A stretch of 64,000 nt of DNA from an uncultured Eubacteriales bacterium. GTDB taxonomy: Bacteria; Bacillota; Clostridia; Oscillospirales; Acutalibacteraceae. This document shows positions 1 to 64,000 of this stretch, one piece after another. A model generated the notes under the pieces. That model was not told where the DNA came from. It saw only the letters and a list, made by a program, of their open reading frames with translations, and searched no databases. Every line of letters starts with the position of its first letter. Within the stretch, counting starts at the first letter, position 1. Made by a program: the position numbers and the translations under genes. The stretch is from the NCBI GenBank assembly GCA_900318495.1, contig ONLA01000008.1:33171-97170 (forward strand). Direction: 5' to 3'.

Positions 1-470
1 GTACCCGTCGCGATAACAACTGTTTTGCAACGGTATTCGGCGAGCATCTGAGTGGTAATTTTATATCCTTCTCCACAGGGTTCAATATCTGTAATTTCTG
101 CCTGTCTTAATTCAAGCTTAGGCTGCAGCTCAAGCTTATGCTTCATAGTATCGGAATATTTACGCCTGTCAATCTGGGCGCGCAGCGAGTGAACTGCCGG
201 ACCTTTTCCCCTGTTAAGCATACGCGACTGTAAGAAACACTCGTCGGCAGTTTTTCCCATCTCTCCGCCGAGCGCGTCAATTTCACGCACAAGGTGACCT
301 TTAGCAGTTCCTCCGATAGACGGATTGCACGGACAGTTACCTACAGCGTCCATATTAATAGTAAAAACCGCGGTTTTGCAGCCGAGTCTTGCCGCGGCAA
401 GAGCAGCTTCTATACCTGCGTGTCCGGCGCCGATAACAGCTACATCATATTCACCGGCAAAATAATTCAT
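1..470 (-). CDS. mnmG: MnmG (GidA), tRNA uridine-5-carboxymethylaminomethyl modification enzyme, N-terminal part
   Basis: The reading frame starts at the ATG at 470 and runs off the left edge, so only about 156 N-terminal residues are present. Residues 11-18 form the FAD-binding glycine motif VIGAGHAG, followed by the MnmG signature region [20 protein letters not shown]. The family is an FAD protein that works with the GTPase MnmE to modify U34 of several tRNAs, in the cytoplasm. mnmE lies immediately upstream (13 nt gap), the usual Firmicute arrangement, so the two are probably co-transcribed. The call rests on these motifs and the neighbour; the C-terminal half lies outside the window. Confidence 0.96.
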
Positions 471-483
471 AATCTTACCTTCT

Positions 484-1851
484 TTACTTTCCTACACAGA
501 AGTTATGGAAAACTCTGTCAATAACTTCGTCGCTTGTTTTCTCTCCGGTCATCTCGAGCAGCTCGGATATAGCGTCCTCCAGTGAAACAGTAACAGCATC
601 ATATGTTAAACCCGTGATTAACGCATCCTTCGCTTCAATAACCGAATTCAAAGCGTTGTAAACATTTGAACGCTGTCTTTCATTAGCCAATATACCGTCG
701 CTCGGATTTAAATTTTGAGTACCTGCCAATTCTTCTATCTTATTTATCAGTTCTTCTCTGCCATCACCTGTAATTGCCGATATATATATAATATTGTTAA
801 TTTTAGATGATATTTTGTTAATATCTAATTTACAGTTAAGCTCTTTTTTATTAATAACAGCAATTGAAGGAACATTAACCGAAGCCTCAAGCAAATCCAA
901 ATCGTCCTCCGTAAGCTCACGGCTGTAATCAAAAACAGCAAGCAGCAATCCGCACTGTTCAAGTCTGTTTCTCGCGCGGTCAACGCCGATTCTCTCAACC
1001 CTGTCCTCGGTATTTCTCAGTCCGGCAGTGTCGCTCAGTCTTAAAATAACATTCCCCGCAACAACAATATTCTCAACAATATCACGCGTAGTCCCGGGAA
1101 TATCGGTAACAATGCTTTTTTCATAACCCGAAAGCAAATTCATCAAGGTACTTTTGCCGACGTTCGGTCTGCCTGCAATAACCGTGTCAATTCCCTGTTT
1201 AACAGCCTGACCGCTGTCATAAGTGCCGAGCAGATTTTCAAGCTCCGATTCCGCTTTATCACATACTGCTAAAATCATACCGTCGTCAACCTCCGCAATA
1301 TCCTCCTCCGGATAATCCGCCCAAGCAGACAAATGCGCGGCAAGCGTCAGCAATTCATCCTTTACCGAATTAATCTTTTTTCTGAGAGCGCCTTCCTTTA
1401 CACACATAGCCGCCCGGGCAGCGCTTTTGCTTTTCGCGCTGATAATATCCATAACAGACTCAGCTTCGGTCAGGTCAATTTTACCGTTTAAAAAAGCTCT
1501 TTTAGTAAATTCCCCTGCCTGTGCCGGAACAGCTCCCGCCTCAATTACAGCTCTTAACACCTGTTTGGTAATATATATTCCGCCATGGCAGGAAAGCTCA
1601 ACAACATTTTCACCGGTATAGCTGTTAGGTTCTCTGAAAACAAGCGCTACGGCCTCGTCAAGCTTTTCTCCGTCCTGATACACATTGCCGAAAGCGGCAG
1701 TATATCCCTTCATATCACACAGCCTTTTACCGTTAATATTTTTAAAAACCCTGTCCGCAATATTTTGGGCTTCATCTCCTGAAATACGGATTACACCAAT
1801 TCCGCCTTCACCCTGAGCCGTACTAATTGCGGCTATCGTTTTATTTTCCAT
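484..1851 (-). CDS. mnmE: MnmE (TrmE), tRNA modification GTPase
   Basis: A 455-residue protein, the usual length for MnmE. An N-terminal tetrahydrofolate-binding domain (about residues 1-120) is followed by a helical domain holding an inserted G domain with the P-loop GRPNVGKST near residue 227 and the G3 motif DTAG. The chain ends in FCVGK, the conserved C-terminal C-x-G-K whose cysteine is needed for the reaction. With MnmG it forms the cmnm5U34 modification complex. A TTG at 1860 opens the frame nine bases earlier, but an AAGAG nine bases before the ATG at 1851 favours the ATG. A MITE-like hairpin and the jag terminator separate it from jag. Confidence 0.97.
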
Positions 1852-1910
1852 ATCAATCAACTCTTAATTAATAAAATTAAAGGATTCGCTCTTCACCAAA
1901 CCGGGAAATA

Positions 1911-1953
1911 TTAAGGCAATACCGCACACCTGAATTATGCGGTGTTGCCTTAA
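1911..1953. repeat. MITE family A, solo terminal-repeat hairpin (copy A1)
   Basis: The arms TTAAGGCAATACCGCA (1911-1926) and TGCGGTGTTGCCTTAA (1938-1953) are inverted and nearly perfect. They match the outer ends of the full-length family A copies at 17906 and 24043, but the roughly 75-bp interior is missing, so this looks like an internal-deletion derivative. It lies between mnmE and jag and could fold in RNA from either strand. Confidence 0.75.
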
Positions 1954-2036
1954 AGCAAGGCGTACGCCGTAAAATATCCGGCGTAACCTAACAAGGTTTG
2001 TTCAAGACCAAACTCTTTTTTTAAATCAAAAAAATC

Positions 2037-2074
2037 AGGGGCAAACCCAATATAAATTTAATTGAGCCGCCCCT
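2037..2074 (-). terminator. Terminator after jag
   Basis: On the minus strand AGGGGC and GCCCCT pair around an AT-rich loop that may extend the stem, followed by a run of seven T. It lies five bases past the jag stop codon, so the jag operon probably ends here. Confidence 0.7.
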
Positions 2075-2079
2075 TTTTA

Positions 2080-2874
2080 TTACTTATCTATTCTGCCATA
2101 AAGGCCTGTTTCGCCGCCCTCGTTAAGCGGTACTCTGTCGGGATTAACAGGAGCGGAATTTGATTTGCGTCCGCCGTTATAAGGACGCCTGCCGCCTCTG
2201 CGGTTATTATATCCGCCTCTGCGGTTATGATTATTCTTGCTCTTGGGATCGGGACCGATTACAACATGACGGTTGGCATTTTCACCCTCGCTCCACGAAA
2301 TCGCTCCGTTAACCTTTTGCACAGATGTATGAATAATTCGTCTTTCATAAGGATTCATCGGCTCAAGAGACTGTTTTTTTCCTGTCTTAATTGCCTTAAA
2401 AGCAAGCTTTCTGCCCAGAATCTCAAGGGTTTTTTCCCTTTTGTCACGGTAATTTCCAACGTTTACGGTAACCTTAATATATCCGTCCTCATTGTTATGA
2501 TTTACAACAAGGCTGGTAAGATACTGCAAAGCGTCAAGAGTTTCGCCGCGTCTGCCGATAACAAATCCCTCTTCATCGCCCGAAAGCTCAAAGGTAAGCG
2601 CTCCGTCCTCTGATTTTTTTTCGATAGCGATATCGGGAAGCATCATTTTATCAAGAACATTTCTTAAAAATGTTGCCGCCTTATCTTCCGGAGTTTCCTT
2701 AATAAAAACTCTTACCTTTGCGGGACGACCCCCGAAAAGGCCGAATTTTTTCTTTTCCTCGCGCTGAATAACTTCAAAATCATAATCGTCAGTGTCGGAA
2801 ATGCCAAGCTGATTTTTGGCGTTGTTAAGGGCTTCTTCTACATCATTACCCTCACAAATTGCTTCTCTTAACAT
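2080..2874 (-). CDS. jag: Jag/KhpB, RNA-binding protein with Jag-N, KH and R3H domains
   Basis: A 264-residue cytoplasmic RNA-binding protein. Residues 1-50 form the Jag-N domain, about 75-150 a KH domain with the GRRGETLDALQYLTSLV loop, and about 155-210 an R3H domain (NPYERRIIHT). The partner is usually KhpA, with roles in cell elongation and division in Firmicutes. The gene follows yidC by 19 nt, the conserved order. Unusually, the region after R3H is a roughly 50-residue Gly/Arg/Asn-rich tail with RRGG repeats, not present in the short family members; it may add RNA contacts. The ATG at 2874 has GGAG upstream. Confidence 0.95.
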   Translation of the reverse strand: MLREAICEGNDVEEALNNAKNQLGISDTDDYDFEVIQREEKKKFGLFGGRPAKVRVFIKETPEDKAATFLRNVLDKMMLPDIAIEKKSEDGALTFELSGDEEGFVIGRRGETLDALQYLTSLVVNHNNEDGYIKVTVNVGNYRDKREKTLEILGRKLAFKAIKTGKKQSLEPMNPYERRIIHTSVQKVNGAISWSEGENANRHVVIGPDPKSKNNHNRRGGYNNRRGGRRPYNGGRKSNSAPVNPDRVPLNEGGETGLYGRIDK

Positions 2875-2893
2875 TGTTTTCTCCTAATTTCAA

Positions 2894-3895
2894 TTACTTC
2901 TTTTTCTTCTTTTTAGCTGTATTTGCGTTGGAATTAGCTGTTTTTTCAATTTCATGCGGTGCGTAAATATACGGAACCTTAGCCTCATTTTCAAACATAA
3001 GCGCAACGTGTCTTGCTTCCGCGTTTGCGGTAAGCTTAACCGGACTGAAAAGCTTCGCGATAATAATTGACTGCACAAGACTCAGCAGTGAAGAAATAAT
3101 CCAGTAGAACGCGACCGCGCACGGCACGCTGTAGGCAATCCAAGCCGAAAACAGCGGAAGCGCGTAAAGCATAACCTTCATACAGCCCTGTTGCTGCTGC
3201 ATTTGAGTGTTGACCTTTGTCATAATAAACTGAGATCCTACGTTTGAAAGGAAACAGAAAACAGGGAAAAGAATATAAGGTGAGAACAAACCTAACGAGC
3301 TCGGAATTACAAGCAAATCAACAACTCCGAAAAGGTTAAAGCCGCTTGCAAAATTAAGAATTTTGTCAATTTCCGCCTGCGAGAAAATAGCCTGAATTTC
3401 AGCTGTGTTCGCAACGTGCGGAAAAACCTTAAGCAAAGTAACCTGCTGATAAGTAGCAACCGTTGTTCCCGAATTGTATCCCGGAATACTGTTTACAAAT
3501 GTTAAAGCCTGATTAACGCTTTGTTCGCTGAGATGCAGTGTGTTTGTAAGAGGATATGCAACCGCGTAAAAAATTCCGAGAATTACAATCATCGGAATAA
3601 TAGAGGTAAGACAACCTCCCATAGGCTTTACGTTTTCTTTTTCGTAAAGCTTGTTCATTTCTTCCTGAAGCTTTTGACGGTTATTACCGTACTTTTCTCT
3701 CAGTTCCTTTTGTTTTTTTGCAAGCCTTGAACTGCCTGCCATTGATTTTTGCTGCTTTACCGAAAAAGGCAAGAGCACTGCCTTAACTATAATAGTGAAT
3801 ACAATTATAGCTATTCCGAAGTTTTGAAATACATAATAAGCCGCCCAAAGCACATAGCCCAAAATGCTTCCTAAAAAACCGAAAATACCTAACAT
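2894..3895 (-). CDS. yidC: YidC/OxaA/SpoIIIJ membrane protein insertase
   Basis: A 333-residue polytopic membrane protein of the YidC/Oxa1 family, which inserts and folds membrane proteins alone or with SecYEG. An N-terminal hydrophobic segment (about 18-40) precedes the cytoplasmic helical hairpin rich in KQQKSMAG and KKQKELREKYG, then further membrane helices, and a lysine-rich tail ending in KKKKKK that could contact the ribosome. It lacks the large periplasmic domain of Gram-negative YidC, but the external segment between the second and third helices is longer than in compact Firmicute members. It sits between yidD and jag in the conserved rpmH cluster. Confidence 0.96.
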   Translation of the reverse strand: MLGIFGFLGSILGYVLWAAYYVFQNFGIAIIVFTIIVKAVLLPFSVKQQKSMAGSSRLAKKQKELREKYGNNRQKLQEEMNKLYEKENVKPMGGCLTSIIPMIVILGIFYAVAYPLTNTLHLSEQSVNQALTFVNSIPGYNSGTTVATYQQVTLLKVFPHVANTAEIQAIFSQAEIDKILNFASGFNLFGVVDLLVIPSSLGLFSPYILFPVFCFLSNVGSQFIMTKVNTQMQQQQGCMKVMLYALPLFSAWIAYSVPCAVAFYWIISSLLSLVQSIIIAKLFSPVKLTANAEARHVALMFENEAKVPYIYAPHEIEKTANSNANTAKKKKKK

Positions 3896-3925
3896 TAATC
3901 TACCTCATTTTGTTGTCTGAATAAT

Positions 3926-4141
3926 CTACTTTTCGGGAACGGGATCATAACCTCCCTTTGAAAAAGGATTACAGCGGAGAATCCGCCAAATTGTTAATGC
4001 CGAACCCTTTAACGCACCGAATCTTTCAATTGCCTCTATGCCGTATTGCGAACAGGTGGGATAATACTTACACTTTGGTTTTGTATAAGGTGATATTCCT
4101 TTTTTATAAAACATAATTGCAGCTATCAGTATTTTTTTCAT
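3926..4141 (-). CDS. yidD: YidD, membrane protein insertion efficiency factor
   Basis: A 71-residue protein with the full family signature: a short hydrophobic/amphipathic N-terminus, [25 protein letters not shown] and the C-terminal [14 protein letters not shown]. YidD associates with the inner face of the membrane and helps YidC-dependent insertion. It starts 2 nt after the rnpA stop codon and precedes yidC by 30 nt, so rnpA-yidD-yidC-jag are probably one transcript. The short length is normal for this family. Confidence 0.96.
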
Positions 4142-4143
4142 AG

Positions 4144-4491
4144 CTATCCCTGCTTTTCCTTTAATACGCCTGCCTGTTTAAGCTGTTTTTTCATTTCGGC
4201 GTATATTACCTGTGATTTTACAAAAGGCGTTTTTCCTCTGGCTACAAAAATAAAATCATATCCGGGCTTTATTTCGGAATAAAGCCGGTAGTACGAAGCC
4301 CTGATTACTCTTCTTGCCCTTGTGCGTTTAACAGCGTTGCCTATTTTTTTCCCCGTGGTAATTCCGTAACGCAGGTTATGTAATCTGTTTTTCATTATAT
4401 ATGTAACAAGTGACGGACCAACAAAGGATTTTCCTCTTTTATACATACGCGAAAAATCCCTGTTTTCCTTAATAGTTATATAATCGCTCAT
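4144..4491 (-). CDS. rnpA: Ribonuclease P protein component
   Basis: A 115-residue basic protein that binds the RNase P RNA and helps cleave 5' leaders from tRNA precursors. The family motif is visible as [18 protein letters not shown], preceded by the aromatic N-terminal [12 protein letters not shown] segment. The length is standard. GAGGG lies upstream of the ATG at 4491. It follows rpmH but is separated from it by a strong hairpin with a T tract, so its expression depends on read-through or on a promoter I do not see. Confidence 0.97.
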
Positions 4492-4513
4492 TTTTACCCT
4501 CGGGACAGGCTCT

Positions 4514-4547
4514 GCTAAAAAAGAAAGACCACATTTAAAAGTGGTCT
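4514..4547 (-). terminator. Terminator/attenuator between rpmH and rnpA
   Basis: On the minus strand AGACCAC and GTGGTCT form a 7-bp stem with an 8-base AT loop, followed by TTTCTTTTTT. It lies just past the L34 stop codon, which would let L34 be made in excess over RnpA. Confidence 0.82.
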
Positions 4548-4552
4548 ATTCT

Positions 4553-4687
4553 TTAATAAGACAACCTTTTTCTGCCTTTAGCTCTTCTTCTTGCTAAAAC
4601 TTTCCTGCCGTTAGATGTAGACATTCTCTTTCTGAAGCCGTGCTCTTTTTTTCTGTGAAGCTTCTTTGGCTGATATGTTCTCAACAT
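4553..4687 (-). CDS. rpmH: 50S ribosomal protein L34
   Basis: A 44-codon gene whose translation begins [20 protein letters not shown] and ends in an Arg/Lys-rich tail ([18 protein letters not shown]), the canonical L34 sequence. It is the first gene of the minus-strand cluster leading away from the origin. GGGAGG lies a few bases upstream of the ATG at 4687 and a consensus sigma-A promoter lies at 4729-4757. A hairpin follows the stop codon. Identification is secure despite the small size. Confidence 0.98.
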
Positions 4688-4728
4688 GATTGAAAACCTC
4701 CCTTCAAATTATAACCTTGCAATATAGC

Positions 4729-4757
4729 ATTATAGCTTACTTTTGGCTTTAAGTCAA
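4729..4757 (-). promoter_or_regulatory. Sigma-A promoter for rpmH
   Basis: On the minus strand TTGACT and TATAAT are separated by exactly 17 bases. The -10 box lies 42 bases before the L34 start codon. Confidence 0.85.
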
Positions 4758-4884
4758 GAGTTTTACTTCGTAAAAAGAATAAATTTTATCATATTATTAC
4801 CGTAATCACAAATATCTCTGTTCTGTACTGCAAAATTCTTTTAATGCCTGCTAAACCGTATTTTATAAACATACCTTATAAAAT

Positions 4885-5044
4885 GTTATTTCCATTGCCC
4901 TCACAGCTTCCTTTACTTCTATTCTGTCTCGCAAAGCGCAGACTTTAACAATTAAATTCCTGCTTTAAAATAAGAGCACTTAAATAAAACGTTATTTTCA
5001 TTGCCCTCACAGCTTCCTTTATTTCTATTCTGTCTCGCGAAACG
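4885..5044 (+). repeat. Tandem 106-bp period repeat upstream of dnaA
   Basis: Two 54-bp segments, 4885-4938 and 4991-5044, match at about 50 of 54 positions; each contains CATTGCCCTCACAGCTTCCT. The weaker similarity of the sequence before each gives a period of 106 bp. A third, inverted copy of the 54-bp segment is at 6651-6704, beyond the end of dnaA. I recognise no known RNA or binding site in it. Confidence 0.85.
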
Positions 5045-5083
5045 GTAAACGTTCGTATTAATCAAACGTCAAGAACGCGACCT
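4921..5083 (+). repeat. Left arm of the inverted repeat flanking dnaA
   Basis: The reverse complement of 6611-6773 aligns along this whole stretch at roughly 80% by eye, from ATTCTGT at the outer end to AAACGTCAAGAACGCGA next to dnaA. The dnaA promoter begins 8 bp after the inner end. The 597-bp interval 4688-5284 holds the rpmH promoter, this repeat and the dnaA promoter; I see no gene in it. Confidence 0.85.
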
Positions 5084-5090
5084 AAAAGAC

Positions 5091-5119
5091 TTGAAAAAAT
5101 AATAAAGTTGAGTTATAAT
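5091..5119 (+). promoter_or_regulatory. Sigma-A promoter for dnaA
   Basis: TTGAAA and TATAAT are separated by 17 bases. The leader to the dnaA start codon would be about 160 nt. The promoter lies immediately inside the left inverted-repeat arm. Confidence 0.75.
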
Positions 5120-5284
5120 AGAATAGAATGGAATTTTAATGTGGGTTAATTTGCGATATAAATAGAAAACGCAAAATTCAGCGGACAATAATAAAATAAC
5201 TTTTTTAGCTAAAAACCGCTTAAATTCTAACAAAATGAAGGAAACGGTCAAATCGGACCGCAATGAGAGGAAGGAACTATTTAT

Positions 5285-6607
5285 ATGGATTCTTTTGGCG
5301 ACGCATGGGAGCTTGTCTGCTCTTATTGCCGAACAAAAATTACCGATGTAGCGTACAATACGTGGATAGTAAGAATTAAACCGCTTGAGCTCGACTTTGA
5401 CAGCAACACGGCATATCTGCTTGTTCCGAATGATTTTCACCGTCAAACTATAACAAGATGCTACATACCTCTTTTAAACGAGGCTTTCGAAGCTATTTTT
5501 GACAACAAATTCAATATCAGTCTTAAAACTCCGGATGAAATTGAATCTCCGGCACCTGCCAAGGAAGTTAAAGAAGCTCAGGATGACAATAATTATGAGT
5601 ACACCTTTGATACATTTATCGTAGGCTCCTCAAACAATTTTGCCCACGCGGCTTGCCTTGCGGTTGCCACCAATCCGTCAAACGCTTACAATCCCCTGTT
5701 TCTCTACGGAAACTCCGGACTCGGAAAAACCCATCTTCTTTACGCTATCGCCAATGAAATAAAGAAGAATTACCCGGATAAAACAATCTGCTATATAAAG
5801 ATTGATGATTTTATCAATGAAATGGTAGAATCGTTAAAAATGAAAACAATGATTGAATTCCGTCAAAAGTACCGTCAGGTCGATGTGCTTTTGGTTGACG
5901 ACGTTCAGTTTTTGGGCGGCAAGGAAGCTATGCAGGAAGAATTTTTCCATACCTTTAACGCTCTTTACGACGCTCACAAGCAAATTGTTTTGACAAGCGA
6001 CCGTCCTCCCAAGGAAATCAAAACCCTTGCCGACAGACTACGCTCGCGCTTTGAACAGGACCTTATCGCCGACATTCAGCCGCCGGATATTGAAACCAGA
6101 ATAGCTATTATAAAAAGAAAAGCTGAGCTTATTGACATTGAACTTCCGAACGAGGTTTGCGAATATATAGCTTCAAAACTCAAATCAAACATTCGGCAGC
6201 TCGAAGGCACTGTAAAAAAACTCAAGGCAAAATCACTCCTTAATAATGAAAAAATAACCATATCATCCGTTCAGGAGGTTATTGCGGATATTCTCAATAA
6301 CGATATTCCGCCTGAAGTCACAGTAGAACGCATAATAGACGAGGTAGCCAGAACCTACGGCATTACCTCCGAGGAAATCCGTTCACAAAAGAATAAAAGC
6401 GCCAATATCAGTAACGCGCGCCATATTGCAATTTACATCACACGCGAAATGACAACACTGCCCATGGTATCAATCGGTGAGGAATTCGGCGGCAGACATT
6501 ACTCAACAATCATTTACTCTCTCCAAAAGGTTCAGAAAATGATTGACAAAGACCAAAAAATTAAAGAACTGGTTGACGACACAATCAAAAACATCCGCGA
6601 CCGTTAA
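5285..6607 (+). CDS. dnaA: DnaA, chromosomal replication initiator
   Basis: A 440-residue protein, normal for DnaA. Domain I covers about residues 1-80, a short linker follows, then the AAA+ domain with Walker A GNSGLGKT at 142-149, Walker B VLLVDDVQF near 201 and the sensor/arginine region TSDRPPKEI and RLRSRFEQDL. The C-terminal helix-turn-helix holds the DnaA signature IGEEFGGRHYSTI. It binds oriC DnaA boxes, opens the duplex and loads the helicase. A GGAAGGA site precedes the ATG. The gene lies between inverted repeat arms and is the first plus-strand gene, so transcription diverges from this point. Confidence 0.99.
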   Translation: MDSFGDAWELVCSYCRTKITDVAYNTWIVRIKPLELDFDSNTAYLLVPNDFHRQTITRCYIPLLNEAFEAIFDNKFNISLKTPDEIESPAPAKEVKEAQDDNNYEYTFDTFIVGSSNNFAHAACLAVATNPSNAYNPLFLYGNSGLGKTHLLYAIANEIKKNYPDKTICYIKIDDFINEMVESLKMKTMIEFRQKYRQVDVLLVDDVQFLGGKEAMQEEFFHTFNALYDAHKQIVLTSDRPPKEIKTLADRLRSRFEQDLIADIQPPDIETRIAIIKRKAELIDIELPNEVCEYIASKLKSNIRQLEGTVKKLKAKSLLNNEKITISSVQEVIADILNNDIPPEVTVERIIDEVARTYGITSEEIRSQKNKSANISNARHIAIYITREMTTLPMVSIGEEFGGRHYSTIIYSLQKVQKMIDKDQKIKELVDDTIKNIRDR

Positions 6608-6610
6608 ATT

Positions 6611-6773
6611 TAGTTCGCGTTCTTGACGTTTAACTTAGATATAATGTAAGCGTTTCGCGGGAAAGAATAGAAATAACGGAAGCTGTGAGGGCAATAAAAA
6701 CGACGTTTTGATTAAGTACTCTGATTCAAAACCGGGATTTAATTGTTGAAGTCTATGCTTTGTGATACAGAAT
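6611..6773 (-). repeat. Right arm of the inverted repeat flanking dnaA
   Basis: It starts 4 bp after the dnaA stop codon and is the inverted counterpart of 4921-5083. The conserved blocks, read on the minus strand, are CAACAATTAAAT, ATTGCCCTCACAGCTTCC, CGCGAAACG and AAACGTCAAGAACGCGA. Only one copy of the 54-bp core is present on this side. Confidence 0.85.
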
Positions 6774-7070
6774 ATAAATAATGTCATAACAAAAGAAACA
6801 GCGTTATATTTCATATTCTTAATTCTTACGTATTAAAGAATTACTATATTTTAACAATTATCAATATCGAAAAAACTGTTAATGTTAAAGAAAGTTAATC
6901 AATGTGAAAAAAGGTTGAAACAGTTGTTAAAACCCATTCACAATTATCAACCTAAATTCAATATCAGTGTGTTTAGCAAATAATTCAGTTTTTATCGAAC
7001 AAAACAAGGTGTTTCCATATTTTAACACCCCCTACTATAACTAATAAATAATATATTATTATAAAGATAG
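6774..7070 (+). other. Candidate origin segment between dnaA and dnaN
   Basis: This AT-rich intergenic stretch has three degenerate DnaA-box-like 9-mers on the plus strand, TTATCAATA (6858), TTATCAACC (6944) and TTATCGAAC (6992), and a TTTTTCACA on the minus strand (6903-6911). A nearly pure AT segment at 7039-7066 could be the unwinding element. No perfect TTATCCACA box is present. The change of gene direction on the two sides supports an origin here, but the exact element is inferred. Confidence 0.45.
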
Positions 7071-7083
7071 GAGAATGAACAGC

Positions 7084-8190
7084 GTGAAAATTTCCTGTAT
7101 GAGAACAGATCTTGTTTCAAGCATATCAAATGTTTCAAGAGCTGTTTCAACCAAAGCATCCATTCCTGCTTTGGAGGGCGTACTTTTAAAAGCATACGGC
7201 GGAAAGCTAAATATATCTGGATATAATCTTGAAATCGGAATCACAACCGATATTGAAGCAACCGTAATCAACGAAGGCGAAATTGTACTCGGCGCAAGGC
7301 TGTTCCTTGAAATTGTAAGAAAGCTTCCCGAAGAAATCGTAACTATCGAAACCGACGACAGAATGGTTACTTATATAAACTGCGGAAACGCGGATTATCA
7401 AATTGTGGGAATGTCATCGGTAGAATATCCCGACCTGCCCACCTTTGAAAAAACCGACGGAATCAATATTTCCTCAAAGATTTTAAAAGATATGATTCGC
7501 CAAACTGTTTACGCTGTAAGTGAAAATATGGCAAAGCCCATATATACAGGTTCTCTTTATGAGCTTGAACAGGGCGTGTTCAGAATCGTAGCGATTGACG
7601 GCTACAGAATGGCAATCAGAAGCGAAAACGTTGACAGCGGCAGCGAAACAAGCTTTGTAGTGCCCGGAAAAACCCAGCTTGAGGTTCTCAAGCTGTTAAC
7701 AGACGAAGAGGAAAATGTAGAAATAATTATCGGTCAAAGACATATAACCTTCAAAATAAGAAGCTACAGTGTAATTTCACGTCTTATCGAAGGAACCTTC
7801 CTCGACTACAAATCAACCATACCAAAGGAAGAAAAAACCTCGCTCGTAATAAATACACGCAAGCTTATGGATTCTGTAGAACGTATGTCGCTGCTCAACA
7901 ACGACAGAGTTCTAAGCCCCGTAAGGTGCAAATTTCACGATAACGAAATAAGACTGTCGTGCGCGTCCGCTGTGGGAAGGGCAAACGACGTAATTAGCAA
8001 TGATATTATAGGCGACAGCGTTGAAATCGGCTTTAACAACCGCTATATGCTCGACGCGCTGAAAAACACAGATACCGACGAGGTAAAAATGGTGCTCAAC
8101 GGTCCGGTTTCACCTATATTAATCAAACCTGTTCAGGGCGACAGCTTTTTGAGCATTGTTGTTCCCATGAGGCTTGCAAATGAAAACTGA
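7084..8190 (+). CDS. dnaN: DNA polymerase III beta sliding clamp
   Basis: A 368-residue clamp subunit that encircles DNA and tethers the replicative polymerase. The N-terminus [24 protein letters not shown], the segment [14 protein letters not shown] and the C-terminal [16 protein letters not shown] are typical; three clamp domains fit the length. An ATG at 7075 is only one base after AGGAG and cannot be used well, while the GTG at 7084 is ten bases after it and gives the canonical MKI start, so I chose GTG. Its last 11 bases overlap the S4-domain gene. Confidence 0.98.
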
Positions 8191-8395
8191 AACAATCAAA
8201 ATTGATACGGAATTTATAAAGCTGCAGGATTTATTAAAATTCAGCGGACTTGCCTCAACCGGCGGAATGGCGAAAATTTTTATTCAAAACGGCGAGGTAA
8301 GCGTAAACGGCGAGGTTTGTACAATGCGCGGCAAAAAGCTGCGCGACGGAGATTTTGCCGAATATGACGGCACAAAAATTATTGTTGCGGTATGA
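8180..8395 (+). CDS. yaaA: S4-domain RNA-binding protein YaaA (RlbA-like)
   Basis: A 71-residue protein consisting of one S4 RNA-binding domain: [44 protein letters not shown]. This small gene sits between dnaN and recF in most Firmicutes. The ATG at 8180 lies within the dnaN C-terminus and the stop codon overlaps the recF start by four bases (ATGA), so the three genes are translationally coupled. Its role is not firmly established; a ribosome-related function has been proposed for the family. Confidence 0.93.
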
Positions 8396-9489
8396 AGGTA
8401 ACATCACTTGAATTTAAAAATTTCAGAAATCTGCTCGACGGCAGTATCATTCCCTGCGGCGGAGTAAACGTAATTTACGGCGACAACGCGCAGGGAAAGA
8501 CAAATCTTATTGAAGCGCTTTGGCTGTTTTGCGGAGGACATTCCTTCAGAACCTCAAGGGACGCCGAGGTTATTAAGTGGGATGCGGATTTCGCGCGTCT
8601 CGACCTGAATTTTTACGGACAGGAACGCAGTCAAAAAGCAACCCTGATAATCAGCGGCAAGAAAAAGCTTGTAAGTATAAACGGAGTTGAAAAAAAAAGC
8701 TCATCGTCGCTGATAGAAAAATTCTGCGCCGTGGTGTTTTCTCCCGAACACCTCAACCTGATAAAACGCGGACCCGGGGAAAGAAGACGGTTTATTGACA
8801 GCGCGATTTGCCGGGAAAAGCTTCAAAACGCGGTAGCTCTTTCAAAATACAACCGTATGCTTATTCAGCGCAACGCGTTGTTAAAGGATATTATGAAAAA
8901 GCCCTGTCTTGAGGACACCCTCGACATTTGGGACGCCCAGCTTGCGCGTTACGGTTCGGTGCTGATAAAAAAACGTCTTGAATATGTCGGTATGCTCTCA
9001 AAAAAAGCTTCTGATTTTCACAACGGCATATCAAAGGGCGCCGAAAAGCTTCAAATACAGTATATTTCAACCGAAAACGCCGAACAGGGAGACACTTGTG
9101 AAGCAATAGAAAAAAAGTTTTCGGAAAAGATAATACAAAACAGAAAAAACGATATAAGACTGGGAGTAACCCTTTCGGGACCTCACAGAGATGACATAGA
9201 TATATTAATAAACGGAAAAAGCGCAAAATCCTTTGCCTCACAGGGACAGCAGCGAAGCGCGGTGCTTTCAATGAAGCTTGCCGAGGCGGCTGTTTTAAGA
9301 GAAAGGATGGGCGAAGAACCCGTAATTTTGCTCGACGATGTTCTCAGCGAGCTTGACCAAAACCGTCAGGATTTTTTGCTGAATGAGCTAAAGAACTGTC
9401 AGGTGTTTATAACCTGCTGTGAACAGTCAAACAAAGAGCAGTTAAAGGAAGGAAAGGTTTTTTTCGTAAAAGACGGAACAATAAACTGA
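8392..9489 (+). CDS. recF: RecF, DNA replication and repair ATPase
   Basis: A 365-residue SMC-like ATPase that helps load RecA at gaps with RecO and RecR. The N-terminus [13 protein letters not shown] is typical, Walker A is GDNAQGKT near residue 30, the ABC-type signature region is LSGPHRDD with [19 protein letters not shown], and Walker B is [12 protein letters not shown]. The length is standard. Its start codon overlaps the stop of the S4-domain gene, and remB begins one base after its own stop codon. Confidence 0.98.
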
Positions 9490-9490
9490 T

Positions 9491-9754
9491 ATGTACTTAC
9501 ATTTGGGACAGGACACCGTAATTGAAACCGAAAGTATAATAGCGATGTTTGATATTGACGCGTGCACGGTGTCGAAAAAAACAAGAGATTTTCTAAAGCA
9601 GGCGCAAAATAGCGGCGAGGTAATAAACGTAAGCTTTGAACTGCCTAAGTCGTTTGTAATCTGCCGGAAAAATAACAGAAACTATGTTTATATATCCCAG
9701 CTGTCAACAAAAACCCTCAGCAAACGTTCGGACAGCTTTTACAGTAATATTTAA
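9491..9754 (+). CDS. remB: RemB/DUF370 family regulatory protein
   Basis: An 87-residue protein starting MYLHLGQDTVIETESIIAMF, the characteristic DUF370 opening also found in B. subtilis RemB next to recF and gyrB. Relatives regulate extracellular matrix genes and bind DNA; the function of RemB itself is less clear. It begins one base after recF and is followed without a gap by the zinc-ribbon gene. The C-terminal half (LSTKTLSKRSDSFYSNI) is more divergent. The assignment rests on the N-terminal pattern and synteny. Confidence 0.9.
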   Translation: MYLHLGQDTVIETESIIAMFDIDACTVSKKTRDFLKQAQNSGEVINVSFELPKSFVICRKNNRNYVYISQLSTKTLSKRSDSFYSNI

Positions 9755-9769
9755 ATGCGAGGTAAGAAT

Positions 9770-10459
9770 ATGGAAAGAAACAAAAGATGCCCGTATTGCG
9801 GAAAAAGAGTACCTTATTTTTCGGCTTATATGAGCAGAAGAAAAGCCGAATACACCTGCGTCCGCTGCGGAAAAGAAAGCAGGGTTATAATAATTAAAGC
9901 GGTAATAGTTTCATTTATTATCTGCCTTGTGCTTTCCCTTGTAATTTTCGCCGCGTGGATAATTATGAAAATGACGAGCAATCCTATCGGAATAGCGGCG
10001 GTTGCGTTTCCGCTGATAGTATTTCTTTTAATATCGCCGAAGTATGTGCGCTTTGAGCCTCTTAAAAAATATAAAAATTCAATGGAAGCGCGCAAGGCGG
10101 GACTTGAATATTCCGACAGCTTCGCAATCGGAAGTATTGACGATGAAAAAACAACCGTTTCCGACGCAACGGGACAATTTAAAATCAACGAAGATATATT
10201 CAACAAAATAAAGTCCGAAAGAAGCGCGTCAAAAGAACAGGCGGAGTCCGAAAATATTGTTTCACATTCCGGTCAACCCGAAGCAAGTCAGCCCGAGGAA
10301 AGGTATGTGCCTGTAAATGAAAATGTAAGGAGCCGTCACGCTTCCGGTAATTCACCTCTTAAAAAGATTAATTCGGACGGAACCAGAATAAACAGGGTAA
10401 GGCACTATATTCCGACTCCCGAGCCCGAAGAAGAAACTGTCACCGAAAAAAGAGATTAA
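9770..10459 (+). CDS. Zinc-ribbon membrane protein (CxxC-19-CxxC type)
   Basis: A 229-residue protein of unknown function. The N-terminus holds CPYC and CVRC separated by 19 residues, a zinc-ribbon spacing shared with the next gene and resembling the TIGR04104 putative zinc-finger group. Two membrane helices follow (about residues 45-95), and the remaining 130 residues form a charged, low-complexity cytoplasmic tail rich in Glu, Ser and Lys. An ATG at 9755 abuts the remB stop codon, but the GAGG between them points to the ATG at 9770. It is in the recF-remB transcript. Binding partners cannot be inferred from sequence alone. Confidence 0.8.
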   Translation: MERNKRCPYCGKRVPYFSAYMSRRKAEYTCVRCGKESRVIIIKAVIVSFIICLVLSLVIFAAWIIMKMTSNPIGIAAVAFPLIVFLLISPKYVRFEPLKKYKNSMEARKAGLEYSDSFAIGSIDDEKTTVSDATGQFKINEDIFNKIKSERSASKEQAESENIVSHSGQPEASQPEERYVPVNENVRSRHASGNSPLKKINSDGTRINRVRHYIPTPEPEEETVTEKRD

Positions 10460-10582
10460 CACTAATACCTAATAAAAAGTAGCTAATCTTTGCGGTCTAT
10501 TTTCCGCAATACTGCGTTGTCGTCCTTGCAAGGCGCCAGCCTTGCCGCGTCCTTCGCCTTGTCTTGCGAAAAATATCCTCGC
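10459..10582 (-). repeat. MITE family B copy (B1), truncated at the start of the next gene
   Basis: Its left end matches the family B right terminal repeat (ACTAATACCTAATAAAAAGT) and overlaps the last base of the preceding stop codon. It carries the long central variant with GCGTTGTCGTCCTTGCAAGG and the shared block GCCAGCCTTGCCGCGTCC. The other terminal repeat is missing; similarity stops at ATCCTCGCA, directly before the ATG at 10586. Confidence 0.85.
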
Positions 10583-10585
10583 ACT

Positions 10586-10903
10586 ATGAAATTTTTTCCA
10601 AAGCAATCAAAGTGTCCGTATTGCGGTACAATATACCGCTACGGAGACTTAAGAAAACTTACGTATAAAAAAACAGATGACTGTTATCACTGTAAAAAAC
10701 AATTCAAGGTGTCGCGCAAAAGCCTGCTGATTTTTGCGGCTGAAATGTTATTAATATATATAGCGGCAAATACTTTTATGATTTTGATGATTAAAAGCCT
10801 GACTTTTATATTGCTTTTCAGCGTCAACCTGATAATTACAATTGCGGCGCTATTGATTATGCCGATGTATTTTTGTCTTGTAAAAAGTGAAAAATCAAAG
10901 TGA
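10586..10903 (+). CDS. Small zinc-ribbon membrane protein, paralogous to the upstream gene
   Basis: A 105-residue protein: CPYC and CYHC separated by 19 residues, then two membrane helices (about 45-100). This is the same architecture and cysteine spacing as the N-terminal half of the gene at 9770, without the long tail, so the pair probably arose by duplication. The open frame continues upstream in the MITE to a TTG at 10490, giving 32 residues that are a translation of the repeat; I take the ATG at 10586 (MKFFPKQSKCPYC) as the start, although no ribosome site is visible because the MITE sits directly before it. Function unknown. Confidence 0.72.
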   Translation: MKFFPKQSKCPYCGTIYRYGDLRKLTYKKTDDCYHCKKQFKVSRKSLLIFAAEMLLIYIAANTFMILMIKSLTFILLFSVNLIITIAALLIMPMYFCLVKSEKSK

Positions 10904-10908
10904 ATTGA

Positions 10909-12975
<2,067 letters not shown>

Positions 12976-12998
12976 ATAAAAATTTGTGAGGTGATACC

Positions 12999-13430
12999 AT
13001 GCATTCAAAAAGTTATGTAACAGTGCGTTATGCCGAAACAGATAAAATGGGTGTTGCCCATCATTCCAACTACGCTGTATGGTACGAAATCGGACGAACC
13101 GATTTTATTAAGCTGTTCGGTGTGAGCTATTCCGAGCTTGAAGAAGCCGGAGTTATGATACCGCTGCGCAATCTGCACTGTCACTATAAGCTGCCCGCAA
13201 GATACGAGGACAGGCTTATTATAAGAACCTGGTGCACCAACGTCACAGCCGCAAGGATAGAATTTTCATATACAATAAAAAGAATAGAGTCTGACGAAAC
13301 CCAAACCGAAATTTGCTACGGGTCAACCGAACACGGTTTTGTTAACGCCGAAACATTCCGTCCGTGCAGCATAAAAAAGAAAATGCCGCAGCTTTATGAT
13401 ATGTTGAATAAAAACGTAAAAGAGATTTAA
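12999..13430 (+). CDS. Acyl-CoA thioesterase, YbgC/FadM-type hotdog fold
   Basis: A 143-residue single-domain 4HBT protein. The motif [27 protein letters not shown] matches the active-site loop and helix of the YbgC/FadM group, where the Asp and nearby residues hydrolyse acyl-CoA thioesters. GTGAGGTG lies before the ATG. It lies 23 nt after gyrB and 13 nt before gyrA, so it is inserted in the gyrase operon and almost certainly co-transcribed. The substrate is unknown; the family ranges from short-chain to long-chain acyl-CoA. Confidence 0.88.
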
Positions 13431-13443
13431 GAGGAAGTTCCAG

Positions 13444-15954
13444 ATGGATTACAACGAACAGCAACCAAACGAAAAAAGAATAATTGACGTAGACCTGCAA
13501 AACGAAATGCGAAAAAGCTTTTTGGATTACTCCATGAGCGTAATCGTAGCCCGTGCCTTGCCGGACGTGCGCGACGGCTTAAAGCCTGTTCACAGGCGCA
13601 TACTCTACACAATGTATGAAAGAGGTCTTGAGCCTTCAAAGCCTTACCACAAATGTGCCGACACCGTAGGCTCGGTTCTCGGTGCTTACCATCCGCACGG
13701 CGACGCGTCTGTTTACGACGCTATGGTACGTCTGGCACAGGACTTTTCAATGAGATATATGCTTGTTGACGGTCACGGAAACTTCGGTTCGGTAGACGGC
13801 GATCCGCCTGCGGCTTACCGTTATACCGAAGCGAGAATGAGCAAAATTTCAATGGATATGCTCACCGATATCGACAAGGACACGGTTGATTTTGTACCTA
13901 ACTACGACGACCGTCTTAAAGAACCCGTGGTTCTTCCCAGCCGTTTTCCGAATCTTCTTGTAAACGGTTCAAGCGGTATCGCGGTAGGTATGGCAACCGA
14001 AATTCCTCCGCACAACCTCGGCGAAACAATCGACGCGGTTTGCGCGCTTATTGACAATCCCGATATTGACCTTCCCGGACTTATGGAATGTCTGCCCGGT
14101 CCTGATTTTCCGACAGGCGGCATAATTATGGGCAGAAGCGGAATCCGTGCCGCTTACGCAACAGGTAAAGGAAAAATCACGGTACGCGCGAAAACCGAAA
14201 TCATCGAAGCTAAAAACGGCAGGTTTAAAATTATAGTAACCGAGCTTCCTTACAAGGTTAACAAAGCAAGATTAATTGAAAATATCGCCAATTTGGTTAA
14301 GGATAAGCGAATCGAAGGTATATCAAACATAGAAGATCACTCCGACCGAAAGGGTATGCACATTGAAATCGACGTCAAGCGTGACGCCGCGCCGCAAATT
14401 GTGCTCAACCAGCTGTTTTCTTACACTCAGCTTCAGGTAACCTTCGGAGCAATTATGCTCGCAATTGTAGACGGTCAGCCCAAAATTCTTACTCTTAAGG
14501 ATATGCTCAGGTGCTACGTTGACTTTCAGGAGGAAGTTATCCACCGCAGAACTCAGTATAACCTGAAAAAAGCCCAGGACAGAATGCACATTTTAGAGGG
14601 CTTGAAAATTGCAATCGACTTTATTGACGAGGTTATCGCGATTATCAGAAAGAGCAAGGATTTACCAAGCGCGAGAACATCTCTTATGGAGCGCTTCGGA
14701 CTTGACGAAATTCAGGCTCAGGCTATTGTTCAAATGCGTCTCGGACAGCTTACCAATATGGAGCGCACCAAAATTGAGGACGAAATTGCGGCGCTTCAGG
14801 CAAAAATTAAGGATTATCTCGAAATACTCGGAAGCGACAGCAAAAAGCTCGAAATAGTTAAGGAAGAGCTTATCGCAATCAGAAACAAATATGCCGATCC
14901 GCGCCGTACCGAAATTTGCGCAATCAGCGGCGAGGTTGACATCGAGGATCTCATTCCTCAGGAGGAATGTGTTCTCACATTCACACAGTTCGGCTATATT
15001 AAACGTCTTGCCGCCGATACCTACAAGCTCCAGCGCAGAGGAGGCAGAGGCGTTTCCGGTATGTCACGCCGTGAAGAGGACGTGGCAACCGAGATGTTTA
15101 TAATCAATTCTCACGATTATGTCCTGTTCTTTACCGACAAAGGCAGGGTATACCGTCTTAAATGCTACGAAGTACCCGAAGGAAGCAGACAGTCAAAGGG
15201 CATAAATATTGCCAATATTCTGCCGCTTCACGCCGACGAGAACGAAAAAGTTACATCAATGATAAGAGTCCCCGAATTTGACGAGGAAAAGTACCTTATT
15301 ATGGTAACGCGTCAGGGCATAATCAAGCGTATAGCGCTTAACGCCTACAACACGGCGCGCAAGGGCGGATTAATAGCCCTTGAGCTTAACGAAGGCGACG
15401 AGCTTGCGTGGGTAAGAATGACCGACGGCAATTCAAATGTAATTATCGCGACTCAAAACGGTGTAGCAATCCGTTTTAAAGAAACCGACGTCCGCCCAAT
15501 GGGAAGACTGGCTCGCGGCGTTAAGGCTATAAAGCTCAGCGAAGGCGACAGCGTAATAGGAATGAGCGTAGTCCGCGACGGCGGCTTGGTACTCACCGTA
15601 AGTGAAACAGGCTACGGCAGACTTTCAAAGCCGGACGATTACAGACTTCAAAGCAGAGGCGGCAAGGGATTAACAAACTATCATATTGCAAAATATGGTA
15701 AGGTAGCCGCAATTAAGGTAGTTGACCTTGACGACGATGTAATCATTATTTCTCAGGACGGCATTATAATCAGAATAGCCGCCGAATCAATCAGAGTGTG
15801 CTCGCGTCCGTCAAAGGGTGTAACCTTAATGAAGGTAGGCGAAGGCGACAAGGTTGTAACAGTGGCAAGAGTTCCTCACGAGGTTGATGAACAAACCGAA
15901 GCCGGGGAAGAACAACAACCCGGTGAAACCGAAGAAAATAAAGCAGAAGAATAA
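13444..15954 (+). CDS. gyrA: DNA gyrase subunit A
   Basis: An 836-residue cleavage-religation subunit of gyrase. The catalytic tyrosine is Tyr127 in AAYRYTEAR. The winged-helix segment [17 protein letters not shown] corresponds to the quinolone-resistance region; the position equivalent to E. coli Ser83 is alanine, while the Asp87 equivalent is kept. The C-terminal beta-pinwheel contains the GyrA-box-like stretch [10 protein letters not shown]. The tail is acidic and glutamate-rich. GAGG lies before the ATG. Confidence 0.98.
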
Positions 15955-15984
15955 GGGCGGTAACGCGTAATTCGGTTATGAAAA

Positions 15985-16030
15985 TTGCGCGGTGTTGTCT
16001 AAATAATCAGGGCAGTGCATTCTGCCCTGA
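15985..16030 (+). terminator. Hairpin after gyrA, next to a family A remnant
   Basis: TCAGGGCAG (16007-16015) and CTGCCCTGA (16022-16030) form a perfect 9-bp stem with a 6-base loop. No T tract follows, so termination here is uncertain. The 16 bases before it, TTGCGCGGTGTTGTCT, resemble a decayed family A end. Confidence 0.5.
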
Positions 16031-16051
16031 AAGCTTATAACGGTGTTGCTT

Positions 16052-16789
16052 ATGAAAAAACATATTATAAGAATAACGGCTGTAATTCTTGCCGTAACTG
16101 TAGTGCTGTTAATTGTTTTTATTTCGTCCTGCAACAAAAACAGCATCGGTGAAAAAGAGGTCAATAACTCCGCAGCAAGCTATGACGAAGCAGTTGTTTC
16201 CACAGACAGCAAGGCAATTGAGTTAAGCTCTAACGTTAACGGTATGAGATTCAGCTCTACGCTTGAAGAATTTACGGCGCGGTACAACGAATCAAAACGC
16301 GTGCTCGGTGAAACAGACTTAATTATGTCGGAAAACTGGCAAAAGCACGGCAAGGAAACAACAGACGATAACGGTGTTAAAATTCAGTATTATTACTATG
16401 ATGATGTAAACACAAATTTTACCGCGACAGTTGAAGTTGACAGCAACAAAATATTAAACATAGGCTTCGGTACAACCATGAGGTATTTTATGGGACAAAC
16501 CGAAAATAAAAACAACAGCGAAACGGTGCTTGAAAAAGCTGCGCTTATGGCTCAGACAGTGTGCAAATATGAAAACGGGAGCACTAAGGTGCTCAAAAAC
16601 ATCTTCCGTAAAACAACCACCGATAAAAACGATACAATATGGTTTCAAAAATGTGTCTATAAGCTCGACACTCAGGAGGATAAATCGGACAGCAAAAATA
16701 ATATTATGCTCTTCAGAATATTCCCGGTTGCCGATAATTTTAAAGACGAGTGGAATCTAAAAGAATATGTCGCCGAAGCGACGGAATAA
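16052..16789 (+). CDS. Putative lipoprotein of unknown function
   Basis: A 245-residue protein beginning MKKHIIRITAVILAVTVVLL and reaching a lipobox FISSC with the lipidated cysteine at residue 27, so it should be anchored to the outer face of the membrane. The mature part has no motif I recognise; it is polar with aromatic clusters (IQYYYYDDVN). An upstream GTG at 16043 is in frame but the ATG gives a better signal peptide. No good ribosome site is seen. A strong terminator follows. It is not clearly linked to gyrA. Confidence 0.75.
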   Translation: MKKHIIRITAVILAVTVVLLIVFISSCNKNSIGEKEVNNSAASYDEAVVSTDSKAIELSSNVNGMRFSSTLEEFTARYNESKRVLGETDLIMSENWQKHGKETTDDNGVKIQYYYYDDVNTNFTATVEVDSNKILNIGFGTTMRYFMGQTENKNNSETVLEKAALMAQTVCKYENGSTKVLKNIFRKTTTDKNDTIWFQKCVYKLDTQEDKSDSKNNIMLFRIFPVADNFKDEWNLKEYVAEATE

Positions 16790-16790
16790 C

Positions 16791-16822
16791 AAAACAGGTA
16801 TCCCGTAACGGATACCTGTTTT
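16791..16822 (+). terminator. Bidirectional terminator between convergent genes
   Basis: AAAACAGGTATCC and GGATACCTGTTTT pair perfectly over 13 bp with a 6-base loop. T tracts on both strands suit both the lipoprotein gene and the convergent SdpI-type gene. Confidence 0.88.
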
Positions 16823-16832
16823 ACATTAAAAT

Positions 16833-17477
16833 TTAAGCTTTATCACCGTATTTTTTTGCCGCGGCATATGTATATACCGTATCGGTAATAATAACGGTAA
16901 ATATTAAAACAAACATAAAAATAATATTCGGAAAAACAAAAGCAAGAATCAAAAATACTATACCGAGTAAAATCATTGAAATACCGCTGAATAGCTGGCA
17001 TTTTTTCCAAACGGTATCATTAGTCATACTCCACTTTGTTCTCATACCGACAAAAGAATTTCTGCGTGACATCGGTATAAGATTACCGATAAATATAAAA
17101 AATACACCGAAAATCAATAATAAAATTCTTTCAATTCCGAAAACGCCTGAACTAATATCAGTAACATTGTTGGCCTGTAAATAAAGTATGTAGTAACTCA
17201 GTGCGTTAAAAAACAAAATAAAAGCCAAGCCTATATTTAATATTATTTTTTTATTAGCCTCATTTTTCATAAAAAAGCCGGGCAGTAAAAATATCAAACT
17301 CGAAACCAAGATTAAAACCGGGAAAATCAGTATTTCAAATTTACTTCCGTAACGGTCAACCGTGAAATCAGGTCCGTAATGCGCAGGGATTACTTCCGGA
17401 AGAAAAATTAGTGTAATCAAACTGACTATCAGCGGTAAAACCGCAAAAGAAATAAGCAGTATTTTTTTAATTTTTAT
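16833..17477 (-). CDS. SdpI/DUF1648 family membrane protein, non-canonical start
   Basis: A protein with about six membrane helices. The segment LIFLPEVIPAHYGPDFTVDRYGSK is the DUF1648 signature, and the C-terminal half (NLIPMSRRNSFVGMRTKWSMTNDTVW) is the SdpI domain of immunity proteins such as B. subtilis SdpI. The first membrane helix (KKILLISFAVLPLIVSLITL) is coded upstream of the first conventional start, a TTG at 17420. The only nearby ribosome site, GGAGG at 17486-17490, is eight bases before an ATA at 17477 and 14 before an ATT at 17471. I give 17477 as the most likely start; it overlaps the end of the ArsR-type gene. Confidence 0.75.
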   Translation of the reverse strand: MKIKKILLISFAVLPLIVSLITLIFLPEVIPAHYGPDFTVDRYGSKFEILIFPVLILVSSLIFLLPGFFMKNEANKKIILNIGLAFILFFNALSYYILYLQANNVTDISSGVFGIERILLLIFGVFFIFIGNLIPMSRRNSFVGMRTKWSMTNDTVWKKCQLFSGISMILLGIVFLILAFVFPNIIFMFVLIFTVIITDTVYTYAAAKKYGDKA

Positions 17478-17745
17478 TGTAATTTCCTCCCTTCAGGGTG
17501 TCTAACCAAACAATAAGTTCTCCGAGAACAGACAAATTAAGCTCGTAATAAATAAAGTTTTTTTCCTTTGTTTCATAAATTAAATCCGCTTTTTTCAGCT
17601 TGGAAAGATGATAAGATAAGGCTTGCGGAGTTATTCCAAGGCAGTCCGCCAAATCCCCCGTACTTATTTTACCCTCTCTGAGCTTCATAATAATTGCTCT
17701 GCGTGTGTCGTCAGCTAAAGCGGAAAGGATTTTATTTACAGACAA
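17467..17745 (-). CDS. ArsR-family winged-helix repressor (SdpR-like)
   Basis: A 92-residue winged-helix protein: LSALADDTRRAIIMKLREGKISTGDLADCLGITPQALSYHLSKLKKADLI, then the wing with YETKEKNFIYYEL. No metal-binding cysteine cluster is visible, as in SdpR-type autorepressors. GGAG is eight bases before a TTG at 17745; a GTG at 17754 overlaps that ribosome site, so I chose TTG. It precedes and overlaps an SdpI-type gene, the same pairing as B. subtilis sdpRI, where the membrane protein is the immunity/sensing partner. Two identical-design palindromes flank its promoter. Confidence 0.9.
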   Translation of the reverse strand: MSVNKILSALADDTRRAIIMKLREGKISTGDLADCLGITPQALSYHLSKLKKADLIYETKEKNFIYYELNLSVLGELIVWLDTLKGGNYNKN

Positions 17746-17760
17746 GGGATTCACTCCAAT

Positions 17761-17840
17761 CTATTTAAAATTATCTTTAAATAGATTATATTACACCTGT
17801 AAACAAAAGTCAAGAACTATTTAAAAATATTTTTAAATAG
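17761..17840 (-). promoter_or_regulatory. Promoter of the ArsR-SdpI operon with two palindromic operators
   Basis: TTGACT (17808-17813) and TATAAT (17785-17790) on the minus strand are 17 bases apart. CTATTTAAA-N6-TTTAAATAG occurs perfectly at 17761-17784, downstream of the -10 box, and again at 17817-17840, upstream of the -35 box. The centres are 56 bp apart. This fits autorepression by the ArsR-type protein. Confidence 0.85.
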
Positions 17841-17905
17841 TTAGGTAAACAAAAAAGGCACCCATAAGAGGTACCTTTTGCTGTACGGGTGTTTATAACG
17901 AATTT

Positions 17906-18020
17906 AGGCAACACCGCACAATTCAAGGAGCACGGCTTGCTTGAATATTATTCCGTCAGCTTGCCCAAAAAATCTCGGCAAGGCGTCAGCCTTACCTTGA
18001 TTTATTATGCGGTATTGCCT
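17906..18020. repeat. MITE family A, full-length copy (A2)
   Basis: A 115-bp element with ends AGGCAACACCGCACAATTCA and the inverted counterpart ATTATGCGGTATTGCCT. The interior, including CAGCTTGCCCAAAAAATCTC, is nearly identical to the copy at 24043. No reading frame of use is present. Its last base is the first base of the neighbouring lipase-like stop codon. Confidence 0.88.
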
Positions 18021-19348
18021 TAAAATCCTTTTGATTTCAAATCGTTAACCAGTTGAACATAAAATTCTCTTACATCAAAATCCTTTATATTCTCACGATT
18101 CAAATCAACCATATCGCCGTGTGAAATACCGCGGCTGCCCTCTGTTGTTAAAAAAATATAATTATCTCCCCATTTAAATGACTTTTCCGAAACCAAACCA
18201 TCATTAGCTCCGTCAAAATGCTTTGCGATATGATAGGTGAAATTTAGAGGAAATTTTCCGCTTGTTGCCTTGTTAAGCTTAGAGCCTGTGCTTTGATAAT
18301 AAACAGAAGGACTGTCGGTTATTATTTTATTTAACGCTTCACACCGTTCGTTTGTCAAATCATATACAGCGGATAGAAAGTCGGGATTGCTGTCACCGAG
18401 TTTTTTCAGACTGCTGTTATAGCTTTTTGCGATTGTGTTTATCACACTATCAGGTACTTTATCAAGAAGATAATCTGCAAACAAACAACCTCTGTGTGGA
18501 GTATTGATTGTAGTTAAGGAAGCGATATACTTATCAGCTCCGCAACGTGAAACAGCATATCTGCAATCAAGACCGCCTTTGGAGTGAGCTATGACATTAA
18601 CCTTATGACATCCCGTTTCTTCCACAATTTGTTTTATCCTTTCGGTCAGCTCTGCCGCGCTGTCTGCAACAGAAAGGGCAGACTGATGATTACCGAAATA
18701 TATTTCGGCTCCGTTTTTCTTTAGTTCATTAGGTATTCTGCCCCAATAGTTTAAATATTTAAAATCCCGGAAAAACACTCCGTGAACAAGTAAAAGCGGA
18801 TATTTCGTTTTGCATACAGCTTGATTTTTTCTCGATTCGTTTAGAATAATCTTTCCGTTTTCAAAATCGACCTCTCTGCCGCAAACCGTAATAATTTTAG
18901 CTAAAGCAAATAAATTCACTATAGGGATAAAACCGCAGAGAGCACCTATCACGCGGTGTTTTATTCCAAGCTGAACAGAAGTAACATAAACTCTTATTAT
19001 TCCGTTCCAGAACGTAACAGAGAGAACGGATAACACACATACACAGCTGAGAATATATTGCAAAAGAAATTCAGGCAAAACAATAAAAGCAATAAATATA
19101 TGTACTGCAATTGATATAAAACTTCCGATAATAAAAGCGCATAGCAAATCTACACCTTCGGCACAAATCCTTAAACGCGTATTTTTATATTTGAAATTAC
19201 TAATTGACGGAAAAACGTTTATCGCGACAAATAAGAGCAGGAATAACGGAACTGTAAACAAAAATGATTTTTGTAAACATACAATTCCGTACAGACACGA
19301 GGTAACTGCTATTAGTAAGCCGTCAATAATGCGGAAAAACAACTTCAT
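18020..19348 (-). CDS. Membrane-anchored alpha/beta hydrolase, lipase-like
   Basis: A 442-residue protein. The N-terminal 155 residues contain about four to five membrane helices. The C-terminal domain is an alpha/beta hydrolase with the oxyanion strand LLLVHG at 185-190, a nucleophile elbow AHSKGG with Ser256, and candidate acid and base in DGANDGLVSEKSF and SHGDMVDL. It resembles bacterial triacylglycerol lipases or acyl esterases, but the polytopic N-terminus is unusual. The active site is probably cytoplasmic or external depending on topology; I cannot decide. AAAGGG precedes the ATG. A MITE abuts the stop codon. Confidence 0.8.
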   Translation of the reverse strand: MKLFFRIIDGLLIAVTSCLYGIVCLQKSFLFTVPLFLLLFVAINVFPSISNFKYKNTRLRICAEGVDLLCAFIIGSFISIAVHIFIAFIVLPEFLLQYILSCVCVLSVLSVTFWNGIIRVYVTSVQLGIKHRVIGALCGFIPIVNLFALAKIITVCGREVDFENGKIILNESRKNQAVCKTKYPLLLVHGVFFRDFKYLNYWGRIPNELKKNGAEIYFGNHQSALSVADSAAELTERIKQIVEETGCHKVNVIAHSKGGLDCRYAVSRCGADKYIASLTTINTPHRGCLFADYLLDKVPDSVINTIAKSYNSSLKKLGDSNPDFLSAVYDLTNERCEALNKIITDSPSVYYQSTGSKLNKATSGKFPLNFTYHIAKHFDGANDGLVSEKSFKWGDNYIFLTTEGSRGISHGDMVDLNRENIKDFDVREFYVQLVNDLKSKGF

Positions 19349-19464
19349 ACTTTTCCCTTTCGCTATTATTTTGTTGTTGAGTAAAATATAAATATAATTA
19401 ATTTCTTATCATATATCAGGCACAAAAATGTAAAGCCTAATAATGTAAAGCCTAATTTAAAATA

Positions 19465-19510
19465 ATAAAAAATGAGTGTCCATAACTTAAATCCGTTATG
19501 AACACTCATT
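19465..19510 (-). terminator. Terminator of the tRNA operon
   Basis: On the minus strand AATGAGTGT and ACACTCATT pair over 9 bp, extended by CATAAC/GTTATG, and TTTTTTATT follows. It starts two bases after the CCA end of tRNA-Leu. Confidence 0.9.
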
Positions 19511-19511
19511 C

Positions 19512-19599
19512 TGGTGCCGGTGACCGGACTTGAACCGGTACGGTTGCAATAACCGAGGGATTTTAAGTCCCTTGTGTCTGCCTATTCCACCACACCGGC
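19512..19599 (-). tRNA. tRNA-Leu (anticodon TAA)
   Basis: An 88-nt class II tRNA: acceptor GCCGGTG/CACCGGC, D arm, anticodon stem-loop AGGGA-CTTAAAA-TCCCT with anticodon TAA, a variable arm (CGGTTATTGCAACCG), the T loop GGTTCAAGTCC, and an encoded CCA. It is the last of three tRNAs transcribed together. Confidence 0.97.
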
Positions 19600-19645
19600 G
19601 AAATAATTTGTATAATACAAGCCCCTCACATTTGTAAGGGGCTCA

Positions 19646-19720
19646 TGGTGACCCGGACGAGAATCGAACTCGTGTTACCGCCGTGAAAGGGCGGTGTCTT
19701 AACCGCTTGACCACCGGGCC
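19646..19720 (-). tRNA. tRNA-Glu (anticodon TTC)
   Basis: A 75-nt tRNA with acceptor GGCCCGG/CCGGGTC, anticodon loop CTTTCAC (TTC), T loop GTTCGAATC and encoded CCA. A GCCCCT/AGGGGC hairpin (19621-19642) in the spacer before tRNA-Leu has no good T tract and may be a processing site. Confidence 0.97.
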
Positions 19721-19725
19721 GTTTA

Positions 19726-19802
19726 TGGTAGCGGAAATAGGACTTGAACCTACGACACTTCGGGTATGAACCGAATGCTCTAGCCAGCTGAGCTATTCCG
19801 CC
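19726..19802 (-). tRNA. tRNA-Met (anticodon CAT)
   Basis: A 77-nt tRNA with acceptor GGCGGAA/TTCCGCT, D arm GCTCAGCTGGCTAGAGC, anticodon loop TTCATAC, T loop GTTCAAGTC and encoded CCA. The anticodon stem lacks the three G:C pairs of initiators, so elongator Met is most likely; a CAT-anticodon tRNA-Ile that is later modified cannot be excluded. It is the promoter-proximal tRNA. Confidence 0.93.
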
Positions 19803-19830
19803 ATATAACGCTGTAAAATCAGCAAGTATT

Positions 19831-19859
19831 ATTATAGTATAAGTTCAAGAATTTGTCAA
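19831..19859 (-). promoter_or_regulatory. Sigma-A promoter of the tRNA operon
   Basis: On the minus strand TTGACA and TATAAT are 17 bases apart, a perfect consensus match, about 28 bases before tRNA-Met. Confidence 0.92.
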
Positions 19860-19976
19860 TAGATTTTTTAAAATATTTTTGTAATACAGAAAATAAAAAT
19901 CAAAAAAGCAGCCGTTTCAAAATGGAAAAAGCTCCGTCAATTGAGCGTTTTGTCTATTATTAAACAAGCTCTAACA

Positions 19977-20612
19977 TTACAGCTTGGAATAGCCGTAGCT
20001 GTTTACAAGAGCCTCAATTTTTTCGCCGCGCTGGCAGTTTGGACAAAGGTGGGGCTTATAGCTTTGATAATCGCCCAAATCATGCGGATTAAAAATAGAG
20101 TGAACAGGATGACCGTCACATTCTTCAACGGTAGCGAAAATCGCCGAAACACCCACAACAATTCCGCCGTAGTAAGTAATCGCGTCAATCGCGGCAAGCG
20201 CGCTTTTACCGGTTGTTACCGAAGCGGCGGTAATAAGCACGTGTTTTCCGGTCAGCATCGGAATAAGGTTGTCACGGAAAATCATCTGACCGCCGCCGAT
20301 AAATTCAGGCGACACAACATAAATTGTCTGGTGAGCGTTAATATTAATAAAATCGTTTTTTGTAAGCTCGTTGGCAACGCACGCGCCTATAACCTCGGTT
20401 CCGTCAAGACATAAAATCGTGTCGATGATGGTGTGCGCGCGGTAATCCGAAACAAGCTGTTTTGCAACCGCGCTTGCCTCGCTCAGTCTGGTTTTTTGAG
20501 TGGTAACGTCAATATAATAATTTGTGTGGCTGTGCATTGTAGCAAAATGTCCCTTTGCCACACGCAGAAACACATCCTTGTTTTTTGTTCTTATTTTATA
20601 CATATCAGCCAT
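19977..20612 (-). CDS. Phosphoribosyltransferase family protein, orotate PRTase-like
   Basis: A 211-residue type I phosphoribosyltransferase. The PRPP-binding strand-loop is VLITAASVTTGKSA (about residues 125-138), in the place of the usual hydrophobic-DD-xTTG motif; the acidic pair is replaced by Ala-Ala, so PRPP chemistry may be altered. LSEASAVAKQL resembles the orotate PRTase N-terminal helix. The C-terminus has a CPNC pair. The ATG at 20612 is preceded by GGAGG; the open frame upstream includes promoter and MITE sequence and is not coding. The substrate is not certain; no pyr genes are nearby. Confidence 0.8.
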   Translation of the reverse strand: MADMYKIRTKNKDVFLRVAKGHFATMHSHTNYYIDVTTQKTRLSEASAVAKQLVSDYRAHTIIDTILCLDGTEVIGACVANELTKNDFININAHQTIYVVSPEFIGGGQMIFRDNLIPMLTGKHVLITAASVTTGKSALAAIDAITYYGGIVVGVSAIFATVEECDGHPVHSIFNPHDLGDYQSYKPHLCPNCQRGEKIEALVNSYGYSKL

Positions 20613-20643
20613 AATAAAGCCTCCAAAATAATAGTCTATTTTG

Positions 20644-20672
20644 ATTTTACTATAATATGTAAAAAAAATCAA
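20644..20672 (-). promoter_or_regulatory. Probable promoter for the phosphoribosyltransferase gene
   Basis: On the minus strand TTGATT and TAAAAT are 17 bases apart, with the -10 box about 30 bases before the start codon. Confidence 0.6.
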
Positions 20673-20725
20673 TAGTATTTTGTCAATTTTAGTATAAAAC
20701 AGAAAATCAAATAATAATGCGGTTA

Positions 20726-20840
20726 ATACTAATTCCTGATAGAAAGTAGACTTATATTTTGCGAGGATATTTTTCGCAAGACAAGGCGAAGGACGCGGCA
20801 AGGCTGGCGCCTTGCAATACTTTTTATTAGGTATTAGTAT
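20726..20840 (+). repeat. MITE family B copy (B2)
   Basis: A 115-bp element bounded by ATACTAATTCCTGATAGAAA and its inverted counterpart ending ATTAGGTATTAGTAT. Compared with the copy at 45036 it lacks about 18 bp between CTTGCAA and the right end. Confidence 0.9.
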
Positions 20841-20850
20841 AAATTTAAAA

Positions 20851-20883
20851 TAGAAAAAGGAACGGTTTTTACTCCGTTCCTTT
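20851..20883 (-). terminator. Terminator of leuCD
   Basis: On the minus strand AAAGGAACGG and CCGTTCCTTT form a 10-bp stem with an 8-base loop, followed by TTTTTCTATTTT. It lies eight bases past the leuD stop. Confidence 0.88.
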
Positions 20884-20890
20884 ACCGGTT

Positions 20891-21373
20891 TTACTCAAGA
20901 ATCGAGTTAATTAAGCCGCCCTTTTGAATAATGTTCTGAATGAATTCGGGGAATGGTTCCGCCTGATAAGTTTTTCCTGTAGTTTCGTTTGTGATAACGC
21001 CGGTGTCGTAGTTAACCGAAACAACATCGCCGTCCCTGATGTCCTTTGCGGCTTCGTCGCACTCAAGAATCGGCAGACCGATATTAATTGAGTTGCGGTA
21101 AAAAATACGCGCGAAGGTTGAAGCTATAACACAGGAAATTCCGCTCGCCTTTATAGCAATAGGCGCGTGCTCACGCGAAGAACCGCAGCCGAAGTTCTTT
21201 TCGGCAACCATAATGTCGCCCTCTTTAACCTTGTTTACAAACTCCTTGTCAATATCCTCCATGCAGTGTGAAGCAAGCTCCTTGTGAGAAGCTGTGTTTA
21301 AGTATCTTGCCGGAATAATAACGTCGGTGTCAACGTTGTCTCCGAATTTATGTACAGTACCTTTAGCGTTCAT
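20891..21373 (-). CDS. leuD: 3-isopropylmalate dehydratase small subunit
   Basis: A 160-residue swivelling-domain subunit. Diagnostic segments are [13 protein letters not shown] and [14 protein letters not shown]. With LeuC it isomerises 2-isopropylmalate to 3-isopropylmalate in leucine synthesis, in the cytoplasm. The length of about 160 residues corresponds to the LeuD/HacB type found in archaea and many Clostridia, shorter than the enterobacterial form of about 200. It starts 15 nt after leuC. No leuA or leuB is in the window, so the rest of the pathway must lie elsewhere. GGAGGA lies before the ATG. Confidence 0.95.
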
Positions 21374-21388
21374 GGTAAATCCTCCTTA

Positions 21389-22654
21389 TCAAACCTTGTC
21401 GGGGTCGGTGATGAAGCCTGCAACAGCGCTTGCAGCCGCCACAGCCGGGCTTGCAAGATAAACCTCGCTGTCAACGTGACCCATTCTGCCTACAAAGTTA
21501 CGGTTAGTTGTTGAAACAGCCTTTTCGCCTGCAGCGAGAATTCCCATGTGACCGCCCAGACACGGACCGCACGTAGGAGTCGAAACAACCGCGCCGGCTT
21601 CAACAAAGATGTCAAAAAGTCCTTCGTGCATAGCCTGAAGCCAAATTTTCTGGGTACCCGGAATAACTATGCAGCGAACTCCCTTGGCTATGTGTTTGCC
21701 TTTAAATATTTCGGCAGCGGCTCTGAGGTCGCTGATTCTGCCGTTAGTGCAGCTTCCTATTACGCACTGGTCAATCTTAACCTCGCCGTCCGCTATCTCG
21801 TCAACGGTCTTTGTGTTTTCGGGAAGGTGTGGAAATGCGACAGTGGGACGGATTTCACCGAGGTCAATTGTGTATTCCTCATCGTACTCCGCGTCCTCGT
21901 CAGCGGTATATTCAACAGGAGTGCCCTGATACCTGCCGTCGCAGTATTCGCGGGTAATGTCGTCAACAGGGAAGATACCGTTCTTGGCGCCTGCTTCAAT
22001 AGCCATATTAGCAATACAGAGGCGGTCGTCAATATTAAGGTACTTAACGCCCTCGCCGCAGAATTCCATAGATTTGTAAAGAGCGCCGTCAACGCCGATT
22101 TTGCCGATGATGTGAAGAATAACGTCCTTGCCGCTTACATATCCCCGGGGCTTGCCTGTAAGGTTAAATTTAATAGCTGACGGAACCTTGAACCACGCTT
22201 TGCCGCTTATCATACCGGCAGCCATATCTGTTGAGCCTACGCCTGTTGAAAAAGCTCCGAGAGCGCCGTAGGTGCAGGTGTGCGAATCGGCGCCGATACA
22301 AAGGCAACCGGGACCGACAAGACCTTTTTCAGGCAGAAGCGCGTGCTCAATGCCCATCATACCTACGTCCATAAAATTCTTTATATCATATTTGTTCGCA
22401 AAGGTTCTTGTCTGCTTAACCAAAGTAGCAGCCTTGATGTCCTTGTTAGGGGTAAAGTGATCCATAATCATAGCGATTTTGGTGTTGTCAAACACAGCGG
22501 TCGCGCCGTTTTCCTCAAAAACATTGATTGCCACCGGAGAAGTAACGTCGTTGCCGAGCACCATATCCAGCTTGGCGTTAATCAACTGACCTGCCTTTAC
22601 CTCGTCAAGCCCCGCGTGAGCCGCAAGGATTTTCTGAGACATCGTCATACCCAT
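21389..22654 (-). CDS. leuC: 3-isopropylmalate dehydratase large subunit
   Basis: A 421-residue aconitase-family subunit. The 4Fe-4S ligands are visible in GSCTNGR and in [10 protein letters not shown], and substrate-binding patches in [16 protein letters not shown]. It partners with LeuD downstream. The ATG at 22654 is eight bases after AGGAG; a GTG at 22663 lies inside that ribosome site and is rejected. The roughly 420-residue length again marks the homoaconitase-like class. A strong promoter precedes it. Confidence 0.96.
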
Positions 22655-22685
22655 AATTATCACTCCTAATTAATGTTTACTCTTT

Positions 22686-22714
22686 ATTATACAACTAAAA
22701 CCGTATATCGTCAA
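22686..22714 (-). promoter_or_regulatory. Sigma-A promoter of leuCD
   Basis: On the minus strand TTGACG and TATAAT are separated by 17 bases. The leader is only about 25 nt, which leaves no room for a T-box or attenuator. Confidence 0.85.
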
Positions 22715-23944
22715 TCATTCATAGTTTAATTCTACGGTTAAAACGTTGTGGTTTTTATAAGTGTAAGCCTTGGTTTCGGTTTTTATTTGATTGTTCCTGC
22801 CGCAATAGTGGTTGGCAGCGGTAATCCATTCGTTAATGTAACCGTCGTTAATTATTCCGGTGCAGGTTTCGGAGTACGGCAAGGCTTCGGCAATTAAAAA
22901 GCTGCAGCTTTTTTCTTTTTTGTTAGCAGACGCAATCAGCGAAGCAATCATATCGTTGTCGTTTTTAGGATCGGTTATTGTAATATAATATATGTCAAGA
23001 TACCGGAAAGCGGTTGCCTTACATTCCGGCTGAAAAACATTAAAGGTAGTTGTTCCGTAATAATCGGAGCTGTTGAACAAGGGACTGAACTTGTGATCCT
23101 TTAAAATCGCGTCGTCTGTCAGGTTAAGATAAAAAAATCTTTCGCAGAAAAACTGTGCCGAGCTTATGTCGTTCCACGTTACATCTACGTTGTACCACTC
23201 GTCGCCCAGCTTAACGCAGTTCCACATATGGCCTTCTTCTTTTCCGTCGTTAAAATCCGAGGTGCCCTCAATAATTGAGCACGCGATTCCCATTTTTGAG
23301 CACAGAAGCTGAAAAGCGTGGGCATATCCGTCGCAAACCGCTTTTCCGTTTACAAGCGCGCCGTATGCGGTGTGGCACATTGCCGATTTTGTATCATAAC
23401 TGCAGTGTTCAACAAGATAATTGTTAATATAAACTTCAATTTCAAGGTCGTTTGCTTTTTCGGGAACATCGGCGAACACCTTAGTTAAAGCACTGTTCAA
23501 ATTGTTTTTTGCGTTGGCAAGGGAAGCTCCGGTAAGGACAAACCTAAAATCAATTTCAAGGCTGTTTCCCGTTTCGTAATAGCTGTAAGCGCTTTTGGTG
23601 TCAATCCAGAAAACCTCGGGGTGATCGGCGGAATATGCCGCGAAAGCGACCTCAAAATCACTTTCCGAAATATTTTCAAGATAAAAGGTTTCTGAGTCGC
23701 TTTTATTAACAAATTCTCCTATTGTTTCATAAACAGGCAACAAATTTTCAGGAAGCCTGTTTTTACACAATTCCGAAGAAATAATAGTACGGTTTACGGT
23801 TTCTTTTGTTTCAAGCGAAATTTGCTTTTCCGGAAGCTTGGGTTCGGGGCGGAACCGGTATTTGTCCGAAAACAAAAAAACAAGTACTATCGCAATAATA
23901 ATTACCAGCGCTACTATAGGTAGCAACAATTTTTTAAGGTTCAT
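22715..23944 (-). CDS. Membrane-anchored transglutaminase-like protease-fold protein
   Basis: A 409-residue protein with an N-terminal membrane anchor (residues 5-26) and an external domain. The transglutaminase core triad is readable: Cys in GKAVCDGYAHAFQLLCSKMG, His in EGHMWNCVKLG and Asp in WYNVDVTWND. This fold acts on peptides, often as protease or crosslinker in the envelope. The N-terminal external part has no motif I recognise. It lies upstream of the leuC promoter in the same direction but is not part of that operon. The substrate is unknown. Confidence 0.85.
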   Translation of the reverse strand: MNLKKLLLPIVALVIIIAIVLVFLFSDKYRFRPEPKLPEKQISLETKETVNRTIISSELCKNRLPENLLPVYETIGEFVNKSDSETFYLENISESDFEVAFAAYSADHPEVFWIDTKSAYSYYETGNSLEIDFRFVLTGASLANAKNNLNSALTKVFADVPEKANDLEIEVYINNYLVEHCSYDTKSAMCHTAYGALVNGKAVCDGYAHAFQLLCSKMGIACSIIEGTSDFNDGKEEGHMWNCVKLGDEWYNVDVTWNDISSAQFFCERFFYLNLTDDAILKDHKFSPLFNSSDYYGTTTFNVFQPECKATAFRYLDIYYITITDPKNDNDMIASLIASANKKEKSCSFLIAEALPYSETCTGIINDGYINEWITAANHYCGRNNQIKTETKAYTYKNHNVLTVELNYE

Positions 23945-24042
23945 AAATTTTTACCGCCTTTTTAACTGCATACAAATTAATAATACTTTATTTTCTTCTC
24001 CGCGTCAATTGCATTTAATAAATTATTGTGATAATATATTAA

Positions 24043-24162
24043 AGGCAACACCGCACAATTCAAGGCACACGGCTTGCTTGAATATTATTCCGTCAGCTTG
24101 CCCAAAAAATCTCGGCAAGGCGTCAGCCTTACCTTGATTTCCTGAATTATGCGGTATTGCCT
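24043..24162. repeat. MITE family A, full-length copy (A3)
   Basis: A 120-bp element with ends AGGCAACACCGCACAATTCA and CTGAATTATGCGGTATTGCC(T). The interior is nearly identical to the copy at 17906. It fills most of the interval between the divergent transglutaminase-like gene and queT, 35 bp before the queT start codon. Confidence 0.9.
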
Positions 24163-24197
24163 AAAGTAAGTAATAAAAATTAGCGGCGGAGAATAAA

Positions 24198-24743
24198 ATG
24201 AAGAACAAATCAAAAATAAGCAGCAAGGTCAGGTATGTTGTTATTGCGGCAGTTATAGCCGCGCTTTATGCAGCGCTGACAATACTTCAAAATGTTTTGC
24301 TGCCCGGCACGGCGTCAATGGCGGTACAGTTTAGAATATCAGAGGCGCTTACGGTGATTGCGCTGTTTACCCCGGCGGCAATTCCCGGACTAACCGTGGG
24401 CTGTATGGCAGCCAACATAAGCTCGCTTTCCGCACTCGGACCTTACGATTTAATCTTCGGTTCTGCCGCGAGTTTTTTTGCCGCGCTCACAATGTACGCC
24501 CTGCGCAACGTCAGAGTATTCCGGCTTGTAATCCCTGCGGCGTTAATGCCTGCAATTTTCAACGGAATATTCGTGGGCTTCGAAATTGACTTTTTCTTTA
24601 TAAATAATATGAAGTTTGATTTTGCGGATTTTCTGTTTCAGGGCTCACTTGTCGCTGCCGGAGAGCTTGCGGTGCTTTTTGTAACCGGACTTCCGTTCGC
24701 TTATATTATAGAAAAAAGAAACCTTGACAGGCTGCTCAAATAA
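24198..24743 (+). CDS. queT: QueT-family transporter (queuosine precursor uptake)
   Basis: A 181-residue protein with about five membrane helices. The segments VQFRISEALTVIALFTPAAIPGLTVGCMAANI and LGPYDLIFGSAASFFAA are characteristic of QueT, the substrate-binding component of an ECF-type transporter for a queuosine precursor such as preQ1. GGCGGAG lies before the ATG. No preQ1 riboswitch is visible in the 35 bp between the MITE and the gene. The shared ECF energising module is not in the window. Confidence 0.87.
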   Translation: MKNKSKISSKVRYVVIAAVIAALYAALTILQNVLLPGTASMAVQFRISEALTVIALFTPAAIPGLTVGCMAANISSLSALGPYDLIFGSAASFFAALTMYALRNVRVFRLVIPAALMPAIFNGIFVGFEIDFFFINNMKFDFADFLFQGSLVAAGELAVLFVTGLPFAYIIEKRNLDRLLK

Positions 24744-24802
24744 AATTACAGTAAGGCGCGCCGTAAATAGTGCGGTATGATTATATTAAAGGGACTGATT
24801 TT

Positions 24803-25906
24803 ATGTCACGTGAAAAAATAATAATAAGAACCGGTTTTATCGGGATTCTTGCGAATGTACTCTTGGCAGGCTTTAAGGCTGTAATCGGTTTTATCACCGG
24901 CTCAATCGCAATCACTCTTGATGCGGTCAACAATTTAAGCGACGTGCTGTCGTCTGTAATAACAATTGTCAGCACCAAGCTTGCGGGCAAAAAACCCGAT
25001 AAAGATCACCCTTACGGTCACGGCAGAATAGAATATATGAGCGCGATAGTAATTTCGGTAATCGTAATGTATGCCGGCGTCACCGCGCTTATAGAGTCGG
25101 TAAAGAAAATAATCGAGCCTACGGCGCCGGAATACAACGCGGTTTCGCTTATAATTATCGCGGTTGCGGTTTTAGTAAAAATTGTGCTCGGTACATATGT
25201 AAAGAAAACAGGCGAAAAGGTAAACTCGGATTCGCTTATAGCTTCCGGAAAAGACGCCTTAATGGACGCGGTTATTTCAGCTTCAACCCTGGTAGCCGCC
25301 GCAATATTTATGATTTGGGGATTAAGTCTTGAAGCCTGGCTCGGCGCGGTAATTTCGCTTATAATTATAAAAGCCGGCTTTGATATGCTTCGTGACGGAG
25401 TGTCGTCAATACTCGGAAAAAGAGTGGACGGAGAGCTTGCCAACGAAATAAAAAAGACCGTTTTGAGCTTTGACGACGTAAGCGGAGTTTACGACCTTAT
25501 ATTGCACAACTACGGTCCCGAAAACTACATCGGCTCTGTTCATATCGAGCTTCCCGACACCTACACAATGAACGAGCTCGATATACTCGAACGCAAAATT
25601 GCCGAAAAGGTTTACTGTGACAACCATGTTATTCTGGCAGGCATAGGAGTTTATTCGCGCAGCACCGACGACGAAACACAAGCTATGTTAAACAATATCC
25701 GCAAAATCGTAATGCGTTATGAATATGTAATGCAAATGCACGGCTTTGCGCTTAATAAGGACGAAATGGAAATACGCTTTGATTTGGTAATCGACTTTGC
25801 CGCCCCTGACAGACCGGCTTATTTTAAGCAGGTTGTGTCCGATGTGAAAAAGGCATATCCCTGCTACAAACTGAACATCGCGCTTGATTCCGATTTCAGC
25901 GATTAA
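24803..25906 (+). CDS. Cation diffusion facilitator family transporter
   Basis: A 367-residue cation/proton antiporter. Helix II and V metal sites are visible as DAVNNLSDVLSS and SGKDALMDAVIS, with the loop motif DKDHPYGHGRIEY. The C-terminal cytoplasmic domain (about 205-367) is longer than the usual roughly 90 residues and continues with a second lobe. Family members export zinc, manganese, iron or other divalent metals; which one cannot be read here. The ATG at 24803 is chosen over a GTG 33 bases upstream because AAAGGGA lies between them. Confidence 0.93.
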   Translation: MSREKIIIRTGFIGILANVLLAGFKAVIGFITGSIAITLDAVNNLSDVLSSVITIVSTKLAGKKPDKDHPYGHGRIEYMSAIVISVIVMYAGVTALIESVKKIIEPTAPEYNAVSLIIIAVAVLVKIVLGTYVKKTGEKVNSDSLIASGKDALMDAVISASTLVAAAIFMIWGLSLEAWLGAVISLIIIKAGFDMLRDGVSSILGKRVDGELANEIKKTVLSFDDVSGVYDLILHNYGPENYIGSVHIELPDTYTMNELDILERKIAEKVYCDNHVILAGIGVYSRSTDDETQAMLNNIRKIVMRYEYVMQMHGFALNKDEMEIRFDLVIDFAAPDRPAYFKQVVSDVKKAYPCYKLNIALDSDFSD

Positions 25907-25920
25907 TACTGTTATCTAAA

Positions 25921-25955
25921 AACACTATGAATTCCGCTTGTGAATCCATAGTGTT
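25921..25955. terminator. Hairpin between convergent genes
   Basis: AACACTATG and CATAGTGTT pair, and the stem continues inward with one mismatch to 14 positions. T-rich sequence on either side suits termination of both converging genes. Confidence 0.8.
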
Positions 25956-25958
25956 TAT

Positions 25959-26804
25959 TTATATGATGTAATTGTTTTTCAGAATACTGTCTATCAAATA
26001 TTTTACGCCGTTGTTGTCGTTTGTTTCAACTACTAAATCAGCGGCTTCAATACAGCTTCTCGAAGCGTTTTTTACCGCCGCGCCCAAGCCTGCCTGAACA
26101 ATCATATCAACGTCGTTGTCGGCGTTTCCGCAGGCGGCGGTGTTTTTTAAATCAATGCCCTCGCGTTCGCAGATAAATTTTACGGCGTTGCTTTTGGTTG
26201 CTTCGCCGTCCATAAACTCAACAAAATCGGCAGACGACGAGGTAATATAAACTCCGCTAAGATTTTCTTCAAGCAAAGCTCTTATTTTTTCCCTCAGCTT
26301 TGGCTTGTTGCATACAAACTCAATGCTGTCCAAAACGGTTCTGCGGCTAAATATATATTGCCGCATATCGTCTGCGCAGCCGCGCGACGAGCGCACATAA
26401 TCTACGTAAGCCTCGCCGCAGCCGTATTTAACCGGATTTTCGTAATAGCGCCTGTCGGTGCAGGTTTCGCCCTCGCAAAACGCTTCCCAAATCAGGTCGT
26501 AACCGCTTGTAAGCTCCATTATTTTAAGCACGTCGGATTCTTTTAAGGTTACCGAACGCACGCGGTTTTTACGTCCGTCGTACACAGCCGCGCCGTTTGA
26601 AGCAATTATGTACCGTATACCGTCAATGCTCAAAATATCCCCGGGCATTGAGCAAAAAGGACGTCCGCTCGCGACAACAATTTCCATTCCGGCTTCAACG
26701 GCGTTTTCAATAGCTTTTTTTACACAAAAATCAAGCGTGTTGGCGCTTGTAAGTACAGTGCCGTCAAGGTCAAGGGCGAGAAGCTGTATTTTTTTATTTG
26801 TCAT
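25959..26804 (-). CDS. HAD-superfamily hydrolase, Cof type
   Basis: A 281-residue phosphatase of the Cof/YidA subfamily. Motif I is ALDLDGTVL, motif II VVASGRPF, and motifs III/IV ATKSNAVKFICEREGID and CGNADNDVDMI. A C2 cap lies in the middle. Such enzymes dephosphorylate sugar phosphates and similar metabolites in the cytoplasm. Its start codon overlaps the last 11 bases of nth, so it is translationally coupled to that gene. The natural substrate cannot be deduced. Confidence 0.9.
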   Translation of the reverse strand: MTNKKIQLLALDLDGTVLTSANTLDFCVKKAIENAVEAGMEIVVASGRPFCSMPGDILSIDGIRYIIASNGAAVYDGRKNRVRSVTLKESDVLKIMELTSGYDLIWEAFCEGETCTDRRYYENPVKYGCGEAYVDYVRSSRGCADDMRQYIFSRRTVLDSIEFVCNKPKLREKIRALLEENLSGVYITSSSADFVEFMDGEATKSNAVKFICEREGIDLKNTAACGNADNDVDMIVQAGLGAAVKNASRSCIEAADLVVETNDNNGVKYLIDSILKNNYII

Positions 26805-27435
26805 TTTTAAACGCTCCTCTGCAAAAATCCTTCATACAGCAGCTTTCGCATTTTGCCGTTCTCGCGGTGCACACAGCGCGTCCGTGCAGCACAAGGCGGT
26901 GACAAAAATCGTTGCTTTCTTCGCCCGGAAGAAGCTTGCGAAGCTCAAACTCAATCTTTTTTTGGTCTGTCTGCCTGTGCAGTCCGAGCCTCCGGGTAAT
27001 GCGTATGCAGTGGGTGTCAACCACCACAACGCCGGGCTGACCGAAAATATCGCCGCATACAAGGTTAGCGGTTTTTCTGCCTATTCCGGGCAGCTTAATC
27101 AGCTCGTCAATACTGCCGGGAACCTTTCCGCCGTAGTTTTCGCACAGCATTTGAGCCATAGCTACAATATCACGGGATTTTGTTTTGTATAAACCGCAGC
27201 TTTTAATATATCCGGCAACCTCGTCCGGTGTGGCAGCGGCAAAGTCCTCAGCGGTTTTAAACCTGTCAAAAAGCGCCGGAGTAACAATATTAACACGCGC
27301 GTCCGTACACTGAGCCGACAGCCGCGTGGCAATTAGCAGCTGCAAAGGGTCGGAATATGTAAGCGAGCACAAAGCGTCGGGATATTCTGCTTTAAGCGCT
27401 TCAACAGCGTTAAGCGCGATTTCTTTTTTTGTCAC
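26794..27435 (-). CDS. nth: Endonuclease III
   Basis: A 213-residue DNA glycosylase/AP lyase that removes oxidised pyrimidines. The helix-hairpin-helix is LPGIGRKTANLV with the catalytic lysine, followed by the catalytic aspartate in VVDTHCIRITRRLGL. The C-terminal 4Fe-4S cluster is intact: C-X6-C-X2-C-X5-C in CTARTAKCESCCMKDFC. The length is standard. It precedes and overlaps the Cof-type gene. Nothing about its regulation is visible. Confidence 0.97.
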   Translation of the reverse strand: MTKKEIALNAVEALKAEYPDALCSLTYSDPLQLLIATRLSAQCTDARVNIVTPALFDRFKTAEDFAAATPDEVAGYIKSCGLYKTKSRDIVAMAQMLCENYGGKVPGSIDELIKLPGIGRKTANLVCGDIFGQPGVVVVDTHCIRITRRLGLHRQTDQKKIEFELRKLLPGEESNDFCHRLVLHGRAVCTARTAKCESCCMKDFCRGAFKNDK

Positions 27436-27538
27436 GTTATCACCTCGTTTGGGGTACTATTATAAAAAGATTTTATCATAAAATAAAAACTATTGCAATT
27501 ACAGCGCGTAATTGGTAAAATAAACTGAGGTGGTATTT

Positions 27539-28267
27539 ATGTATAAAAACTATATCTTTGATTTATACGGAACTTTAATTGACATTCGCACCGACGAATG
27601 GCAAACGGCGCTTTGGAAAAAGCTCGCGCTGCTTTACGGTTATCACGGAGCGTCTTATACATACAGGGAGCTTGGAGCACAGTACGGCAAGCTGATTGAA
27701 AATGAAAAAAAGCGCGTTCACAAACGCCATCCCGAATACACGGTAATAGATATAAAAATCGACAAAATTTTCCGCAGTCTGTTTACGCTTAAAGGAGTAC
27801 GCCCCTCAAAATCTCAGGTGTTGTTTATTGCCGAGGCGTTCCGCTGTTACTCAACAAAAATGTTAAAGCTTTATGACGGCGTAACCGACCTGCTCGACAC
27901 CCTGAAAGCCAAGGACAAAAAAATTTACCTGTTGTCAAACGCCCAGCTTTCATTTACCATCCACGAGCTTAATATGCTGGGACTTCTTCCTTATTTTGAC
28001 GGTGTTTGCATAAGCTCTGAGGAGGAGTGTTCAAAGCCCGACGCTCATTATTTTGAAATACTTTTCAACCGCTACGGTCTGAAAAAAGACGAATCAATAA
28101 TGATAGGCAACGATTATCTTGCGGACATCGGAGGCGCGGCGGATTTCGGCATCGACAGCCTGTATATTCATCAGGCGATTTCCCCTGAAATTGACGGTGA
28201 GCTAAGGAGCACCTACACCGTTATGGACGGCGATGTTTATAAAATAAAACAGCTGATTGTCAGATAA
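27539..28267 (+). CDS. HAD hydrolase, YjjG-like nucleotidase or phosphatase
   Basis: A 242-residue class I HAD enzyme with a helical cap. Motif I is FDLYGTLIDI, where the usual DxDGT is DxYGT, so the general acid aspartate is replaced by tyrosine; this is common in one HAD subgroup and may lower phosphatase activity. Motif II is LLSNAQ, motif III SKPDAHYFE and motif IV GNDYLADIGGA. GAGGTGG lies before the ATG at 27539. A family B element begins at the last base of its stop codon. Confidence 0.85.
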   Translation: MYKNYIFDLYGTLIDIRTDEWQTALWKKLALLYGYHGASYTYRELGAQYGKLIENEKKRVHKRHPEYTVIDIKIDKIFRSLFTLKGVRPSKSQVLFIAEAFRCYSTKMLKLYDGVTDLLDTLKAKDKKIYLLSNAQLSFTIHELNMLGLLPYFDGVCISSEEECSKPDAHYFEILFNRYGLKKDESIMIGNDYLADIGGAADFGIDSLYIHQAISPEIDGELRSTYTVMDGDVYKIKQLIVR

Positions 28268-28361
28268 TACTAATTCCTGATAGAAAGTAGACTTATATTT
28301 TGCGAGGATATTTTTCGCAAGACAAGGCGAAGGACGCGGCAAGGCTGGCGCCTTGCAAGGA
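28267..28361 (+). repeat. MITE family B copy (B3), right end missing
   Basis: It begins ATACTAATTCCTGATAGAAA at the final base of the preceding stop codon and matches other copies up to GGCGCCTTGCAAGGA. The right terminal repeat is absent; the following sequence is unrelated. Confidence 0.87.
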
Positions 28362-28395
28362 TGTCAAGAGGCTGAACCGGCTGTGTTTGCTTATA

Positions 28396-29241
28396 TTATG
28401 AAGCGTTTCTTTGCGCAATCTGCTTTTTGTACTGAGCAGGAGTGCAGTTGTAAACCTTTTTGCACTGTGTAATAAAGGATTTAACGTTGGCAAAACCGTT
28501 TTCCATTGCCGCTGCGGAAACAGTGGCGTTGTTTTCGAGCATATCGTTAACGGCGTTTTCAAGCCGTAAGTTCGCAAGATATTCCGAAAAGCTAACCTGA
28601 GTAACGTTTTTGAAATACTTTGAAAAATAAGACGGCGAAAGGTTAACCACCGAAGAAATTTCGTCAAGCGTAATTTCGCGCTTAAAGTTTTCGTTAATGT
28701 AGGCAATTGCCGTTTTGGCGTATGAAAAATCACGCTTCGGCGATGAACCGGGGCTTGCAGAACGCCTAAAGCACATACACTTGCTCAGTAAAACATAGTA
28801 AAGCTTGTTGATGTACGAAATCAGTATCAGCGAGGAATAATCGCCTTCGCTGCCGGTTGACGAAATTTTTTTCATAATTTCAATAATTTCGTTTTTAGCC
28901 TCGGGCGAACGGCTTATGTCAAAAATAACGCTGTCAATTGATTTGCAAAACATTCTAACATATTCAAACGAGAAGTTAATGCACAACAGCTTGCAGCTGC
29001 CTCCGCTTACGGGACGCACAAGATGAACGTCCTCGCTGTTAAACAAAACAAAATCTCCGCAGCTCACAACCTGCGATTCTCCGTTACAGCAGCATTCCGA
29101 ATCCCCTTCAATCACATAAACAATTTCCGGTTCACGGTGCCACTGAAGCTCGGTCTTGTGAGTGTCAGATGATAAATTAAGATACATAATCGTTGCCGGT
29201 ATGTTTTTATCATAATTTACCAAGTCATACTTGTAATTCAT
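28396..29241 (-). CDS. AraC-family transcriptional regulator
   Basis: A 281-residue regulator. The N-terminal cupin-like domain holds WHREPEIVYVIEGDSECC and GDFVLFNSEDVHLVRP. The C-terminal domain has two helix-turn-helix units, ITLDEISSVVNLSPSYFSKYFKNVTQVSFSEYL and ATVSAAAMENGFANVKSFITQCKKVYNCTPAQYKK. Members of this type usually sense sugars or other ligands and activate nearby genes. Here the divergent neighbour is another AraC-type regulator rather than a metabolic operon, so the target is unknown. GGGAG lies before the ATG. Confidence 0.93.
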   Translation of the reverse strand: MNYKYDLVNYDKNIPATIMYLNLSSDTHKTELQWHREPEIVYVIEGDSECCCNGESQVVSCGDFVLFNSEDVHLVRPVSGGSCKLLCINFSFEYVRMFCKSIDSVIFDISRSPEAKNEIIEIMKKISSTGSEGDYSSLILISYINKLYYVLLSKCMCFRRSASPGSSPKRDFSYAKTAIAYINENFKREITLDEISSVVNLSPSYFSKYFKNVTQVSFSEYLANLRLENAVNDMLENNATVSAAAMENGFANVKSFITQCKKVYNCTPAQYKKQIAQRNAS

Positions 29242-29389
29242 CGAATAATCTCCCTATAGTATTGCAATAAATGTAGAAATATTGTAATATATTTATAGTA
29301 TATACGTTGAAAATAATATTTTCTATGCAAATTTGTATTTTTAATAAGGACAAATGTTGCATTTAAAACTTTGAGCTTCCGGAGGAATA

Positions 29390-30181
29390 ATGAATAGTAA
29401 TTCAATGAATCACGTCGATTTAATATGCCTTTCAAGCGGAAACAATCTGCAAACAAATAGCCTTCACGCGGAAACCGTGGCGTTTTCGTCATACAAGTTA
29501 TTTTATATTTACAGGGGAAGCTGCGTTGTTAACGTAAACGGAACAAGCCATCTTGTTGAAACAGACTGTTCAATTATGATTTTTCCGTTTCAAAAATATG
29601 AGATTGAGCAGGCGGACAGCTTAAAATTTTTCTGGATTGAATTCAGCGGATTTGCCGCGGCGGCGTTTGTCAGTCAGCTTGATTTTACCGTTACGTCGCC
29701 GACGGTCGGAAGGCTTAATAAAGAAGACTTTGAGCTTCTGTTTGATTATCCGGACTGCTCTACGAACGCTGTATATGAAAAATACCGCAACGGCGCGGTT
29801 ATACTTTTAATGCTGTCGTTTTACCTTGAAATGTTTCCCGGCAAGTATAGAAAAGAAAACCGTTATGTATACTCAGCCAAGCTCTATATTGAAGCTAATT
29901 TTAATAATCCCGAGCTTAACGTCAATATGGTAGTAAAGCACCTTAAAATTGACCGCAGTTATTTTTACAGGCTGTTTAAAAACGAAACTGGAATGTCTCC
30001 GGTGGATTACATAAACCGCCAGCGGATTTCACGCGCCGAGCTGCTTCTTTCCGACATAAGAATGTCAATTAAGGACGTTGCTTTTTCGGTAGGCTATACC
30101 GACCAAATGTACTTTTCACGTGTGTTCAAACGCTTAAACGGTCACACGCCTACACAATTCCGCAAATATATGTACACATAA
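29390..30181 (+). CDS. AraC-family transcriptional regulator
   Basis: A 263-residue regulator with an N-terminal cupin-like segment (FYIYRGSCVVNVNGTSH, then MIFPFQKYEIEQADS) and a C-terminal double helix-turn-helix (VNMVVKHLKIDRSYFYRLFKNETGMSPVDYI and IKDVAFSVGYTDQMYFSRVFKRLNGHTPTQFRKY), a textbook AraC domain. It is divergent from the regulator at 28396; the 148-bp interval is AT-rich and shows no clear long palindrome. GGAGG lies before the ATG. No candidate target operon is adjacent. Confidence 0.94.
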   Translation: MNSNSMNHVDLICLSSGNNLQTNSLHAETVAFSSYKLFYIYRGSCVVNVNGTSHLVETDCSIMIFPFQKYEIEQADSLKFFWIEFSGFAAAAFVSQLDFTVTSPTVGRLNKEDFELLFDYPDCSTNAVYEKYRNGAVILLMLSFYLEMFPGKYRKENRYVYSAKLYIEANFNNPELNVNMVVKHLKIDRSYFYRLFKNETGMSPVDYINRQRISRAELLLSDIRMSIKDVAFSVGYTDQMYFSRVFKRLNGHTPTQFRKYMYT

Positions 30182-30183
30182 AA

Positions 30184-30212
30184 ACAGGGTTTGGTTAAAC
30201 GCCAAACCCTGT
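30184..30212. terminator. Bidirectional terminator
   Basis: ACAGGGTTTGG and CCAAACCCTGT pair perfectly over 11 bp with a 7-base loop. TTTTTATG follows on the minus strand (cinA side). Confidence 0.88.
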
Positions 30213-30230
30213 GCTGTGTTTGTTGTTTCG

Positions 30231-30782
30231 CTACATTGAGTGGCATTCGGACAGTATTGTAAATAACGCCGCGTCGGAGGCAAGCTTGCGGATATATGAC
30301 CTTGAATTCACTCTGTTAGCCTGACCGCCGAGCATAAGCTTAACGGCATAAGCCTTGTCCTTTGTGCAAACTCCCATATACACCAGCCCTACAGGCTTTT
30401 CGGCTGTGCCGCCCGTGGGACCGGCAATACCGGTGGTGCTTACGGCAATATCCGCTCCTGAAATTTTTTTCACGCCTTCCGCCATCTGAATAGCTGTTTC
30501 AGCCGAAACAGCTCCCAAAACCGCCAGAGTTTCGGAATTAACCCCAAGCACCTTTTCCTTTATTGAATTGGCGTAAGAGCAGATTCCGCAGTCAAAAACA
30601 TCGCTTGAACCGCTCACGCGTGTGATTCTTTCGCTTAACAGTCCGCCTGTGCAGCTTTCGGCTGTTGCTGTTTTAAGTCCCTTTTGTTTAAGCTTCGCGA
30701 CAACATCCTCCTGAAGGGTGTCCTGATTAAGATTGTTCTTTCTTAAAAGATGAATAATGTCTACATCTGTAAGCGTTACCAT
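30231..30782 (-). CDS. CinA C-terminal-domain protein, nicotinamide-nucleotide amidase-like
   Basis: A 183-residue protein made of the CinA C-terminal domain (PncC type) preceded by about 25 residues. TAESCTGGLLSERITRVSGSS and STTGIAGPTGGTAEKPVGLVY are diagnostic. The family deamidates nicotinamide mononucleotide in pyridine nucleotide recycling. The larger N-terminal molybdopterin-like domain of full CinA is absent. GGAGG lies before the ATG. It is a single gene bounded by a terminator. Confidence 0.9.
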   Translation of the reverse strand: MVTLTDVDIIHLLRKNNLNQDTLQEDVVAKLKQKGLKTATAESCTGGLLSERITRVSGSSDVFDCGICSYANSIKEKVLGVNSETLAVLGAVSAETAIQMAEGVKKISGADIAVSTTGIAGPTGGTAEKPVGLVYMGVCTKDKAYAVKLMLGGQANRVNSRSYIRKLASDAALFTILSECHSM

Positions 30783-30903
30783 AATATCCTCCCTGTACTT
30801 AATATTCTGTATTAATATTCTACCACTATGTAAATCTTATTGCAATTATTTAATTTTTGAGTTATTATATATAATAATCTGAAAATATGAAAGGTATCTG
30901 AAA

Positions 30904-31629
30904 ATGGCTTGGTTTTTTTGTGAAAATGAGGTAAAATCGGATTTTTGTACACTCACGGGTGAAAACGCAAAGCACGCCAAGGTGCTCAGACTCAGAAAAA
31001 ACGAGCCTGTAACCGTTGTTACTCCCAAAGGAGTTCAGCTTGAATGTGAATGCGATGAAATTTTGCCGGATTCCGTAATCCTTAAGGTTATTTCCGCAAA
31101 GCCCTGCGAAAACGAGCCTGACGTTTTCGTAACGCTTTACCAGGCGCTTCCCAAGGGCGACAAGATGGACTACATTGTGCAAAAATGCGTCGAGCTGGGA
31201 ATAAGCCGCATAGTCCCGATGATAAGCGCGCGCTGTGTTTCGCGTCCCGACGAAAAATCACTGAACAAAAAAATCATACGCTGGCAAAAAATTGCTTTGC
31301 AGGCTGCAATGCAAAGCCGCCGCGGAATAATCCCCGAGGTTTGTCCCTGCGTCAGCTTTAAACAGGCAGCCAAGTTGACCAAGGAAAATGAAAAAACAGT
31401 TTTCTTTTACGAAGCGGGCGGCGATTCGGTGAAAAATATTCTAAACGATAAGCCGAAAACAATAGGTATGTTTATCGGCAGCGAGGGCGGCTTTGAGGAA
31501 GAAGAAGCCGGGCTTGTTGTATCGGGCGGCGGAAAAGCAGCGACGCTCGGCAGACGTATTCTCCGTGCCGAAACCGCTCCGCTTGCCGCTCTTTCAATAA
31601 TAATGTATCAGACAGATAATTTTAGTTAG
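30904..31629 (+). CDS. rsmE: 16S rRNA m3U1498 methyltransferase RsmE
   Basis: A 241-residue SPOUT methyltransferase. The N-terminal PUA-like part holds LTGENAKHAKVLRLRKNEPV; the SPOUT knot is GMFIGSEGGFEEEEAGL and LGRRILRAETAPLAALSIIMYQ; the middle has QALPKGDKMDYIVQKCVELG and RWQKIALQAAMQSRR. It methylates U1498 in 16S rRNA using SAM. The downstream mtnN gene recycles the S-adenosyl by-products, so the two may share a transcript (62-nt gap). prmA, a frequent neighbour in other genomes, is not present. Confidence 0.96.
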   Translation: MAWFFCENEVKSDFCTLTGENAKHAKVLRLRKNEPVTVVTPKGVQLECECDEILPDSVILKVISAKPCENEPDVFVTLYQALPKGDKMDYIVQKCVELGISRIVPMISARCVSRPDEKSLNKKIIRWQKIALQAAMQSRRGIIPEVCPCVSFKQAAKLTKENEKTVFFYEAGGDSVKNILNDKPKTIGMFIGSEGGFEEEEAGLVVSGGGKAATLGRRILRAETAPLAALSIIMYQTDNFS

Positions 31630-31691
31630 GCAGATTATATGGAAATTGTTTTTAATACATATATTCAGAAAAATTAAAAAGAGGTAATAAA

Positions 31692-32387
31692 ATGATAGGA
31701 ATAATATGTGCAATGCAAATTGAGGCTGACGGAATTATCGCTCTTGCCGAAAACACAAAAACCGAAGAAATAAACGGAATGAAATTTATAAGCGGCACGC
31801 TTAACGGCAAGGACGTTGTCGTAGTTGTTTGCGGAATGGGCAAGGTTAACGCCGCAATCTGCACCGTGACGCTGATTAACCGCTATAATCCCGCGCTTGT
31901 AATAAACAGCGGTGTTGCCGGCGCGCTTTCTCCTATTGTCAGCATAGGTGATTTTGTTGTGGCTACAAAGGCTGTCGAGCACGATATGAACTCCACCGCG
32001 CTCGGAGATAAGCAGGGCGAGGTCAGCTTTGCGGACTGCAAGGTTATGTATTTTGAGTGCGACAAGAACGCTTCAAACCTTCTTGCCAAATGCGCCAAAG
32101 AGCTGCCTGACACAAAGGTTGTTCAGGGCATAATTGCCAGCGGAGATGTTTTTGTTTCCGACAGGCGCAAAAGACTTCTCCTGAACGACCGCTTCGGAGC
32201 TATGGCGTGCGAAATGGAAGGCGCCGCAATCGGTCACACCTGCTGGTGCTGCAAAACTCCGTTTGCGATTCTACGCGCGATTTCTGACGATATGGATGAA
32301 AACAAGGGCGTTGACTTTGTAAAATTCAGTTCAATGGCTGCGGAAAAGACTGTTTCCGTTATAGATTTGTTTACAAAATCAGAGTGA
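31692..32387 (+). CDS. mtnN: 5'-methylthioadenosine/S-adenosylhomocysteine nucleosidase
   Basis: A 231-residue nucleoside hydrolase that cleaves adenine from MTA and SAH. Family motifs are GIICAMQIEADGI, VVVVCGMGKVNAA, INSGVAGAL, SGDVFVSD and the ribose-binding ACEMEGAAIGHTC with catalytic Asp in RAISDDMDE. The length is standard. AGAGGTAATAAA precedes the ATG. It follows rsmE on the same strand, and a shortened family B element lies 12 bp after its stop codon. Confidence 0.95.
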   Translation: MIGIICAMQIEADGIIALAENTKTEEINGMKFISGTLNGKDVVVVVCGMGKVNAAICTVTLINRYNPALVINSGVAGALSPIVSIGDFVVATKAVEHDMNSTALGDKQGEVSFADCKVMYFECDKNASNLLAKCAKELPDTKVVQGIIASGDVFVSDRRKRLLLNDRFGAMACEMEGAAIGHTCWCCKTPFAILRAISDDMDENKGVDFVKFSSMAAEKTVSVIDLFTKSE

Positions 32388-32398
32388 ACACTTTAGTG

Positions 32399-32460
32399 AT
32401 ACCGATTCCCGATAGAAAGCAGACCGCAAAGATTGTCTGCTTTTCATTAGGTATCAGTAT
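32399..32460. repeat. MITE family B, short derivative (B4)
   Basis: A 62-bp hairpin-forming remnant: ATACCGATTCCCGATAGAAA at the left, TCTGCTTTTCATTAGGTATCAGTAT (as split arms) at the right, and only CGCAAAGATTG between. The interior of the full element is deleted. It ends six bases before the ilvB -35 box. Confidence 0.82.
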
Positions 32461-32466
32461 AAAGTA

Positions 32467-32495
32467 TTGACAACATCGCTTTAATGCGCTAAAAT
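32467..32495 (+). promoter_or_regulatory. Sigma-A promoter for ilvB
   Basis: TTGACA and TAAAAT are 17 bases apart. The leader is about 50 nt, too short for a T-box riboswitch. Confidence 0.75.
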
Positions 32496-32550
32496 ATAAT
32501 TTAGTCTATCTGTTCGCGTTCAGGGCGCGGACTGAAAAGGGGTTATATAT

Positions 32551-34218
32551 ATGAAGCTTACAGGCGCTGATATTATATGTGAATGCCTTGTTGAACAGGG
32601 CGTTGACACCGTGTTCGGTTATCCGGGAGGAGCCGCGCTTAATACATATGACGCGTTATATAAATACAGCGATAAAATCAGGCATATTCTTACCGCGCAC
32701 GAACAGGGCGCTTCTCACGCCGCCGACGGCTACGCCCGTTCCACCGGCAAAACCGGAGTGGTTATCACAACATCCGGTCCCGGCGCGACCAATATTGTAA
32801 CCGGACTTGCCACCGCTAACATCGACAGTATTCCTGTTGTGGCTATCACCGGCAATGTAAATACCGACCAGCTCGGACGCGACAGCTTCCAGGAGGTTGA
32901 CATTGTAAATATTGTTAAGCCGATTACAAAGGCAAGTTATCTTGTAAAAAAGGTTGAGGACCTTGCCCCTACAATCCGCAGAGCTTTTGAGCTTGCCAAC
33001 GAAGGACGCAAGGGTCCGGTTTTGGTTGACGTTCCCAAGGACATTACCGCGGCTGTGACCGAGTTCAGCCCGGCACCGGCGGCTGTCAGCAATCCGTCAA
33101 AAATCGCCAACCCCGAAAGCATTGAAAGGGTTCAGCAGCTTATAAGAAAATCAAGACGCCCGATGATTTACGCCGGCGGAGGCATTTTAAGCGCTAACGC
33201 CTGTTCCGAATTCAGAGAATTTGCCGAGCTTATCGACGCGCCCGTTTGCTGTTCGCTTATGGGACTCGGATGCCTGCCGGCAAGCCATCCGCTTTGTATT
33301 GGCAACATCGGTATGCACGGCGGTTATGAAACAGGAATGATTACCGCGGGCTGCGACCTGATTATTGCCTGCGGAGCGCGTTTTTCCGACCGTGTGGCAG
33401 GCGACCGCGAGCGCTTTGGAGAACAGGCAAAGATTGTTCAGCTTGAAATCGACAGCAATGAAATTAACAAAAACGTTAAGGTTGACGAATATATCCTCGG
33501 CGACGCAAAGCTTATATTACAGGCTCTGCTAAAGGGTCTTGAACAGCAGGATCATTCCCACTGGCTTGACAAAATTGACGAATGGAAGCATCAGTTTGAC
33601 AAATCGTCGCGTCCCAAAAGCCTTTATCCGCTGCCCGACGAAATTATCGAGGCGGTCAACAAAATTAAGGACGACAGCGACATTATCGCTACAGACGTAG
33701 GTCAGCATCAAATGTGGGTTGCTCAGTACGCTAAAATTGAAAATAAAAAAACCTTGCTTACCTCGGGCGGTATGGGCACTATGGGCTTTGGTATGGGAGC
33801 CGCAATCGGCGCTCAGGTTTCGCATATGAACGACAGGGTTTTCCTGTTTACGGGCGACGGCAGCTTCCATATGAACTTAAACGAGCTTGTTACGCTTAAA
33901 TCGTACAGATTGCCTGTGGTTGTAATTGTAATGAACAACACCGTGCTCGGAATGGTAAGGCAGTGGCAAAAGCTGTTTTACGGCAACCGTTTTTCTCAGA
34001 CCGATCCGCACAGAGCCACGGATTTTGTAAAGCTTGCCAACGCGTTCGGTGTTGAGGGTATGAGAATTACAAAAAGCGAGGAAGTAATTCCGACGATTGA
34101 AAAAGCGGTTGAGCTAAAAGCTCCGGTTGTAATAGACTGTCAAATCAGCCCCGACGCTAATGTGCTTCCGATGATTCCGCCGGGAAAAACCGTAAATGAA
34201 ATTGTAACCGAGATGTAA
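32551..34218 (+). CDS. ilvB: Acetolactate synthase large subunit
   Basis: A 555-residue thiamine-diphosphate enzyme catalysing the first common step of branched-chain amino acid synthesis. The N-terminal motif is FGYPGGAALNTYDAL with catalytic Glu in TAHEQGASHAADGYAR; the ThDP-binding motif is GDGSFHMNLNEL followed by MNNTVLGMV. An FAD domain lies between. The length fits a biosynthetic IlvB. No regulatory small subunit (ilvN/ilvH) follows; a terminator ends the unit. It therefore either works alone or uses a subunit coded elsewhere. GGGG lies before the ATG. Confidence 0.95.
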   Translation: MKLTGADIICECLVEQGVDTVFGYPGGAALNTYDALYKYSDKIRHILTAHEQGASHAADGYARSTGKTGVVITTSGPGATNIVTGLATANIDSIPVVAITGNVNTDQLGRDSFQEVDIVNIVKPITKASYLVKKVEDLAPTIRRAFELANEGRKGPVLVDVPKDITAAVTEFSPAPAAVSNPSKIANPESIERVQQLIRKSRRPMIYAGGGILSANACSEFREFAELIDAPVCCSLMGLGCLPASHPLCIGNIGMHGGYETGMITAGCDLIIACGARFSDRVAGDRERFGEQAKIVQLEIDSNEINKNVKVDEYILGDAKLILQALLKGLEQQDHSHWLDKIDEWKHQFDKSSRPKSLYPLPDEIIEAVNKIKDDSDIIATDVGQHQMWVAQYAKIENKKTLLTSGGMGTMGFGMGAAIGAQVSHMNDRVFLFTGDGSFHMNLNELVTLKSYRLPVVVIVMNNTVLGMVRQWQKLFYGNRFSQTDPHRATDFVKLANAFGVEGMRITKSEEVIPTIEKAVELKAPVVIDCQISPDANVLPMIPPGKTVNEIVTEM

Positions 34219-34247
34219 TTATAAATATAAATATAAAAATAAACAAC

Positions 34248-34275
34248 AACGGTCAGGACATTTGCCCTGACCGTT
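34248..34275. terminator. Bidirectional terminator after ilvB
   Basis: AACGGTCAGG and CCTGACCGTT form a 10-bp stem with an 8-base loop. T-rich sequence follows on both strands, so it can serve ilvB and the convergent lipid kinase gene. Confidence 0.88.
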
Positions 34276-34302
34276 AAATTTTCTTATAATGCGGTTATGA
34301 TT

Positions 34303-35157
34303 TTATTTTCCTGCTTCGACTATGTATTCGCTCACGTTCAGCACGGTTTCGCCGTCAATTTGAAGAGCGGTGGGACGGTCAAAGCTTACCTTTACCCTCT
34401 TTGAAGTAAAGGTTGTTACAAGTTTTGTTTTTTCAATGTGTTTGCCCTCGAATATCGACGGAAACGCAATCAGGGTTTTTAATTTGCCGGCTCCGTTCAT
34501 TACCATGGTGGTTACGGTGTGTTCGGGATTAAGTCTGTCCTGACCGGGCGTTGCCATCATTCCGCCGCCGTAAAATCGTCCGTTCATTGTGGGAGCAAGC
34601 CAGCATTTTTTGAAATAGTACTTTTTTCCGTCAATTTCAACCGTGGCATTTGCAGGCTTGTACTTATAGAGCAGACCTTTGATTGCAATGCTTGTGTAGT
34701 TAATCGGTTTATCACTTTTTTTCCTGAGTCTGTCGCCTTCCTCGCAGCAGAAGCCGTCAATTCCGTAGCCAATACCGTTAATAAAACGTTTTGTTTTGCC
34801 TTTAACCTTTACAACGGGAAGGTTAACAATGTATTTATTGATTTTTTCGGGTTCGGAGTTTTCGTTTTTACCGATGTCGCGCCAAAAATCATTTCCTGTG
34901 CCTGCGGGGTAATAGTAAACGTCGTTTTTTATTTTGCTGCAGTCCATATCGTTGACAAGGTGATTCAGCGTGCCGTCGCCGCCGCAAATTACAACCTCGT
35001 CGTCTTCGCCGAGACTCGCGAAGAATTCGGGATAGCTCAGATTTGTGAGGTCAAGCTTTTCAAAATTCTTGTATTTCCGGATTTCTCGGATTTTTTTCGC
35101 GCTTTGTTCACCGGCACCGTTGTTTGATTTGGAATTGTAAAGCAAATATGTTTTCAT
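34303..35157 (-). CDS. Diacylglycerol kinase catalytic-domain protein (DagK/YegS-like)
   Basis: A 284-residue lipid kinase. The nucleotide-binding motif VVICGGDGTLNHLVNDM and YYPAGTGNDFWRDIG are the DAGK signature; NGIGYGIDGFCCEEGDRLR continues the family pattern. It would phosphorylate diacylglycerol or a related lipid at the inner face of the membrane. It starts 14 nt after the PlsC-type gene, so the two form a phosphatidic-acid-producing pair, possibly recycling diacylglycerol left by lipoteichoic acid synthesis, given the glycosylation genes upstream (inference). The exact lipid substrate is unproven. Confidence 0.9.
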   Translation of the reverse strand: MKTYLLYNSKSNNGAGEQSAKKIREIRKYKNFEKLDLTNLSYPEFFASLGEDDEVVICGGDGTLNHLVNDMDCSKIKNDVYYYPAGTGNDFWRDIGKNENSEPEKINKYIVNLPVVKVKGKTKRFINGIGYGIDGFCCEEGDRLRKKSDKPINYTSIAIKGLLYKYKPANATVEIDGKKYYFKKCWLAPTMNGRFYGGGMMATPGQDRLNPEHTVTTMVMNGAGKLKTLIAFPSIFEGKHIEKTKLVTTFTSKRVKVSFDRPTALQIDGETVLNVSEYIVEAGK

Positions 35158-35171
35158 TTCAATTATCCCCT

Positions 35172-35891
35172 TTACAGATTTTTCAGCATTGCGGCGGCGA
35201 TTTCGCTGCCGAGCTGAGCCGTTGTTGACTCCTTCACCCTGCAGGCAGGGATAACGTCGAGCACATCAAGATTGACGATTGATTTGCGGAGCGGAAAGTT
35301 TTTCTGAATTTCGTATGTTCCCTTAACGGTGAGCACAACTATGGGAACCTCCGCCTTTTGCGCTATTTTGAGCACCGCGTTGTGAAACGGCAAAAGCCCT
35401 TCGCCGTAGTTTCGCGTACCCTCGGGATAAACCGCGACCGAACACTCGTTGTTTTTTATCAGCTTTACCGACTGAATAATCGTTTTTGCCGCTTTTCGCG
35501 GATTGTCTCGGTCGATACCCATAAAACAGCATTTACGAATAATTCTTCCGAAAATCGGGACTTCGAAATTTTCGTACTTTGAAATAAACGCAAGGTCGTA
35601 TTTTCTGAACGCGTACCAGCTGAGAATAGGGTCGAATTTTGAACGGTGGTTGCTGACAAGCAAAAACCTGCCGTCCGGAATTTTATCCAAGCCGGAGATT
35701 TTTATTTTAATTCGGATTAATTTAACAGCCAATCCGGTTGAGCTGTTGAGCAAAAACCGGAAGTATTTGCTGTTTTTATCATAAACCCTGTGTCTGTCGG
35801 CAAACAGACAGCTTATTAAAACAAGCAGAATATAAGCCGCCAAAAGCCCGAGCAAGCCGAGCAGAATCCAAAGAATGACTGTCCAAAACAA
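35172..35891 (-). CDS. plsC: 1-acyl-sn-glycerol-3-phosphate acyltransferase-like protein
   Basis: A 239-residue membrane-associated acyltransferase. The catalytic box is VSNHRSKFDP (H-x4-D) and the phosphate-binding box YPEGTRN; an N-terminal membrane helix precedes them. It adds an acyl chain to lysophosphatidic acid. The open frame continues 14 codons further to 35933, but that stretch holds a consensus promoter, and GGGG at 35900-35903 is eight bases before the TTG at 35891, which I take as the start. It leads a two-gene unit with the DagK-like gene. Confidence 0.9.
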   Translation of the reverse strand: MFWTVILWILLGLLGLLAAYILLVLISCLFADRHRVYDKNSKYFRFLLNSSTGLAVKLIRIKIKISGLDKIPDGRFLLVSNHRSKFDPILSWYAFRKYDLAFISKYENFEVPIFGRIIRKCCFMGIDRDNPRKAAKTIIQSVKLIKNNECSVAVYPEGTRNYGEGLLPFHNAVLKIAQKAEVPIVVLTVKGTYEIQKNFPLRKSIVNLDVLDVIPACRVKESTTAQLGSEIAAAMLKNL

Positions 35892-35912
35892 ATTTATCAC
35901 CCCACAGAAACA

Positions 35913-35941
35913 ATTATATACATATTTCGACAAGCCGTCAA
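35913..35941 (-). promoter_or_regulatory. Sigma-A promoter of the plsC-dagK pair
   Basis: On the minus strand TTGACG and TATAAT are 17 bases apart. The predicted transcript starts about 15 bases before the TTG at 35891, which helps fix that start codon. Confidence 0.82.
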
Positions 35942-35950
35942 TGGTTTTGC

Positions 35951-35987
35951 AAAAGAAACAGCCTGCGTCCGTATGAACACAGGCTGT
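35951..35987 (-). terminator. Terminator of the gtrB-gtrA operon
   Basis: On the minus strand ACAGCCTG and CAGGCTGT pair around a 14-base loop whose edges can extend the stem, followed by TTCTTTTG. Confidence 0.8.
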
Positions 35988-35999
35988 GATTTAAAATTG

Positions 36000-36467
36000 T
36001 TATTTCTCTTCCTTCTCCTTAAACGCGAAGAACCTTTGTCCCACATAGTTGCAGGCGACAAACAAACAGCTTCCGACAATCATCGAGAGGTTTGCGGAGG
36101 TTGTCTGAACGCTCCACGAAAACATTGAAAAGTTGTTCGCGGTGCAAACCCAGCTTGTGAGCGGAACAGCGATTACATAGGCAATTACCCAGCAAACCGC
36201 AATGTTCAGGGCAAAGCGGAAAATCGGTTTCCAGCCCTTTTCGGTGTTCTTGAAGGTGAAGTGCTTGTTGAGGAGATAGCTGACTATGCTTCCGATAACA
36301 TAGCCGACAGCGCTGGCGATAAACACGCCGGGATCTCCCATTGTATTCAACGGTGTAAAGTTAAAAAGTAAAAACTGTAAACCGTTGCCGACCAATGTGT
36401 TGATAATACCTACCAATATAAATTTCCAAAATTTAATGTCAAAAAACTTTGCTAAAAAACTTTTCAT
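36000..36467 (-). CDS. GtrA/GtcA-family membrane protein, lipid-linked sugar flippase candidate
   Basis: A 155-residue protein with four membrane helices and the family pattern FWKFILVGIINTLVGNGLQFLLF, AVGYVIGSIVSYLLNKHFTF and GQRFFAF. In B. subtilis and Listeria, GtcA-type proteins work with a CsbB-type glycosyltransferase and a YfhO-type protein to decorate teichoic acids. Its ATG overlaps the stop codon of the preceding gene (ATGA), so translation is coupled. The glycosyltransferase is two genes upstream, and YfhO is divergent nearby, completing the trio. The sugar cannot be read from sequence. Confidence 0.9.
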   Translation of the reverse strand: MKSFLAKFFDIKFWKFILVGIINTLVGNGLQFLLFNFTPLNTMGDPGVFIASAVGYVIGSIVSYLLNKHFTFKNTEKGWKPIFRFALNIAVCWVIAYVIAVPLTSWVCTANNFSMFSWSVQTTSANLSMIVGSCLFVACNYVGQRFFAFKEKEEK

Positions 36468-37342
36468 TTCTTTTTCGAGCCTACAAGATACAGGCAAACT
36501 CCTATTAAAATAAGTACAACGTTTGTAACAACGATGATGATAACCGAGGTTGTGTTGCTTGAGCCGGTGTCGGCAGCGGCAACCATAACGGTGTAGCCCT
36601 CGGCGTCACCCTTTTTGATTTCGTAATGCTTTCCGTCAAAGGTGTTGCCGGCTTCCTTTGCTTTCTTCTCAAAAGCCTCAATGCTTTCACAGCCGTCGGC
36701 AGGAGCAAAGTTTGTGCTTATTATTTTACCGTCCTTTTCAACAACGGTGTTGTTTCCGCAGGAATCGGCAAGGGTTTCCCCGGCGACTACGGCATAGCTG
36801 TCGTCTGTTACGCCGAGCACGAGAACTCCGTCGCTGTCCTGACGTCTGATACCTACGTTGATTTTGTATCCTTCATCGGTTTTTTCGGGGTCGGTTGTAA
36901 TTTTATCAACTATGCCCTTTGTGATTTTTCCGAACGCGTTCATTTTGTTTTCCTTTAGGGTTTTGCCTACAAGCTTTTCGTCGGGATAAGCCTGGGTGAT
37001 TTTTCCCTTGGCGTCGGTAATGAGGATTAGGTCGGCGCCGGCGGCGGAGCAGATTTTTTCAAGCTCGCCGTTGTCGTTTTTGCCCTGATACATAACTACC
37101 GCCGTGTTAACCTTTTTGAAAATGTTGTCGTAATAATCAGCTTCAAGTCTTACCGAATCGTCAACAAAATTTGTTACGGATTTTTTTGCGTTGTCAAGCG
37201 CCGCCGAAGCGGCGTTAGCGGCGGGAGAGCCGCCTGAATTTATAAATACGCAAGCCGCAATACAGGAAATGATCAATAGCAATGCTGTGATTATTGCCGC
37301 AAACGAAACGCCTACGGACTTTTTGGTTTTTGTTTCGCTCAT
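36464..37342 (-). CDS. Membrane protein with an extracellular Cache-like sensor region and no output domain
   Basis: A 292-residue protein with an N-terminal membrane helix (about 11-33), an external region of about 230 residues and a C-terminal helix (about 266-288) ending SKKK. The external part, with NFVDDSVRLEADYYDNIF, LILITDAKGKITQAYPDEKLVGKTL and VGIRRQDSDGVLVLGV, looks like the long helix and two PAS-like lobes of Cache sensor domains. Unlike receptors of that class, no kinase, methyl-accepting or cyclase domain follows. It lies between the glycosyltransferase (3-nt gap) and GtrA (4-base overlap). It might regulate or scaffold the glycosylation system; this is inference. Confidence 0.65.
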   Translation of the reverse strand: MSETKTKKSVGVSFAAIITALLLIISCIAACVFINSGGSPAANAASAALDNAKKSVTNFVDDSVRLEADYYDNIFKKVNTAVVMYQGKNDNGELEKICSAAGADLILITDAKGKITQAYPDEKLVGKTLKENKMNAFGKITKGIVDKITTDPEKTDEGYKINVGIRRQDSDGVLVLGVTDDSYAVVAGETLADSCGNNTVVEKDGKIISTNFAPADGCESIEAFEKKAKEAGNTFDGKHYEIKKGDAEGYTVMVAAADTGSSNTTSVIIIVVTNVVLILIGVCLYLVGSKKK

Positions 37343-37345
37343 CTT

Positions 37346-38302
37346 TTAATTCTCCTTTTCTTGATTGTTTTCTTCTGCAAAGTTTGAAAATTTGGTTATA
37401 TAAATAGGTCTTTCCTTTGTTTCCATATATATTTTACCGATATACTCCCCCAAAATTCCGATTGACATTTCGGTAAGACCTCCCAAAAACAGCACTGCGC
37501 ACAGTGTTGTAACATAACCCGGGGTGGTGATTCCGAAAAACAGGGTTTGAATCAGGGTTATAAGTATATATATCAGTGAAATTACAAAGATTATCGCGCC
37601 CATAACCGCTGTGAATCTGAGCGGCGCGACCGAAAAACAGGTTATGCCGTCTATCGCGTACTTGAAAAGCGAGGAAAACTTCCACTTGGTTGTTCCCAGC
37701 TCGCGGTCTACCGTTTTAAACGAAACCCATTTTGTGTTGAAGCCTACCCACGAAAAAATTCCCTTTGAAAAACGCTGAACCTCGCTGAGCTCAAGCACGG
37801 AATTAACCATTTGACGCGTCATCATACGGTAATCCATTGCTCCGTAAGGGTTTTTTACGTCGGTCAGCTTGTTGGACAGCTTAAAAAACAGCTTTGAGAA
37901 CGCTCCCCGGAAAAAGCTTTCGCCCTCGCGTTCATCGCGTTTTGTGGCGCAGCAGTCATAGCCCTGCTCCATCGCCTCGAGCATTTTCGGGAAAATTTGC
38001 GGAGGATGCTGCAAATCGGCGTCCATAACCACAACATAATCCGCGCTTGAATGTTCAAGACCAGCGTACATCGCGGCTTCCTTGCCGAAGTTGCGTGAAA
38101 AGGATATGTATTTAATGTTATCAAATTGCCCTGCAAGCTTTTTTATTACAAGATAGGTTTTGTCCTTGCTTCCGTCGTTTACAAGTATATAGCGGAAGCT
38201 GTAACCGGGGATGGACGCTATAACCTTGTTGGTTTCAAGAACAAAATGCTCAAGCCCTTCCTCCTCGTTGTAGCAGGGCACAACGAGATCTACTGTTTTC
38301 AT
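37346..38302 (-). CDS. Glycosyltransferase family 2, CsbB/GtrB-like polyprenyl-phosphate sugar transferase
   Basis: A 318-residue protein. The GT2 domain shows DLVVPCYNEEEGL, LVNDGSKDKT, FSRNFGKEAAMYAGL and the metal-binding VVMDADLQHPP. Two C-terminal membrane helices (about 230-290) follow, as in GtrB, CsbB and dolichol-phosphate mannose synthase. It should load a sugar onto undecaprenyl phosphate at the inner membrane face. GGGAG lies before the ATG. It heads an operon with the Cache-like protein and GtrA, divergent from YfhO. Confidence 0.93.
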   Translation of the reverse strand: MKTVDLVVPCYNEEEGLEHFVLETNKVIASIPGYSFRYILVNDGSKDKTYLVIKKLAGQFDNIKYISFSRNFGKEAAMYAGLEHSSADYVVVMDADLQHPPQIFPKMLEAMEQGYDCCATKRDEREGESFFRGAFSKLFFKLSNKLTDVKNPYGAMDYRMMTRQMVNSVLELSEVQRFSKGIFSWVGFNTKWVSFKTVDRELGTTKWKFSSLFKYAIDGITCFSVAPLRFTAVMGAIIFVISLIYILITLIQTLFFGITTPGYVTTLCAVLFLGGLTEMSIGILGEYIGKIYMETKERPIYITKFSNFAEENNQEKEN

Positions 38303-38334
38303 TTAATCTATACTCCCAATAATTAATTTCTTTT

Positions 38335-38364
38335 ATTATATCAAAGTTATTATTAAATGTCCAA
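38335..38364 (-). promoter_or_regulatory. Promoter of the glycosyltransferase operon
   Basis: On the minus strand TTGGAC and TATAAT are 18 bases apart; the -10 box lies about 33 bases before the start codon. Confidence 0.65.
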
Positions 38365-38403
38365 CCATTTTGAAAATTTTATTTAATTTTAAGAAAATTT
38401 TTG

Positions 38404-38431
38404 TTTACAAAATTTAAAAACGTGATAGAAT
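38404..38431 (+). promoter_or_regulatory. Promoter for the yfhO-like gene
   Basis: TTTACA and TAGAAT are 16 bases apart. It faces away from the glycosyltransferase promoter; the two -35 boxes are about 40 bp apart. Confidence 0.55.
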
Positions 38432-38477
38432 AGTATATGTATTATTGTGTCTAAAAATAAATTAACGGAGGTCTTTT

Positions 38478-41312
38478 ATGTTTAACACAAAAACCCTTCG
38501 CGAGCCCGCCGGTATCAAGGGCAGGTTAACCGCCTTGTTATCGCGCAACCTGTTTGTGTGGCTCGCGTTTTTGATACCGTTTGTTCTTATGGTGACGGCG
38601 TTTGGACTGATGGAGGTTTCCCCGTTCGGCGACAAGCAAATTCTGGTTACCGACTTGTGGCATCAGTACTTTCCGTTCCTTGTTGATTTTCAGGACAAGC
38701 TGAAGCACGGCGAGTCGCTGTTCTGGACATGGGCTGTCGGCGGAGGTACCAACTATTTTTCGCTTATGTCCTATTACCTTGCAAGTCCGCTTAATTTCCT
38801 GTCGGTGTTTATTCCCGCCGAATGGCTGCGCGAGTTCCTTATGTTCTCGGTTTGTATCAAAATCGCGCTTGCCGGCAGCTTTATGGCGTATTTCCTTAAG
38901 AGCGTGTTTAAACGCGCCGACGCGACTTTGCTTATTTTCGGATGCAGCTTTTCGTTTTGCGCGTTCTTTATGGGCTATTACTGGAACACAATATGGCTCG
39001 ACACGGTTTGCATAACTCCGCTGGTGGCGCTCGGCGCTGTAAAAATGCTCACCGAAAACCGTTTCCGCCTGTATGTTGTGACGCTTACGCTTTCGCTGCT
39101 TACAAACTACTATATCGGCTTCTTTACCTGCATTTTTGTACTGCTTATTTTTATCGCTTACCACCTTATGCGTTGGCAGAGCGTAAAAACCTTTGTTATT
39201 AACCTTGCCAAAACAGCGGCGTTTTCGCTTATCGCTATCGGTATGACGGCGTTTTTCCTGCTGCCGGCGTTCTTTGCTCTGCAAAACACCCATGCGACGG
39301 GCAGTACGTTCCCGACTATGTTCGCTATAAATATGGGAGGCTCCAACGACCTTTTGGGTGTGCTGAAGGCGATGAAGAGCATTACGGGCAACCTGATTAA
39401 CTTCACCTGCGCGGCAAACAAGGAAGCGGACGCTATTCCGAATATTGCCTGCGGTTCGGTTGCGGTGTTCTTTGCGTTCCTTTCGCTTACCTCCAAAAAC
39501 ATAAAGCTCAGAGAAAAGATTGTTATGCTTTCGCTCATAATCTTTATGTTCCTAAGCTGTATTATCCGCCAGCTTGATTACATTTGGCACGGCTTACACT
39601 TTACAAATATGATTCCCTACCGCTTCAGTTACCTTATAAGCTTTGTTATTATCGTTATGGCGTTCAGGGCTTTTATGAATATCGAAGCTATAAACCTGAC
39701 AGGCGGAATTATAGCGTCGGCGCTCAGCTTCTTTGTGCTGATTATGGCGCTTGACGACGGCGGAACCGACATTATGTTCAAGGATCATATGGAATGGGTT
39801 ACTCCCACAATAACCGCTTCCGCGCTGATTTTTGTGTTTATTACGGCGGTGGTTCTGCTGTATACAAAGCGGATTATTCCCAAAAACGCGCTTATTGCCT
39901 CACTGCTTGTAATAACAATCGCTCAGAGCGGATTTACCGCTTACTGCGGCGTTTACCGCACCTCGGTAACTACAACCGTTGCTTATCCGCGCGGCGAGGA
40001 GCTTACCGAAGCGCTTATTGATTCTATGAATCAGCTTGAGGAGAACACGCCTGAGCTTTGGAGAGCCGAGGTTACGTCAACCCAGACGCTCAACGACGGA
40101 GCGCTTAACGGTTATCACGGTTTGTCAATGTTCAATTCAATGACAAACGAAAGTATGACGCAGTTCTTTGAAAACTTTGGTATGATGGGCTGGAAATCCG
40201 GTAACCGCTACACCTACGCGGAGGGTTCGCCTGTTACCAATATGTTTATGAACCTGAAGTATCTTATTCTCCGCGACGGCTCAATCCAAAACACCTACGA
40301 CCTTACCGAGGTTCGTTCGGTGCAGTACGAAAAGCTTTACCTTAACAACCACTATATTCCCATGGGCTTTATGGTTAACAAAGGTCTTGAAAGCTGGGTA
40401 GAGGACGAAAACGAGGATCAGTTCAATCCGTTTGAAACCCAGAGCGAGTTTTTCAAGCTTGCCACCGGAATCAGCGAGCCTGTTTATACACGTTTAACGC
40501 CCGTAAGCACATCACACAGCGATGACAGCGTTGTGAATGTCAGCGAGCTTTCCTACGGTAACTACAGCTTTTCTTCCGTTAACAAGACGGTGTCGCTCAA
40601 GCTGCAGTGGAACTATACAGCCCCCGAGGACGGTCTTTATATGATGTACGGCGACGTTACCGACAGCGACGACCTCGGCGTTTCCCAAAACGATATTCCG
40701 CAGTCAAAGAAGTACGGTATGGGACGGTCGTATATTGCCAGCATCGGGTACTTCTCGAAGGGCGATAAAATTTCGGTTACAGCCGAACCCAAGGCGGGCG
40801 CGAGCGGCTCGGCTAAGGTTTATGTGAATCTTTTGAACGCGGATGTTTTTGAGCAGGGCTACAACAAGCTTAAAACTCAGGTTATGCAGACCAAGGAAAC
40901 CACTGCGAACAAAATTGAAGGTAAAATTAACGTTACCGAGGATGGTTTGTTCTACACTTCGATTCCTTATGAAACAGGCTGGACAGCCACTGTTGACGGC
41001 AATCCTGTTGAGATGAAGCCCGTCGGCGGTTCTTTGGTTGCTTTTGAGCTTAACAAGGGCGAGCACGATATTGTTATCAAATATTATCCCAAGGGCTTTT
41101 GGCCGGGATTGGCGGCGTCGGTTGTCTGTCTGATTGCGTTCGCGGTAATTTGCTTCCTGATTTATATTAAGAAATTTAAGCTAATTCCCGAATCGGCGTA
41201 CAGCGAGCTTAAATTCCCCGAAAATGAGCCGGATTACCTGACTGAGGACAATTTTGAAGCTGAGGGCGAGGATTTAAAACCGGCAGTTAAAAAGAAAAAG
41301 AAGAAAAAATAA
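38478..41312 (+). CDS. YfhO-family GT-C type membrane glycosyltransferase
   Basis: A 944-residue protein with roughly a dozen membrane helices in the first 490 residues, an external domain (about 500-890), a last helix near residue 895 and a lysine-only tail. The first loop ILVTDLWHQYFPFLVDFQDKL and WTWAVGGGTNYF are typical of YfhO, whose acidic first loop resembles GT-C active sites. In B. subtilis YfhO transfers the flipped lipid-linked sugar to lipoteichoic acid. Here it is divergent from CsbB- and GtrA-like genes, so a complete three-component envelope glycosylation system is encoded. GGAGG lies before the ATG. Confidence 0.9.
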   Translation: MFNTKTLREPAGIKGRLTALLSRNLFVWLAFLIPFVLMVTAFGLMEVSPFGDKQILVTDLWHQYFPFLVDFQDKLKHGESLFWTWAVGGGTNYFSLMSYYLASPLNFLSVFIPAEWLREFLMFSVCIKIALAGSFMAYFLKSVFKRADATLLIFGCSFSFCAFFMGYYWNTIWLDTVCITPLVALGAVKMLTENRFRLYVVTLTLSLLTNYYIGFFTCIFVLLIFIAYHLMRWQSVKTFVINLAKTAAFSLIAIGMTAFFLLPAFFALQNTHATGSTFPTMFAINMGGSNDLLGVLKAMKSITGNLINFTCAANKEADAIPNIACGSVAVFFAFLSLTSKNIKLREKIVMLSLIIFMFLSCIIRQLDYIWHGLHFTNMIPYRFSYLISFVIIVMAFRAFMNIEAINLTGGIIASALSFFVLIMALDDGGTDIMFKDHMEWVTPTITASALIFVFITAVVLLYTKRIIPKNALIASLLVITIAQSGFTAYCGVYRTSVTTTVAYPRGEELTEALIDSMNQLEENTPELWRAEVTSTQTLNDGALNGYHGLSMFNSMTNESMTQFFENFGMMGWKSGNRYTYAEGSPVTNMFMNLKYLILRDGSIQNTYDLTEVRSVQYEKLYLNNHYIPMGFMVNKGLESWVEDENEDQFNPFETQSEFFKLATGISEPVYTRLTPVSTSHSDDSVVNVSELSYGNYSFSSVNKTVSLKLQWNYTAPEDGLYMMYGDVTDSDDLGVSQNDIPQSKKYGMGRSYIASIGYFSKGDKISVTAEPKAGASGSAKVYVNLLNADVFEQGYNKLKTQVMQTKETTANKIEGKINVTEDGLFYTSIPYETGWTATVDGNPVEMKPVGGSLVAFELNKGEHDIVIKYYPKGFWPGLAASVVCLIAFAVICFLIYIKKFKLIPESAYSELKFPENEPDYLTEDNFEAEGEDLKPAVKKKKKKK

Positions 41313-41321
41313 TACAACAAA

Positions 41322-41355
41322 AACAACAGGGAGACTTCGCGGTCTCCCTGTTGTT
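41322..41355. terminator. Bidirectional terminator between convergent genes
   Basis: AACAACAGGGAGAC and GTCTCCCTGTTGTT form a perfect 14-bp stem with a 6-base loop. On the minus strand TTTTTGTTG follows, so it ends the dockerin gene; it may also stop yfhO. Confidence 0.92.
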
Positions 41356-41364
41356 GCGGTTAGG

Positions 41365-44300
41365 TTAATGAACCTGGGCAGCGATGCGCTGGATTTGCGT
41401 AACGTCGCTGATGTTTATTTTGCCGTCGCTGTTTACGTCTGCGGCATAAAGGACGTTGGGGTTGCTTGTGTCGAGCTTGTAGCCGCTGTAATCCGCCAAA
41501 TGACGCTGCAGAAGTGTCGCGTCGGTAATGTTGACCTTTCCGTCGCCGTTTAAATCACCTTTAAGATGCGTTGAGAAAATCACGGTCAGCGGACAATACC
41601 GGGCGTTAACGTTTTGCGCCGGATTGCCTGACAGCGATATTATTCCCTCAAGGCTGTGATGAAGCAGGTAAAAGGTTTTATCCTTTTCACACTGACGGAC
41701 GTCATATTTTCCGTCGCCGTTAACATCAAAAAAGCTGACGTCCGCGTATAGTTCGCTGTCATATTCTGTCTTGGGATTTTTGGTAAACTCTGTTAAACAA
41801 TTCGAGATACCGTTAAAGGCTTGTGAATCTGTCACTGTAATAATGTCGTTATCGCTGAAATCAAGCGTGAAGGGCTTTTGATCGCCGAGCTTATAGGAAA
41901 CCGTAACCGTTACGTCGCGGTTGGGCATAACAAAGCTTTCGCCGTCAACAGTTACATCCGCGGAGGTGACTGTTTTTGAGATAATATATTTTCCGTCGGG
42001 AACCGCTGCGGGATCCGTAAGGACAAACACCTCCTGACCCTGATATTCAGAGGTTATCAGGTAATCGTAGCTATCCTTTTCGGATGAAGCCAAGCCGTTC
42101 TTTACCGTAATTTTATGCTTGGTTTGATTCTCGTCGTCCCCTGCGAGAAGAATGGTAATACGGTGCATCGGAACTGTGTAATAACCGCTGCCGGGCAGCA
42201 TCAGCGTGATTCTGCCGGATGCGGGGCGCAGGCTGTTTCCGGGAAGCAGAGAGTAGACTTGTGTGCTGCTATCATAAGAAATATCGTAGCCGCCGTGGTT
42301 GTCGATGTCAAACTTAAAGTTAAACGCATAGGTTTCGGGATCTAAGTCTGATTTGCAGCGCGCCGAAAGCTCCTGTAAAATAAAGTACATTCCGTAGTCC
42401 TCGCTCGCGGCGTAATTCCCGTCTGATTTAGCTTTGTAAGAGCCCTCGCGCAAGTCCAGAACTCCGTCGGTCAAAGTTCCTTTTTTGTAGGTTAAGTCTA
42501 CGGTGACGTTTTTGTCGGGCATTACAAAGGTAATTTCACCTTCGGTGCTGACGCCGACGTCCTTTGATGTTGCGTCAAACGTCAGCTGCTGTGCGTAATC
42601 GCCGCTGTTCCATGTTGAAACGTCGGGGAACAGATATACACGTTCACCCGGATAAGCCCGGTAAATGCGGTGCTCGCCGTTCCAATCGCCCGGAACCGAT
42701 GTTGCTATGCCGTTGTTTACTGTTATGGTGTGCTTTTTTGCGGTTGGCTTGGCAAAGATAATTTCCAGCGAACGCATCGGGAAAAATATGCTTTCTTCGC
42801 GGCTGAATGTGAGTGTGATCTGCCCCGAAGGACTGCTGAGACTGCTTGTTTCAAGCAGGAAAAACTCATTATCTATGTTGCCGACGTCAAAGGTTTCGTC
42901 GCCGTCGATATCGAATTTAACAATGTCTTTGCTGTATTCGCTGTCCCACTCCGATTTATGGTTTTTCGACAGATTGAATAGCAGAACATAAATTCCGTAA
43001 CTCTGGCTCTTGACGTACTCGGAATACACGCCGGACGTCTGCGCGCGGTACGGTTCGCCGTTGCTGAAATCCATAACGCCATCTGTTTGTTTTCGGGTTT
43101 CGTATGTTATCTCAACCGACACATCCTCGTCCGGCATAATGAAGTATTGTTGGGCTTCTCCTCTGAATATAACATCGTTGGAATTATATTTGATGGTGTT
43201 GGGAACAGCGTATTCGCCTTCGGGGATGTTGCCGGTTCCGACGGATACCCAAATTCTTTCGCCTGCCCTTGCCTCACAAGCCGAGTGGTTGCTGTCGTGA
43301 ATATTTTCCTGCTTTGACGCAATTCCTCCTGTAATATGAATAGCGTGGGCTTCTCCCGGAATATAAACGGCGTCTGTTTTGATGTGCAAATCTCCGTTGC
43401 TGTCAAGGTCGTAAACAGTTGCCGAGATACCGTAAGTATCGCCGGGAGTTTCAACAACAACAAATGTGTTCGCGACGAAAGCGTAGCCGTCTTTGGGGCG
43501 CAGGGTGATTTCAGCAAAATATTTTTGACCGGGCTCAAAGCGTTCGGGGGCAATGCCCCATTCGTTAAACCATTTTGCTTTTTCAACCGTGTAATTATCA
43601 TTGTAACCGGTAACGTCAGCCTGATCTGTTTCATAATTGTAGCTGCTGCCGGCTTCGGGAAGCTCTAAATACAAACGCGCGTTTGAAATTTTATTGCCTC
43701 CGAAAATGAAGTTGACCGGAGAGTATTCGGCGCCTTCCTTACGGATGCTCACAATATTTTTTACGCTTGCGGTTGAAAGCCTTGTAACCTTGTAGCGCTC
43801 AATCATAATGTCATCGCTGCCGTTTCTGTCGAGGTCAAACAAATAAGCTCCGTCAGACGGATTTGAGGTTTTGTACGGGCTTAGAATTGTTGAATCAAAG
43901 ATAAGATAAACGTATTTCTTGGAATCAATAGTTACGCTGTTTTGATTGCTTAAATCGAACTCGATTGGCTTGCTTACGGAACCGTCCAAGTATATTATAA
44001 CCGAGTGGTTAGGCATTGTGAAGAAGAATTTGCCGTCAACTTCCTCAATCGTAACATCGTCAGACGTGTAGCCTGTTAAGTTAAAACCCGGGTCGGGACG
44101 TTTTTCAATCATAATTCTTTCGCCCTCGCGCGCCTTGGTTACTGGTTCGCCTGTTACAGCCTTAAACGTTCTGCCCATTGAAATGCCGATTGCGTACTTT
44201 TGACCTTCGATATCAATTAGCTTAAAGCCGTTTGAATTGGCGTAGGTTTGGGCAGTGCTTTTGAGATATCCTGTAATTGTGAAATTTTCCGCCTTGTTGC

Positions 44301-44877
44301 CGTTCTCATCAAATCCGAATGCGTAAGCGGCTATTTCGGTGTTCGGGTTCGGAATTTCCGCTCCCGCGAGCGCTGTGCCCGCAAACGCCATTATTCCGAT
44401 AGTTTTAAGGCTTTCGGGCAGAATGACGCGGGATAGTTTTTTGCAGCTTAAAAACGCGCGTACGCCGATTGATGTAACGTTTTCCGGAACGGTTAAATTG
44501 ATGATGTTGGTGTTGGAAAACGCTTTTGCTCCTATGGACTGCAAGCTGTTTGGCAACGCAACGCCGTTTATGCCTCCGATATACGCAAACGCGCTGTCAC
44601 CGATGTGGGTTACGCCTTCTTTAATATCGAGATATTTGATTTTTCCGGAGTGTTGGAACCACGGAACAAAGGTACTGTCGTAATAATCAGCCATTGCTCC
44701 GCTGCCGCTGACGGTCAGTGTTTCGTTTTCGGAATCAAATGACCAGGTGCAGTCGCCGGTAGTGCCGCTTGTAGGGGCGTCGCCCGCGGAAGCTTCTGTT
44801 TGCGCCGCGTATGCCGTCACGGGTACAGCCGCGAAAATCAGGCAAACCGCGAGCAAAACCGCTATTGTTTTTTTCAT
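41365..44877 (-). CDS. Secreted BspA-type leucine-rich-repeat protein with C-terminal type I dockerin
   Basis: A 1170-residue extracellular protein. GGAGG precedes the ATG at 44877; the signal peptide is MKKTIAVLLAVCLIFAAVPV with an AYA-A cleavage site. About 50-200 holds BspA-like LRR units (IGDSAFAYIGG, IGAKAFSNTN, IGVRAFLSCK). The middle consists of four or five similar units of roughly 200 residues, each with a calcium-loop-like D-x-D-x-D segment and ending in a phrase such as FVMPNRDVTVTVSYK. The C-terminus is a dockerin with two repeats, GDLNGDGKVNITDATLLQRHL and DVNSDGKINISDVTQIQRIA (split here for length). Dockerins bind cohesins of cellulosomes or cell-surface scaffolds. Confidence 0.88.
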   Translation of the reverse strand: MKKTIAVLLAVCLIFAAVPVTAYAAQTEASAGDAPTSGTTGDCTWSFDSENETLTVSGSGAMADYYDSTFVPWFQHSGKIKYLDIKEGVTHIGDSAFAYIGGINGVALPNSLQSIGAKAFSNTNIINLTVPENVTSIGVRAFLSCKKLSRVILPESLKTIGIMAFAGTALAGAEIPNPNTEIAAYAFGFDENGNKAENFTITGYLKSTAQTYANSNGFKLIDIEGQKYAIGISMGRTFKAVTGEPVTKAREGERIMIEKRPDPGFNLTGYTSDDVTIEEVDGKFFFTMPNHSVIIYLDGSVSKPIEFDLSNQNSVTIDSKKYVYLIFDSTILSPYKTSNPSDGAYLFDLDRNGSDDIMIERYKVTRLSTASVKNIVSIRKEGAEYSPVNFIFGGNKISNARLYLELPEAGSSYNYETDQADVTGYNDNYTVEKAKWFNEWGIAPERFEPGQKYFAEITLRPKDGYAFVANTFVVVETPGDTYGISATVYDLDSNGDLHIKTDAVYIPGEAHAIHITGGIASKQENIHDSNHSACEARAGERIWVSVGTGNIPEGEYAVPNTIKYNSNDVIFRGEAQQYFIMPDEDVSVEITYETRKQTDGVMDFSNGEPYRAQTSGVYSEYVKSQSYGIYVLLFNLSKNHKSEWDSEYSKDIVKFDIDGDETFDVGNIDNEFFLLETSSLSSPSGQITLTFSREESIFFPMRSLEIIFAKPTAKKHTITVNNGIATSVPGDWNGEHRIYRAYPGERVYLFPDVSTWNSGDYAQQLTFDATSKDVGVSTEGEITFVMPDKNVTVDLTYKKGTLTDGVLDLREGSYKAKSDGNYAASEDYGMYFILQELSARCKSDLDPETYAFNFKFDIDNHGGYDISYDSSTQVYSLLPGNSLRPASGRITLMLPGSGYYTVPMHRITILLAGDDENQTKHKITVKNGLASSEKDSYDYLITSEYQGQEVFVLTDPAAVPDGKYIISKTVTSADVTVDGESFVMPNRDVTVTVSYKLGDQKPFTLDFSDNDIITVTDSQAFNGISNCLTEFTKNPKTEYDSELYADVSFFDVNGDGKYDVRQCEKDKTFYLLHHSLEGIISLSGNPAQNVNARYCPLTVIFSTHLKGDLNGDGKVNITDATLLQRHLADYSGYKLDTSNPNVLYAADVNSDGKINISDVTQIQRIAAQVH

Positions 44878-45001
44878 AAGCTTATCCTCCTTTTTGTTTA
44901 AAAATAGCACAAGATACTATCAAGATAATTATACCATAAAACACAAATTTTGTCATCATATTTATCAAAAATATATAAAATAAATATAATATATAAAATA
45001 A

Positions 45002-45025
45002 AACACGCGGTTTTAGCCGCGTGTT
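45002..45025 (-). terminator. Terminator of the kinase-protease operon, displaced by a MITE
   Basis: AACACGCGG and CCGCGTGTT pair over 9 bp with a 6-base loop and TTATTTTATA follows on the minus strand. It lies about 145 bp past the protease stop codon because family B element B5 sits between. Confidence 0.75.
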
Positions 45026-45035
45026 AATAAGCCTA

Positions 45036-45168
45036 ATACTAATTCCTGATAGAAAGTAGACTTATATTTTGCGAGGATATTTTTCGCAAGACAAGGCGAA
45101 GGACGCGGCAAGGCTGGCGCCTTGCAAGGAACCGCAAAGATTGGCTACTTTTTATTAGGTATTAGTAT
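45036..45168 (+). repeat. MITE family B, complete reference copy (B5)
   Basis: A 133-bp element with left end ATACTAATTCCTGATAGAAA and right end (read inverted) ATACTAATACCTAATAAAAA; the 24-bp ends differ at three or four positions. The interior has nested inverted segments such as GGCAAGGCTGGCGCCTTGC. No coding frame of note. Confidence 0.92.
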
Positions 45169-45171
45169 AAA

Positions 45172-46011
45172 TTATTGAATTATAACTGCTTGTTTAAACA
45201 GGTCGTTGTAGCCTGTGCGGAACTGCTCCTTGTTGTAGGTTATCGCGGTTCCGTGATAGGGATCCGCTTCGATAATTTGATTGTCGTCATAACCGATAAG
45301 CACCATACAGTGTTCGGGGCGCACCCAGTTTATGGGCTGACCGTCTGCTTCGCCGATGCTTACAACTTCGGATTGCAGACAGTCCATAATTCCCCAGACT
45401 ATCACGGGAATTCCTTTGTCTATATACGGAAACAGACTTTCAAGCTCGCGCCCGGAAATATCCTGAGCGGTTTTGCCGGAGCCTTTGTCCGCAAGGTATT
45501 TGTTAGCCGCTTCCGTAAGCACCGGAGCGTAGCATCCCCGGGAGTTTTCCTCGGTTCTCGGGTCGCCTACAAAAGCCTTTCTCGGATCGGTAACTCCGTA
45601 TTCTCCTTTGGTAAGATAATTGTCGGCGAGGTCAAGCTTGTCAGCGTCAAATCCCAGATAGTTGAGCAGCATTGTCAGCGAGGTGACCTCGCAGCCTGTA
45701 GGAAGCTCGGGAAGCTGGCTTATTACGCTGAAGCCTTTAATCAGCTTTTGCGGATTTGCTTCGGATTGCGGCTGAGTTTGTTTGGCGGCAGACGAGGGAT
45801 TTGCCGCAGATTTTGCCGCGGCGGTTTCCGGAGTCTGTGTGGTTTCGCTTGATTTGTTTTCGGAAGCATTGACTGTTTGGGCGGATGCTGTGCCTGACGC
45901 CGGTTCCGCTGAGCTTTTGCCGCTGACAAAGGGGATTACGGTAAACAGTGTAAATGTTATTGCAGCCGCGGTAACCGCCAGACATATTGATATTATTAAT
46001 TTGCTTTTCAT
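45172..46011 (-). CDS. Secreted or membrane-anchored C39-like peptidase
   Basis: A 279-residue protein. An N-terminal hydrophobic segment (about 5-30) exports or anchors it; a Ser/Ala/Thr/Pro-rich linker of about 60 residues follows. The C-terminal domain matches Peptidase_C39_2: catalytic Cys in LPELPTGCEVTSLTMLLNYLG, His in PEHCMVLIGYDD and Asp/Asn in IIEADPYHG. Such proteins cleave peptides outside the cell, although many have no known substrate. It begins 3 nt after the Ser/Thr kinase stop codon, so kinase and peptidase are one operon. Confidence 0.88.
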   Translation of the reverse strand: MKSKLIISICLAVTAAAITFTLFTVIPFVSGKSSAEPASGTASAQTVNASENKSSETTQTPETAAAKSAANPSSAAKQTQPQSEANPQKLIKGFSVISQLPELPTGCEVTSLTMLLNYLGFDADKLDLADNYLTKGEYGVTDPRKAFVGDPRTEENSRGCYAPVLTEAANKYLADKGSGKTAQDISGRELESLFPYIDKGIPVIVWGIMDCLQSEVVSIGEADGQPINWVRPEHCMVLIGYDDNQIIEADPYHGTAITYNKEQFRTGYNDLFKQAVIIQ

Positions 46012-46014
46012 AGT

Positions 46015-48027
46015 TTAATTACCGCCATACGGAGCAGCGTATTTGTCAGTGCTGAAAGCTTCTTTTAAAACATAACCTTCGTAGCTGCCGTATTTAACCT
46101 TGTAAAAATCGCCGTATTCGGAAATAAGTCTTACTGTTTCATAACGGTTAATAACGTAATAGTAATTATCGGGATTGTCAACGTGGTCGTCGGGATTTGC
46201 TGTTTTCCACAGATGAGCGTTGTCTGTAGCGATACAATAAAGTATTTTGCTGTTTGCGGAAGAACTGCCGGAGGTGTCGTTGCCCGTGCCGTAATAAAGC
46301 GGCGCGTTTTTGTCGGGGCTGAAGCACACGCTCCATACATATCCGGTAACACCGTTGTATTTAACCTTATAAAAGTCATTTGCCGTGTCCAGATATTCAA
46401 CCGGTTCACGTGATTTTATTGATAAAAGCTTGTTGCCGCTTTTGCTCGGCGCGTCTCTGAGAGTGGCGTCCTCGCTTGCGCAGCAGTACAGAATAGTCTT
46501 TGCCGCCTCGGTTTGCGCTTCTGTCGGGGCTTCGGTTTCGGCTTCCTGATAGCTGCCTATGTAAAGCGTAATTTTGTCGCCCTCGTTTACGGTTTTGCCG
46601 TTTGCCGGGGACTGCTCGATAACCTTGTTATCCTCCTCAAGCTTGTCCGTGGATTTGCTTACGGTTTCGTAATCAAGCTTTGCGCCGTCCAGAATTTTTA
46701 TAGCTTCGGTTCTCGTTTTTCCGCTCAGCTCGGGCACAACTACCTGAGCTTTAACGTCGTGGCTTTGGGTTTCGGCCGCTGTTGTTTCCGCTGTTGCGGT
46801 AACTTCGCTGTTTGTGTCATTTTTGTTTCCGAGTATGATGAACAAAACCACAACAGCCAAAATAACGGCTGTTGCCGCAACGGCTACTGCCGTTATAACA
46901 GGAGCTTTGCTTTGCTGAGGAGCTTGCTTTTGCGGTTGGATTCCGTTGACAGGTTTATCGCTGTTGTTTTTGTATGGGTCACTGTAAGAAATATTATCAG
47001 GCGGCGCGGCAGGAGGAATAAAGACGCTGTTGTTCGCGTTTACGGTGCGGTTGGCGTACGACGGCACGCCTGCGCCGTTGAGCGCGTTAACGGTCAGGCT
47101 GATAAGCTCGCCCATGCTTTGGCAGCGCTTGCCGCGGAACACTGACAGTCCGTACATAAGCACGGATTCCAGCGACGGAGAAATGTCAGCTCCCAATTCG
47201 GAAGGCGCTTTAAGCGAGTCAATGTGAGCGCGGTCAAGTCCGTTTTGCGGAGTAACGCCGGTAATGCACTTGTATATGGTTGCGCAAAGACCGTATACAT
47301 CGGTCCAAGGTCCCTGCTCTCCTGTTGAACGGTACTGTTCCTCGGGAGCGTAGCCCTGCTTCAGCATCACCGACATTTCCTTGCTTTGGCTTGTAAAATA
47401 GCGCGCGGAACCAAAGTCGGTAAGCGTAAGAACTCCGTTTGAGCCGTAAATGATATTGTCAGGGCTTATGTCGCGGTGGATAACCTGTTCGTCGTGAATG
47501 TGCTTCAGCGATTCCATTACGGGAAGCATAAGCCTGAAAATGTTATCGGCGGAAAACTTGCCGTGATGCTCCATATACTGCAAAAGGTTTTCACCGTCAA
47601 TATAATCCATTATTATGTAAGCGGTGTTGTATTCCTCAAAGTAGGTTTTAATGTTTACGACACCCTTTGAGCCGGAAAACTTCGCAATGCTTTGTGCTTC
47701 GCGCAGAAAACGCTCCTTGCCCTTTTCAAACGCTTCGGTTTGGGATTCGGTAGCGGTGTAAACATCGTTGCTTTGGGTGTTGTTTCGGTTGACGTTGCCG
47801 GAGGGGTAATATTCTTTTATTGCTACGCGCATTTTAAGGTTGGTGTCTCTGCCGATGTAAGTAATGCCAAATCCGCCTTCGCCAAGCGAATTTCCTACAA
47901 GATAATGGCCGTTAAGTACTGTTCCGGGAGTAAGATGGTGCACAATGCTGTCGGGTACGTTTTGCTTGCGGCAATACGGACACACAGTGTGCGTTTGAGC
48001 TTCCTTCATGCAGTTATAGCAATACAT
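46015..48027 (-). CDS. Serine/threonine protein kinase with zinc ribbon, PASTA and SH3-like domains
   Basis: A 670-residue transmembrane kinase. Residues 2-20 form a zinc ribbon (CYNC...CPYC). The kinase domain (about 38-300) has the glycine loop GEGGFG, VAIKEY with the ATP lysine, the catalytic VIHRDISPDNI and TDFGSAR. A proline/asparagine-rich linker, one membrane helix (about 390-412), one PASTA repeat (VVPELSGKTRTEAIKILDGA onward) and two SH3-like repeats outside follow. PASTA kinases sense muropeptides; only one PASTA and two SH3 units is unusual next to PrkC/StkP. GGAGG fixes the ATG at 48027. No PP2C phosphatase gene adjoins. Confidence 0.92.
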   Translation of the reverse strand: MYCYNCMKEAQTHTVCPYCRKQNVPDSIVHHLTPGTVLNGHYLVGNSLGEGGFGITYIGRDTNLKMRVAIKEYYPSGNVNRNNTQSNDVYTATESQTEAFEKGKERFLREAQSIAKFSGSKGVVNIKTYFEEYNTAYIIMDYIDGENLLQYMEHHGKFSADNIFRLMLPVMESLKHIHDEQVIHRDISPDNIIYGSNGVLTLTDFGSARYFTSQSKEMSVMLKQGYAPEEQYRSTGEQGPWTDVYGLCATIYKCITGVTPQNGLDRAHIDSLKAPSELGADISPSLESVLMYGLSVFRGKRCQSMGELISLTVNALNGAGVPSYANRTVNANNSVFIPPAAPPDNISYSDPYKNNSDKPVNGIQPQKQAPQQSKAPVITAVAVAATAVILAVVVLFIILGNKNDTNSEVTATAETTAAETQSHDVKAQVVVPELSGKTRTEAIKILDGAKLDYETVSKSTDKLEEDNKVIEQSPANGKTVNEGDKITLYIGSYQEAETEAPTEAQTEAAKTILYCCASEDATLRDAPSKSGNKLLSIKSREPVEYLDTANDFYKVKYNGVTGYVWSVCFSPDKNAPLYYGTGNDTSGSSSANSKILYCIATDNAHLWKTANPDDHVDNPDNYYYVINRYETVRLISEYGDFYKVKYGSYEGYVLKEAFSTDKYAAPYGGN

Positions 48028-48073
48028 AGTTAACCTCCTAAGGGTCAGAATTTCCCTGAAAATACACATAAAA

Positions 48074-48102
48074 ATTATATCACGAACAAATATCTGTGTC
48101 AA
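48074..48102 (-). promoter_or_regulatory. Sigma-A promoter of the kinase-peptidase operon
   Basis: On the minus strand TTGACA and TATAAT are 17 bases apart, 47 bases before the kinase start codon. Confidence 0.88.
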
Positions 48103-48107
48103 CAAAA

Positions 48108-48133
48108 ACGAGCCGGCTTGAAGCCGACCCGTT
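48108..48133 (-). terminator. Terminator of the Usp-like gene
   Basis: On the minus strand ACGGGTCGGCTT and AAGCCGGCTCGT pair with a very short loop, followed by TTTTTG. It lies right before the promoter of the kinase operon and insulates it. Confidence 0.7.
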
Positions 48134-48224
48134 TTTAGGAGAGATTATTTATATAAAAAGGAGATGAGAATAGATAGTTTATTTAAAATATACCTTCAAT
48201 TTAAAAATGTTCTTATAGTAATTG

Positions 48225-48632
48225 TTAAGCATTGTGCTTAATGCTGTAAACGGTTTTATCCTTGTCGACCAAGGATATTTCAACGTCGGGAGCTATCCTG
48301 TTTAGCTCAACAAGAAAGCTGTTGCTGTTTCCGCCGTCACGCAAGCCCGTTACAATTTTATGGATATTATTTTCGGTTACAAATTCTGCTGTCGCGTCGG
48401 CAGCGTCAACTCTGAATATGAACGTCATATCGGCGTCGGCTTCCTTTGCGGCAAGATTAAGATACTCAATCTGATCGCTGATTATGGTGTAATCGGCCTC
48501 CGGCCTTATTACCGTTAAAACTCTTAACTCGCAATCCTCTTCTATCGCAAGCTTTTTCGCGGCTTCAATCACACGGTCGCAATCATATTGGTTGCTTACA
48601 CAGGCAAGCACCGACGGCTTTGAACTGAACAT
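48225..48632 (-). CDS. Universal-stress-protein-like domain protein
   Basis: A 135-residue cytoplasmic protein with the alternating strand-helix pattern of the Usp fold: SVLACVSNQYDCDRVIEAAKKLA, ELRVLTVIRP, ADMTFIFRVDAADATAEFVTENNI and KIVTGLRDGGNSNSFLVEL. It resembles the Usp-like region next to the KdpD sensor domain, but no Kdp genes are here. The GxxGxGNS-type ATP motif is only partly kept (GLRDGGNSNS), so nucleotide binding is uncertain. AAGGAGGTG lies before the ATG. It is monocistronic. Confidence 0.7.
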   Translation of the reverse strand: MFSSKPSVLACVSNQYDCDRVIEAAKKLAIEEDCELRVLTVIRPEADYTIISDQIEYLNLAAKEADADMTFIFRVDAADATAEFVTENNIHKIVTGLRDGGNSNSFLVELNRIAPDVEISLVDKDKTVYSIKHNA

Positions 48633-48838
48633 CGGTTTGCACCTCCTTCCTTGACTGTGGCTATATAATACCCCCTGATTTTGAAAAACATATATCGGTA
48701 TTGTGAATTTATTGTGAAATTTAAAAAAATTAACGTAATATTTTTAAAAATCGCTTGTGAGTATTCAAGAGTAAAACTGAGATTTTAAAAGAATACAGGA
48801 GATTTTACCGAGATAAATTAAAAATTTTCAAAAAAGTG

Positions 48839-48867
48839 TTGACAACACGGTTTCTGTGTATTATAAT
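48839..48867 (+). promoter_or_regulatory. Sigma-A promoter for rplM-rpsI
   Basis: TTGACA and TATAAT are exactly 17 bases apart, a full consensus match, as expected for a ribosomal protein operon. Confidence 0.92.
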
Positions 48868-48901
48868 CATAAAGCACGACAAATGAACAGGAGGAATTAC
48901 T

Positions 48902-49330
48902 ATGTCAACATATTTAGCTAAGCCGACCGAAGTTGAGCGCAGCTGGTACGTAATTGATGCCGCCGGCAAACCCCTCGGCCGTGTTGCGGCTCAGGCGGCT
49001 GCATTGCTCAGAGGCAAGCATAAGCCCACATTTACTCCGCACGTAGACTGCGGCGACCACGTAATCATTATTAACTGCAAGGACGCTGTTCTTACAGGCA
49101 ACAAGCTTACACAGAAAAAGTGGCAGCGCCACACAGGCTACATCGGCCACTTAAAGGAAACACGTTATGACACTCTTATGGCAACAAAGCCCGCTAAGGC
49201 TATGGAGCTTGCCGTTAAGGGTATGCTTCCCAAGAACACTCTCGGCAGAAACGCACTTTTAAGACTCAGACTCTTTGAGGGTGCGGAACACAATCATCAG
49301 GCTCAGAAGCCTCAGATGCTTGAAGCTTAA
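48902..49330 (+). CDS. rplM: 50S ribosomal protein L13
   Basis: A 142-residue ribosomal protein. Family segments are [40 protein letters not shown] and [20 protein letters not shown] with the ending [11 protein letters not shown]. It binds 23S rRNA early in 50S assembly. AGGAGG lies before the ATG. It is followed after 17 nt by rpsI, the universal order. The sequence shows nothing unusual. Confidence 0.99.
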
Positions 49331-49347
49331 GAAGGAGGCAAAACAGT

Positions 49348-49791
49348 ATGTACGATAAGACACCTTATTTTTACGGTACAGGCAGAAGAAAAAGCTCTGT
49401 TGCAAGAGTAAGACTTTACCAGGGTACAGGCAAAATCACAATCAACGACCGTGACATCGACGATTATTTCGGTCTTGAAACTCTCAAGCTCATTGTAAGA
49501 CAGCCTCTGGCTCTTACCGAAACCGACGAAAAGTTCGACGTTGTATGCCGTGTTTCAGGCGGCGGCGTTACCGGTCAGGCGGGCGCAATCCGTCACGGTA
49601 TCTCCAGAGCTTTGCTCCAGTATGACACCGAAAACCTTCGCGGCAAGCTCAAGAAGGCAGGCTTCCTTACCCGTGACCCGAGAATGAAAGAGCGTAAGAA
49701 GTACGGTCTTAAGGGCGCACGCAGAGCACCGCAGTTCTCTGGGGAGCCTTGTTTTACTTCCGGTATTTTTGATATATCATATTGTTGCTGA
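49348..49791 (+). CDS. rpsI: 30S ribosomal protein S9 with a replaced C-terminal tail
   Basis: The first 131 residues are standard S9: [40 protein letters not shown] and [20 protein letters not shown], then QFS. Nearly all bacterial S9 proteins then end in Lys-Arg; here the frame continues with [16 protein letters not shown] before TGA. The Lys-Arg tail normally reaches the anticodon stem of P-site tRNA. The divergence point is at about 49740, and a restriction-modification pair follows, so the native 3' end appears displaced by insertion. Whether an intact second copy exists elsewhere cannot be seen. GGAGG lies before the ATG. Confidence 0.95.
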
Positions 49792-49828
49792 ACTTATCAA
49801 GAAAATCTAACGAAATCGTGAGATAGTC

Positions 49829-49857
49829 TTGAAAAAAATAACTATTAATGCTATAAT
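49829..49857 (+). promoter_or_regulatory. Sigma-A promoter of the restriction-modification genes
   Basis: TTGAAA and TATAAT are 17 bases apart, 38 bases before the methyltransferase start codon. Confidence 0.82.
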
Positions 49858-49895
49858 TGGATAAACCAGAATTAACCAAGATGTGAGGTGTTGTT

Positions 49896-51116
49896 ATGGC
49901 TGTTTGCTATAATAACTTATGGAAACTGTTAATAGACAGGAACATGAATAAAACCGACCTGAAAGAGGCGGCGGGTATTAGCTTTAATGTTATGGCTCGA
50001 ATGGGAAAAAACGAAACAATCTCTTTTGACAGCATTGAAAAAATCTGCACGGTGCTTGATTGTAATATCGGTGATATTATTGAGATTGTCAAGCCTAAAA
50101 AGGAACTCAAAAAACCGAAAACCATAGAATTATTCGCCGGCGCAGGCGGATTGGCACTTGGTATTGAACGTGCCGGATTTGATACGATTGGATTAATTGA
50201 GTTTGACAAGGATGCTTCTGATACATTAAGAACCAACAGGCCTGAATGGCGCGTCATTAACGATGATATTGCCAATATATCGTGTTTAGATTTGAAGGAG
50301 TATTTTAACCTTAAAGAAAGTGAACTCGATTTGTTATCGGGCGGCGCTCCCTGTCAGAGTTTTTCTTATGCAGGAAAACGCTTGGGATTGGAGGATGCAC
50401 GCGGTACATTGTTCTATCATTACGCTAAGTTTTTAGAGCAGCTGCAACCTAAAATGTTTCTGTTTGAAAATGTAAGAGGTTTGCTTACTCACGATAAAGG
50501 GCGTACATATAAAACGATTACCGATATTTTTGAAAGCACAGGATATACCATCCAAAGGAAAGTACTGAACGCGTGGGACTACGGTGTTGCTCAAAAAAGA
50601 GAACGTTTAATTACCATAGGCATCCGAAATGATTTGGTCAGTAAAATCCATTTTGAATTTCCGAAGCCGCATGACTATAAGCCGGTTTTAAGGGATATTT
50701 TGTTAGATTGCCCCGAGAGTGAGGGTACACCTTATTCGGAATATAAGCGTAAAATATTTGAACTTGTCCCGCCCGGCGGATATTGGAGAGATATTCCCGA
50801 GGATATAGCGAAAGAGTACATGAAAAGCTGCTGGTATATGGAAGGCGGCAGAACAGGTATTCTTCGCAGGCTGAGCCTTGATGAGCCGTCGCTTGCGGTT
50901 CTTACTTCGCCAAGTCAAAAACAGACAGACAGGTGTCATCCGTTAGAAGCACGTCCCTTTACAATTCGGGAAAACGCCCGCTGCCAAAGCTTTCCGGATG
51001 AATGGGTATTCAAGGGAAGTATCGGTTCACAATATAAACAAGTCGGTAACGCTGTACCTGTCAATTTGGCTTACGATATAGCTAAAGAAATAAAGAAAGC
51101 TCTGGAGGAAGTATAA
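49896..51116 (+). CDS. DNA (cytosine-5) methyltransferase with N-terminal helix-turn-helix
   Basis: A 406-residue protein. Residues 1-65 form a Cro/Xre-like helix-turn-helix (KTDLKEAAGISFNVMARMGK, SIEKICTVLDCNIGDII). The C5-methyltransferase motifs follow in order: I ELFAGAGGLALGIERAGF, IV GGAPCQSFSYAGKR with catalytic Cys153, VI LFENVRGL, VIII QKRERLITIG and X GNAVPVNLAY. The fused N-terminal domain is likely to repress its own promoter, a known control in some type II systems. GAGGTG lies before the ATG. The next gene overlaps by one base and is the cognate endonuclease. Confidence 0.95.
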   Translation: MAVCYNNLWKLLIDRNMNKTDLKEAAGISFNVMARMGKNETISFDSIEKICTVLDCNIGDIIEIVKPKKELKKPKTIELFAGAGGLALGIERAGFDTIGLIEFDKDASDTLRTNRPEWRVINDDIANISCLDLKEYFNLKESELDLLSGGAPCQSFSYAGKRLGLEDARGTLFYHYAKFLEQLQPKMFLFENVRGLLTHDKGRTYKTITDIFESTGYTIQRKVLNAWDYGVAQKRERLITIGIRNDLVSKIHFEFPKPHDYKPVLRDILLDCPESEGTPYSEYKRKIFELVPPGGYWRDIPEDIAKEYMKSCWYMEGGRTGILRRLSLDEPSLAVLTSPSQKQTDRCHPLEARPFTIRENARCQSFPDEWVFKGSIGSQYKQVGNAVPVNLAYDIAKEIKKALEEV

Positions 51117-51925
51117 TGTGGAATCTGAGTTTTATAAGTGAGGAAGATTTTACAAATCACGTCAAAGCAACTATTGGAAAATATGGCGAAAAACTCGAAT
51201 CCTTTGATTTAAAGCGGTTCAATAAAAATATCATTGACCCCATAAAGCTGATTTTTGATAAAACCGTTTATCAGGCGTCGTGGGAGCAAATCGTCGGTAA
51301 TGAGATTTTCAGACAAAGAGATAAATCCAACAACAATGATATCGGATATTTTCATCAGCGTATTTTCAACTACTTTGATAAATGCCATGTGCCCGATAAC
51401 GGCAAAGAAGGCGGCTGGGATGTAATATATGAGAATCCCGGCGGTATCACCTTGCCGGATTGTAGCGTTGTTCACAAGGTTTATGTCGAAATGAAAAATA
51501 AACACAACACGATGAACTCAGCATCAGCCGGAAAGACTTTTATCAAAATGCAACACCAGATACTAAACGATGATGATTGCGCTTGCTTTTTGGTAGAAGC
51601 CATTGCACAACGTTCTCAAAATATTAAATGGGAAACCACCGTTGATAAGAGAAAGGTTGGGCATAAACTGATACGCAGAGTAAGCATTGACCAATTTTAC
51701 GCTTTAGTCACAGGGCAAGAGGATGCGTTTTATCAGATGTGCATGGTGTTACCTTCGGTAATTGAAAAGGCGGTTAAGGACTTGGAAGGCAGTGTCGTTC
51801 CGCACGATACGGTTACAGATGAGTTAAAAAAGCTTGCGAGGGAGCAGAGTATTGAATCCGAGGATTTGGCTATTGCTATGGCGACGTATATGCTTGGATT
51901 TGGAAGCTACAAGGGCTTTGTGTGA
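51116..51925 (+). CDS. Type II restriction endonuclease, Eco47II/Sau96I-like
   Basis: A 269-residue endonuclease. The candidate PD-(D/E)xK core is Asp102 in GGWDVIYENPGG followed by Glu125 and Lys127 in VYVEMKNKHNTMN. The stretch KHNTMNSASAGKTFIKMQHQIL matches my recollection of the Eco47II family, whose members cut GGNCC; the specificity is therefore inferred. GGAGG lies before the ATG, which overlaps the methyltransferase stop codon (TAATG). It cuts DNA not protected by the partner. A strong hairpin follows. Confidence 0.85.
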   Translation: MWNLSFISEEDFTNHVKATIGKYGEKLESFDLKRFNKNIIDPIKLIFDKTVYQASWEQIVGNEIFRQRDKSNNNDIGYFHQRIFNYFDKCHVPDNGKEGGWDVIYENPGGITLPDCSVVHKVYVEMKNKHNTMNSASAGKTFIKMQHQILNDDDCACFLVEAIAQRSQNIKWETTVDKRKVGHKLIRRVSIDQFYALVTGQEDAFYQMCMVLPSVIEKAVKDLEGSVVPHDTVTDELKKLAREQSIESEDLAIAMATYMLGFGSYKGFV

Positions 51926-51950
51926 TTTTGCTGCAAAAACACTTGCATAA

Positions 51951-51991
51951 AAAAGAGGATACGATTCAACAAAAAAGAATCGTATCCTCTT
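51951..51991 (+). terminator. Terminator after the restriction-modification pair
   Basis: AAAGAGGATACGATTC and GAATCGTATCCTCTTT form a perfect 16-bp stem with a 9-base A-rich loop. It may be the original rpsI operon terminator or belong to the insert. Confidence 0.88.
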
Positions 51992-52025
51992 TATCTTGCG
52001 ATAAATAATTACAAATAAAGCAAAC

Positions 52026-52676
52026 TTACAAATCCTTTAAAAATTCAATGCTTTCGTCGAGAGTGTTGCAAAGCTTATCAATCATCGGAAGGATTTCGGG
52101 TGTGGGCTGAAGGTAGTCGGGCACCATTATTGTAATCATTCCTGCCGAATGGGCGGACTGAACTCCGGTAAGGCTGTCCTCGTACGCCGCGCAGTCTGAC
52201 GGTTCAAGCCCGAGCTTTTGGGCGGCGGTCAGGAAAACCTCGGGGTGGGGCTTGCCGTTCTTTACGTCGTTGCCGCAGACAAGCTCGTCGAAGTAATCCA
52301 AAACCCTGATTGATTTTAAATCGAGCGTTGCGGTTTCGCGTGAAGTTGAGGTTGCAAGCGCGATTTTAACTCCGTTTTCCTTTAAAAAGTCAAGCAGCTC
52401 ATAAAGTCCCGGCTTTGCCGGAACGCCTGTTGTTTTCAATCGTTCCAGATACATATCGTGGCTTTTGTCAGCAAAATCCCAATACGGAAACTCCTCGCCG
52501 TATAGCGACTTATATATTTTTTCAACCTCGGTTTTGCGTTTGCCGAGGGTTTTTTTGTAAATATCGAGGCTGTACGGGTATCCGTTTTCCTTCATCATTT
52601 TGCTCCAGTTTTCAAAGACAATCTTTTCGCTGTCTATCATCAGACCATCCATATCGAGCACAGCGCCTTTAATCAT
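52026..52676 (-). CDS. HAD hydrolase, beta-phosphoglucomutase-like
   Basis: A 216-residue HAD class I protein with a helical C1 cap. Motif I is LDMDGLMIDSEK, which keeps the second Asp used for acid-base catalysis; motif II is LATSTSRE; motif III GKPHPEVFL; motif IV AYEDSLTGVQSAHSAG. This pattern fits beta-phosphoglucomutases and related sugar phosphatases. It lies downstream of a GH13 gene on the same strand but after a terminator, so a shared role in maltodextrin use is only suggestive. GGAGG lies before the ATG. Confidence 0.88.
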   Translation of the reverse strand: MIKGAVLDMDGLMIDSEKIVFENWSKMMKENGYPYSLDIYKKTLGKRKTEVEKIYKSLYGEEFPYWDFADKSHDMYLERLKTTGVPAKPGLYELLDFLKENGVKIALATSTSRETATLDLKSIRVLDYFDELVCGNDVKNGKPHPEVFLTAAQKLGLEPSDCAAYEDSLTGVQSAHSAGMITIMVPDYLQPTPEILPMIDKLCNTLDESIEFLKDL

Positions 52677-52704
52677 AAAAACCTCCGGATTTTTAAAATA
52701 TAAA

Positions 52705-52723
52705 GGGGAGCGCGCGGCTCCCC
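52705..52723 (-). terminator. Terminator of the GH13 gene
   Basis: GGGGAGC and GCTCCCC pair over 7 bp with a 5-base loop, followed on the minus strand by TTTATATTTT. Confidence 0.8.
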
Positions 52724-52732
52724 GTTGTGTTA

Positions 52733-54601
52733 TTATCGTTCTATCATCATAAATTCACAGCTGCATGGCTTGACATACAGAATGTGATTTTCATATTTTG
52801 AGCCGAACATCGGTTTCGCGTCGCCGTATCCCGGAGGAGGAGCAACCTCTTCCTCGCGGTCGCCTAAATTGAACACGCAGTAAATTGCGGTTTTTTGGTC
52901 ATGGCGGATATACGAAAGCCTTCTGCCCTCGGCGAACGCGTCTATAAAGTCGCCGTCCCACAAAGCGGAACATTCCTCGCGCAGCGCGCCGAGCTTTTTG
53001 TGCCATTCAATAAGCTCGCGGTTTTCCCTGCCCCACGGATAGCAGCAGCGGTTAAACGGATCGCGGTAGCCCTCCATTCCGGCTTCGTCGCCGTAGTAAA
53101 CGCAGGGGAAGCCGGGAAGTGTGTACTGCATTGCCGAAGCAACCTTTAAAAGCTTAATGCCGCGCTCGCGCTGTTCGGGGCTGAGCTTTGTGTTTGCCTG
53201 CCATGCGCGGTCGCGTCCGTTCAGCGGTTCGCCCGCAAGCATTGTGAGAATACGCTCGGTGTCGTGGGTGCTGAGAGAGTTCATCAGCACTCTGAGTACG
53301 GGACGCGGATAGTTTTCGATTACGCTCATAATCTGAGCCATGGTGTGACGCGCGTCCTGACCGCGGCAGAAGTTGATTATCGCGCCGCGGAAAACGTAGT
53401 TCATAACTGAGTCAAGCTGGCTGCCGAGCAGGAATTTTCTCCTTGCGCCGTAGCTTTCCTTGTTGCTTGCGTCCTCCCAAACCTCGCCGACGATAAAGGC
53501 TTCCGGATTTTCGTCCTTAACCGATTTGCGCAGGTTTTCCATAAACTCATCGGGGAGCTCGTCGGCAACGTCAAGACGCCATCCCGAGTTGCCCAAACGC
53601 ATATATTTTCTGATAATGCCGTCCTTGCCGTTTATGTATTCGTTAAACGCCGGGTCGGTTTCGATTACCTCGGGAAGGGTGTAGAAGCCCCACCAGCTGT
53701 GGTAATTGTCGGGCCATTCGTTGAATTTGTACCAGCTGAAATACGGTGACTCTTTGTCGCGGTAAGCGCCGCCGTCGCCGTAGCGGCCTGAACGGTTAAA
53801 GTAAACGCTGTCGGCTCCGGTGTGTGAGAATACGCCGTCGTTAATTACGTGGATACCGCGCTGCTTTGCCTGACGGCAAAGCTCGGCAAAATCTTCCTCT
53901 GTTCCCAAAATCGGATCAACGTTGGAATAATCGCCGGTGTCGTAGCGGTGGTTGGAATATGCTTCGCCGATAGGGTTAAGATAGATGCAGGTTACGCCGA
54001 GCTTTTCAAGATAGTCAAGCTTTTGCGTAATGCCCTTGAGGTCGCCCATAAAGAAGTCGCTGTTTGTAATTTCTCCGTTTTCGTTGGGTTCCCACTGAGG
54101 CAAAGCGTACCAGTCTTTGTTGCGTGTGAAATCGGTGCGCTTAATATTCTTTTCCTCGCCGCTGAAATTAAAACGGTCCGGGAAGATTTGATACATAACG
54201 CCGCCCACCGGCCATTTTGGGGTTTCAAAGCCCTTTTTGTAGCAGGTAAGCTGCCAGCTGCGTCCGGGTGAATCCTGAATTTCGCTTATTTTATACGGGT
54301 CGCTCGGAACAAGATATTTGACGCTTTCGGCGGTGTTTAGCTTAAAGAAATACCAGTAAAGACCGATTCTTTCGGGGGTGAAGTCGCACTCCCAGATTTC
54401 GGTGTCCTTGTCAAAGGTGCCGCACCAAATCAGTCTGTGGTATTCCCAGTTGTAGTCGTAATCATATTTTACGCAAAGCTCAACGGTTCTGGAGTGTACG
54501 CTTCGCGGCAGAAGCGCCCTAAAGTGCACCGGAGTAGATTCCTCAACAGCGCCGAAGGGCGAACGGTAGTAAATTTTTTGAGAATCAAAAGGAATAGGCA
54601 T
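52733..54601 (-). CDS. Glycoside hydrolase family 13, neopullulanase/alpha-amylase type
   Basis: A 622-residue enzyme. An N-terminal beta-sandwich like CBM34 (about 1-125) is followed by the GH13 barrel: region I DGVFSHTG, region II GWRLDVADE with the nucleophile Asp, region III FIVGEVWED with the acid Glu, region IV SLSTHDTER. Such enzymes cleave pullulan, cyclodextrins or maltodextrins. No signal peptide is seen, so it works in the cytoplasm on imported oligosaccharides. GGGAGG precedes the ATG at 54601; an upstream in-frame extension is not supported. No transporter is adjacent. Confidence 0.93.
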   Translation of the reverse strand: MPIPFDSQKIYYRSPFGAVEESTPVHFRALLPRSVHSRTVELCVKYDYDYNWEYHRLIWCGTFDKDTEIWECDFTPERIGLYWYFFKLNTAESVKYLVPSDPYKISEIQDSPGRSWQLTCYKKGFETPKWPVGGVMYQIFPDRFNFSGEEKNIKRTDFTRNKDWYALPQWEPNENGEITNSDFFMGDLKGITQKLDYLEKLGVTCIYLNPIGEAYSNHRYDTGDYSNVDPILGTEEDFAELCRQAKQRGIHVINDGVFSHTGADSVYFNRSGRYGDGGAYRDKESPYFSWYKFNEWPDNYHSWWGFYTLPEVIETDPAFNEYINGKDGIIRKYMRLGNSGWRLDVADELPDEFMENLRKSVKDENPEAFIVGEVWEDASNKESYGARRKFLLGSQLDSVMNYVFRGAIINFCRGQDARHTMAQIMSVIENYPRPVLRVLMNSLSTHDTERILTMLAGEPLNGRDRAWQANTKLSPEQRERGIKLLKVASAMQYTLPGFPCVYYGDEAGMEGYRDPFNRCCYPWGRENRELIEWHKKLGALREECSALWDGDFIDAFAEGRRLSYIRHDQKTAIYCVFNLGDREEEVAPPPGYGDAKPMFGSKYENHILYVKPCSCEFMMIER

Positions 54602-54817
54602 AATATCCTCCCGTTGTTCGTGAGAATTTGATTGCGTATGCCTTATTTTAACACAGGAACGGACAGATTTCAAGCTATATTTCTATATTAGAAACAAATT
54701 GTGCGCAGTTCTTGCAAATTCAATATAAAATTTGACGTTGCCTCGTTTATTTCTATTGTGCTTTAAAAAATAATGTGGTATTATATAAATTGGATATCTA
54801 TAAGGAGAGGCGCAGGT

Positions 54818-55363
54818 ATGGAAAAGAAAAGGGTAAGCGTTCAGATTGAGGGACGCAGTTATGCTGTTATCACCTCCGACAGCGAGGAATATGTGCGCTC
54901 GGTTTCGCAGGATGTAATCAACAGCATCCGCCGAGCCTCGCAAACCGGCGGGAATCTTGACACAAGGGACTGCGCGGTGCTTGCGGCAATGGATTTTTGC
55001 GACGACCGCAACAAGGCTGTCAAGCGCAATCAGGATGTTATTGACAAGGCTGACTTGATTATCCGTCAGTCGGCGGAGCTTACAAAGCAGTGCAAGGAAT
55101 ACAAGCAAAAGCTTGCAGGCGCGATAAACGAAAACACCGTTCTTACAAAGCGGATTAAGGCGCTTGAGGAACAGCTTCGCACGCTCGCGAAAGAAAATGA
55201 AAAGCTGAAAAAGAACGCGGACAGCAAAAAGCCGGACAACGAAAAAAAGTTTGAAAAAGCCGTTAAGGACAAAAAGACCGAAAAACTGATGGGGTATGTG
55301 CCTATGAAGCAGTACTCTTTGTTTGAGGAAAAGGACGGCGAGGGTAAAAATGCAAAAAATTGA
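54818..55363 (+). CDS. zapA: ZapA-family cell division protein
   Basis: A 181-residue protein. The N-terminal 45 residues (KKRVSVQIEGRSYAVITSDSEEYVRSVSQDV) are the ZapA head, followed by a long coiled coil (about 70-140, IKALEEQLRTLAKENEKLKK) and a charged tail. ZapA crosslinks FtsZ filaments at midcell. It is longer than the roughly 85-110 residues common in the family because of the extended coil and tail. AAGGAGAGG precedes the ATG at 54818. The U32 protease gene begins inside its last codons. Confidence 0.9.
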   Translation: MEKKRVSVQIEGRSYAVITSDSEEYVRSVSQDVINSIRRASQTGGNLDTRDCAVLAAMDFCDDRNKAVKRNQDVIDKADLIIRQSAELTKQCKEYKQKLAGAINENTVLTKRIKALEEQLRTLAKENEKLKKNADSKKPDNEKKFEKAVKDKKTEKLMGYVPMKQYSLFEEKDGEGKNAKN

Positions 55364-57410
55364 GATACTCGCGCCGGCAGGCGGATATGAAAGCGTAATT
55401 GCCGCCGTAAGGTCAGGCGCCGACGCGGTTTATTTGGGAGAAAAGCTGTTTTCCGCAAGAGCGTCCGCGCAAAACTTTGATGACGAAGAGCTGAAAAAGG
55501 CGGTGGCATACTGCCATATACACGGTGTTAAGGTCTATGTTACGCTGAATACGCTTGTGTTTGACGACGAGCTTGAAAAGCTTGCGCGGGCTATAACCTC
55601 CGCCGCAAGGGCGGACGCCGACGCTCTGATTGTTCAAAATATGGGCGTGGCAAGACTGGCAAGGAAAATCGCTCCCGGGCTTGCGCTTCACGCCTCAACC
55701 CAAATGAGCGTTCATACCGCTTCGGGCGTCAAAGCTCTTTACGAGCTCGGCTTCAAGCGTGTGGTGCTCGCGCGTGAAATGAGCCGCGAAGAAATTAAAA
55801 AGGCGGCTGAAATCCCCGTTGAGCTTGAGGTTTTTGTGCACGGCGCGTTATGTATGTGCGTGTCGGGACAATGCTATTTCAGCGCGGTAATCGGCTCGCG
55901 CAGCGGAAACAGGGGAGCCTGCGCGCAAACCTGCCGCTTGCCGTTTTACATTAAAAACAAAGGCGGTTACGCGCTCAGCTTAAAGGACAACAGTCTGGTG
56001 CCTTACATCGGGGATTTGCAGGCTTACGGCGTAACCTCGGCAAAGATTGAAGGCAGAATGAAGCGTCCCGAATATGTTTCGGCGGCGGTAAGGGCCTGCG
56101 TTGAGCAGCGTGATTTGGGCTTTGTAACAGAAAAAACAGCCGAAATGCTGAAGGCGGTTTTTTCACGCACAGGCTTTACCGACGGCTATTATAAAGGAAA
56201 AACCGGACGTGAAATGTTCGGCACACGCCGCAGGGACGACGTGGTTTCGGCTGACAATAAGCTGTTGTCGGCGATTCGCCGAAATTATAAGGATGAAATT
56301 CAGAATGTTAATATAGAAGGGAAGTTTTCGGCAAAGTCCGGTCAGCCCGCAAGGCTTGAGCTGACCGACGGTAAAAACACAGTTTCCGTTTGCTCGGAGG
56401 CAGAGTGCGAAGCAGCTGTTAAAATCCCGCTGTCAGAAGAAAAATGCCGCGCCCAGCTTTCAAAAACCGGCGGAACGGCATATAAAGCCGCAAAACTGAC
56501 AATAGAAATTGATGATAACCTCAGCCTGCCGCTGTCCGCGCTGAACAATATGCGGCGCGAAGCTTTGAGAATGCTTGACGAAAAACGCGCTTTGGTTCAC
56601 GGATACGTCATTCACGACGCGGATTTGCCTGAGAAATTTGAGCCTTTCACGAAACACGCAGACCGCGTGCGCGCAAGGGTTACAGGTACAAAAATCCCGT
56701 CTGAATTCAAAAAATGCGATATGGTTTTTGTTCCGCTCTTTTCGGATACCCGGGAGCTTTCAAGGCTGAAAACCGAAGGGTATAATGTCGCGGTCGAGAT
56801 TCCGCGCGGAATGTTCGGCAGGGAAAAACAAATCGAAAATCAGCTTAAAAAGGTTTATGAGCTTGGAATTACTCATGTGCTGTGCAATAATATCGGAGCG
56901 CTGTACACGGCAAAAAAGCTTGGTTTTACGTTGCACGGAGGGTTTGGGCTGAACCTTGTTAACACGCCGGACCTGCTTTGGGCGGAGGAGTACGGAATCG
57001 CGGACGTTGAACTGAGCTTTGAGCTCACCTTTGACCGCGTTAACCGCCTTGGAGGAAACATAGACCGCGGTATAATAAGCTACGGCTATCTGCCGGTTAT
57101 GCTGTGCCGCAACTGTCCTGCCAAAAGCGAGGGTATAGATTGTAAATCCTGCAAAAACCGCAGTGTTATGACGGACAGAAAAGGTAAACGGTTCTATTTA
57201 AGGTGCGACGGGGTGTGCACCGAGGTGCTGAACTGCGTGCCGCTTTATGTTGATAAAAGTGAGCTTTCCACACTTTCAACATCCTTTAACATACTGCGTT
57301 TCAGTGTGGAAAACTATGTGGAAACCGTTAAAAACATCATAGATTTTAACCCAAAACCGATGTTAAAAGACAAAATCACCCACGGTTTATATAAACGCGG
57401 TGTTGAATAA
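55350..57410 (+). CDS. U32-family peptidase-like protein with DUF3656-type domain (RlhA/TrhP relative)
   Basis: A 686-residue protein. The U32 domain starts IEILAPAGGYESVIAAVRSGADAVYLG, and the family signature with conserved cysteines is EVFVHGALCMCVSGQCYFSAVIGSRSGNRGACAQTCR (residues about 160-195, quoted here in two overlapping ideas only by position). The central part after 330 resembles DUF3656, and further cysteines near the C-terminus (CRNC, CKSC) suggest an iron-sulfur site. Relatives hydroxylate rRNA or tRNA rather than cut peptides. Its ATG lies inside zapA, so translation is coupled. Confidence 0.88.
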   Translation: MQKIEILAPAGGYESVIAAVRSGADAVYLGEKLFSARASAQNFDDEELKKAVAYCHIHGVKVYVTLNTLVFDDELEKLARAITSAARADADALIVQNMGVARLARKIAPGLALHASTQMSVHTASGVKALYELGFKRVVLAREMSREEIKKAAEIPVELEVFVHGALCMCVSGQCYFSAVIGSRSGNRGACAQTCRLPFYIKNKGGYALSLKDNSLVPYIGDLQAYGVTSAKIEGRMKRPEYVSAAVRACVEQRDLGFVTEKTAEMLKAVFSRTGFTDGYYKGKTGREMFGTRRRDDVVSADNKLLSAIRRNYKDEIQNVNIEGKFSAKSGQPARLELTDGKNTVSVCSEAECEAAVKIPLSEEKCRAQLSKTGGTAYKAAKLTIEIDDNLSLPLSALNNMRREALRMLDEKRALVHGYVIHDADLPEKFEPFTKHADRVRARVTGTKIPSEFKKCDMVFVPLFSDTRELSRLKTEGYNVAVEIPRGMFGREKQIENQLKKVYELGITHVLCNNIGALYTAKKLGFTLHGGFGLNLVNTPDLLWAEEYGIADVELSFELTFDRVNRLGGNIDRGIISYGYLPVMLCRNCPAKSEGIDCKSCKNRSVMTDRKGKRFYLRCDGVCTEVLNCVPLYVDKSELSTLSTSFNILRFSVENYVETVKNIIDFNPKPMLKDKITHGLYKRGVE

Positions 57411-57558
57411 GTTATCAACATTATGTTTTTTCAATAAAGAAAGAAGAACAAAGGGGTATATTTCCAAGGCGGAATAATCGCCGCGCGAAGTGATTTGCCG
57501 CCGGAAAACGTAAAATTGCAATTATTCAAAAAATACGGAAAACGAAGGAAGAATTGTT

Positions 57559-57999
57559 ATGGTTTTAAAAATAAAGAAGCTCAGGGAAAACGCGCGTATT
57601 CCCAAAACCGCCACGAGCGGTTCGGCAGGGATGGATTTATACGCCTGCATTGACGGGAGCGTAACGCTTAACCCGGGTGAGCTAAAAATTATTCCCACCG
57701 GAATAGCGATAGAGCTGCCGGACAACGGCTGCGCGGCGTTTTTGTACGCGCGCAGCGGACTCGGCGTAAAGCACGGCATTTGCCTTTCGAACGGCGTCGG
57801 AGTAATTGACAGCGATTACCGCGGCGAGATTTGCGCCGGGCTTTGCAACGTTTCGGACAAGCCTTATGTGATTGAGCCTTTTGAGCGTATTTGCCAGATG
57901 GTGATCGCGCCTGTGTTTGTTCCCGAGGTACGCGAGGTTTCCCGGCTTGAGGACACCGCGCGCGGAGAAGGCGGATTTGGTTCTACGGGCAGAAGCTGA
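57559..57999 (+). CDS. dut: dUTP diphosphatase
   Basis: A 146-residue trimeric dUTPase. All five motifs are visible: SAGMDLYA, ARSGLGVKHG, NGVGVIDSDYRGEI, RICQMVIAP and the C-terminal GEGGFGSTG. It hydrolyses dUTP to dUMP, which keeps uracil out of DNA and supplies thymidylate synthesis. GGAAG lies before the ATG. It stands between the U32 gene and mreB as a single gene; the 148-bp interval upstream shows no clear promoter. Confidence 0.97.
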   Translation: MVLKIKKLRENARIPKTATSGSAGMDLYACIDGSVTLNPGELKIIPTGIAIELPDNGCAAFLYARSGLGVKHGICLSNGVGVIDSDYRGEICAGLCNVSDKPYVIEPFERICQMVIAPVFVPEVREVSRLEDTARGEGGFGSTGRS

Positions 58000-58032
58000 C
58001 CGCCGTATTTCGACACATAAAAGGGCGCGTGT

Positions 58033-58050
58033 GTAGTATGATAATACTAC
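58033..58050. promoter_or_regulatory. Short palindrome upstream of mreB
   Basis: GTAGTAT-GATA-ATACTAC is a perfect 7-bp inverted repeat with a 4-base spacer, 33 bp before the mreB start codon. It could be an operator or a small hairpin in the leader; no T tract follows. Confidence 0.4.
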
Positions 58051-58083
58051 AGGTAAGTTAATAAACAGAAAGGGAGCGATAAA

Positions 58084-59097
58084 ATGTTTTCTTTTTCAAA
58101 GGATATAGGAATCGACCTCGGCACGGCAAACACCCTTGTTTGCCTCAAGGGCAAGGGGATTATTCTGCGCGAGCCTTCGGTTGTGGCTGTTGACATACGC
58201 ACAGACACGGTGCTCGCGGTCGGTTCGCAGGCAAAGGATATGATCGGCAGAACCCCCGGCTCGATTGTAGCGGTGCGTCCGCTTAAGGACGGAGTAATTG
58301 CCGATTTTAAAATTACGGCTAAAATGCTGCAGCACTTTATAAAAAAATCCGTGAAGCCCGGAATTTTCAGCAAGCCGCGCGTGATAATTTGTATGCCCAC
58401 GGGCGTAACCGAGGTTGAACGCAAGGCTGTTGAGGACGCGGCGTATCAGGCAGGAGCAAAGCCCCCGGTGATACTCATCGAGGAGCCGATGGCGGCGGCA
58501 ATCGGCGCGGGTATGCCTGTTGACGAGCCCACGGGCAGTATGGTTGTGGATATCGGCGGCGGTACCAGCGAGGTCGCGGTTATTTCGCTCGGCGACATTG
58601 TTACAGCCTGTTCGGTAAGGGTAGCCGGAGACAAGTTTGACGAGGCTATTTCAACCTACATCAAGCGCAATTACAACCTGCTTATCGGCGAGCGCACAGC
58701 CGAGGATATAAAAATAAAAATCGGTTCGGCTTATCCGTACGACAACGAGGAAAGTATGACCGTTAAGGGCAGAAACCTTGTTGACGGACTTCCCAACGAT
58801 ATCACAATTTCCGCGGCTGAGGTGCGCGAGGCGCTGTCAGATCCGCTGAACACAATAATTGAAGCGATAAAAACCACACTCGAAAAAACTCCCCCTGAGC
58901 TTTCCGCAGACATCATTGACCGCGGAATTATGCTTACGGGCGGCGGCGCTCTGTTAAAGGGAATCGATATGTTGGTTATGCAGCAAACGGGAATGCCTGT
59001 TCACGTCGCAAAGCGTCCGCTCGATTGTGTTGTTGACGGCGCCGGAAAAAGGCTGAGCAAGGCGACGGGGATTCAGTACAAGCATGACCGACGCTGA
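58084..59097 (+). CDS. mreB: MreB, rod-shape-determining actin homologue
   Basis: A 337-residue actin-fold ATPase that guides lateral wall synthesis under the membrane. Motifs: phosphate 1 [12 protein letters not shown], connect 1 and phosphate 2 ([11 protein letters not shown] and [17 protein letters not shown]), adenosine [12 protein letters not shown]. The N-terminal MFSFSKD segment is the amphipathic membrane-binding stretch. AAAGGGAG lies before the ATG. It leads mreB-mreC-mreD-pbp2 with gaps of 11 nt, an overlap of 14 nt and 61 nt. Confidence 0.98.
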
Positions 59098-59108
59098 AAG
59101 AAAAAGCT

Positions 59109-59945
59109 ATGAGAAGAATTCAAGATAAAAATCTGAAAGCATTAATCATCACGCTCATCCTAATTTCGGTGATGAGCGTTTTGTCGCCGGAGGAGAACTC
59201 GCTTGTGTCGGGGGGTATAAACGCCGCTGCAAAGGGGCTTTTTCAGGTGTCGGCACAGGCGGCGGCAAGCCTTGATTCCGCCGGTGAGGGCGAGATGCGT
59301 GAACAGCTTGAAAAGCTGAAAAGCGAAAATGCCGGGCTGAGGAATCAGCTTGCGGATTACATAGACGTAAAACAGGAAAACTCGCGGCTTAAAAAGCTGC
59401 TTGAAATAAAAAAGGACAATCCGTCATATAAGCTGACGCCCGCGAATGTGATTAAACGCGACGTTAACGATGATTTTTATTCCTTTACCCTTGACGAGGG
59501 AACGTCGCAGGGCATAAGCGTCAACAATCCGGTAATTACGGAAAACGGTCTTGTGGGCTGGGTTTGCCGGGCGGACGCGACAACCTGCAAGGTGAAAACA
59601 ATTCTTTCGCCCGACACCAAGGCAGGCGCCAAGGACAAGCAGAGCGGCGACAACGGAATAATAAACGGCAGCGCTACGCTTTGCGACAAAAACCTTACCG
59701 CAATGACAACTCTCGCGGAAAATCACAAGGTGAAAAAGGGCGATATGGTTACAACCTCGGGAATCGGCGGAGTATATCCGGGAGGGTTGCTGATCGGAGA
59801 GGTTCAAAGCGTTGAGTTTAATTCATATGACGCCTCGCGTTATGCTGTGGTAAAGCCTTATGAGGATATACGTTATATCAGCACCGCGGCGGTAATTACC
59901 GATTTCGGAACGAAAGGCGAGGTAAAGGGTAATGAAAAGCAATAA
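59109..59945 (+). CDS. mreC: MreC, rod-shape-determining protein
   Basis: A 278-residue bitopic membrane protein. A membrane helix (about 9-27) is followed by a coiled coil (REQLEKLKSENAGLRNQLADYIDVKQENSRLKKLL, about 60-97) and two external beta domains (VIKRDVNDDFYSFTLDEGTSQGI, GVYPGGLLIGEVQSVEF). It connects MreB to the penicillin-binding protein and regulates wall elongation. Its last 14 bases overlap mreD, so translation is coupled. Length and domain order are normal for Firmicutes. Confidence 0.96.
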   Translation: MRRIQDKNLKALIITLILISVMSVLSPEENSLVSGGINAAAKGLFQVSAQAAASLDSAGEGEMREQLEKLKSENAGLRNQLADYIDVKQENSRLKKLLEIKKDNPSYKLTPANVIKRDVNDDFYSFTLDEGTSQGISVNNPVITENGLVGWVCRADATTCKVKTILSPDTKAGAKDKQSGDNGIINGSATLCDKNLTAMTTLAENHKVKKGDMVTTSGIGGVYPGGLLIGEVQSVEFNSYDASRYAVVKPYEDIRYISTAAVITDFGTKGEVKGNEKQ

Positions 59946-60450
59946 CCGCGCCTTTTTTAAATATTTGGCATATGCGCTCGAAGTGGTTTTGCTGGCTGTA
60001 TTGCAGTCAACGCCAAAGCTGCTGCCTGAAATTTTCGGGGCAAAGCCGTTTTTACTGCTGGCTTTGGCTCTCAGCATAACCGCGTTTGAGGATTTTATTC
60101 CATCGATAATTTTCGCCGCTGTCTGCGGAACAGTGTCTGACCTGAACAGCAGCGGAGCAGTGGGATATTTTGCCATAGCGTTTACCGTTGTGTGCGCTGC
60201 GGTTCACTACTTTTCGGGAACTTACCTGAATAACACGCTGTTTACTTTTATAATAACATCTGCGGCGGCGGTTTTGCCGGTGCTCGGGTTCTTCTTTGTT
60301 ATCTTCCGCGCAATCGGCGGAGGCGAAGGGATTTGGACGCTGTTTTTCGGACATTATATTTTGCGAATGGTGCTGACGCTGCTGTCAGCGGTGATTTTGT
60401 ATGTGATTAACGGTTTTATACACAGAAGCTTTACCGGAAAAAGCTTTTAG
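59932..60450 (+). CDS. mreD: MreD, rod-shape-determining membrane protein
   Basis: A 172-residue protein with five to six membrane helices and little else, the normal MreD layout; AVCGTVSDLNSSGAVGYFA fits the conserved middle motif with an acidic residue next to Leu. It is part of the elongasome with MreC, RodA and PBP2. The start lies inside mreC. Sequence conservation in this family is weak, so position in the operon is the main support. Confidence 0.93.
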   Translation: MKSNNRAFFKYLAYALEVVLLAVLQSTPKLLPEIFGAKPFLLLALALSITAFEDFIPSIIFAAVCGTVSDLNSSGAVGYFAIAFTVVCAAVHYFSGTYLNNTLFTFIITSAAAVLPVLGFFFVIFRAIGGGEGIWTLFFGHYILRMVLTLLSAVILYVINGFIHRSFTGKSF

Positions 60451-60511
60451 ATTTAAAGTGAAACATCTGCAAAAGTAACCTGAATAATATGCGAAGTAAA
60501 GAAGGTGCGGT

Positions 60512-62515
60512 ATGAAAAAATCACGGCTGAAAACGCCGTTTACGGTTTGTATAATTGTTTCGCTGGTTTGTATGGCGATTTTTACCGCGCGTCTTGTTGA
60601 CTGGCAGCTTGTACACGGCGGACAGTATAAGCTTATCTCGGCAAAATCTACCAACTACAGCGTTGAGACCGACGCTGTCCGAGGTGAAATTCTCGATAAA
60701 AACGGCAACGGACTGGTTGTGAACACTACACGGTACAAAATTGTGATTGACAAGCTTTATGCCGATGAAAGCAAGCTCAGCAACACCACGCTGAGGCTGA
60801 TTTCACTGCTTGAAAAAACAGGCGGCAAGTGGATTGACAGCCTGCCTGTGGATTACAGGGACGGTTTTGTTTTCCGTGAAAAATCCGGTGCGGAAATTGA
60901 CGAGCTTAAAGAGCTTGCGGGGATAAAAAGCGACGCTTCAGCCGCCGCTTGTATTTCAGCGCTGAAGGAACGTTATTCAATTCCCGACGGCTATACCGAG
61001 GAACAGCTTCGCAAGATTCTTTCGGTGCGCTACGGAATGGAGCGGGACGGCTATTCGAACGCCAAGCCCTATACCTTCGCCGACAATATAAGCCGTAACG
61101 CGATGAACGCCGTAAGCGAAAACACCCAGGGGATAAGCGGAGTTGAGGTGCAGACTTATCTTGTGCGCCGCGCGGAGGACGCTTCGCTCGCGCCGCATAT
61201 TTTAGGCGCGCTCGGTTCGGTTTCGGAGGAGGAATACAACGAGCTGAGCAAGGGCGGCAAGGAGTATACCCTTACCGATACGGTCGGTAAATTTGGTATT
61301 GAACAGGCCTTTGAACAGGAGCTGAAGGGCGTTGGCGGAACAAAAATAATCCGCAAAAACGCCGACGGCTCAATTGTTGATACGGTTGAAACAATTGATT
61401 CACAGCCCGGCAACTCGGTTTTTCTTACAATAGACAGCAAGCTGCAAAAAAAGGCGGTTCAGTCGCTTGAAAAAAACATAAAGGACGCAAAGGCTTACGG
61501 CGAGGAAGAGGCGGAAAACAAAGGTCAGAATCTTCAGGGAGAGGACTGTGAATCCGGAGCTGTCGTAATGCTCAGCGTCAAGGATTTTTCGGTGCTCGCC
61601 GCGGCAAGCTATCCGACATATGATTTAAACAAATACAGCGAATACGGAGACTATTACGTTAAGCTTACCCAAAATAAAAATTCGCCGATGTTTAACCGCG
61701 CCTTTACGGGCACATTCGCCTGGGGGTCGGTGTTTAAGCCCTGCGTGGCGCTTGCGGCGCTTGAGGAAAAAATAATAACCCCCGATACCGAAATCTTTTG
61801 CACCGAAAAATATGACTATTACCCATCAAATGTTGTTAAATGTATGCACCGCCACGAGGAGGAGGATTTAAAGGGAGCAATCACCGAATCCTGTAACTAT
61901 TACTTTGCCGAAACCGGCAGGCGGCTCGGCATTGAAAATATGTATCTTTACGCCGAAAAGCTCGGCTTCGGCGAATACACAGGCGTTGAAATAGACGAAG
62001 CTCGGGGAACTCTTGCCGGACGCGACAGTAAAACCTGGGAGGCAGGCAACACGGTATCGGCGGCAATCGGTCAGTCCGACAACGCCTTTACTCCGGTTCA
62101 GCTCGCAACTTACGCGGCGACAATCGCCAACAACGGTACCCGGCTTAAAACCCACCTTGTGAGCAAAATTACCGACTACACACGCCAAAAAACCGTGAAA
62201 AGCTTTGACAAAGCGGAAAAGGTTGACACCGCAGGGGTGTCGGCAAAGAACCTTAAAACCGTTCAGGAAGCAATGTTAAACGTTACCCGTGATGAAAAGG
62301 GAACGGCGTACCCGGTTTTCGGAGATTACAAGGTCAAGGTCGCGGCTAAAACGGGCACGGCGGAAAATTCGGGCTCGGACCACACAACTTTTATCTGCTA
62401 CGCGCCTTACGACAAACCGGAGGTAGCTGTGGCGGTTGTCCTTGAGCACGGCGTAAAGGGCGTGTATTCAATGCAGGTCGCCAGGGATTTGTTGGATGAG
62501 TATTTTAAAAAATAG
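60512..62515 (+). CDS. mrdA: Penicillin-binding protein 2, class B transpeptidase
   Basis: A 667-residue membrane-anchored peptidoglycan transpeptidase. An N-terminal helix (about 9-27) precedes the dimerisation domain (RGEILDKNGNGLVVN). The catalytic domain shows the nucleophile SVFK in GSVFKPCVAL, the second motif SCN (ESCNYYFAETGRRLG) and the third KTG (VAAKTGTAEN). SVFK replaces the more frequent STFK or STMK. It crosslinks wall strands during elongation with MreBCD and RodA. The C-terminus ends soon after the domain. rodA is not in the window. Confidence 0.95.
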   Translation: MKKSRLKTPFTVCIIVSLVCMAIFTARLVDWQLVHGGQYKLISAKSTNYSVETDAVRGEILDKNGNGLVVNTTRYKIVIDKLYADESKLSNTTLRLISLLEKTGGKWIDSLPVDYRDGFVFREKSGAEIDELKELAGIKSDASAAACISALKERYSIPDGYTEEQLRKILSVRYGMERDGYSNAKPYTFADNISRNAMNAVSENTQGISGVEVQTYLVRRAEDASLAPHILGALGSVSEEEYNELSKGGKEYTLTDTVGKFGIEQAFEQELKGVGGTKIIRKNADGSIVDTVETIDSQPGNSVFLTIDSKLQKKAVQSLEKNIKDAKAYGEEEAENKGQNLQGEDCESGAVVMLSVKDFSVLAAASYPTYDLNKYSEYGDYYVKLTQNKNSPMFNRAFTGTFAWGSVFKPCVALAALEEKIITPDTEIFCTEKYDYYPSNVVKCMHRHEEEDLKGAITESCNYYFAETGRRLGIENMYLYAEKLGFGEYTGVEIDEARGTLAGRDSKTWEAGNTVSAAIGQSDNAFTPVQLATYAATIANNGTRLKTHLVSKITDYTRQKTVKSFDKAEKVDTAGVSAKNLKTVQEAMLNVTRDEKGTAYPVFGDYKVKVAAKTGTAENSGSDHTTFICYAPYDKPEVAVAVVLEHGVKGVYSMQVARDLLDEYFKK

Positions 62516-62680
62516 TGTGTTCATAAAAATATACCACAACATTTTGTGCAATTGGCTTAATTTACCAATGCTTTTTAGCAAGAATAACTAAAATATTTAC
62601 AAAAAGTTTGTGTGAAAATAATTGTCCTCGCTTGTTGCTCTTTACAATGTTTTGTGATAAAATAATTTAGAGGTAGTATT

Positions 62681-63421
62681 ATGATGAACAATGTAATAGT
62701 TGTCGCGTCCGGAAAAGGCGGCACAGGCAAGTCTACGGTTTGCATTTGCCTTTCGGTCGCGCTTGTAAAACAAGGTAAAAAGGTACTGCTGATTGACAGC
62801 GACAGCGGTATGCGCGGTTTGGATATTATGCTCGACATTGAGCAGGATATTCTTTTCGACGCGTCCGACGCCGTTTGCGGCAACTGCTCGTTCGGCGAGG
62901 CGGTTTACAAAAGCCGTCACAACGATAATCTCTACCTTATGGCTGCTCCGTTCGACGCCGAAAACGAACTCAGCCCGTCGGTGTTCAGGCAGCTTGTAAA
63001 TTCGGTAAAAAACAATTTTGATTATGTAATCATCGACTCCCCTGCCGGAATCGGTTCGGGGTTTGTTACCGCGGCGGCTCCTGCCGGACGCGCGCTTATT
63101 GTCGCCAACGCCGAGCCAACCTCGGTAAGAGGCGGTGTAAAGGTGCGCAAAAAGCTTGAAGCGGCTTCAATCGGCGACATTCGCCTTGTGATTAACCGCT
63201 TTGACAAAAGGATGTTCAAAAAGCTTGGCTTTTACCGTGATTTGGACGCGGTGATAGACGCGTCGCAAACCCAACTAATCGCGGTTGTGCCTTTCAGCAT
63301 TGATATTTCGGTAATTATGCAGCGCGGAGCGGCAGGAATAGAATTTAATTCTTCGCTTGCTGCCTTTGACAGACTCGCTAAGAGAATTGACGGACAGCGT
63401 GTTCCGCTTGTTTTGAATTAA
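62681..63421 (+). CDS. minD: MinD/ParA-family ATPase
   Basis: A 246-residue deviant-Walker ATPase: GKGGTGKST (residues 11-19), switch I LIDSDSGMRGLD and switch II VIIDSPAGIGSGF. The C-terminal amphipathic membrane helix of classical MinD (rich in Lys/Phe after residue 250) is not obvious; the chain ends RIDGQRVPLVLN. MinD normally recruits MinC to block off-centre division. No minC or minE neighbour exists here, so a distinct ParA-like role is possible. GAGG lies before the ATG, and it lies between pbp2 and mgsA. Confidence 0.85.
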   Translation: MMNNVIVVASGKGGTGKSTVCICLSVALVKQGKKVLLIDSDSGMRGLDIMLDIEQDILFDASDAVCGNCSFGEAVYKSRHNDNLYLMAAPFDAENELSPSVFRQLVNSVKNNFDYVIIDSPAGIGSGFVTAAAPAGRALIVANAEPTSVRGGVKVRKKLEAASIGDIRLVINRFDKRMFKKLGFYRDLDAVIDASQTQLIAVVPFSIDISVIMQRGAAGIEFNSSLAAFDRLAKRIDGQRVPLVLN

Positions 63422-63456
63422 CGTAAAATAAATTTTAAGTTTGGAGGATGACGGAT

Positions 63457-63852
63457 ATGAATATAGCCCTTATAGCTCATGACGAAAAAAAGGAACTTAT
63501 GGTGCAGTTCTGCATTGCGTACTGCGGCGTTTTAAGCCGTAATAATCTTTGTGCAACGGGCACAACCGGAAAAATGGTATCGGAAGCAACAGGACTTACA
63601 GTGCAGAAGTTCCTGTCCGGTTCTCAGGGCGGCAGCCAGCAAATTGCGGCGCGTATTGCCTGCAATGAAATTGATATGCTCCTGTTTTTCAGAGATCCGC
63701 TTAATCCCAAGCCGAACGAGGCTAACGATATGGATATGCTGCGCCTTTGCGATATGCATAACATTCCGGTTGCCACAAATATCGCCACAGCCGAGGTTCT
63801 TATCCACGGACTTGAGCGCGGCGACCTTGACTGGAGAAATATTTTAAAGTAA
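63457..63852 (+). CDS. mgsA: Methylglyoxal synthase
   Basis: A 131-residue enzyme that converts dihydroxyacetone phosphate to methylglyoxal, an overflow route when phosphate is low. Family motifs: [34 protein letters not shown] and the catalytic-region [15 protein letters not shown], then [20 protein letters not shown] is nine bases before the ATG at 63457; an ATG at 63448 overlaps the ribosome site and is rejected. It follows the MinD-like gene by 35 nt and ends in a strong terminator, so it closes this operon. Confidence 0.97.
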
Positions 63853-63870
63853 TTAAATGACCTTAATATG

Positions 63871-63897
63871 TCGGACGGCGGGGGCCGTCCGATTTTT
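63871..63897 (+). terminator. Terminator after mgsA
   Basis: TCGGACGGC and GCCGTCCGA form a perfect GC-rich 9-bp stem with a GGGG loop, followed by TTTTT. Confidence 0.95.
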
Positions 63898-63905
63898 ATG
63901 TACTT

Positions 63906-64000
63906 ATACTAATACCTAATAAAAAGTAGCCAATCTTTGCGGTCTATTTTCCGCAATACTGCGTTGTCGTCCTTGCAAGGCGCCAGCCTTGCCGCGTCCT
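63906..64000 (-). repeat. MITE family B copy (B6), cut by the window edge
   Basis: It begins ATACTAATACCTAATAAAAA and carries the long central variant GCGTTGTCGTCCTTGCAAGG, as in copy B1 at 10459, then GCCAGCCTTGCCGCGTCC to the last base of the window. Confidence 0.9.

Follow-up and report, generated by a model that had tools for sequence, protein, structure and literature searches.

The rpsI gene of an uncultured Eubacteriales bacterium, which codes for ribosomal protein S9, ends in an abnormal tail and is directly followed by a type II restriction-modification (R-M) pair, raising the question of how the usual Lys-Arg end was lost and whether the R-M pair was responsible for it. The locus lies in a window of 64,000 nucleotides (the whole stretch of DNA analyzed) on contig C39 of a genome, hereafter G000, whose assembly comprises 1.88 Mb in 81 contigs and is 86.4% complete with 1.2% contamination. 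The rpsI open reading frame (49348-49791, plus strand) encodes 147 amino acids and comprises a canonical part, a tail and a TGA stop codon. The canonical part (49348..49740, plus strand), ending in RRAPQFS, preserved the S9 fold profile, covering positions 1-119 of the 121 of PF00380 (6.4e-50) and matching NF001099 (9.1e-56), and shared 96-99% identity with the S9 proteins of the closest relatives. Immediately after the Ser131 codon (49738-49740), an unrelated tail of 16 residues, coded by 49741-49788 and closed by TGA (tail with stop, 49741..49791, plus strand), takes the place of Lys-Arg-stop, so that the open reading frame bore out the earlier note, which had described an S9 canonical up to APQFS and then an odd 16-residue tail instead of Lys-Arg. 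The rplM gene, coding for L13, is the first of the operon (48902..49330, plus strand) and has homologues preceding rpsI in the relatives; the named record best matching this L13 belonged to the uncultured Ruminococcus sp. assembly RUG11254, with 94% identity.

A normal S9 end was searched for beyond this gene. The search of the whole G000 assembly with PF00380 revealed one S9 match, so that the intact second copy that would have refuted the earlier note was not found, and the pattern of the expected normal rpsI end, TTCWSNAARMGNTAA, had no exact match anywhere in the assembly. In the window, CAGTTCTCNAAGAGATAA was absent even with up to 3 mismatches allowed, and since the expected end was not present there, read-through or recoding to reach Lys-Arg was rejected. 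A co-adapted S13 tail was also rejected, as the S13 of G000 ends in RKTMANKKK and looks ordinary. A second, normal rpsI carried by the organism and missing from the assembly is very improbable: the assembly is 86% complete, and two full-length S9 genes each were found in G523 and G558, but these were 2 of the 132 genus genomes with an S9 match, full double copies being rare in the genus, and 1.88 Mb held no further S9 or normal end. If real, the change would be a natural one in which the sole rpsI found in the assembly loses Lys-Arg and gains 16 unrelated residues.

The rarity of such an end was assessed among the relatives. Of the rpsI ends in the fetched loci, window included, 129 distinct ones were readable right through; 127 encoded SKR-stop, and the two exceptions were the window and G548, whose S9 ends in STSK. 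Similarly, a genus-wide S9 search of 161 genomes gave a match in 132 of them and 135 matches altogether, 127 of which aligned to the last residue. Of the eight that fell short, those of G000 and G548 both ended at residue 131, and the other six (G573, G570, G551, G018, G555 and G541) ended earlier; the short matches of G573 and G570 corresponded to contig ends and those of G551 and G018 to genes starting at contig base 3. In a second S9 survey, all the matches listed except that of G000 reached residue 133.

The sequence that follows the Ser131 codon points to the origin of the tail. In many relatives, the typical order after the S9 body is Lys-Arg, a stop codon, a short spacer and a terminator hairpin. 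In the window, the sequence from 49741 onward, GGGGAGCCTTGTTTT, corresponds to the 3′ arm and T-tract of an rpsI-type terminator hairpin (remnant, 49741..49755, plus strand), joined to the gene at TTCTC/TGGGGAGCC (junction, 49738..49741, placed to within a base). This arm was matched at 13 or more of its 15 bases by nine of the 123 other distinct 3′ regions (124 with the window counted in), and in all nine it lies at a distance of 45-51 bases, counted from where the Ser131 codon starts, versus 3 bases in the window, indicating the loss of ~42-48 bases relative to these relatives. When the arm was shuffled (n = 200), 195 of the shuffles matched zero relatives and the best one matched three. The exact 16-mer GGGGAGCCTTGTTTTA occurred a single time across the 161 genus genomes, in the window. 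The motif GGGRAGCCTTGTTTY was present in 16 of the 161 genomes, G000 included, and its sites in the other 15 corresponded to the rpsI terminator in seven, to displaced or tandem copies of the rpsI end in four and to other places in four; the arm motif is thus not exclusive to rpsI and could in principle derive from another place.

Based on this comparison of sequences, the tail very probably arose by a deletion of ~42-48 bases at the 3′ end of rpsI and not by R-M replacement, a grading that refers to how the sequence is read and is separate from the presence of the deletion in cells. The deletion would begin within the Ser131 codon and end immediately ahead of the 3′ arm of the terminator hairpin, so that Lys-Arg, stop codon, spacer and first hairpin arm were all lost. 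With the stop codon removed, the frame stays open through the surviving arm and closes at the next TGA, 16 codons on. The sequence separating the terminator remnant from the R-M block (49756..49795, plus strand) codes the later part of the tail; no convincing match to it was found in the fetched loci. The deletion would also have left the rpsI operon without a strong terminator. In fact, the normal terminators of two relatives folded strongly (z -3.9 and -3.0), whereas the window remnant folded like its shuffles (z -0.4), a weak interrupted hairpin before the T-tract being still formable, and a terminator scan detected none at the remnant. Since the remnant lacks a fold beyond that of shuffles and the scan detected no terminator there, rpsI transcripts may run on into the R-M genes.

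The R-M pair begins further downstream. The earlier note placed a type II pair beside rpsI, and this was upheld by matches of its two genes, a C5 cytosine methyltransferase with an N-terminal Cro/C1-type HTH domain (49896..51116, plus strand; PF00145, 4.6e-85; PF13443, 3.2e-19) and an Eco47II-family restriction endonuclease (51116..51925, plus strand; PF09553, 2.9e-88; PADLOC REase_II), which overlap by one base and were both assigned to type II by PADLOC. They lie in a block common to other species (49796..51919, plus strand), defined by DNA alignments of ~83% identity with G017 (49796-51919) and G006 (49795-51903), which stop there, and by weaker ones with G120 and G152. The start of this block (~49796) falls 55 bases beyond the deletion junction. 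The earlier note had proposed that the R-M pair replaced the end of rpsI and that, by spoiling a vital gene, it became hard to lose. The first proposal is not supported, given the position of the terminator arm of rpsI itself (49741-49755), which lies before the R-M block, and the second is left without its basis, since the loss in rpsI would be a deletion separate from the R-M pair. It is accordingly very improbable, though slightly less so than a missing second rpsI, that the insertion of the R-M pair itself replaced the rpsI end. The pair does lie directly downstream, and the stretch 49756-49795 has no traced source, so the left end of the insert is not fixed; against this reading stand the terminator arm interposed between S9 and the R-M block, the block edge at ~49796 in two other species (G017 and G006), and, in G006, G120 and G242, the seemingly intact housekeeping genes beside which R-M units of this family are found.

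These other genomes also give the context of the pair. A search of 100 genus genomes with the methyltransferase gave close homologues in G017 (97%), G006 (96%) and G120 (86%). In G006, the R-M pair lies after a GMP synthase gene and, in G120, after a nicotinate phosphoribosyltransferase gene, both Pfam-backed, and in G017 genes for MobA/MobL and for an AAA ATPase lie nearby. A more distant Eco47II-type pair was observed in G242 (L153, 66-2256), 60 bases after the gene of ribosomal protein L20. For the products of the GMP synthase (G006) and L20 (G242) genes, the Pfam match extended as far as the C-terminus or close to it, and the G242 case indicates that such R-M pairs can adjoin ribosomal genes without evident change there. 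Since the block occurs in unrelated places in other species, the R-M pair of the window looks like an ordinary Eco47II-like unit that was acquired separately, and it lies further downstream than the deletion. A target-site duplication around it was discarded, as the best direct repeat (49783-49800/52064-52081, 15 of 18 bases) resembled the chance pairs listed alongside.

Concerning its expression, a promoter-like site, TTGAAA-17-TATAAT, preserving 11 of the 12 consensus bases, was found at 49829..49857 (plus strand). It starts 38 bases after the new stop codon, in agreement with the methyltransferase promoter that the earlier note had located about 40 bp after it, and it is well placed, such sites being no commoner in the region than expected by chance. 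It is preceded by an inverted repeat, TCTAACGAAATCGTGAGA, a predicted and probable operator (49806..49823, plus strand) conserved before the R-M promoter, which was identical in G017 and G120 and differed at one position in G006 and at two in G152. The HTH domain, together with this inverted repeat before the promoter, suggests autoregulation, i.e., the HTH-methyltransferase probably controls its own promoter via 49806-49823. The pair resembles Eco47II-type systems in that both enzymes match (PF09553 and C5 methyltransferase) and in being found in other genera of the family; it differs in the N-terminal HTH of the methyltransferase and in the conserved inverted repeat. Eco47II recognises GGNCC. 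This sequence occurred 28 times in the window versus 55.8 expected, ~twofold fewer, a deficit that says little on R-M recognition because the avoidance of GGCC and GATC was stronger. Under a maximal-order Markov model, GGCC (22 versus 182 expected) and GATC (36 versus 142) were strongly avoided in the window (1-64000). The search of the endonuclease against solved structures gave no match at E up to 1.

On the 3′ side of the R-M pair, a strong hairpin (51952..51992; -28 kcal/mol, z -7.6) separates convergent genes, the next one coding for a HAD-family hydrolase (52026..52676, minus strand; PF13419, 1.7e-34). When the window region 48225-52676 was compared with L181 (G021) and L182 (G027), the block formed by a Usp-like gene, rplM and rpsI proved to have the opposite orientation to the HAD gene in these two relatives, i.e., to be inverted there. 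Among the 22 loci compared, none had the HAD gene adjoining the 3′ end of rpsI.

The position of the deletion gains meaning from what occurs at the 3′ end of rpsI in the rest of the genus. This side of the gene is variable, since no protein family occurred in more than three of the 33 genus stretches that had at least 1,900 bases after rpsI, up to 3 open reading frames being compared in each. Integration by streptococcal integrative and conjugative elements (ICEs) at the rpsI 3′ end is described in a published study (PMC4701971). The genus relatives are alike in presenting tyrosine integrases and duplicated rpsI ends. For example, G092 and G100 carry, kilobases downstream, a second rpsI end with terminator, with a tyrosine integrase gene (PF00589) within ~150 bases before the copy, and in G566 an integrase gene lies 211 bases after rpsI. 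Integrase genes homologous to these three were found on the downstream side in 12 distinct rpsI regions (13 loci); in three of the regions (L043, L089 and L107) the matches were weak or partial, and SKR was retained in all 13 loci. An extra copy of the rpsI end was detected in 13 of 111 downstream stretches versus one match in a 448 kb reversed-sequence control; on inspection, one of the 13 (L237) was not rpsI-end-like, and some distant ones may be due to chance. In this genus, the rpsI 3′ end is a hot spot of integration and rearrangement, and it is apparently an attachment site for at least three different tyrosine integrases, observed in L242 (G092:C3), L256 (G100:C32) and L240 (G566:C1).

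Downstream of rpsI, short non-coding units, mostly of ~155 bases, were also observed in tandem arrangement; a copy of the rpsI end borders each of them, and palindromic repeats are present in the majority. The second rpsI end was placed 154-186 bases past the first in L119, L228, L215, L232, L034 and L039, and two tandem units followed rpsI in succession in L257. Of 53 genus regions, 12 had a GTCCTCG repeat no more than 400 bases past rpsI.

The deletion of the window begins inside this repeated rpsI core, at TTCTC, and its start would fall within the core that integrating elements duplicate. The window differs from the rpsI ICEs in that no integrase or duplicated end was found and the S9 end was not restored: searches with the three rpsI-site integrases gave a best E of 0.066, none of the 10 window proteins scanned was an integrase, and a duplicated rpsI 3′ end was found neither in the window nor in the G000 assembly (86% complete). 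With no integrase and no second rpsI end in the window, the link between deletion and integration is positional, and it is from this position that faulty recombination or repair at the rpsI hot spot would be the likeliest natural cause.

The other exception to SKR-stop affects the same point of the gene. In L222 (G548:C233), rpsI is located at 2625-3029 on the minus strand and its S9 ends in STSK, without Lys-Arg. Relative to the integrase elements of G114 and G566, G548 has lost 104 bases from the Ser131 codon onward, and the STSK end results from the sequence located 104 bases further downstream in those elements being joined directly to the Ser131 codon; the joined stretch was identical to that of G114 in 100 of 100 bases. 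In G548 (85% complete, 6% contamination, 280 contigs), a different species, either a further deletion has occurred with its left end at the same point, or the assembly has erred again in a similar way.

As to whether the deletion is present in the cells or is a product of the assembly, the odds are roughly even, and an assembly fault of the kind that the earlier note had named as a refutation stays a serious candidate. There is an even chance that the cells carry an SKR-ending rpsI with its full terminator, the R-M pair lying truly downstream, and that the assembly of mixed-population reads dropped the bases at this tangled site. The terminal arginine is called systematic in one source (PMC7531240) and invariably conserved, in all kingdoms, in another (PMC6344880), and both exceptions to SKR come from medium-quality assemblies (G000, 86% complete; G548, 85%). 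Moreover, in 14 of 108 loci the contig stopped no more than 300 bases past rpsI, versus 3 of 108 with a contig end at that distance before rplM (Fisher p 0.0096); the comparison was restricted to 0-300 bases on either side, a bin at 1050 bases upstream being an artefact of flank length. The repeats of the rpsI end may account for these breaks. In G573, the contig breaks off at TTCTC, exactly where the window junction lies. Against an artefact, no long repeat occurs at the junction to make an assembler skip exactly these bases, the contig continues for kilobases with ordinary genes on both sides, and S9 tail deletions are survivable in E. coli, to judge from a review (PMC7949028). The gene order around the junction is also plausible, a HAD gene lying near rplM-rpsI in G021 and G027, and for this reason, though the relation there is inverted, a random contig chimera is not favoured.

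The most far-reaching reading is tentative and has the lesser share of probability: the deletion would be real and fixed, leaving the bacterium's only S9 without the universal P-site arginine, recombination at the rpsI attachment site would occasionally misfire, cutting from the core into the following DNA, and G548 would be an independent case. Taking the evidence as a whole, the tail was confirmed in the assembled sequence, and its mechanism moves from R-M replacement to what is, with high probability as the sequence reads, a small deletion at an integration hot spot. The original papers on E. coli S9 tail deletions are reportedly those of Hoang and Arora. The window resembles the known uS9 tail mutants, those of E. 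coli (PMC7949028) and the truncations and extensions of yeast (PMC6344880), in its standard S9 body and in that the last residues are lost or extended; compared with these laboratory mutants, the change, if real, is natural. In the same sources, E. coli with the S9 tail deleted is treated as a working strain (PMC7949028), and in yeast a single extra arginine at the end of uS9 already slows growth (PMC6344880).

If the deletion is an assembly error, rpsI 3′ ends would be unreliable in the metagenome assemblies of this group. If it exists in living cells, their S9 lacks the P-site arginine, and a lower translation fidelity would be expected from the published mutants. A wild bacterium without the terminal arginine would then constitute a natural test of the role of the S9 tail, with ribosome variation tied to mobile-element integration at rpsI, and, should the most far-reaching reading be true, ribosomal genes that serve as integration hot spots would give rise to natural variants of the ribosome.
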